Positions 1 to 64,000 of a stretch of 64,000 nucleotides of DNA are shown here, piece by piece; positions within the stretch are counted from its first letter, which is position 1; each line of letters opens with the position of its first letter. Where the stretch lies: assembly GCA_949775045.1 (NCBI GenBank), contig OX459097.1:1337598-1401597 (forward strand), read 5' to 3'. This DNA comes from Metridium senile. Its lineage: Eukaryota; Cnidaria; Anthozoa; Actiniaria; Metridiidae. The notes under the pieces were generated by a model, which saw nothing but the letters and a program-made list of their open reading frames with translations, was not told the DNA's origin and did no database searches. The position numbers were made by a program, and so were the translations under genes.

Positions 1-49
1 TTGACAAGGGACAGCGCGAGTTATTAATTTGATAATGACAAGAGTTAAA

Positions 50-440
50 TACCCGGGGGGACTCCTGTACAAAATGGATAGGGGTGCTTGACGGACTTTT
101 AAGATCGAAAATAAGACCCTCTAGCTCGCGTACCTTTTAGGTTATCGAACTGGCACCGTACCTTTTAGGGTTAGTTTTCGAATTTAAGATTATACATATA
201 TACATCAATTTAAATTTAAAAAAATGTTAAATGTGGTCGTACCTATTAGGGTCTGAAAACAATATCTGAGTTAATTTATGCGTACCTTTTAGGGTCATTT
301 TCAAAACCGTCCGTCGAGTAGCCTGCTTAGCTGGCTCTTTGGGATAGGGGAAGGGGAAGGGAGGAAAAGGAGGCCCGGGCCGCTACGCAGGCTATCCGTC
401 GAGCACCCCTATCCATTTTTTAAGGGTGTCCCCGGGGGTT
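50..440. mobile_element. Inverted-repeat element (MITE-like)
   Basis: About 47 bp at the left end (around GGATAGGGGTGCTTGACGGA) recur in inverted form at 394-440. The interior holds four spaced copies of CGTACCTTTTAGG or close variants between 129 and 296. There is no ORF. It lies downstream of the TM3 exon of the channel gene, probably inside the next intron. Confidence 0.6.
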
Positions 441-510
441 AGATACTCCCTTCCATTTGAGTTCCCCTTGCGAGAAATAATACTGAGAGGTTCATTAAAA
501 TCATATTTAC

Positions 511-7085
<6,575 letters not shown>

Positions 7086-7835
7086 CTGAAACAGAAAGAA
7101 GAAGATAAACAAACAACTTGCAAGCCTTGTGACCACTTCTCAGTGTTTTGTATAATCAGGTGGTTGTTATGTGTTTTGTATTATTAGAGTGTTTCATATA
7201 GCATTACCCTTTTCGCTTTTAACTCCCAAACCGATAACAACGAAGAATAATACAGGTCTAAAAGCCCGCGAGGTTTCTTCTAATGTATCTCTGTATTGTC
7301 CTAGATTCTAGACAGTCTGTTCCAAGGCGAGATACAATTACTTATTGTTGGGCAGGTGATACGTTATTCTATGATTTGTGTTAAGGGATTAGCATTAGCA
7401 AGAATGCCCCGTTCGTGTTATGAATAAAATTCCAATAAACACCGATCTATAAACACTATATAAGACTTCTACAGATCATCAAATATGACATGTCTGAAAA
7501 AGCAATATATTTAATGATCCGATTCTGGACAAGTTACCCACTATTCGATGTGAATTAACTGTTTGCGGTAAAAAAAAAACTGCATGCTGGAGGGGAAGTT
7601 GGTAACACCTATAAACGATAAAAAACAAGTAGCACAAAAAGATGACTGTTTTCATATCAACTGACAAGAAATCTAAAAAAGTATATGTATTTTAGAAACT
7701 GATAAATAAGTACAACACCAGTCGGGCAAAAGATAGTTTATTTCTATTCGTCTATTGTTTATAAAAACAATTAAAGGCAATCACAATTGTACTCTATTTT
7801 TGAAGAATACCTAACTATAGTTGAGATATAAATGG
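7086..7835. other. AT-rich region upstream of the channel gene, no gene seen
   Basis: It may contain a 5'UTR exon and promoter for the channel gene, because an acceptor (TTTCAG) abuts its start codon. I could not identify either. No ORF has recognisable protein similarity. Confidence 0.5.
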
Positions 7836-7976
7836 AAACTATAGCGAGTAAACTAGTATAGGCTTGCGTCGGTGTTTGATATAAACGATACGTAATAGAA
7901 TGAAATTTGTAACACCGTAAAAAATGTTGACTTAACTTTACTGACGTTTCGAGCTTTAGCCCTTCGTCGGAGTAAA
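7836..7976. mobile_element. Dispersed repeat with 'GACGTTTCGAGC' segment, copy 1
   Basis: It shares CGAGTAAACTAGTATAGGCT, GAATGAAATTTGTAACACCG and GACGTTTCGAGCTTTAGCCC with copies at 21091, 29722 and 37440, and its first 95 bp form the tandem array at 39069-40580. Similar 'acgtttcga...cttcgtc' segments occur near ends of some retroelements (Penelope-like), but I cannot assign a class. Confidence 0.6.
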
Positions 7977-9241
7977 AGTAAAAAGACTTAAGATATATTC
8001 TGGATCAGTTGTGTTGTATGCAATATGGCTATCAAGAACATTCTATTATAATTAAGGTTAGCCGTTCAATTCAATTTAAGCAGTTTCACCAAGCGGTATT
8101 ATCAAGTTAACGTCGCTAATTGAAAGTGTTCATTATTGTCAAAAACACGTACAATAAATACCGCCATGGGACAAAGTAATAAGCTTGTCCACAAATGTAC
8201 AATATAAGGAGGATTGACTAAAATAAATCTTGTGTTTAGGTTGTCCAAGGGCTTACAAAGCATCCGAAAGAGTTTGTGTGGATTGAAATATATCACTACA
8301 CCGATTTGACAAAGGTAATTCAGTGTCCATGGCGTTCAAAGCTCAGAAAACGTACACCGATTTCACAAAGGTTGTCCAAGGCAATGGTTATTTCAAGACA
8401 GAAAGGAATTATGTGAAAACCTCAATTCATCTGGTTTAAAAACAAACATAATTTGAGACGAAAATGTTGTCTGATTTTCTTGAATTCACATTAAAAGAAA
8501 CGAATTAACGACGATCTGACGTCCGTCGTCCAATGTGAATGAAAAGGGAGATTATTCCGTCTTGGTTGTAAGAGTATTCCCAAAAACCTTTTCCATCTTG
8601 CATTGTCCAACCAATTTGAAGCAGGTGTGCCTTTTAATTTCGGACTTTTTTCATCTTATTGTTCACAAAAAAAAAAAAAAAAAAAAGAATCAATCTTAAA
8701 GTATGTTTATGGCCACAATGCGGCTTTTAGAAATTGATGGTTGAATTGTTTAATAAATATCTCCGATAGAAGTTAAAAACAAATTATGGCTGTAGTGTTT
8801 TTAATAAATATCTCATACTAAATCTTTCTAGATTCAAAAGCTTGTAGTTCTATAATAATAAGTTTTTTATTCAGTTCTCACAGTTATAATTGGTTTTCAT
8901 AAAGTTTTTAATAATGTTTTCATTATTCACATCCAGAACTAGTTGTTCTCCTATCAGCATGACATGAAAACATGGTCCAGTTGCACCAATTTACATAATT
9001 ATTCTTTGTTTATAAATGAAAACTAGCAAGTAAACTAGTATATATATTCTTCGTTTAGCTCATATCCAAACCCTAATATTAACCAATTTTGTTTGAAAGT
9101 GCAACATTAAAATTCGTTATCAAATTACTAAACAGAATCGGCCTATATGCATGTGAACAAGTGTAATTGAGTGAATATTTTGTTTGACATTATTTTCATA
9201 TAAACTTATTTCAAAAATCGTTAAAGTAATAACTTTTTTAA
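7977..9241. other. AT-rich intergenic DNA, no gene seen
   Basis: There are only short random frames and an A-run near 8668-8687. Nothing suggests exons. Confidence 0.5.
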
Positions 9242-9350
9242 CGTCTCAATCTTCTAGCTGGACGCTGTGCGCTGTGCGCCCTACTAATCGGGGAGACTCA
9301 CTCACACTCACTACCTCTACGTTTAATATTTTGCACACAACTCGGCTCAC
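9242..9350 (-). mobile_element. SINE 3' fragment, reverse orientation
   Basis: Read on the minus strand it matches the SINE body at 45130-45215: ATTTAACGTAGAGG...GAGTCTCCCCGATTAGTAGGG. It is truncated at both ends. Confidence 0.7.
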
Positions 9351-9990
9351 TCGTTGTCGCGGCTTAAGCAACAAGCAACAAGCAAAGACCGAAATGAATG
9401 CTGGTTTTGTGCTGGGAAATTACACTTGTCATCAATACTGAAAATTGATTGTAATACAGTAACAAGCACGCGTGAACTGATGCTCACAGTTTGTTAGTAG
9501 TTGGAATTCTTTAGAAAACAAGTCTGATTTCAATACATTAGCAACACAAAACCAGCATTCATTTCGGAATCTACAATACCTTATATGATTGGCATGATGG
9601 CTGTTTCTGCATGAAACACAGTTCTAGAATTAATCAATCAGGACACACGCTGTTATTCAAGACAACTCAGTAACATTAACACAACCAAATATCATGGAGA
9701 TTCTACTTGACTTTATAAAAGTGCCGGATCTATATGCACTAGTAATCAATAAATAAAGCTTTTAAACTCTCAGTATGACCGTGTATAATTTCAGAATGCT
9801 AAAACAGACTTGAGCTTTGATTCGACTTGCATCTTTGGGCTCTATATTGATCGTTTTTACAAAATTTATTTTGCAAGTCTGCGCCAGGATGGTCATGAGT
9901 TTTTCGTTGAAGTGTGGCTATGGATTTTTATTCAGTTGCAAGAATGGTTTCCGTCCAACAGAAATATAAGACAAGAGTTTTGCCTGATAG

Positions 9991-10075
9991 CAACCTCGTT
10001 CCCAGGGCCCTCTTCCTTCGCTTTTGGGTGGGGCGCCATACAAAAAAGCGAAGGAAGAGGGCCCTGTGAACGAGG
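9991..10075. mobile_element. 85-bp foldback MITE with long target duplication
   Basis: Two arms of about 35 bp are inverted copies (CCTCGTTC, GGGCCCTCTTCCTTCGCTTTT) around a GGTGGGGCGCC core. The flanking direct repeat TTTGCCTGATAG lies at 9979-9990 and 10076-10087. A duplication of 9-12 bp would suit a Mutator-like origin. Confidence 0.75.
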
Positions 10076-10204
10076 TTTGCCTGATAGTGGTTGTGATATG
10101 TTCTCATTCCAATTGACTTATATCAGTGTTTGACACATTTCGAACGCTGACGACGTGAAAATCCATTTTAAAACTAATTGGCGACTTGGCCAGAATATTA
10201 ATAC

Positions 10205-10710
10205 AAATTGTAACTAACTTCAGACTGAAGTTTTGGACGTTAATCTTTTGTCGAAGTAAAAATGGTAACTTATACACCGTATAAAAGAGAGTGCTACTTA
10301 CTGAAGTTTAGGACGTTAATCCTTCGTCGCAGTAAAAATGGTAACTCATGCACCGTATAAAAGAGAGTGTTACTTACTGACGTTTAGGACATTAATCCTT
10401 CGTCGAAGTATAACAATGGTAACTTATACACCGTATAAAAGAGAGTGTTACTTACTGACGTTTAGGACTTTAAACTTTCAGTTTGTCGAAGTAAAAATGG
10501 AAACTCTTTTACACTGTATAAAGAGAGTGTTACTTACTGACGTTAAGGACGTTAATCCTTCGTCGCAGTAAAAATTGTAACTTATACACCGTAAAGAAGA
10601 GAGTGTTACTTACTGACGTTTAAGTTGTTAATCCTTCGTCGGAGAAAAAATGGTAACTTATACACCGTAAAGAAGAGAGTGTTACTTACTGACGTTTAGG
10701 ATGCAAGTAG
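10205..10710. repeat. Minisatellite, about 72-bp units, about 7 copies
   Basis: Units contain TTACTGACGTTTAGGACGTT, AATCCTTCGTCG and TACACCGTATAAAAGAGAGT. The GACGTTT...CCTTCGTCG core resembles the dispersed repeat at 7836-7976, so the array may have grown from such a copy. Confidence 0.85.
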
Positions 10711-11814
10711 TCTTTCTACAAAGTAAAAGATTGACAAGCATTTGTCCATCGCCAAGCTAGTATAATGATTTATGCAGCCTTTTACATAGTCTAGTCTAGT
10801 GTATATCTTAACTTCCTCATTATCCTCTAGTTAGATTTTAATAAGATAGCTTACCACAAATTATAGTGTTCAAGGAAGTAGCCTTGTATCGTGCTGGTGC
10901 TCTATTATAGGGTTAGGGTTAATAAGTGGTTTTAGCCACGTACTATATTTAAACACATACGCCCCGCCATATTAGTAACACCATCCGCACCAAATCAGTC
11001 ATATTTTCAGCAATTTTTTATTTATTTATTACACTTTCAACAGAGTTGTGGATTGTCTAACAGGTGGAATTACACCTATAACCTAGCCACGATACCTAGA
11101 AGTACATACAATATATATAGTAAAGTCACCGCCATCCTTGCAGCTAGTATCACTAGCTATAGTACCACTAGTATGCTCCACGCAAAAAGCTGCCTCATCG
11201 TTTATTAACACAACAAATAAATTGGAAGAAAATGAATTCTTAGAAACGAGTTAACGTCTAGCTATATATATATAGTAAAGAATAAAAAAGAGACAGACTG
11301 GGTCGAGAACATTTATCACATATACTATCAAATTTTGGTTACAAAACCGAATAGAAAAATACTTGGCTTGTTTTATAAAGTCATGGAGACAATTAATTCA
11401 CTAAGTGCAAGTTCAGGTATATGCGCGCTCGTCGCATCTCTTAGGTGTAAAAAATCAGCAATTTGGTTTAGTTCGGTTTCGATATAAAAGTTTAGAATTT
11501 CGACATTACTTAGGAAAATCCCATCGCTTTCCGTGCGTTTTCCGCTGTATTTTTTTTGTGTGATGTATTTTTTTTGTGATGTATATTAAAACGGTTTATA
11601 CCACGCCCTTTTAAAGGAATTCCGGACGGTATCATTTAGGGAGGTTCAAGACCCCTTTTGAAAAGCTCCGACGATCATATCTGCACGATACTCCTTTAGC
11701 TCCGCCTCGGGTCGTGTATTAATTATAATATCATAAATTAACTTATACACTGTATATAAATTAGAATATTAGAATAACATTTTTAGTTCACAAATTTATG
11801 CATTGTAAAGCCTA
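10711..11814. other. AT-rich intergenic DNA, no gene seen
   Basis: No frame has recognisable similarity. Nothing structured was noticed apart from TA-rich stretches near 11115 and 11263. Confidence 0.45.
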
Positions 11815-12000
11815 GTTTCCATAAGATCGCTCACGATCGCCGGATCGCTGAAAATGATGCCAGCGATCGTCAGCGATTATATGGAAACACTTTTCAGCGA
11901 TCGAGCGATCGAATTTGCATTGTGTGCGGCAGAAAAATTGTATAATCACTGGATCATTTTCAGCTATCCGGCGATCGTGACCGGTCATATGGAAATGCCC
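11815..12000. mobile_element. CGATCG-rich inverted-repeat element
   Basis: TTTCCATAAGATCGCTCACG...GCTGAAAATGAT at the left is matched in inverted form by ATCATTTTCAGC...GTCATATGGAAA at the right. The centre has repeated GCGATCG motifs. The element has no coding content. Confidence 0.6.
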
Positions 12001-12081
12001 GGAGCGATTGTTTTAGCCTATACTAGTTTACTCGCTAATTTCCATCATTACTGTTAAAGTAGTTAAAGTAGGATAAGGATT

Positions 12082-12224
12082 TAGAGTGAAGTCATTTAAC
12101 ACGTGAAATAGATATTAGACTAATACACCTTAGCAGTCTCTAATTCCATTGTTTTCTTTTGAGTCTATATATTTGACTATTACACTTTAGCAAACAATTC
12201 ACGGGTTAAATGCCTTCACTCTAT
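12082..12224. mobile_element. MITE of the TAGAGTGAAG family
   Basis: The ends TAGAGTGAAGTCATTTAAC and TTAAATGCCTTCACTCTA are inverted copies. The interior shares AATTCCATTGTTTTCTTTTG with the copies near 16491 and 42546. Confidence 0.8.
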
Positions 12225-12296
12225 TATGTCCAGGTTTAAGTTACTATAGAATGATTTTTCGTCGTGTTGGTAGTTAGTTCTACTAACTACACTAAA

Positions 12297-12586
12297 CACC
12301 TATTTCAAAAATTGTTGACGCAAACAAAGCTACAGTCCACACTCTGAAGTCTGAAAAAGATGTTGGTATTTCTTTTCTTTTCATCAAATTAATCATAGAA
12401 TATTTTGGTTGTACGTGTTTGTGTTATATGACCATAACAAGTTGTTGTTGTGGTAGATATAAATATAAATATTTCTTTAAAAGACGTGTAATAAATCACA
12501 AATTACGTCCATATAACCGACATCCTTTGCAGGCTTTAGAGCGTAGACTGTGGCTTCGGCTGCGACAACGATTATTGAAATAGGTG
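12297..12586. mobile_element. Tc1/mariner-type MITE (CACCTATTTCAAAAAT ends), copy 1
   Basis: CACCTATTTCAAAAATTGTT at the left is matched by inverted ...GATTATTGAAATAGGTG at the right, with further inverted similarity across CTACAGTCCACACTCT. It closely matches 15464-15766. The right flank is TA and the left is AA, so one duplication copy may have mutated. Confidence 0.8.
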
Positions 12587-14640
12587 TATATCCTAGACTA
12601 GAGTGGCCTTCAAATTGAAATCCCTGACAGTAACAAATTGCATGTACAATTTAGAATGCAAAGTCAGAAAGTAAGAAAAACAGGAAATCTCACTGATGTT
12701 TTTTATAACAGGTTGTAAAAGTCACTGCAGTTTCTTGTGTTTTAATCACATAATCTTGACTCTCCTAGTCTCTTTGTATCTATTTATTTATCAACTATTA
12801 CGCACTACTACAAACTAGTCATTTTTCTTTCACGGACGACAGCAAATCACCGGCCTACTTAATTAAGTGAATCTAGAAATGTGGGAATGGAATGATAAAG
12901 GTTTTTCATCGTGGATATATGATATTCTTTGACAAAATGTTGTATGTTTTTGTCTGTTGACTGATATATATCGAATACGTGGACCGTGTGGACTGCTATA
13001 AAGTGATTTTCATATAACCATGAAAGACAAACGACTATTTAGTTCGTACTTGTTGGTAAAGAACAAAAGAAAACAATAGATTCAGAGTGTAGTAACACTT
13101 GAACTATTCGGTTTGCCAATTCTTTAATTCACGGTCATATGGAAATTTGAAAATCACTCTAGTCTCTATATTCTATAGTTGCAGCTCACTTCTATTAAAA
13201 AACCTAGTACAAATGACCATTCACTTGACAGTCTATTGATATCAAAGGTTAAAATAAAGTGAAAAAGACATCTAATAAAAAGATGTTTATTTATCGCTGA
13301 GGTTTTTCAAATGCATATATTTGCGATGTAATCAACGCCCAGACATAAACATCCAATAATGTGAACATCTTGGTCCTACTACTAACCGCTAGTTTTTCTT
13401 GACGCAGGTTTGATAAGATTAATAATAATGTACAATGCCATATCATTGAACTGTTTGTTTTTCTATTTATTAAAAGATTTCTTGAATATTTGTTTTAGAA
13501 TATTCGTTTCAGAAGTAATAGTCTTTTAGTTGAAAACAGTAATGAAAGTGTTAGAATATCATGGCGCATTTTCCTAGAAGATGAGTTCACTACTTCGAGA
13601 TACGTCGCTCTAGATCGGACACTAGTCGTAAATGTTTGTCTTCAACGTTGAGCCTTTGAAATTAAAAATCGAATAATTCGAAACACAAGACATTAATTAT
13701 AGCGAGAACAATGGATCTTTCTATTAATATTAGTTGCAGGGGTTTAGTCTTGTTACTACTTGTAACCACTTGAAATAAAGGATTTGTTTTTACCATTTGT
13801 GATTTTGCTAACTTTTGTTGAATAAATCTGTGTTATATTTGCTCTAAAAGTGCATTGCAAATTTTGTATCTACATAAACAGCAAGGAATATCATAAACGT
13901 TTTTTTTTACATTTAAACATAGTTAATTTAAACACTGAAGAGTGTATACATGTGTATTAATTGAAGCATATATACCTCTCATGCAGTCATCAGTCGACAG
14001 AGCAGACGTTATTTTTATCAGCAAAGCCAAGCCATTTAGAGCATTTTGAAAGAACAAATTGGATGTCGAAAAGTGAGTCTACAAGATTTCAAAGTACTCT
14101 CATCATGCAGAGTGTGAATTTTTAACGACCGCTACACATCGCCAAATTGTAGAATAATTTCATACTCATTAATTATTGATTAGAAATGCGAGGTAAATGT
14201 AGTCTTTTTTATCACGTATACATTGATGGATTTGTACAGTTCTTTATAGAATCAATGCGTGTGTGCAATGATAATGAATGGGTTTAGCAGGTTGTTTAGG
14301 GCTATATTAAGTGAGCGGAAATTTCAATCTCTTAGTTCTTAATTATCGTGTAAGCTTTGAGAATTAAGAAAAAGTTTATCGTGATCTATATTTGGATAGA
14401 TGACAAGAACTCTTTATGTTATAGCGTGATTAGAATTGACTTTATAACTTGGCGTAGTTCCCACTAAACACTGCGATAAAAAAAAATTTGTATAACAAAA
14501 TTAAAATATTAACGCAATAAGGTTTGTGATCATTTAAAAATCTTATTCTCGACGTTTCGACACTATCCAGCGTCATTTTCAAGAGAGAGAAAAAAAAACA
14601 GCGCTTAAACTAACACAGCAGTTGAAGCAAAATGCAGGTA
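12587..14640. other. AT-rich intergenic DNA, no gene seen
   Basis: About 2 kb without a recognisable ORF, inverted repeat or array. A GACGTTTCGACACTATCCAG segment at 14548-14570 resembles retroelement-end motifs and may be a relic. Confidence 0.45.
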
Positions 14641-15440
14641 AATGAGTTTAGGAAATATTGTGTGGGCAGCGTCGGTGTTCTTAGGAAATAATTGGAGAAC
14701 AAATTGTACGATAACTAGTGGTTAACATGTGTAGATTGCGTCGATGTTTCTAAGGAAATATTATGTGGGCCGCATTTATAGTGTTCTTAGGAAATAATTG
14801 GAGAAAACAAATGTACGATAACTAGTGGTTAAACTAGTGTGAGCCGCGTCAGTTTTCTTAGGAAATAATTGGAGTAAAAATGTACGATAACCAGTGGTTA
14901 AACTTCTGTTTTCTTAGGAAACAATTGGAGAAAAAAGTGCATGATAACGAGCGGTTAAAGAGGGTCCTGAAGGGGTAAATTGGGAATTGGGATTTGCCTT
15001 TTTTCGAGGCTGGGAATTGGGATTTGCCCATTGGGATTGGGATTTGTCCATTGGGATTGGGATTTGTCCATAGGATTTGACTATTTCTTGTGCATTCGTT
15101 TTCTCTTTAGATGCTAAAATAATGTTTTAAATTGAGTAATTTGCAACATTTTACGTCGTTTTAGTAGACTAGAAGAGAAAATCGAACTATCTTGGGCTTC
15201 CTGTGGTTAGTATTCAATTTGGGCTTCCTGTGGTTAATGTTTGGGCTTCCTGTGGTTAATGTTTGGGCTTCCTGTGGTAATTGGGATTTTGATAAAGAAT
15301 TGATTGGGAATTGGGATTGGATACCCCCCTTCAGGACCCTCGTTAAACTCGTGTGGGCTGAACCGGTGTTTCCAAGTAAATGATTGTAGAAAAAAAATGT
15401 TCGATATCTAGTGGTTAAACTAGTGCGATTATAGTGTAGA
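14640..15440. repeat. Minisatellite, about 70-bp units, split by a MITE
   Basis: Units carry TTCTTAGGAAATAATTGGAG, TACGATAACTAGTGGTTAA and GTGTGGGCCGCGTC. About four to five lie at 14648-14959, and one more follows the insertion at 15342-15425. Confidence 0.8.
14960..15341. mobile_element. 382-bp MITE with GAGGGTCCTGAAGGGG ends
   Basis: The left GAGGGTCCTGAAGGGGTA and right TACCCCCCTTCAGGACCCTC are inverted copies. They are flanked by GTTAAA at 14954-14959 and 15342-15347. The interior has subterminal repeats of TTGGGATTTG and GGGCTTCCTGTGGTTAATG. Its removal restores the surrounding minisatellite unit. Confidence 0.85.
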
Positions 15441-15463
15441 CTCAGCCGGTACTATTATATATA

Positions 15464-15766
15464 TACCTATATTTCAAAAATCGTTGTCGCAGCCGAAGCT
15501 ACAATCCACACTCTAAAGCCTGCAAAGGATGTCGGTTCTATGGACATAATTTGTGATTTATTAATTACACGTTCTTAAAGAAATATTTGTATTTATATCT
15601 ACCACAACCACAACTTGTTATGGGCATATAACACAAACACGTACAACCAAAATATGCTATGAATAAATCAATAACAAGAGAAGAAATTAAATACCGACAA
15701 CACTTGCAGGCTTCAGAGTGTGGACTGTAGAGCTTTGATTGCGACAACGATTTTGGAAATATGTGT
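15464..15766. mobile_element. Tc1/mariner-type MITE (CACCTATTTCAAAAAT family), copy 2
   Basis: Its TTTCAAAAATCGTTGTCGCA end and inverted right end, and the interior with AAATATTTGTATTTATATCT, match the copy at 12297-12586. The terminal bases are slightly mutated (TACCTATATTTC). Confidence 0.8.
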
Positions 15767-16490
15767 ATATAGTTCACACATGTTCAGTTTATTTTTAAAC
15801 AGTTATTTCAATATCACATATTTTTTTGCATGTCAGAAACACTATTTCATAATCTTTTATTTTGTATACATTTATACACAAAATCTATTCAATTTTACGC
15901 TGTGTTAACGTTGTTCGCACTTGCTCGTATATATTTTGATATTGATTTCTGTTATTTTTCGATGCTTTCGCCTGAAGGAAAAAATTGATTTATTTTTCGT
16001 TTTTGTGGACGGATTTAACATTTTTAAATGAAGCAAATGGGTAGCCTAACTTACAATAATTAAATCACAAATCATTTGGATCATAGATGTGCTTGCTGCA
16101 GGCAATGTATTTTAAAAGGGGTTGATGACTGAGACACTCTTTGAACTGATAAATGATTCATCGACCGTTTTTCGTCCTTTTAAAATAAACTGTTTTTATA
16201 GGGAATAAAAATTAATTGTCATTGTTTCAAGAGTTTTCAAAGCAGACCACATTAGTTCAGCCGCTATAGTTATCGTACATTTTTTTGCATGTCAGAAACA
16301 CTACGATGGTTTATGCATATTGAACCGCACTATATCCTGACCATAAAATAAAACCAAATTGGAACGGTGTAATAGTTCTTATTTATAGTAATTATTAGAC
16401 ACTATATCAAAAAAAGGTCAAGTAGTGTAATGGGGTATTTTTGCCTTTTGTATTTGACGTTTCTGAAGTGGTTAAGCCACGATAGTGATA
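15767..16490. other. AT-rich intergenic DNA, no gene seen
   Basis: Nothing recognised on either strand. Confidence 0.45.
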
Positions 16491-16618
16491 TAGAGTGAAG
16501 GCATTTAACCATTGAAATAGAAATTGCTTGCTAAAGTGTAATAGTCAAATAGACACAAAAGAAAACAATGGAATGTATTAGTCTAATATCTATTTTACGG
16601 GTTAAATGACTTCACTCA
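16491..16618. mobile_element. MITE of the TAGAGTGAAG family
   Basis: TAGAGTGAAGGCATTTAACC at the left and GGGTTAAATGACTTCACTC at the right are inverted copies. The interior, with CACAAAAGAAAACAATGGAA, is in the opposite sense to that at 12082-12224. The 470 bp that follow, to the microsatellite at 17090, show nothing recognisable. Confidence 0.75.
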
Positions 16619-17089
16619 GTCTCTAGTGACTTGTCTCTAAATATAGAAACTATTAGTAACACTTTTGAAATATTCTTGTATTAAAACATGTTATACATAT
16701 CGCTTTACATACCTGAAATTATAACATCCAGTAGTCACGTGACCAGGCTAAGATAAATGAATAAAATGTGATAAATAATTAATCTTTTCACAGCAGCATA
16801 TCTACATAGTGGTTCTTCCTCTTCTGCCACACACATTCACTTCCTCTACAATAATATTTGTTCATACATAATTTTTCATATGTTGATTTGTAAACCAACA
16901 ATGTTTGTCTTTGTTAACCGTAATGGAAGGGTCAATTTGTAAAGAGTTACGACAATTAAGTACAATCATTGTGGTTTTATTTACTTGGATGGGTACAAAT
17001 GAGAAGGATTAACCGCAAGGGTGGCCATTACTTACTAGAATTACTCTTTTACACGAACTTGTTCGTGGTAAATGAAGCAATGGAACTGA

Positions 17090-17750
17090 TAGAATGGATA
17101 AATGAATGGATGAATGATTGGATGATGGATGATTGGATGGATGGATGATTGGATGGATGGATGATTGGATGGATGAATGATTGGATGGATGGATGATTGG
17201 ATGGATGGATGGATGAATGGATGAATGATTGGATGGATGGATGAATGATTGGATGGATGGATGAATGAATGGATGGATGATTGGATGGATGGATGATTGG
17301 ATGGATGGATGATTGGATGGATGAATGATTGGATGGATGATTGGATGGATGGATGAATGATTGCCGGGATGGATGAATGATTGGATGGATGGATGATTGA
17401 ATGGATGGATGGATGATTGGATGGATGGATGAATGATTGGATGGATGATTGGATGGATGGATGATTGGATGGATGGATAAATGATTAGATGGATGATTGA
17501 ATGGATGGATGATTGGATGGATGGATGAATGATTGGATGGATGATTGAATGGATGGATGATTGGATGGATGGATGAATGATTGGATGGATGATTGGATGG
17601 ATGGATGAATGATTGGATGGATGATTGGATGGATGAATGAATGATTGGATGGATGAATGATTGGATGGATGATTGGATGGATGAATGATTGGATGGATGA
17701 ATGATTGGATGGATGAATGGATGGATAATAATAATAATAATAATAATAAA
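17090..17750. repeat. GGATGATT/GGATGAATGATT satellite-like array plus (TAA)n
   Basis: More than 600 bp of GGAT, GAAT and GATT repeats end in a short TAA run. The TAA run followed by AGACCTTTATTTAATC looks like the 3' tail of a non-LTR element on the minus strand. Confidence 0.9.
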
Positions 17751-17877
17751 GACCTTTATTTAATCATGGTAACTCTATCAATATAAGCTAAATACAAATA
17801 CTTAAATTGGTCTACCTAGAGGCCGTACATGTAGTTAAAATTAAACTAAAACTACTAATTTATAATACAAGCGAATT

Positions 17878-18865
17878 ATGTTATCTAAAAAAAAAAAAAA
17901 TTTAAATTGGAAACACCACATTGAGTTTGTTTTGAAAAAGATATGTAGAGCATCTGGAGTCTTAACAAGAACACGACATATCCTGACCATTAACCATCTA
18001 ACAATGCTATACTACTCTATGATTTATCCTTACTTAATATACTGTAATTCAATATGGGGAAATACTTACCATACACGACTTTTAAAACAGTTTACAAAAA
18101 ACTCAAAAAAGAATACTAAGAACAATAACTTTCTCAAATTATCGCCAGCCCAGCAAGCAACTCTTCAAAAAACTAGAAATTTTAAACGTACACCAGATAA
18201 ACCACTACCTAACATGCCAATTTATGTATAAATATGATAAAAACATCCTTCCCTCTAGCATCTTTTTAAACTATTTTAAGACAAACAATCAAATACACAA
18301 ATATGAAACTAGATCGTCAGATAAACTGCATATCAACTATAGTAGAACAAATTACAGAAAAATGTCCCTAAAAAACTTTGGCATACAAATATGGAATGAT
18401 CTGAGTGACGATGTAAAAAAAATCTCATTCACTCAGACAATTCAAAAGGAAAATCAAAATATTGCTTGTAAATTCATTTAATTTGTAAAATGAAAAAAAC
18501 AAACAAACAAAAAAACATGTGCTATTATAATTTTATCAATTATCAATTATCAATTATAAGTATCTATACTTAGATATTATATTATATATATTATTGCTTG
18601 TAAACAAATATATACATGATTATATTTTAATATATGTAAATTTTATCAATTATTATAAATAATTATTCTACATCGGTTATTTTATTATAATAATCTGACG
18701 TCGCCAAAAAAAATATGTATATATATAAAACAATATGTAATTATAGAAGGAAATCTCCTAGAAAAGTCTTTAAAGACTTGCTGAGATTTTCTTGCCACAT
18801 TAATATGCTTATAAATTGTAATTACATGACAAAAAAAAGAGGCGAATAAAGATTACATTACATTA
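17878..18865 (+). pseudogene. Non-LTR retrotransposon fragment, reverse-transcriptase C-terminal end
   Basis: The frames 17878-18231 and 18224-18481 are linked by a frameshift. They show the C-terminal part of a CR1/L2/jockey-like polymerase: NWKHHIEFVLKKI, a YPYLIYCNSIWG-type motif, then a YETRSSDKLH...IWNDLS tail. The catalytic FADD region is absent, so the copy is 5'-truncated. An AATAAAGATTACATTACATT tail near 18846-18865 is a plausible 3' end. Confidence 0.75.
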
Positions 18866-19340
18866 TGTTTAAAGCTAAAATATATTTACAACTTTATCAA
18901 CTGTTGTCAATGCACCATTTATATGACTTGATCTGCTTTTTAAAGATGTTAAGCGAACGTTCTTCTTTAAGTGATTCTGGTAGGGAATTCCAAAGCTTTG
19001 CGCCAGTAAAAGCAAAGCTGTTTCTATAGTAATTTGTTCTAGCTTTTGGAATTTTTAGATCATTTGAAGAACGCCGCAAATCGTATGAATTTTTGCAGAT
19101 TTGTCGTGGAAACATATCGGTTAGATAAGGAGGGGCTAAACCATTTACGATCTTAAACATCATAATTGCTTTTTGTTGCAGTCGTTTTTCATTTAGTGGA
19201 ATCCAATTTAGATCTTGGAAAATTTTGCTTGTGTGCACTGTACGATAAGGTGCTCTTGTTATTATACGTGCAGCTCGATTTTGTAATTTTTGTAGTTTGT
19301 TTGCTAAAGTTTCATCTATGCTGTCCCAGACCAGGATGGA
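18866..19340 (-). pseudogene. Non-LTR retrotransposon fragment, C-terminal end, minus strand
   Basis: The frame from about 19335 down to 18897 reads LQKLQNRAARIIT..., then FQDLNWIPL, MFKIVNGLAPPYL and WNSLPESL, the usual C-terminal motifs of CR1/L2-like polymerases. The GGATGAAT array at 19335-19445 lies at its 5' side. It belongs to a different lineage from the neighbour at 17878. Confidence 0.75.
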
Positions 19341-19450
19341 TGGATGAATGAATGGATGAATGGATGGATGATTGGATGGATGGATGAATGGATGAATGAT
19401 TGGATGGATGGATGAATGATTGGATGGATGAATGAATGGATAGATGAATC
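19335..19450. repeat. GGATGAATGATT microsatellite
   Basis: It has the same motif as the array at 17090-17735, in a shorter run. Confidence 0.9.
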
Positions 19451-19554
19451 AACGTTCCAATTAGGGAAAGATTGAATGAACTGAGATAAATAAACATGCA
19501 GTCTCAAAATTATGTTATATAATAAAAACGCGCCGCGTTAACGCATCGAGCCAT

Positions 19555-19930
19555 CAGACCGCGGTAATTTATGATGGTAATTGGACTGAGTGGAGTCCAA
19601 TTCGGACGACCGCGTAGCGGGAGTCCGATTTGTCTATCACGAGTATGATTACAGACAGAATTGGACGACACAAAGTTTGATTACCAATTAATCATAACTA
19701 TTACAATTTCAGAGAAAAATGTGTGGGGTTTCTAATAAAAATGAAAAAATCCTCCAATTTTGAAAAAAACTAATTTTTGGAGAATAATTTTCGTTGCTAT
19801 AGTGATTTGTATCAATTCAGTGATTGGTTGATTAATCTGAAAGCAGTAAAATCATTGGCTCATAAAACTGTCCGATAACAACTGTCCGATTACAGCCAAC
19901 TATCCAATTACACTGTCCGATTACAAAAAC
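19555..19930. repeat. Possible dispersed repeat with palindromic motif
   Basis: AATTGGACT and AGTCCAATT form a 9-bp palindrome around GAGTGG near 19579-19602. CCAATT/CCGATT motifs recur to 19930. No ends could be set. It may be an interspersed repeat. Confidence 0.35.
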
Positions 19931-19956
19931 AAGATTGATTAGTGGAAAATAGAGCA

Positions 19957-20875
19957 GTCAATACAATACAATACAATACATTTTTATTTAGCAAACAAGT
20001 TACATTTTTTCATAGTACATTTTGTGCTTTTAAATTACAAAAGGTAGTTTTTGTTACGATAAAATATGTGCATATTTATTTGTAATTTTGTCTATTTTGA
20101 ATGCCTAGAGGCTAAATTAACTGGGAAGTTTTCGTGTTAGCCACTAGTTATTTTATGTTGTATTTTTAAACAAGCTGAAAAGATAGGCCTTATAATATAA
20201 ATATAATACAAATTACATAGATATAGATAACAAACAAAATACAGGTTACACAAAAGTGAATACAAAAATATACCTATTGGTATGAATAAAGAAGAAGATT
20301 ATTGTTTGTTCACTTATAAGTATTGAGGCTGCTTTGTCTTTGTAACAAGACTGCCTTAATTTTCTTTTTGAATAAGGAGGTGTTCTTAACTTCTTTTAGA
20401 TTAGTTGGAATTTCTTTCCATATGTCGGAAGCTATAACACTAATGGTTTGTTTTCCTAAGTTTGTTCTAAATTTTTGTTTATAAAGATTTTTATTTGAGA
20501 CATACCTAGTGTTATATCTATGTTTGTTTTTTTGCGAATTGAAAGTAATCGTCAAAAATAGCTAGATGGCAGTTGATTTGTTTGCCATAAGTGGATAAAT
20601 TTTAAAGAATTTAATTTGAAAATATTCTCGACTGTTAGCAGATCTAGTAGATTGATAAAAGGTAAAGCTTTAGCGGTGTTTTTACCATATAGTGTTGCAA
20701 AGAATAGTATCCTTACTATGTGATTTTGTTTTACTTGTATCTTTGTCAGATGAGTTTTGTAGGCACTACCCCACGCAACAATTGCATACGTTAAGTATGG
20801 GTAAACTAGGCAGTCTATCAACCAATCAGATTCAAGGAAATTGTAATAGTTATGATTAACATAATAATAGACCAA
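19957..20875 (-). pseudogene. Non-LTR retrotransposon fragment with (TTGTA)n tail, minus strand
   Basis: The frames 20875-20552 and 20555-20310 overlap out of frame. They read YPYLTYAIVAWGSAY, then HRYNTRY and IWKEIPTNLK, a 5'-truncated CR1-like polymerase end. A TACAA repeat at 19958-19980 is its 3' tail. Its 3' UTR (GAGGCTAAATTAACT...TTAGCC) resembles 34500-34560, so both derive from one family. Confidence 0.75.
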
Positions 20876-21090
20876 CAGACAATGCGGATGAAAAACTACA
20901 AGTTTTTCGATACTATTATAATCGATAGTTGCTTAGTTAGCGGAAAAGTGGTAAACCGTTTAGATTCCCAGGATTGTCGATGTTTTCTGTTGTTTTCAGT
21001 TTCCTTTTTTTCTACGTATTACTATTTATTTTTATATTCTATTTTTGGTGTTTGTTGTTGTTGTGAAAACTAAGAAATTGATATAAATAG

Positions 21091-21230
21091 AAACTAGCGA
21101 GTAAACTAGTACAGGCTGCGTCGGTGTTTGAAATAAACGATAGGTAATAGAATGAAATTTGTAACACCGTAAAAAATGTTGACTTAACTTTACTGACGTT
21201 TCGAGCTTTAGCCCTTCGTCGGAGTGAAAA
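21091..21230. mobile_element. Dispersed repeat with GACGTTTCGAGC segment, copy 2
   Basis: It is nearly identical in order and sequence to 7836-7976, from GCGAGTAAACTAGTA to CCCTTCGTCGGAGT. Confidence 0.7.
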
Positions 21231-21473
21231 ATAAATAGTTATTAAAAAGCAAGATGGAAAACAAATTAATGTCTGAATAAACAGCTAAATTGATTTACTA
21301 TTTATAAAGTCATTAATGTTGTAATTATCATACATAATCATATGAATAATATAAATAACATAATTACTTATAGATTGTAAATTATAGATAGATTAACATC
21401 ACTTTTGCTGTTACTCGAAGTTTCACGCTTATAAATATAATCATATTGAATATAATAAATAAATAAAATATAA

Positions 21474-21545
21474 TTAGGGACGGACCATTAGATTTTTTTT
21501 GGTATTTGCCAACCCCCCCTCACAAATCTAATGGTCCGTCCCTTA
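21474..21545. mobile_element. About 70-bp foldback element
   Basis: AGGGACGGACCATTAGATTT and AAATCTAATGGTCCGTCCCT are inverted copies around a short CCAACCCCCCCTC loop. Confidence 0.7.
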
Positions 21546-21572
21546 ATAATATTTAAATAATTAATTTTTCTA

Positions 21573-21654
21573 AATAAATAAATAAATAAATAGATAAATA
21601 AATAAATAAATAAATAGATAAATAAATAAATAAATAAATAAATAGATAAATAGA

Positions 21655-21693
<39 letters not shown>

Positions 21694-21718
21694 ACAGACA
21701 AGTAAATAAATAAATAAA
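21573..21718. repeat. AAAT tetranucleotide microsatellite
   Basis: An (AAAT)n tract with sporadic AGAT units. Confidence 0.95.
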
Positions 21719-21907
21719 AACTTTCACATATTTACATTTAGGAATTTTTAATGGTTGATCTCTGTATCTATAACATATCTATATTATGATCATTATAGAT
21801 AGCTTAGAATGTTAAATTTCAAAGCAAAAACAATCACAAATCTCATAAGGGATTTAAAATGGTTCTTAAATCATTCAATAATAACAGTGAAAAGTTCAAG
21901 TGATTAT

Positions 21908-22205
21908 TAGAGCGTATTCGTATAACCCACTTTTAAAATGCAAATGTGTAAAATAATATGCTAATTAGGTGTGCATGTTATGAACTGCTTCAGTGAGTTG
22001 CGCTCTCGGCTTCAAATAATCAAACTAAAACATGGTTGACAACGAAAACGTTTATAGATTTACTCGAAACTACTTTTTTCTCCACAGTGGCTTGTGGCCA
22101 AAGAAAAAAATGAATGCAAATAGCTACACGCACACCTCATTAACATGTTATTTCACACATATTCTCATTTGCATTTTAAAAGTGGGTTATACGAATATGC
22201 TCTAT
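21908..22205. mobile_element. MITE with about 40-bp inverted ends
   Basis: AGAGCGTATTCGTATAACCC and the following ACTTTTAAAATGCAAATG are matched in inverted form by CATTTGCATTTTAAAAGT and GGGTTATACGAATATGCTCT. Subterminal GGTGTGC/GCACACC motifs are also inverted. Confidence 0.8.
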
Positions 22206-22524
22206 TGTGCTTTGTTGACAAGTCTTTCATTAGTGCAATTAGTAACGCATTGTTGAGAGTGTGCATTGTGCTATTTATCAAGTTATATGTAGCAGCTTTA
22301 ATTAAGGAAATCAGTTCATTTATAATTATTTTTTTCACAAATCCCACCTAGACTAGCTATACGGCTATATTCAGGTGTGTGTTATCCTGTTAATATATAT
22401 CTTACTTAAATAAACCTGTAAACCTTTTATCATTATCAAGTTTTAAATACACCAATGTTGCATTTGTATTTATTCTAATGTGTTTAACAAGAGATGAATT
22501 TATTATACAGTATTCATAAATCAG

Positions 22525-23165
22525 GACTAGTGTAACAGTGTTAATGATTGCTTTAAACAACATGCTTTTTTATCAAATAGAGTGGTTTTCATTAACCTGT
22601 GAAACACACTTAAGTGTATTACTCTTTAATGCATCTTATTTACATTGTGTTCTTTTGTTGTTATTTGGCTAACACACTTTAACTAATACACTTTGTTTCA
22701 CGGGTTACTGAAAACCACTCTAATAAATTATTCTATGCTACTTATACGTTCAGATCCAGTGCTGGCAGTGAGTGCTTTAGACAACATGCTTTTTTATCAA
22801 ATATTACATTATTCTATGCTACTTATACGTTCAGATCCAGTGCTGGCAGTGATTGCTTTAGACAACATGCTTTTTTATCAAATATTACATTATTCTATGC
22901 TACTTATACATTCAGATCCAGTGCTGGCAGTGATTGCTTTAGACAACATGCTTTTTTATCAAATATTACATTATTCTATGCTACTTATACGTTCAGATCC
23001 AGTGCTGGCAGTGAGTGCTTTAGACAACATGCTTTTTTATCAAATATTACATTCTATGCTACTTATACATTCAGATGCAGTGCTGGCAGTGAGTGCTTTA
23101 GACAACATGCTTTTTACTTTATCAAATATTACATTATTCTATGCTACTTATAAGATCCATGCAGT
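22525..23165. repeat. About 79-bp minisatellite, about 6 copies, directly 3' of the PIN1-like gene
   Basis: Units contain TTCTATGCTACTTATACG, CAGTGCTGGCAGTGAGTGC and AGACAACATGCTTTTTTATC. The unit nearest the gene is degenerate and reaches to within about 20 bp of its stop codon, so the array probably lies in the 3' UTR. The first unit is split by the MITE at 22578-22722. Confidence 0.85.
22578..22722. mobile_element. MITE of the TAGAGTGGTTTTCATTAAC family
   Basis: TAGAGTGGTTTTCATTAACC and the inverted CCACTCTA end bracket 145 bp, inserted in one minisatellite unit with a TA target. Related copies lie at 37474-37606 and 41738-41853. Confidence 0.85.
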
Positions 23166-23181
23166 GCTGATAATGATTGTG

Positions 23182-25415
23182 TTAGCCAGTACGCAGGATT
23201 AAATGAATTCCTGAATCAGTGTAAACAGGGCCGCTCATCTCATTTACTTCAAGTGCAAACCTAAAACACACAAAACATCAAAAATGTACACAGAAACTTG
23301 GGTCAAATCATAAATATTAGCATTCAAACCCCTAATGGGGGAGGTGGGGGAGGTGGGGGAGGTGGGCTGTTGGGGAGGGGGAGGGGGAGGGGGGGTGGAT
23401 AGGAAGTAGATTTATAGTTCTAAATACATTTACAACTATAATCAAAATGTAAACTTACGTTGCTTCCTCAAAAGGTTCTGCAATGAACAAAAGAAGCAGA
23501 ATTAACAATAACATTTTGAGTTGTATGAATTTCAGTAATTTTGTAAAGCAAATTTCTGTTCAAATTTATTCTGTGCATAACTCGTAAAACTGCCAACATC
23601 TGTTATAAACAGAATGTATCCAACATTGTAGATATGACATTGGCATTGGACTAAAAATAAACATTTCTGTGCAGATTTTGATACAAAAATTCTGTGGCTT
23701 ATAGTTATTTTGTTTCTATTGTCTTTGTACATGTTAAATGCACACTAGAGTGCAACGTAAACTTATCGTACTTTGCATCTGACCAGGTCCAAAGAATCCC
23801 AGATCTCCACCCTTTCTGGCACTGCTACAATCACTCTCTGTCTGAGCAAGATCTCCCAGGGTAGTCTTACCAGATTTTATTTGCTCTTCATAATCTTAGG
23901 ATAGAAAACACAGAATATTGATCAATAGAATAACTTAGTAGAAAAACTTTAATAACAACAATATCACAAAAGTATTCAAAAGTAATTGTGCCCTATTTAC
24001 CAGATGTTATTTTGTTGTTTGTTAATCTGGGGCCAGTTGTACGAAGCCTGGATAAAGTTATCAACTGCATAAGAGACTACTATCTAGTGTATAGAATTTG
24101 TACAGGTTTTATCCGTGGATAGCGCTATATTCAGGCTTTGTACAACTGGCCCCTGTCCATTTATTTTATTTTTTCCATTTTAAGCAAGAAATATAATATA
24201 CAAAAATTATATGCAATATAAAATGTTAAACACATATGCTAAATCAAGAAACTCCTGGTTTCCTGGGTGAAGAAATGACAATTATCAGTTATTCTTATCT
24301 GAGTGTGCATATCTTTTAGGGGTCGTTTTCAAAACCTCCGCCGATCACCCCTACCACTTGGACAGAGGGAGTACTCCTTACCCCGGCACACATGCCATTC
24401 ACTATGAAACGTTGTTGTCTAGACTTGATCTTTGTAGACGTCAATCAACGATATTTCCAAGGAAACTCAGTGAAAAAATAGTCCATTGCGAATGGTGATA
24501 AATTAGCATTACAAATAAATTGTTTAAATTAGATCTTATTTTGATAGAATTGAATCTTCTATTTGTCTTTTTATCAAACCTTTTCAATATTGGAGAGATT
24601 GAAATCGATTTAACCCATTTAACAGGTAGAAACTCTACTTAACGATTTTATCACTGATCTGCAACAGACATTTTCAGGTACGTGTTGCCTTGAAAATACA
24701 GGTTTAGATGTCAAAGTTTTATAGTGAACATGCAGGGCGGATCCAGGGGGAGGGGTGTTGGGCGATTAGTACTTACCCTTCTTTGGAGTTGAAAAACATT
24801 TAGATAACAGATAAGATAAGAACTAATTTTAGAAAGACTATGTGATTTAACATTCACCCCCTTGAAATAGTTTTGGATCTGCCACTGCTATTTGTACCAT
24901 GGTTAATACATTTATATATTAAATAATGATAATTTTCACGGTAAACTAATCATACAATAGCATTAGAAAAGAAATCAGTTGTCAGTATCTCACTTTCGGT
25001 ATCTTATTTATGGGTCAAACACCCTGAGTTGTGTAAATCGCATTTGTAAATCCCTAAAATGAAGGAAGAGCGCTTTTTGTGTCTGACTACTCCCTTATAT
25101 TATAAATACACGCGGACAGTAAATCATCTCTTACATTGAGTTTAAATTATTCACTTATTGTATCTACAATACGTTTCTGTGTCTACCTTTTAGGATCTGT
25201 AAAGCTTCTTCTTTTGAGCGGGTTATCTTTTCTGACTTCCATGATGCAGGTCGCCTTGACTCGTTATGCTTGACCAGTAAATGTGAAGCGCGTACCTGGC
25301 CATAGTCCGAGGAAGGTCGTTCCCAAGAACTTTCCTTAGTATTTCTATTAAAAAAATAGTCCTTGCCTGTCGACTTAGACGTTTTTAATTCCCAACCTGG
25401 AGGCAAATCGCTCAT
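23182..25415 (-). CDS. PIN1: PIN1-like peptidyl-prolyl cis-trans isomerase (WW + parvulin)
   Basis: Four exons, 25415-25187, 23894-23772, 23477-23459 (a 19-bp micro-exon) and 23260-23182, join in phase to 149 codons and a stop. Residues 5-34 are a WW domain (PPGW at 5-8, second Trp at 31). From 41 on is a parvulin domain. Lys49, Arg54 and Arg55 form the phosphate-binding loop. Cys99 matches the catalytic cysteine, His45 and His143 the active-site histidines, and Met116-Gln117 the proline pocket. The family isomerises pSer/pThr-Pro bonds, mostly in the nucleus. The protein is shorter than human PIN1 (163) mainly because the interdomain linker is short. It diverges from the SYF1 gene with 254 bp between start codons. 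All key residues are present, so it is probably active. Confidence 0.95.
23331..23398 (+). repeat. G-rich tract with quadruplex potential
   Basis: GGGGGAGGTGGGGGAGG repeats lie in the last intron of the PIN1-like gene. Many G-runs of three or more with short loops could form a quadruplex on the plus strand. The transcript would carry the C-rich complement. Confidence 0.7.
24029..24153. mobile_element. MITE with GGGGCCAGTTGTAC ends
   Basis: GGGGCCAGTTGTACGAAGCC at the left and GGCTTTGTACAACTGGCCCC at the right are inverted copies. It is intronic in the PIN1-like gene. Most of the rest of this intron (24154-24732) is unremarkable, except 24404-24700, which resembles the element at 29133-29525. 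Confidence 0.8.
24733..24887. mobile_element. hAT-like MITE (CAGGGCGGATCCAG ends)
   Basis: CAGGGCGGATCCAG at the left is matched by GGATCTGCCACTG at the right. A single related end lies at 1206-1220. CAG...CTG ends of this kind are typical of hAT elements. I did not find a clean 8-bp duplication. Confidence 0.6.
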
Positions 25416-25669
25416 TTTCGTTCAATTTTTCTTCTTTCCTTCGACTCTTTAGTGTAGATTACTAGCTACCAGGCATTCCTCGAGGCTTAGTTGACGGATG
25501 AAAAAGAATGGTGCTAGTTCTTGAATGCGCATGGTCTAGATGTGAAACAGCTGAGTACGTGAGAACTTCGTTTTGATGAAAACTTTTCTCAACTTTTTCG
25601 TCGTTTTCTCCTGTTTTCTTATATAAATATTGCTTGCTTGTGTAAAATACAAAACAAGCAGATAACAAG
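25416..25669. promoter_or_regulatory. Likely bidirectional promoter between PIN1-like and SYF1 genes
   Basis: Only 254 bp separate the two divergent ATG codons. A TATA-like TATATAAATAT sits at 25620-25630, about 40 bp before the SYF1 ATG. A GCGCATG motif (half of an NRF1-type site) lies near 25527. No repeat has inserted here, unlike nearly every other non-coding stretch in the window. Confidence 0.7.
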
Positions 25670-47313
<21,644 letters not shown>

Positions 47314-47367
47314 TAGAATACCTACAGTATACCAGTGTTCTTATCTTGTTTGTTTGGTGTAATCAAT

Positions 47368-47373
47368 AATAAA
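47368..47373 (+). terminator. Poly(A) signal for SYF1
   Basis: AATAAA lies 55 bp after the stop codon. The convergent GPCR gene ends its CDS at 47578 and has an AATAAA on the minus strand near 47411, so the two 3' UTRs nearly meet. Confidence 0.75.
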
Positions 47374-47577
47374 CCCATTCTAGTATGTCTGTTTTTTATT
47401 TTCAAACTGCTTTATTTCATTTTTTAATCCATATTCCTTACAAATTAGAAACAAGTTATTCAGATGGTTGGTCAGCTTACTTCTAGCTGAAAGAACTACT
47501 GGCGTGCTTTTCGTTAACATCATTCATTGTCTCTTCTCTTTCTTTCTCTGTTAGCTGTAGTGTGCTGTGACCGCTTG

Positions 47578-49233
47578 TCAAAGCCGTGAAGCATGATTAT
47601 CATAATACAGTACATCTCTTTGTCTTCCATTCATAGTTCTCGTCTCGCTAACTGACATGGATCTTGATAACGGCTTTCCCCTTCCTCTACTTACTGCATA
47701 TCGCGAGAAATATAGCTTACGAGTGACGTCAGTTGACGTCATTTGATTGACAGGACTTGATCTGTTCCGACCTGAAATGACGTCATTTCTGGCTTGAAAA
47801 GTTTGCGATCGTTGTAAAGCAGGGGGGTGGTGTGTATTTTCTGGTAGTCTTGGTAGTAGATATGGTAAAGCGATCTTTCTTTTTTGCCGTTTCTTTATAT
47901 CGTGTCGTGTGGGAGGCTCAAAGACGTCATCTTCGCTCTCGTCAATTGTTCCTCTATTTGTCTTGCTTCTATCCAACGTTAATTGATCATTGTGTAGTTT
48001 TTCTATTACTATTTCTCTGTTGTGTTTAACAAGTTGTTGTTTTGCTAAGTATATTCTATTATCATCTTTCCGTCTTGTGTGATTATCTAATAATATAGTT
48101 TCCTCGTAAAGTGGCTGACATCCTAGCGATAAATGTCTTGTTTTCACATTGGCTGAATTACATGCACTAGTTCGCTGTTCTATGAATAACATATTGTCGT
48201 GATGTTCTTGTGTTTCTATTGCTAACAATGCCGGCAATGTCTTGGATCGAGGCCGATTTTTAGCAGCTTCTATTACTGCAGCATCATTCGATGTAGATCT
48301 TTTTCGTCCAAATATAACCGCCACAAAAGCGTCGCGAAATTTCTTGTTGTAGAACGCGTATATTACAGGGTTATAGACAGAGGCCGAAAGACCAACCCAG
48401 AAAGTAATAATTTCTGCTCTTGTAATAAGATTTCCCTCAGGCTTAAAAAGGTAATACTTGTTACAAACAGAAAATGGGGTCCAACTCATGGAGAAAGCGA
48501 CAACTACCGTCAACAGAGATTTCACGATATTAGCTCTCTGTTTGTTAGTAGATTGATGGTTGTTTTTTCTCTGCCATACTGTTTGTACGATTCTAAAATA
48601 CAAGATTGAAACAACAGCTAAAGGAATAGCAAAGCCTAGTGCACCTCTGAACACTAAATAGACGGTTCCAGCAATTGGATGTGATGAGGTTTCTTCGATG
48701 TTACAAAACTGGTACACCTGTCCCTTGTAACTGACATTGACTGTCTCGATTAGAAAAAAAATAGGAGACGTGAGTACAATGGCAAATCCCCAGCTTAATG
48801 CAGCTAACTGCTTAGTGGAGCGAGTTGTTATTATTCTTTTTAGGGGAATACAGATATGAAAATACCTGTCGATAGCCGTAGCAGTCAGTATAGCTACTGA
48901 AGCTGGTGGTAGCATGTACTGTACAAACCGTATAGTCCTACATCCAACTGACCCGAATGTTACAGCTACTGGCTGAGGTCGTGTGCTTAGCAGAGTCAAA
49001 GGTATAGACGCAAAGCACACCAGTAGGTCAGCAAAAGCTAGATTTAACATGAAAAAGTACATTGACGAGTTTGTAAAACGTTTTTTGTATATTACATAAC
49101 ATACGAGGCCATTTCCTGTTACACCAAGAATGAATAATACGCAAGCCACTAAAGTTTCTGCTATCACTTCGTTGTGAGTACGCTCTTGTAGAGGATAAAT
49201 CAAAGTGCTTGTGTTCACCGCTGAACCATTCAT
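47578..49233 (-). CDS. Class A (rhodopsin-family) GPCR, peptide-receptor type, single exon
   Basis: 551 aa from the ATG at 49233; the frame runs further upstream but has no earlier ATG. The N-terminus has NGS and NTS sequons. TM1 carries GN, TM2 LAFADLL, TM3 Cys3.25 and DRY (IDRYFHI), with a second Cys in ECL2 (QFCNIEE). TM5 has its Pro. TM6 reads SWTPF, a variant of CWxP, and TM7 has NPVIY followed by a basic helix-8 start. Position 3.32 is Gln, not Asp, so an amine ligand is unlikely; several peptide receptors have Gln there. There is no retinal-binding Lys in TM7, so it is not an opsin. The C-terminal tail of about 220 residues is long, basic and Ser/Thr-rich. Ligand and subfamily cannot be named. 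Confidence 0.9.
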   Translation of the reverse strand: MNGSAVNTSTLIYPLQERTHNEVIAETLVACVLFILGVTGNGLVCYVIYKKRFTNSSMYFFMLNLAFADLLVCFASIPLTLLSTRPQPVAVTFGSVGCRTIRFVQYMLPPASVAILTATAIDRYFHICIPLKRIITTRSTKQLAALSWGFAIVLTSPIFFLIETVNVSYKGQVYQFCNIEETSSHPIAGTVYLVFRGALGFAIPLAVVSILYFRIVQTVWQRKNNHQSTNKQRANIVKSLLTVVVAFSMSWTPFSVCNKYYLFKPEGNLITRAEIITFWVGLSASVYNPVIYAFYNKKFRDAFVAVIFGRKRSTSNDAAVIEAAKNRPRSKTLPALLAIETQEHHDNMLFIEQRTSACNSANVKTRHLSLGCQPLYEETILLDNHTRRKDDNRIYLAKQQLVKHNREIVIEKLHNDQLTLDRSKTNRGTIDESEDDVFEPPTRHDIKKRQKRKIALPYLLPRLPENTHHPPALQRSQTFQARNDVISGRNRSSPVNQMTSTDVTRKLYFSRYAVSRGRGKPLSRSMSVSETRTMNGRQRDVLYYDNHASRL

Positions 49234-50165
49234 TTTTACGCGAATATATTGACCTTGTTTCTTTCTTTCTTGTGAAGGTATTAACAAGTTGTCATTTCAA
49301 TTTTTGTCTTTCTTTAATCAGCGTTGATTTGTATTGTGCTTCTTCCCATTCTACAGTTGTTTTTCTTTCTATAATCCCTGGTGTTTTCGGTAATTGAATG
49401 CTTTTTGTCTTGTAGTTTATCCCTATTTCTCAATCTTTGGTTTTATCATTAACGGTTAAAAACGAGCTTTACTTGATTCAGAGAGTAATTGGAATCACCA
49501 AGCAACGCTGTCTTTACGTGCAGAATGTCTCAAGGGATCTCTAATTATGATTGACGATAGCTTGCAAAGACTTCACACTTCACACACAGAAAAACCTATT
49601 TAACATTAATCACAACTAAGAGCATTAAATTGGACGGCAATTACTTTTATGAGAACTAACAATCACTATCGTTTTATTGGCTCTCAAGGACTGTAATGAT
49701 TGGTTAAAGGACTCATCTTAGAGATCTACCGTGTGAAAAACTAATGTTAAATTATTCAAATATTTTGTCGAGTTTCATTGTAATCTAAATATTGTCTTTT
49801 CAGCGTTAATTAAAACGAACTATTTCGTATTGTAGATATTGACTTTTTAAAAAGCAAAACACGATTTATCGGATTTATGATCAGTTTTGTCAAAACAGAC
49901 AAAAGAGATTGAGACAATTTTCTCATGTCAAGAGATTAACATCGTTTGAAAATATCCATAATTTATAATACATGTAGATTTCTGAGACAAAAAATATATT
50001 ATAAAGTATGCAGAATATCTTTGTTGTATGAAGCGAAAAATTATGTAAGCTTTCCGGCAAAACAAACTATCTGTTTGGGTGATGTGTAATAATGAAGATA
50101 TCTGCTCTTGTATAAACGCTAGGTAATAGAATTAAATTTGCTCTTTTATATAGCTCAACTGATAA
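49234..50165. other. AT-rich region upstream of the GPCR, no gene seen
   Basis: It would hold the GPCR promoter and 5' UTR, but no convincing motif was found. A short GATATCTG.../CGCTAGGTAATAGAA fragment near 50090-50145 recalls the dispersed repeat at 7836. Confidence 0.4.
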
Positions 50166-50189
50166 TCAGTTATAACAATAAAATAAAGT

Positions 50190-50600
50190 CAACAATTAAC
50201 CATACAAGTAACAACAACAAAATATACCATAAACAAAAGAGAACCGAAATAGAAAAACAACTCTGAACGACAACAACTGAAATACAGGGAAGAATATAAC
50301 TGAACAATCAACAGAAACAACAGAGCGACAACAAAAATACCAAAAACAACAGATACCCAACAACCGAAACTGCAACAAAACAAAATACAGGGAACGTACA
50401 ATATAACCATCCACAGCCGAACAACAAAGTGACAACAAAAAATACCAAAAACAACAGATACCCAACAACCGAAACAGCAACAAAACAAAATACAGGGAAC
50501 GTACAATATAACCATCCACAGCCGAACAACAAAGTGACAACAAAAAATACCAAAAACAACAGATACCCAACGACCGAAAAAAACAACATACAAAACAACT
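50190..50600. repeat. About 104-bp tandem repeat, about 3 copies
   Basis: Units contain AATACCAAAAACAACAGATA, CCCAACAACCGAAAC and TACAGGGAACGTACAATATA. The sequence is C/A-rich on the plus strand. Long minus-strand frames over it are artefacts of the repeat. Confidence 0.85.
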
Positions 50601-50766
50601 TCAATTCACCGTAAATACTGGAACAATGGATCGATATTTACTTCGTTTCATCATGCAACCTTAGAATGTTTTTAAGTTATCAAGCTTTAGAGTATAACTT
50701 GTTCTTCATCAGGTAGATGATTGTGGCAAAAATATTTGAGAACAAAATAGCAAACAACATCCAGCC

Positions 50767-50857
50767 TAGTCCAGAGCTGGACTCTCTCATTCCAGAATAA
50801 GACTACGCGCGTAAAAAAAATATTTCTTTTGCGAAAATTGGGTCCAGCTCTGGACTA
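50767..50857. mobile_element. 91-bp MITE with perfect 9-bp target duplication
   Basis: TAGTCCAGAGCTGGAC at the left and GTCCAGCTCTGGACTA at the right are inverted. CATCCAGCC flanks it exactly at 50758-50766 and 50858-50866. Confidence 0.9.
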
Positions 50858-51171
50858 CATCCAGCCACGAACAACAAAAGCAAAAACAATAAAAATCAAA
50901 CTACAACAAGGGAAACAAGCAATAACACACAGACATTAACACATTCACACACACACACCACACTCCACACTCCACACACAACAAGAACATATAGAGAAAG
51001 CGCCCAAAACGCCGCGAAAACTAAAACAAAACATTTCAATATCTATTTTTCTCGGGTATTTCATCGAAGTTTCTGTTATTGTATTTTTTGTATTTAACGA
51101 TAATTATCAGAATACATCGACATGGTTTCTTTATTTTTCATTTATTCATATTTATAGCTAGGATTAATGTT

Positions 51172-51370
51172 AGTAGTATTCTTGGGATGAAATGACCCCG
51201 GAAATTGAGGTGGGATTGAGGTGGGATTGAGGTGGTGCCATGGTAACCAGGTGACGCGAGAGGATTAGCACCTTGACCAGGAAGTGAGGTATTGCTATGG
51301 TAACCAGGTGACGCCAAAGGCTTAGTGAGCGGGCAAGTTTGGGCAAGTCTTTTGTTATCAATTATAATAT
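51172..51370. repeat. Terminal region of left arm with repeated motif
   Basis: After the tip, (GGGATTGAGGT)n is followed by two copies of ATGGTAACCAGGTGACGC (51239 and 51297). The same layout is inverted at 59455-59653. Several G-to-A/T-to-C type differences separate the two tips here. These may be binding sites for a terminal protein or integrase, or promoter elements for the PC4-like gene 70 bp inward. Confidence 0.6.
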
Positions 51371-51441
51371 ATAGCGCGCGCCTATTTTGAATCTTTCACT
51401 AAAACATTTGAAGGCAAATAGCATTTGGTTAGAGAAAAAAC

Positions 51442-51885
51442 ATGGCAACTTTATTCAAGCTAGGTTCTCGAGGCTACCACGCTACCGTCCAGGAATTCCA
51501 AGGACAGATAAGAGTACATATTCGAAAGTATATTGATGGTGAAGAGAAGAACAAATTTCCAACAAAATATGGCATAGCTTTATCGATTGAAGAATTTGAA
51601 GAGTTATTTAAAGTCATGGGTGATTTGAGCGAAATGGTAGATGTTATGGTAGAGAGTTGTTCTATGACCACACAACCAGGCGATGAGTCAGGATTGCTAA
51701 CAGAGAACGAATATCAACCCCAAGCAAGAGGTTTACAACCAAGCAAGGAAAGTAGAGTGATCGAACAGACTCCAAAACACAGCAAAAGACCACAAGAAAT
51801 GAATCACCTCGCACCGAGAAAACTTTTTAAGAACAATAGACCATCAGCTAGAATGTCACATCAAAACTCTTTCCACTATATCTAG
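51442..51885 (+). CDS. PC4-like ssDNA-binding/coactivator protein, left-arm copy
   Basis: 147 aa from an ATG in a clean context. Residues 5-60 match the PC4/p15 C-terminal fold: FKLGSRGYHATVQEF, VHIRKY and KYGIALSIEEFEEL, as in 'lG.k..vtV.ef.gk..v.iReyy...g...p.kkGIsLt.eqw..L'. The rest is polar, with KRPQEM and basic Lys/Arg stretches. PC4 proteins bind single-stranded and melted DNA; in a mobile element this could serve replication or transcription. An AATAAA lies at 51954-51959. The right-arm copy encodes an identical protein, so the two are either very recent duplicates or kept the same by conversion. Confidence 0.85.
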   Translation: MATLFKLGSRGYHATVQEFQGQIRVHIRKYIDGEEKNKFPTKYGIALSIEEFEELFKVMGDLSEMVDVMVESCSMTTQPGDESGLLTENEYQPQARGLQPSKESRVIEQTPKHSKRPQEMNHLAPRKLFKNNRPSARMSHQNSFHYI

Positions 51886-52237
51886 TTAAACAGTTGTTTA
51901 ATTCGTTAGATAATTATCGTTTATATTTTTGACATGTAAAAAATTGATTTAAAAATAAAAGCTTGTTGAAACAAATGGTTGTGTACATTTTTATTGCCTG
52001 TTATTCAAATCAACTCGTAAATGTTCGATTTAATAAAAAAGGGATTACAATCTTTTATTCGCAAAACAATGGGAAAACGTGTAAGAGATTATAGCTTATT
52101 TGTTTTTCTTTTAAAGTTTCATCAAACTATCAGAGAAGGTTTATAACTTCAAGATGAACCATTCTTATTTATGGTTTCGCTAAACTTCTTTTAGTTCTAA
52201 ACTTTACCTAGTAGATTGTTTCTTTTAACTAGTTATA

Positions 52238-52594
52238 ATGGCAGAATTTAGTATTGATACTTCTGACTGTGAGGATATATCGGTAAGTAAAGTTGTTTAA
52301 ATTATAACTGAGTTGATTTCTTAACTCTCAGTTGTTTTATTTTTCATAATCGTTTTCCTATCAAAGAAGAAAAGTAGTTATAATTTTTGTTTTGTTTTTT
52401 GTTACTAGTTTGGTGAGTTTACTGATTCTCAACTACAAGAACTGGCTTTAGATGAAAACTCATTTGATTTGGATAATTATGTTGACGATGAAATATTATT
52501 GGAAGCCCTTTCAATCACTTCTCAACTAGAAGAACCAAACGTTATCGATGGAAATTGTGAATGGAGCAGCTCTCAACTCCTTGAAGTTCTTTAG
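52238..52594 (+). CDS. Small acidic two-exon protein, left-arm copy
   Basis: Exon 1 52238-52282 and exon 2 52409-52594 join in phase (GT...AG intron of 126 bp) to 76 aa rich in Asp and Glu (e.g. FDLDNYVDDEILLEAL). No family recognised. Directly downstream, 52608-52892 is an open frame of 94 codons after a CTAG acceptor-like site. It is strongly basic (KRKCTEQCNAKRKLREL) and may be a C-terminal exon of a longer splice form. If so, the protein would have an acidic N-terminus and basic C-terminus, like a transcription regulator. Confidence 0.5.
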
Positions 52595-53170
52595 TTATTC
52601 AAACTAGGCAATCGAAGAGCAACCATTCAAGAGAAAATGCACTGAACAATGCAACGCAAAAAGAAAGCTACGCGAATTAAGTAAAAGCAATTATAATTCA
52701 AAGCTATATGCAGCACGAAAAACAACATCTGATGAACTAGCTAATCTGTTTAATGATAAATCAAAACGTTTTACAAGGTTTTGCAAACAACAACTTATTA
52801 TTCAGTGGTCTCTTGTTCAGGTTCAGAGTCAGGCTAACCAAAGAAAGAAAGAATCCCGATTAAAACTTGTGTTTGTAAACATACTTAGTTAGCTAGAGTC
52901 TAGGATTAATTGTTTTGAAACATGAAAATCTCTATAATTAACTAATACATGTAATAGAGAATCGAATCCCCAGAAGAAAAACATTAACAGGAAACCAAGA
53001 TTTATGCTTCAAAGTTTTACAGATATATATATCTAATAACTTATTTTGAATAACTTACAGCCGGCTTAAGAATCATTCGGGATCTTGTTGAATATCTTTT
53101 GTAGAAAAGCGTCAGGATCGAATTCATCACACTGCAAAAGGTCTTGTGTACCAATTGATCATCTCCAATA

Positions 53171-53311
53171 TCACATCTTCTTGGTCCAATTAAATAATTC
53201 AGGCGGAGACCAATAATCAAACTGTAGATTAAGAAAAAGCCGGAGCCCATAAATATGCTTACCACATGCATCTCCAATAAGTTGATAATTAGTAGATAAT
53301 AACTCGGCCAT
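53171..53311 (-). CDS. Short outward-facing ORF, left-arm copy
   Basis: 46 codons from an ATG at 53311. An overlapping frame down to 53041 has a hydrophobic stretch, and further acidic coding-like sequence suggests a small spliced gene whose structure I could not settle. The right arm has the mirror copy at 57514-57654. No family recognised. Confidence 0.3.
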   Translation of the reverse strand: MAELLSTNYQLIGDACGKHIYGLRLFLNLQFDYWSPPELFNWTKKM

Positions 53312-53682
53312 TATGAACAAGAAACAACTGAGTAAAATAATCTTTGCAGTGAAATAATCGCTAATCAGTATCTTTTGGAAGTAATTTATAAGGTTTGTTA
53401 GTACAAAAGATATAAGCATTTCAAAAAGAACCTTATTTCGCGCAACATATTAATTACGTTCAAAAACAAACATGAACACATAAAGTTTATTTTAAGCTCC
53501 AATAATTTTCATGAACACAAAAGATATCAAACAAAGGATTGTTTTTTACGATAAATATAACTTTGAATTATAATTAGTGTATCTTAGCTTAAAATCCATC
53601 AGTAAAAAAAAGTTTTTTATCACGTGGTGTATGTTCAACTCCTCGATAGTCATAGTTATAGTTATAGTTGACAAGCATTAGT

Positions 53683-53811
53683 ATGGATAAAAACATTTTA
53701 AAACTTTCGGAAGAGGAATTGAGAGAAATTCAAGAAAGTTTGCATGGACAGTTTGCTGTTGTTATAACGCACAAGTGTACCTGCATGCATGTTGATCTTA
53801 TTATTGTCTGA
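53683..53811 (+). CDS. Short inward-facing ORF, left-arm copy
   Basis: 42 codons starting MDKNILKLSEEELREI, with a charged N-terminal helix. It may be the first exon of a spliced gene. The mirror copy is at 57014-57142. No family recognised. Confidence 0.3.
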   Translation: MDKNILKLSEEELREIQESLHGQFAVVITHKCTCMHVDLIIV

Positions 53812-54431
53812 TATATAGTTTAACTGAATAACCTTTTTAAAAAAGAACTGTATTCTAGTTAATGGTCAAACACCTATGCTTTATAAACATGGATTCATTT
53901 TAATTCTTCACTTCGCATAATTTACTTCAGTTATGCGTCTAGTTCATATTGAATTTAAATTTATCACAATTAAGTAACAACAAAACGGTTCATATATAGT
54001 TTTATCTCGATTCAAACAAAATATTTAACTACCTACAAAACGTATCATATAAGTCAGTCAAGAAATCAACCAACCTTTCGAAAATCATTATCATAAAATC
54101 TCTGTGCTGCATGTGTGTTTTTATTAGTTATTCAAGCTAAGCTGATTGTTCACACAACTTGCGTAGTATTGTATCGATCGCGACTAGGAAGATAAACAAA
54201 AACAAAAAAATAGAACAACTGATATCTGAATCTTTATTTTCTATCAAAATAAGAATTACATTTATCAATGATAGCAAAGTTTATTCACTAATGGAAATGT
54301 TCATTTGGTTTGTTTATGAAAAAGTGAATAAAACCGCGTTTGTTCTCCTTACAATGGTGATAAAAGCTAAGTATGAATATTACAAAAATCAATTTTGTTA
54401 TTTATTTTGCATGACTATTATTCGTATGTAA

Positions 54432-54848
54432 TTACAATGATTTCAACTCCAACCATTTACGTTTACAGGCATATTTTCTTCTTTTTGTAGATACTTTTGA
54501 GGCTGCTTTATCTCCCTTGCGCTTATTTCTATTCATAGAGTTTTCATTTGTTATTATATATTCATAAGAGTTTCTCTCAATCTCTTCCTGGTGTTTGAGA
54601 AGTCGTGCTAATGATTTTTGTACATTTGGTACATTATCCTCTGTTCCAGTTTCATCATAATTCTTTGAGGGAATGCATACTCCAAGTTTACTCCATTTTA
54701 ACCATTTAGCGCGCTCTTTGATATCCATTCCATGAACTTGATCGAGATGATTTGCTAGTCGAGCAAGGTTAGTGCTTCCACATCCAAATACAGGACAGTT
54801 TCGTCTTGTGCGACCCATGCTGAGCTCTTGACTTGACCAATGTTTCAT
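54432..54848 (-). CDS. C2H2 zinc-finger-like protein, left-arm copy
   Basis: 138 aa. A second Met at residue 11 (MGRTRRNCPVFGCG) may be the true start. One zinc-knuckle-like motif, C-x4-C-x10-H-x4-H, lies at about residues 19-40 (CPVFGC...HLDQVH). It is followed by a Trp-containing basic helix and a Lys/Arg-rich C-terminus (KRKGDKAASKVSTKRRK), which looks like a nuclear localisation or DNA-binding tail. The start faces the GGCCCGAA-rich block and the central gene. The right-arm copy differs at four residues. A role in binding the element's own DNA is an inference. Confidence 0.7.
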   Translation of the reverse strand: MKHWSSQELSMGRTRRNCPVFGCGSTNLARLANHLDQVHGMDIKERAKWLKWSKLGVCIPSKNYDETGTEDNVPNVQKSLARLLKHQEEIERNSYEYIITNENSMNRNKRKGDKAASKVSTKRRKYACKRKWLELKSL

Positions 54849-54884
54849 AGAAAATAATCTCTTTTTGCAATATTACATTTTTAT

Positions 54885-55030
54885 GTATGACGGCCCGAAT
54901 AAGAGGCCCGCGACGGCCCGAATCAACTCGAATCGGCCCGAATCGGCCCGAACTGGCCCGTCAGACCCGAAGGCCCTATAGGCTTTATTTGCTCTCTCGC
55001 TCTCGTTCTGTCTCTTATTCAATTTGGCCC
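54885..55030. repeat. GGCCCGAA iterated motif at the inner end of the left arm
   Basis: GGCCCGAA or close variants (CGGCCCGAAT, AGGCCCGC, AGACCCGAAGG) occur about eight times in 100 bp of CpG-rich DNA within an AT-rich element. A TATAGGCTTTATTTG and a (CTCTCG)n stretch follow. The right arm has the same block at 55821-55945 but with fewer units, so this is where the arms differ most in length. It lies between the divergent zinc-finger and central genes. Confidence 0.65.
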
Positions 55031-55179
55031 GTTCGCGCATGATCATAGAGAAATTTAATTTCTCTTAAAAAAATACGATAACAAGATAACCGGTCCCATA
55101 ATAGAGTATAACCCTCTGCTTATAAGGGAGGTTAGCATCCAAAGCAGAGTCATCCCAAAATAACTCTCAAGAAGATAGC

Positions 55180-55704
55180 ATGTCTCAATCCCACTATGAG
55201 GAAGATGAATCAAGTTCTGATAGCATGGCAAGTAGTGATCAAGAAAGTATTGAGGATAGCAGCGAGGATAGTGTTGACTCAAATCAGTTTGATTCTACTG
55301 AAGATGAGAAAAAGGATGTTTGGGCGAGAATGCAACACAAGGCAATGGAAAGGCATCAGCAAGATTTGGAAGTGGCAATGCAGCAATATAAACAAAACGG
55401 TGATAGTGATGAAGTAGCACAAGCCAAAGCCAATAATGCTTTGTTGCCTACATACAGAAAAGAGCTGAGGGAGGTTCTACACGAACAACTGACATGGATG
55501 CATCATTTGAGAAGAGATCCTACTTATAAAAAGATCATGGCCACAAAGCAAAACCTTATGGATGATAATGACTATAGCTGGGAGGAGGCAACTGAATCAG
55601 CAATACATCAAAGGAAATTTCTACTTAACAAACTATTTGTACAGGAAGAAATTCCAAAACAAAGTATAATCAACTACGCAACTTATAATTCTTATACTCG
55701 TTAG
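55180..55704 (+). CDS. Single-copy acidic protein in the centre of the palindromic element
   Basis: 174 aa, with its own poly(A) signal AATAAA at 55745-55750. Residues 1-50 are Ser/Asp/Glu-rich (EEDESSSDSM, DSTEDEKKD). Residues 48-160 look like a mostly helical domain: WARMQHKAMERH, a segment with NALLPTYRKELREV, HEQLTWMHHLRRDPTYKK and an EEATESAIHQRKFLLNKLF end. I believe I have seen similar proteins of unknown function repeated in other marine invertebrate genomes, but I cannot name the family. As the only single-copy gene of the element it is its best family marker. Confidence 0.7.
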   Translation: MSQSHYEEDESSSDSMASSDQESIEDSSEDSVDSNQFDSTEDEKKDVWARMQHKAMERHQQDLEVAMQQYKQNGDSDEVAQAKANNALLPTYRKELREVLHEQLTWMHHLRRDPTYKKIMATKQNLMDDNDYSWEEATESAIHQRKFLLNKLFVQEEIPKQSIINYATYNSYTR

Positions 55705-55983
55705 CCTTAGATACAAAAAAAATGAAAATAATTTTTTTCGGTTTAATAAAATGAGTTTTTGTTTCATTGAGTTTTTTGTTTTATCTTATTCTACTTTGAT
55801 TAAGCGCAACCGTTGCGGCGGGGCCAAAATGAATAAGAGACAGAAAGAGAGCGAGAGAGCAAATAAAGCCTATAGGGCCTTCGGGCCTGATCGGGCCGAT
55901 TCGGGTTGATTCGGACCGTCGCGGGCCTCTTATTCGGGCCGTCATACATAAAAATGTAATATTGCAAAAAGAGATTATTTTCT

Positions 55984-56400
55984 ATGAAACATTGGTCAAG
56001 TCAAGAGCTCAGCATGGGTCGCACAAGGCGAAACTGTCCTGTATTTGGATGTGGAAGCACTAACCTTGCTCGACTAGCAAATCATCTCGATCAAGTTCAT
56101 CGAATGGATATCGAAGAGCGTGCTAAATGGTTAAAATGGAGTAAACTTGGAGTATGCATTCCCTCAAAGAGTTATGATGAAACTGGAACAGAGGATAATG
56201 TACCAAATGTACAAAAATCATTAGCACGACTTCTCAAACACCAGGAAGAGATGGAGAGGAACTCTTATGAATATATAATAACAAATGAAAACTCTATGAA
56301 TAGAAATAAGCGCAAGGGAGATAAAGCAGCCTCAAAAGTATCTACAAAAAGAAGAAAATATGCATGTAAACGTAAATGGTTGGAGTTGAAATCATTGTAA
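55984..56400 (+). CDS. C2H2 zinc-finger-like protein, right-arm copy
   Basis: 138 aa, intact. It is identical to the left copy except at four residues: G/R in the VHGMD segment, K/E just after it, N/S in the SKNYDE segment and I/M in the EEIERN segment. The cysteines and histidines are unchanged in both copies, so neither looks decayed. Confidence 0.7.
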   Translation: MKHWSSQELSMGRTRRNCPVFGCGSTNLARLANHLDQVHRMDIEERAKWLKWSKLGVCIPSKSYDETGTEDNVPNVQKSLARLLKHQEEMERNSYEYIITNENSMNRNKRKGDKAASKVSTKRRKYACKRKWLELKSL

Positions 56401-57013
56401 TTACATACGAATAATAGTCATGCAAAATAAATAACAAAATTGATTTTTGTAATATTCATACTTAGCTTTTATCACCATTGTAAGGAGAACAAACGCGGTT
56501 TTATTCACTTTTTCATAAACAAACCAAATGAACATTTCCATTAGTGAATAAACTTTGCTATCATTGATAAATGTAATTCTTATTTTGATAGAAAATAAAG
56601 ATTCAGATATCAGTTGTTCTATTATTTTTTTTGTTTATCTTCCTAGTCGCGATCGATACAATACTACGCAAGTTGTGTGAACAATCAGCTTGAATAACTA
56701 ATAAAAACACACATGCAGCACAGAGATTTTATGATAATGATTTTCGAAAGGTTGGTTGATTTCTTGACTGACTTATATGATACCTTTTGTAGGTAGTTAA
56801 ATATTTTGTTTGAATCGAGATAAAACTATATATGAACCGTTTTGTTGTTACTTAATTGTGATAAATTTAAATTCAATATGAACTAGACGCATAACTGAAG
56901 TAAATTATGCGAAGTGAAGAATTAAAATGAATCCATGTTTATAAAGCATAGGTGTTTGACCATTAACTAGAATACAGTTCTTTTTTAAAAAGGTTATTCA
57001 GTTAAACTATATA

Positions 57014-57142
57014 TCAGACAATAATAAGATCAACATGCATGCAGGTACACTTGTGCGTTATAACAACAGCAAACTGTCCATGCAAACTTTCTTGAATTTC
57101 TCTCAATTCCTCTTCCGAAAGTTTTAAAATGTTTTTATCCAT
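57014..57142 (-). CDS. Short inward-facing ORF, right-arm copy
   Basis: Mirror of 53683-53811, at exactly the expected palindromic position. Confidence 0.3.
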   Translation of the reverse strand: MDKNILKLSEEELREIQESLHGQFAVVITHKCTCMHVDLIIV

Positions 57143-57513
57143 ACTAATGCTTGTCAACTATAACTATAACTATGACTATCGAGGAGTTGAACATACACCA
57201 CGTGATAAAAAACTTTTTTTTACTGATGGATTTTAAGCTAAGATACACTAATTATAATTCAAAGTTATATTTATCGTAAAAAACAATCCTTTGTTTGATA
57301 TCTTTTGTGTTCATGAAAATTATTGGAGCTTAAAATAAACTTTATGTGTTCATGTTTGTTTTTGAACGTAATTAATATGTTGCGCGAAATAAGGTTCTTT
57401 TTGAAATGCTTATATCTTTTGTACTAACAAACCTTATAAATTACTTCCAAAAGATACTGATTAGCGATTATTTCACTGCAAAGATTATTTTACTCAGTTG
57501 TTTCTTGTTCATA

Positions 57514-57654
57514 ATGGCCGAGTTATTATCTACTAATTATCAACTTATTGGAGATGCATGTGGTAAGCATATTTATGGGCTCCGGCTTTTTCTTAATCTA
57601 CAGTTTGATTATTGGTCTCCGCCTGAATTATTTAATTGGACCAAGAAGATGTGA
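57514..57654 (+). CDS. Short outward-facing ORF, right-arm copy
   Basis: Mirror of 53171-53311. Downstream, after a TTTTGCAG acceptor-like site at about 57685-57692, a short acidic frame (CDEFDPDAFLQKIF) ends in TAA, which supports a spliced structure. Confidence 0.3.
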   Translation: MAELLSTNYQLIGDACGKHIYGLRLFLNLQFDYWSPPELFNWTKKM

Positions 57655-58230
57655 TATTGGAGATGATCAATTGGTACACAAGACCTTTTGCAGTGTGATG
57701 AATTCGATCCTGACGCTTTTCTACAAAAGATATTCAACAAGATCCCGAATGATTCTTAAGCCGGCTGTAAGTTATTCAAAATAAGTTATTAGATATATAT
57801 ATCTGTAAAACTTTGAAGCATAAATCTTGGTTTCCTGTTAATGTTTTTCTTCTGGGGATTCGATTCTCTATTACATGTATTAGTTAATTATAGAGATTTT
57901 CATGTTTCAAAACAATTAATCCTAGACTCTAGCTAACTAAGTATGTTTACAAACACAAGTTTTAATCGGGATTCTTTCTTTCTTTGGTTAGCCTGACTCT
58001 GAACCTGAACAAGAGACCACTGAATAATAAGTTGTTGTTTGCAAAACCTTGTAAAACGTTTTGATTTATCATTAAACAGATTAGCTAGTTCATCAGATGT
58101 TGTTTTTCGTGCTGCATATAGCTTTGAATTATAATTGCTTTTACTTAATTCGCGTAGCTTTCTTTTTGCGTTGCATTGTTCAGTGCATTTTCTCTTGAAT
58201 GGTTGCTCTTCGATTGCCTAGTTTGAATAA

Positions 58231-58587
58231 CTAAAGAACTTCAAGGAGTTGAGAGCTGCTCCATTCACAATTTCCATCGATAACGTTTGGTTCTTCTAGT
58301 TGAGAAGTGATTGAAAGGGCTTCCAATAATATTTCATCGTCAACATAATTATCCAAATCAAATGAGTTTTCATCTAAAGCCAGTTCTTGTAGTTGAGAAT
58401 CAGTAAACTCACCAAACTAGTAACAAAAAACAAAACAAAAATTATAACTACTTTTCTTCTTTGATAGGAAAACGATTATGAAAAATAAAACAACTGAGAG
58501 TTAAGAAATCAACTCAGTTATAATTTAAACAACTTTACTTACCGATATATCCTCACAGTCAGAAGTATCAATACTAAATTCTGCCAT
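58231..58587 (-). CDS. Small acidic two-exon protein, right-arm copy
   Basis: Exons 58587-58543 and 58416-58231 mirror the left copy, splice sites included. The basic downstream frame mirrors at 58217-57933. Confidence 0.5.
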
Positions 58588-58939
58588 TATAACTAGTTAA
58601 AAGAAACAATCTACTAGGTAAAGTTTAGAACTAAAAGAAGTTTAGCGAAACCATAAATAAGAATGGTTCATCTTGAAGTTATAAACCTTCTCTGATAGTT
58701 TGATGAAACTTTAAAAGAAAAACAAATAAGCTATAATCTCTTACACGTTTTCCCATTGTTTTGCGAATAAAAGATTGTAATCCCTTTTTTATTAAATCGA
58801 ACATTTACGAGTTGATTTGAATAACAGGCAATAAAAATGTACACAACCATTTGTTTCAACAAGCTTTTATTTTTAAATCAATTTTTTACATGTCAAAAAT
58901 ATAAACGATAATTATCTAACGAATTAAACAACTGTTTAA

Positions 58940-59383
58940 CTAGATATAGTGGAAAGAGTTTTGATGTGACATTCTAGCTGATGGTCTATTGTTCTTAAAA
59001 AGTTTTCTCGGTGCGAGGTGATTCATTTCTTGTGGTCTTTTGCTGTGTTTTGGAGTCTGTTCGATCACTCTACTTTCCTTGCTTGGTTGTAAACCTCTTG
59101 CTTGGGGTTGATATTCGTTCTCTGTTAGCAATCCTGACTCATCGCCTGGTTGTGTGGTCATAGAACAACTCTCTACCATAACATCTACCATTTCGCTCAA
59201 ATCACCCATGACTTTAAATAACTCTTCAAATTCTTCAATCGATAAAGCTATGCCATATTTTGTTGGAAATTTGTTCTTCTCTTCACCATCAATATACTTT
59301 CGAATATGTACTCTTATCTGTCCTTGGAATTCCTGGACGGTAGCGTGGTAGCCTCGAGAACCTAGCTTGAATAAAGTTGCCAT
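58940..59383 (-). CDS. PC4-like ssDNA-binding/coactivator protein, right-arm copy
   Basis: 147 aa with the same protein sequence as the left copy. Its ATG lies 270 bp from the right tip of the element, as in the left arm. Confidence 0.85.
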   Translation of the reverse strand: MATLFKLGSRGYHATVQEFQGQIRVHIRKYIDGEEKNKFPTKYGIALSIEEFEELFKVMGDLSEMVDVMVESCSMTTQPGDESGLLTENEYQPQARGLQPSKESRVIEQTPKHSKRPQEMNHLAPRKLFKNNRPSARMSHQNSFHYI

Positions 59384-59659
59384 GTTTTTTCTCTAACCAA
59401 ATGCTATTTGCCTTCAAATGTTTTAGTGAAAGATTCAAAATAGGCGCGCGCTATATATTATAATTGATAACAAAAGACTTGCCCAAACTTGCCCGCTCAC
59501 TAAGCCTTTGGCGTCACCTGGTTACCATAGCAACACTTCACTTCCTGGTCAAGGTGCTAATCCTCTCGCGTCACCTGGTTACCATGGCACCGCCTCAATC
59601 CTACCTCAATCCCGCCTCAATTTCCGGGGTCATTTCATCCCAAGAATACTACTAATGTT

Positions 59660-60030
59660 TAATTAGTTCACACACGCCGGAGACTGACAACTTCCCTTTG
59701 TCTGTGATAGTATTTGAACAGAGTCCATTCATTAACTACAACCTGTAAATAGTGGTAGGAAAACATCACATAAACACGAAAATGAGCAGAGAAGAAATAG
59801 ATGGAAGGAAGGAAGGGAGGAAGATAAACGGATGAAAATGAAAGATGATGTCGAAACGTTGTATCCTTGCGTTTGTCTTCATTCTCAATTTTATAACAAA
59901 GTCTAAACTTATTAAAATGAAAGAAGGAATGACTTAATGAGTGGATAAAAAACGAATCTATAGATGAAAGAAAAAAAAGCGATGAGAAACTAGTAAGTGC
60001 CTGGTCCTGCCTGCGGTCAATGTGGGACAA
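59660..60030. other. Right flank of the palindromic element, no gene seen
   Basis: Purine-rich (GGAAGGAAGG near 59810) and otherwise unremarkable. Confidence 0.4.
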
Positions 60031-60425
60031 AGGAATTCCAACAAAAGAGCCCAGTTTTTTTGTTCAATGTATGCAAAGGAATCTCAGCAAGAGTTTATGT
60101 TCTTGGTCCAGCTGCTAGAAGAATGTCTAGTCTCTCTCGTTTAATGTTGGCAAATCCCAACAAGAGTCTATGTTCTTGGTCCAGCTACTGGTCCAGCTAG
60201 TGAAATATCAAGTCTCTCTCGTTCAATGTAGGCAAAGCAATCCCAACAAGAGTAAATGTTCTTGGTCCAGCAGCTAGTAGAATGTCAAGTCTCTCTCGCA
60301 TCTCCTCTCTCGTTCAATGAGAGCAAAGGAATCCCAACAAGAGTTATGTTCTTGGTCCAGCAGCTAGTTTAATGTCAAGTCTCTCTCGTTCAATGAGAGC
60401 AAAGGAATCCCAATAAGAGAGTTTC
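60030..60425. repeat. Irregular tandem repeat, about 85-100 bp, about 5 copies
   Basis: AAAGGAATCCCAACAAGAGT, TATGTTCTTGGTCCAGC and AGTCTCTCTCGTTCAATG recur in order. It lies just downstream of the second GPCR (minus strand), perhaps in its 3' UTR. Confidence 0.85.
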
Positions 60426-60485
60426 TATTCAAAGGTGTGATAGCAAGAACCGAATGGATACGTACAACAGATCTAAGAACCTTCT

Positions 60486-61415
60486 TCATCTCTCTTCTTC
60501 TGTATGCCAAAATGTTGTCTCTATTCGATGTACAACAGATCCAAAAACCTTCCTAATCTCCCTTCTAATATCTCCTTTCACAAGGGCATACACAGCAAAG
60601 TCTAGTGCTGAGTTAATGTAGTAAAGTAGTCTTGATAAAGGAACAATTATATCAGGTACATCAATAAATAAAACATACGTACAAAATGCCCTGTAAAACG
60701 TTAATGAATAACATAGCACGAAGAACATCACCATAAAACCAATAAAATGAACCGATGACCGCTGTACGCTCAGACGGCTCGCGCTGCTAGAATAGTTGTA
60801 CTTTACTTGTCGCCTTTGTTGGGTAATTTTTCTTCGCTGTGCTTTCGATATTCGTAGCATTACAAGGTATACACCAACCAGGCAAATCATCGGTAACAGC
60901 TGGCATAAAAACAACCTTATAGTACTGATAATACGGTATGCATGAAGGTTATTGGACTGGATAATCACGTAGAATACAAAGGGCGTTGCTATTGACAACA
61001 CCCACGTGATAACCAAGATCACCGCGCATGTGCAAGTAGTTAGGATAAGGTAGTATTTAAACGAGCAACGTACAGCGATATAGCGGTCTAATGTAATAGC
61101 ACACAGGTTTAATACAGATCCAAGTAGGAAGATATCTTTGATTGTTTGAACCAGCCACATGTCACATGACACTAAGATTGTACATATAAACTCCATGGGT
61201 GTATTAATGACACCAGTACATAGGTCAGCGGTACATAACGATAGTACAAAACAGTTTTGTTGTGTCCACAGTCGACGTGTTGATACGATGATATAGATAA
61301 TTAAGGCATTACCAATAGTGGCAATAAAGGCAATAATTCCCCTTAAACACCAGTACCATATAGCATCGGGGTGACCGGCATAGGTGAACGAATCACGTGA
61401 CCCGTTAGTCAACAT
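60486..61415 (-). CDS. Class A-like orphan GPCR with non-canonical motifs, single exon
   Basis: 309 aa from the ATG at 61415, with one NGS sequon. Seven hydrophobic segments are clear: GN in TM1, LSLCTADL in TM2, LDRYIAV at the end of TM3, Trp in TM4, a Pro in TM5. Several hallmarks are missing. ECL2 has no Cys to pair with the TM3 Cys, and that Cys sits two residues off the usual spacing. TM6 lacks CWxP. TM7 has DFAVY in place of NPxxY. A short basic helix 8 ends the protein. Such receptors form lineage-specific expansions in cnidarians, as far as I recall. The ligand is unknown. It shares no close similarity with the GPCR at 47578. Confidence 0.85.
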   Translation of the reverse strand: MLTNGSRDSFTYAGHPDAIWYWCLRGIIAFIATIGNALIIYIIVSTRRLWTQQNCFVLSLCTADLCTGVINTPMEFICTILVSCDMWLVQTIKDIFLLGSVLNLCAITLDRYIAVRCSFKYYLILTTCTCAVILVITWVLSIATPFVFYVIIQSNNLHAYRIISTIRLFLCQLLPMICLVGVYLVMLRISKAQRRKITQQRRQVKYNYSSSASRLSVQRSSVHFIGFMVMFFVLCYSLTFYRAFCTYVLFIDVPDIIVPLSRLLYYINSALDFAVYALVKGDIRREIRKVFGSVVHRIETTFWHTEEER

Positions 61416-61557
61416 AGCTGGTTATGTACTAAAGTACTAAAAGTCTTTCTATATAGTCGCTAGGCAGATCTTTGAAGTGTTGCAAGTTAACGCGCGAAAA
61501 TACAGCTGCTAAACGCTGCTTGCACAATGAAGCAATGAAGTTTAAACAGCTTCCGAT

Positions 61558-61640
61558 AGGACTATTATAAAGAGTTAGTGGCCGTGTCTGATAGGACTAT
61601 TATAAAGAGTTAGTGGCCGTGTCCGATAGGACTATTAATG
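61558..61640. repeat. About 36-bp tandem repeat upstream of the GPCR
   Basis: CGATAGGACTATTATAAAGA and GTTAGTGGCCGTGTC occur twice in full, with a partial third unit. Confidence 0.9.
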
Positions 61641-61684
61641 GCTGTAAACTGGTGATGAACAGGCAATCAATGCTTGCTGTTTAT

Positions 61685-62130
61685 TGCTTTGCCTCTTCTA
61701 TACTCGTTGCCTCTTCTGTACGTTGCCTTTTCTGTACGTTGCCTTTTCTGTACGTTGCTTCTTCTGTACGTTGCCTCTGTGTACGTTGTCTCTTCTGTAC
61801 GTTGTCTCTTCTGTACGTTGCCTCTTCTGTACGTTGCCTCTTCTGTACGTTGCCTCTTCTGTACGTTGTCTCTTCTGTACGTTGTCTCTTCTGTACGTTG
61901 CCTCTTCTGTACGTTGCCTCTTCTGTACGTTGTCTCTTCTGTACGTTCCCTCTTCTGTACGTTGTCTCTTCTGTACGTTCCCTCTTCTGTACGTTGCCTC
62001 TTCTGTACGTTGCCTCTTCTGTACGTTGCCTCTTCTGTACGTTGCCTCTTCTGTACGTTGCCTCTTCTGTACGTTGTCTCTTCTGTACGTTGCCTCTTCT
62101 GTACGTTGCCTCTTTTGTACGTTGTTCTCT
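61685..62130. repeat. 16-bp minisatellite (TTGCCTCTTCTGTACG), about 27 copies
   Basis: Units alternate TTGCCT, TTGTCT and TTCCCT before CTTCTGTACG. All three plus-strand frames stay open because the units lack stops. None is a gene. Confidence 0.95.
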
Positions 62131-64000
62131 GGTATATTGGATTGATCTCTGCTTAGCAGGTGTGGTCTATATCACGTACTGCTATAATGGTTCAATAACT
62201 GCGTTGTACTGTTGTTATCTGTTAAATTAGAAACTGCTGAACGACTTTCAATTTCTTAACGGTACGCGTCGAATAGAAATATTTCTAGGTGTAGAATGTT
62301 AACTGATTTCATTCATTTTTTTACGTACACTGGAATTTATTTGCTATAATATGTTCCATGGACTGTTGCAAATAAATAATGTGGATGTAGATTTCTCTTT
62401 GTCTTCTTTACATGCATACAGTTTCACGGTGTTAATCGTTGTACAGCTGTGAGGTTGACAAACAGTCCATTTTCACTTGTTATAAACGATGGTTGAATTA
62501 ACATCGATCATATAGCAAAGCTTGGTGCGACGATCGGTAAAGTCAGTTTTTTTAGAGTGACTTGAGACAGTCTTCAATCCCTCGAAAGTAGAAGTCCTCG
62601 ATCCCACTAGATAAATAAGGTGATCGCTTTTAGGCCGTCGATAATATGCACCTTTGACGTCAGTCTTTCTTCAATAAGATTGCAGACGAACTAGTTCAAA
62701 ATACAGTTGAAAACTTGAATCTCTTCATGTGTCCTTGTTCGTTAATTTAATGAGCTTGGTTGTTTTTAGCTTTTTTAACTTCACTCTTCGTACCTTTTGT
62801 GCGCGCGTTATATGGAGTCACCAGTTTTAAGTCCACTTTGGGTAGCTCCAGATTTATAGCTTTAGTTTTTGATCAAGTAGCTAGATATCCCAGCAATAAC
62901 GATGTAGAGCATTAACTAAGTCTTAAACCGTTAATATCACATCTCAGGCGACGTTATTAACATACAGGATGGTGGCATTAATAAATCCATTGATTAATTC
63001 TTGGTTTTAATAATAATGTTTGTTGACACAACTGACGCAAGACTTGTTTTTATAACCTGTGTTATTTGTATAGTAGAATGATTCTACTTGACACGAACAA
63101 ATTGCTCTTCTGATAATATATTGATTTATAGAACTGACTCATCTCTTTTCCTATTCACATGTAATGAGACTTTACATCAACTATACATATTAAAAAAGCA
63201 ACAATGGCGGCGAGAATGAAAGCGGCAACTCGGCTAAGGTAAAAAAGGAACAGTAGCCGATGAGAAATAAGAAGGGAATAATTAAAGGAAGAGAACGACA
63301 TAAAGACTAGAAATGGATCGAAAAGAAAACACTGGAAAAATAAAGAAATGAACATAGTGAAAGGGAAAAGAAGAATAAAATACAGGGAAGGGAAAATAAA
63401 AAATAAACTTGCAATTGAAAAAAAAGGAAATATTGTTGAAAAGAAAGAAAAAGGATAAAGAAGAAAGAGAATTGAAATGAAAGCTTAAGAGAGATACAAA
63501 GAGAAAGTAAGAGAAAGGTAAAATTGTTTAATCAGGGAACAGCAATCAAGGAAGAAAGATTTCAATGACGATATTTGACTAAACTCAGTAGGTGTTATCA
63601 CCACTATGTCTTCCAGCTGGACAGCCCAAAAAGCCTTGTAACTTAAAATATATTAATTAAAAATATGAAATTTAATAAACTTAATATATAGATCGATAGC
63701 ATCAGTCAGACAAGCGGCTATCTCGATCAATAGAATCATACTGCAGTATAGATTACATTATAAAGTTGATGGTATTATTCTGGAATTTTCTCTCCTACCA
63801 AAATAATAACTTTTCTTATTAATTAATTTGTTGTTATTTTCAATATTTTGTCAAATAAAGAGTTGTTTCCATATATGGGTATGCTTTACAGGTGGCCTGC
63901 TCAAGGTGACGAATGTTTGCTTTTTCTTTGCTAAAGTGTTTCAGTACTATTTTTCGGGTTGCGATAAAAAGCTGAAACTGAAACGACTGAAACGGCTGAA
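62131..64000. other. AT-rich DNA, no gene seen
   Basis: Purine-rich stretch at about 63350-63500 (GAAAGAAAGAAAAAGG). No frame has recognisable similarity and no clear inverted repeat was noticed. Confidence 0.45.

What the first reader, a model, noticed from the sequence alone, without database searches (positions are those of the whole stretch)
51166..59659. Palindromic 8.5-kb element with 6-bp target duplication and gene-carrying arms
The element is exactly bounded: AATGTT on both sides and perfect AGTAGTATTCTTGGG inverted tips. The inverted repeats, about 3.84 kb each, make up 90% of it and carry intact genes twice, around one single-copy gene. Ends starting with AG and a 6-bp duplication are reported marks of Polinton/Maverick elements, but none of their core genes is here. 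I know of no described family with this gene set and layout.
Basis: partly seen in the sequence, partly recalled or inferred. Interest (0 to 1): 0.88.

Follow-up and report, generated by a model that had tools for sequence, protein, structure and literature searches.

The report
Gene-carrying palindromic satellites of Polintons
This is a mobile DNA element whose two halves are mirror copies; it carries its own conserved genes, shows no copying or pasting enzyme, and shares its ends with a full-size virus-like transposon in the same genome, so it most likely lives as that transposon's parasite.

Summary
It is not a lone misassembly: in the same 389-Mb genome I read 13 more gene-carrying insertions with these tips; 13 of 14 (window included) have a target repeat of at least 6 bp, one ambiguous. 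Three 7326-bp copies on three contigs are identical.

Four of 19 tip pairs are 16.9-17.9 kb and hold a Polinton capsid gene; the one read closely has polymerase exons, integrase, protease and ATPase. All 28 ends of the 14 short elements copy that Polinton's LEFT end. Helper frames gave no match in 18 short elements; the inner genes gave none in the helper pieces read.

One copy each of four more palindromic families with homologous genes and 6-bp duplications was read; three of their tips were searched and each also brackets capsid-bearing 10-18-kb elements. Of 62 tip pairs, 30 hold the central gene, 11 the capsid gene, none both.

Best reading: coding satellites mobilised by Polinton polymerase and integrase through copied ends, made palindromic by left-end duplication. 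Packaging, protein roles and effects on Polinton or host are inference.

The parts
51166..51171 (.). left target-site duplication AATGTT
59654..59659 (.). right target-site duplication AATGTT
51172..51380 (+). left terminal segment shared with BOTH ends of the ~17-kb Polinton (209 bp, the Polinton's own TIR)
   Evidence: matches helper left and right ends
59445..59653 (-). right terminal segment, same 209-bp TIR
51172..52588 (+). outer arm segment (1417 bp) matching the LEFT end of the Polinton: TIR, PC4 gene, start of acidic gene
   Evidence: ~97% identity over the first 1389 bp with 28 gap columns
58237..59653 (-). mirror copy of the Polinton left end in the right arm
51442..51885 (+). PC4-domain protein, 147 aa
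   Evidence: PF02229 E 1.5e-9, above cut-off; 99% identical protein at the left end of Polinton pieces L076, L077, L079, L082, L083
58940..59383 (-). PC4-domain protein, identical second copy
52238..52594 (+). two-exon acidic gene (52238-52282, 52409-52594), truncated relative of a 241-aa frame of the Polinton
   Evidence: splice sites read from sequence, no transcript
58231..58587 (-). mirror copy of the two-exon acidic gene
52608..52892 (+). basic 94-aa open frame, possible alternative exon; no match in the capsid-bearing Polinton pieces
   Evidence: no Pfam match
57936..58217 (-). mirror copy of the basic frame
54432..54848 (-). C2H2-like zinc-finger protein, 138 aa, left copy
   Evidence: 91 homologues; zinc-finger pattern read by eye, no Pfam zinc-finger match
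55984..56400 (+). C2H2-like zinc-finger protein, 138 aa, right copy
54901..54916 (-). conserved DNA motif CCGTCGCGGGCCTCTT, 5' of the zinc-finger gene
   Evidence: in 16 of 92 loci (54 of the 92 are unrelated viral contigs), all 16 satellites; position read
55916..55931 (+). same motif, mirror copy
   Evidence: position read
55180..55704 (+). single-copy central gene: 174 aa, acidic N-terminus, helical C-terminal part
   Evidence: 22 homologues; 153 matches in own genome; dN/dS 0.16-0.42

Best explanation
A non-autonomous but gene-bearing satellite of a Polinton/Maverick. SHOWN: it has the Polinton's terminal repeats and the Polinton type of insertion (6-bp duplication); both its ends match the Polinton's left end; it has inserted recently and repeatedly; no Polinton core gene was found in it; its inner genes (zinc finger, central helical protein) look to be under purifying selection, recur in further palindromic families, and were not found in the Polinton pieces read. 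INFERRED: the Polinton's protein-primed polymerase copies the element from its terminal repeats and the Polinton's integrase inserts the copy. The palindrome arose when a replicating strand switched to the opposite strand (snap-back), which replaced one end by a second left end; gene conversion between arms and recombination between elements then keep the arms alike and exchange ends. The zinc finger and central protein probably act on element DNA or on expression of the Polinton; a ride in Polinton capsids is possible but untested.
For: Same tips on 19 pairs: 15 with the central gene and no capsid (MCP) match, 4 (16.9-17.9 kb) with MCP and no central match. Helper genes in L079/L080: PC4, PolB exons (67-75% identical to frames of L093, one of which hits PF03175 at 1.8e-8), rve 3.9e-9 and chromodomain 2.7e-10, adenain-type protease 8.7e-5 (all above cut-off), A32-like ATPase and double-jelly-roll MCP (weak, below cut-off). 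13 helper-type frames against 18 short elements: no tblastn match at 1e-3, with matches in L080/L093 as control. 28 of 28 ends of 14 satellites left-type. Target repeats in 13 of 14 satellite loci read. Three identical 7326-bp copies and a fourth with 2 substitutions, four contigs, four different duplications. One copy each of four further families (L089-L092), arms 2.4-3.1 kb, central homologue, 6-bp duplication; the tips of three were searched and each also brackets MCP-bearing long pairs. Published Maverick marks, (AGT)2//(ACT)2 ends and 6-bp duplications, match (PMC8097293, passages seen).
Against: No excision, replication or insertion was observed; dependence on the Polinton rests on shared ends and missing enzymes. 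Arm differences shared between insertions (window, L069, L070; and L071, L072) show that the full palindrome, not a half, was copied in those lineages, so snap-back is an origin story and not the routine cycle. Arm likeness is weak proof of conversion: arms differ at 0-3 sites in 5 of 7 elements, but arms of close copies in different elements (L071/L072/L074; L069/L070) differ at only 0-4 too; the window and L069 differ at 15 and 16. One of 14 copies (L070) has no duplication, and 2 of 4 helper-type pairs show none (flanks). The MCP of the only long L090-family pair and of one W-family pair is broken. 21 of 62 tip pairs hold neither gene in the capped lists. The L089 tip search did not complete. 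The W-family PolB exons alone hit neither Pfam nor PDB. The PC4 gene comes from the Polinton, so only the inner genes are satellite-specific.
Confidence: 0.87

Rival explanations
1. A plain internal-deletion derivative (MITE-like) of the Polinton whose genes are accidental cargo.
For: Shares ends and the PC4/acidic-gene end with the Polinton; short/short and internally shortened copies exist (L063, L067, L075).
Against: The inner genes had no match in the capsid-bearing pieces read, 0 of 11 MCP-bearing pairs hold a listed central match, the central gene has dN/dS 0.16-0.42 (dS is high in five of six comparisons), and central relatives of 93 to 37% identity recur in palindromes with different tips.
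Confidence: 0.07
2. An independent small DNA virus or transposon lineage with an unrecognised replication system that has only captured Polinton ends.
For: Inner cores of the window element and L089 are 87-88% alike in DNA while tips and outer genes do not match, so the core moves between ends; the central protein has no fold match (on a model of mean pLDDT 68).
Against: No enzyme-sized frame: the longest frames seen in short elements are 192 aa (window), 261 aa (L091) and 215 aa (L092); 4 of 4 tips tested also bracket MCP-bearing elements.
Confidence: 0.05
3. Assembly artefact (fold-back chimera).
For: 2749 bp of the arms are identical, as a polisher might make them; no reads were available.
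Against: Same architecture at other loci with different target duplications, arms that differ at both ends, and palindromes in one copy of each of four other families.
Confidence: 0.01

Closest known systems
Polinton/Maverick elements (adintovirus-like), 15-20 kb
   Same: 6-bp duplication, (AGT)2//(ACT)2 ends, shared terminal repeats, PC4 gene of the local Polinton
   Different: no polymerase, integrase, ATPase, protease or capsid gene was found; two left ends; palindrome; 4.6-8.5 kb in this family
Transpovirons and virophages (satellites of giant viruses)
   Same: small gene-bearing DNA that depends on a larger DNA virus; in transpovirons differing terminal and central repeats are suggested as a cause of helper preference (PMC7031253, passages seen)
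   Different: helper here is a Polinton in what looks like an animal genome; the element is palindromic; gene homology to them was not tested beyond Pfam/PHROGs
Left-end-duplicated (symmetric) defective genomes of adenoviruses (recalled; one search found no paper)
   Same: linear protein-primed genome in which one end is replaced by a mirror copy of the other
   Different: here integrated, multi-copy, with genes of its own
Foldback/long-TIR transposons such as FB or Galileo (recalled)
   Same: very long inverted repeats
   Different: other duplication length and enzymes; no Polinton ends

Membership tests
Polinton/Maverick (autonomous) | 6-bp target-site duplication | tested here: met
   13 of 14 satellite loci have a direct repeat of at least 6 bp at the ends, one of them (L073) ambiguous in ATT repeats; 4 of 4 copies of further families
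Polinton/Maverick (autonomous) | (AGT)2//(ACT)2 or AG-type ends in terminal inverted repeats | tested here: met
   AGTAGT...ACTACT; motif as in PMC8097293 (passages). Family L091 begins ACTACT instead
Polinton/Maverick (autonomous) | protein-primed PolB | tested here: not met
   helper PolB frames have no tblastn match in the window element or 17 other short elements; present in the ~17-kb relative with the same tips
Polinton/Maverick (autonomous) | RVE integrase, cysteine protease, packaging ATPase, capsid proteins | tested here: not met
   no tblastn match of these helper frames in 18 short elements, no Pfam match to them in 12 frames of the window element; found in L080. Gene set as in PMC4028283 (passages)
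Non-autonomous satellite of a Polinton | shares ends with an enzyme-bearing element of the same genome | tested here: met
Non-autonomous satellite of a Polinton | moves only with the helper's enzymes | not testable with these tools
   needs a mobilisation assay
Satellite virus (virophage-like) | packaged in virions and transmitted with a helper virus | not testable with these tools
   no virion data
Other DDE transposons with 6-7-bp duplications (Dada and others) | own transposase gene | tested here: not met
   no transposase match among 12 frames searched in Pfam; longest frame 192 aa

The most novel reading that the evidence does not exclude
A whole class of animal DNA satellites: palindromic, with their own conserved gene set, split into lineages that each wear the ends of one Polinton lineage and switch helper by swapping ends; packaged by Polinton capsids and able to hold the Polinton in check, as virophages do for giant viruses.
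Probability: 0.3. Interest if true: 0.93.

Novelty: new variant of a known kind. Interest (0 to 1): 0.82.

Why it matters
Polintons are regarded as virus-like, yet whether they behave as viruses in animals is open. Satellites that live off them, with selected genes of their own, are what one expects of active replicons, and they give a small, natural substrate to test: supply PolB and integrase, add a marked satellite, and ask whether it is copied, inserted or packaged. The repeated palindromy also offers a natural record of strand switching in protein-primed replication. Nine searches of the held papers showed no title or abstract start that describes such elements; two searches returned no paper. 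That library lacks most subscription papers, and Repbase and Dfam could not be searched.

Tried and rejected
Viral contigs (IMG/VR): alignments of the central, PC4 and zinc-finger proteins found no relatives; the 15-base tip gave 54 exact matches, none with any element protein (E up to 1) or DNA match, so chance. Rfam on 51000-59900: nothing. PHROGs: PC4 to a transcription regulator at 4.8e-4, one helper frame to an endonuclease at 6.5e-5, otherwise nothing better than 0.03. Foldseek of the central protein model (mean pLDDT 68, four helices) against PDB: best E 3.7; the viral library was busy. PDB by sequence: helper integrase to chromodomains and foamy-virus integrase, helper polymerase exon to nothing. 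Dada-type and other transposases, host gene capture alone and misassembly were considered and set aside for the reasons given. The idea that every cycle passes through a half-length hairpin was dropped because arm differences are shared between insertions. C3:23538603-23554954 looked like a helper by size but holds the central gene and a 2007-aa frame that I take for a retroelement (by size and look; not searched). A blastp of the W-family polymerase exon against the L094 polymerase gave only E 0.016; frames of L093 gave the clear link. Passages of two further papers (PMC11071296; PMC12220107) held nothing on palindromic satellites.
Full report
OBSERVATION. The element runs 51172-59653 (8482 bp) between two AATGTT copies at 51166-51171 and 59654-59659, with perfect AGTAGTATTCTTGGG tips. 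Its arms (3859 and 3833 bp) are 98.8% identical. The differences are not evenly spread: 5 substitutions in the outer 122 bp, none in the next 2749 bp, 14 with the indels in the inner part. The arms carry a 147-aa PC4-domain protein (PF02229, E 1.5e-9), a small two-exon acidic gene (predicted by eye), a basic frame, and a 138-aa protein with a C2H2-like pattern; one 174-aa gene lies in the middle.

SAME TIPS ELSEWHERE. The window lies in a 389-Mb, 169-contig assembly. A 231-bp tip query gave 40 hits (40 of 52 candidates scored), which form 19 convergent pairs and 2 singles. By length: 4.6 kb (1), 6.2 kb (2), 7.33 kb (4), 8.4-8.5 kb (7, window included), 16.4-17.9 kb (5). I read 14 of the short ones (window and L063-L075). 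Thirteen of 14 have a direct repeat of at least 6 bp at their ends, all different; in L073 the site is an ATT repeat and the length is ambiguous; L070 has none. Three of four 7326-bp copies are identical and the fourth differs at two bases; they lie on four contigs of 16-66 Mb with four different duplications. This is recent, repeated insertion and speaks against a single misassembly.

THE HELPER. Four of the five long pairs contain a capsid gene found with the L080 capsid protein. In L079/L080, read in two pieces, I saw: PC4 and the acidic gene at the left end; polymerase exons; an A32-like ATPase (PF04665 2.4e-4, just below cut-off); an adenain-type protease (PF00770 8.7e-5, above cut-off); a double-jelly-roll capsid protein (PF21738 0.0015, below cut-off); and an RVE integrase (3.9e-9) with a chromodomain (2.7e-10). 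The polymerase exons did not reach Pfam on their own (on the near-identical L076), but are 67-75% identical to frames of a related element (L093), one of which hits DNA_pol_B_2 at 1.8e-8. This is a Polinton/Maverick; its two ends share only 209-210 bp. Two of four such pairs show a 6-bp duplication by eye (TTTAGT for L079/L080, ATCAAC for L083/L084), two do not (flanks). Left-end pieces of five copies are 99.1-99.9% alike over 8 kb, so the helper was active recently too. The fifth long pair (C3:23538603-23554954) is a satellite with an insertion. Thirteen helper-type frames gave no tblastn match (E 1e-3) in 18 short elements, while they matched L080/L093 as control.

HOW THE SATELLITE IS BUILT. 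All 28 ends of the 14 short elements match the helper's left end beyond the shared repeat (by 74 bp in the 'short' ends, to 1389-1417 bp in the 'long' ends); none is right-type (against five left and three right helper ends). Three end combinations occur around one core: long/long (window and L069-L074), long/short (L064, L065, L066, L068) and short/short (L063, L075, and the shortened L067). Inside lies a core (basic frame, zinc finger, central gene) with no match in the capsid-bearing pieces read. Arms within an element differ at 0-3 sites in L070-L074, 15 in the window and 16 in L069. Arms of different elements differ at 0-4 sites within two close groups (L071/L072/L074; L069 left with L070), at 9-16 in a few mixed pairs, and at 18-50 otherwise; L069 joins an L070-like arm with one nine sites from L073. 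Some arm differences are shared between separate insertions (window, L069, L070; L071, L072). So full palindromes are copied, both arms follow the same lineage over long stretches, and elements recombine; conversion between arms is the likely but not the only reading.

A WIDER CLASS. The central protein has 153 matches in this genome (150 of 286 candidates scored), in groups of about 97-100, 87-93, 62, 55 and 37-41% identity, many with open frames. One copy of each of four further groups was read (L089-L092). All four are palindromes with arms of about 2.4-3.1 kb, tips AGTAGT (three) or ACTACT (one), and an exact 6-bp duplication: GCGGAG, AGTGAA, CACCCC, GCTATC. In L089 and L090 only 24 bp separate the arms, so the central gene too is doubled. 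L092 has a PC4-like frame (E 0.025, below cut-off) and a zinc finger fused to the central protein. The tips of L090, L091 and L092 were searched. With the W family this gives 62 tip pairs: 30 with the central gene (W 15, L090 5, L091 8, L092 2), 11 with the capsid gene (4, 1, 5, 1), none with both, 21 with neither (0, 3, 4, 14). The lists are capped, so 'neither' is weak for L092 above all. The MCP of the L090-family pair lies in pieces. A slice of one long pair of each of these three families holds a polymerase above Pfam cut-off, two of the three an integrase, one an A32-like ATPase. The L089 tip did not complete. The L089 and window inner cores are 87-88% alike in DNA although tips and outer genes do not match, which fits helper switching by end exchange; that is inference from one pair.

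SELECTION. Central gene dN/dS 0.16-0.42 in the six comparisons that could be computed (dS about 1 or more in five); the four with L092 are saturated. Zinc finger 0.26-0.55 in six comparisons, five with dS above 1; PC4 window against helper 0.08 on four differences. Homologues of the central protein: 22, of which 18 on contigs of at most 2.6 kb, one named Exaiptasia diaphana; of PC4: 12 including an identical one, 7 on contigs of at most 2.9 kb. That the host is an anthozoan is my guess from this and was not tested.

MECHANISM. Most likely the Polinton's polymerase starts at the shared ends and its integrase inserts the copy. The two left ends are what one expects if a strand being copied switches to its complement; symmetric left-end duplications of adenovirus genomes are the recalled parallel. 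If, as in adenoviruses (recalled), packaging signals sit at the left end, two left ends would be an advantage. The zinc-finger and central proteins could act on the CCGTCGCGGGCCTCTT motif that lies 5' of the zinc-finger gene, or at the palindrome centre, in satellites of three families (W, L089, L090; not in L091 or L092). These steps are inference.

KNOWN OR NEW. Non-autonomous transposons and satellite viruses are known kinds. I found no description of gene-bearing palindromic Polinton satellites in nine searches of the held papers (listings seen, and passages of five papers), with the limits of that library. I therefore file it as a new variant of a known kind with high interest.

Noticed in passing
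window 54885-54966 and 55878-55945: GGCCCGAA-type short repeats beside the zinc-finger genes; the motif CCGTCGCGGGCCTCTT occurs in 16 of 92 loci, at the palindrome centre in L089 and L090.
   Followed up: partly
window 53041-53590 (mirror about 57236-57785): What looks like a decayed, inverted second copy of the acidic gene/basic frame region inside each arm (48-bp stretches 75% alike), perhaps the trace of an older inversion.
   Followed up: partly
G000, many contigs: 108 capsid-protein matches in this genome, from 100% down to ~20% identity: several Polinton families, many with open frames; some lie near unpaired satellite-type tips.
   Followed up: partly
L085:1859-7879 (C3:23538540-): A 2007-aa open frame, retroelement-like by look, inserted in a satellite copy that keeps its TAGAAT duplication.
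   Followed up: no
L080:107-931: Helper Polinton frame of 275 aa with a weak LRR N-terminal match (PF01462 E 0.0078, below cut-off) and a membrane-anchor-like stretch by eye.
   Followed up: no
window 47578-49296 and 60486-61421: Two intronless frames that look like rhodopsin-type receptors (by eye) on either side of the element, which sits between them.
   Followed up: no
window 40702-41205 and 44232-44843: Exon-like frames that recall a pre-mRNA splicing factor of the SYF1/XAB2 type (recalled, no search made), broken by simple repeats.
   Followed up: no
P0023: A protein identical to the PC4 frame on a 1089-base contig, perhaps a transcript.
   Followed up: no
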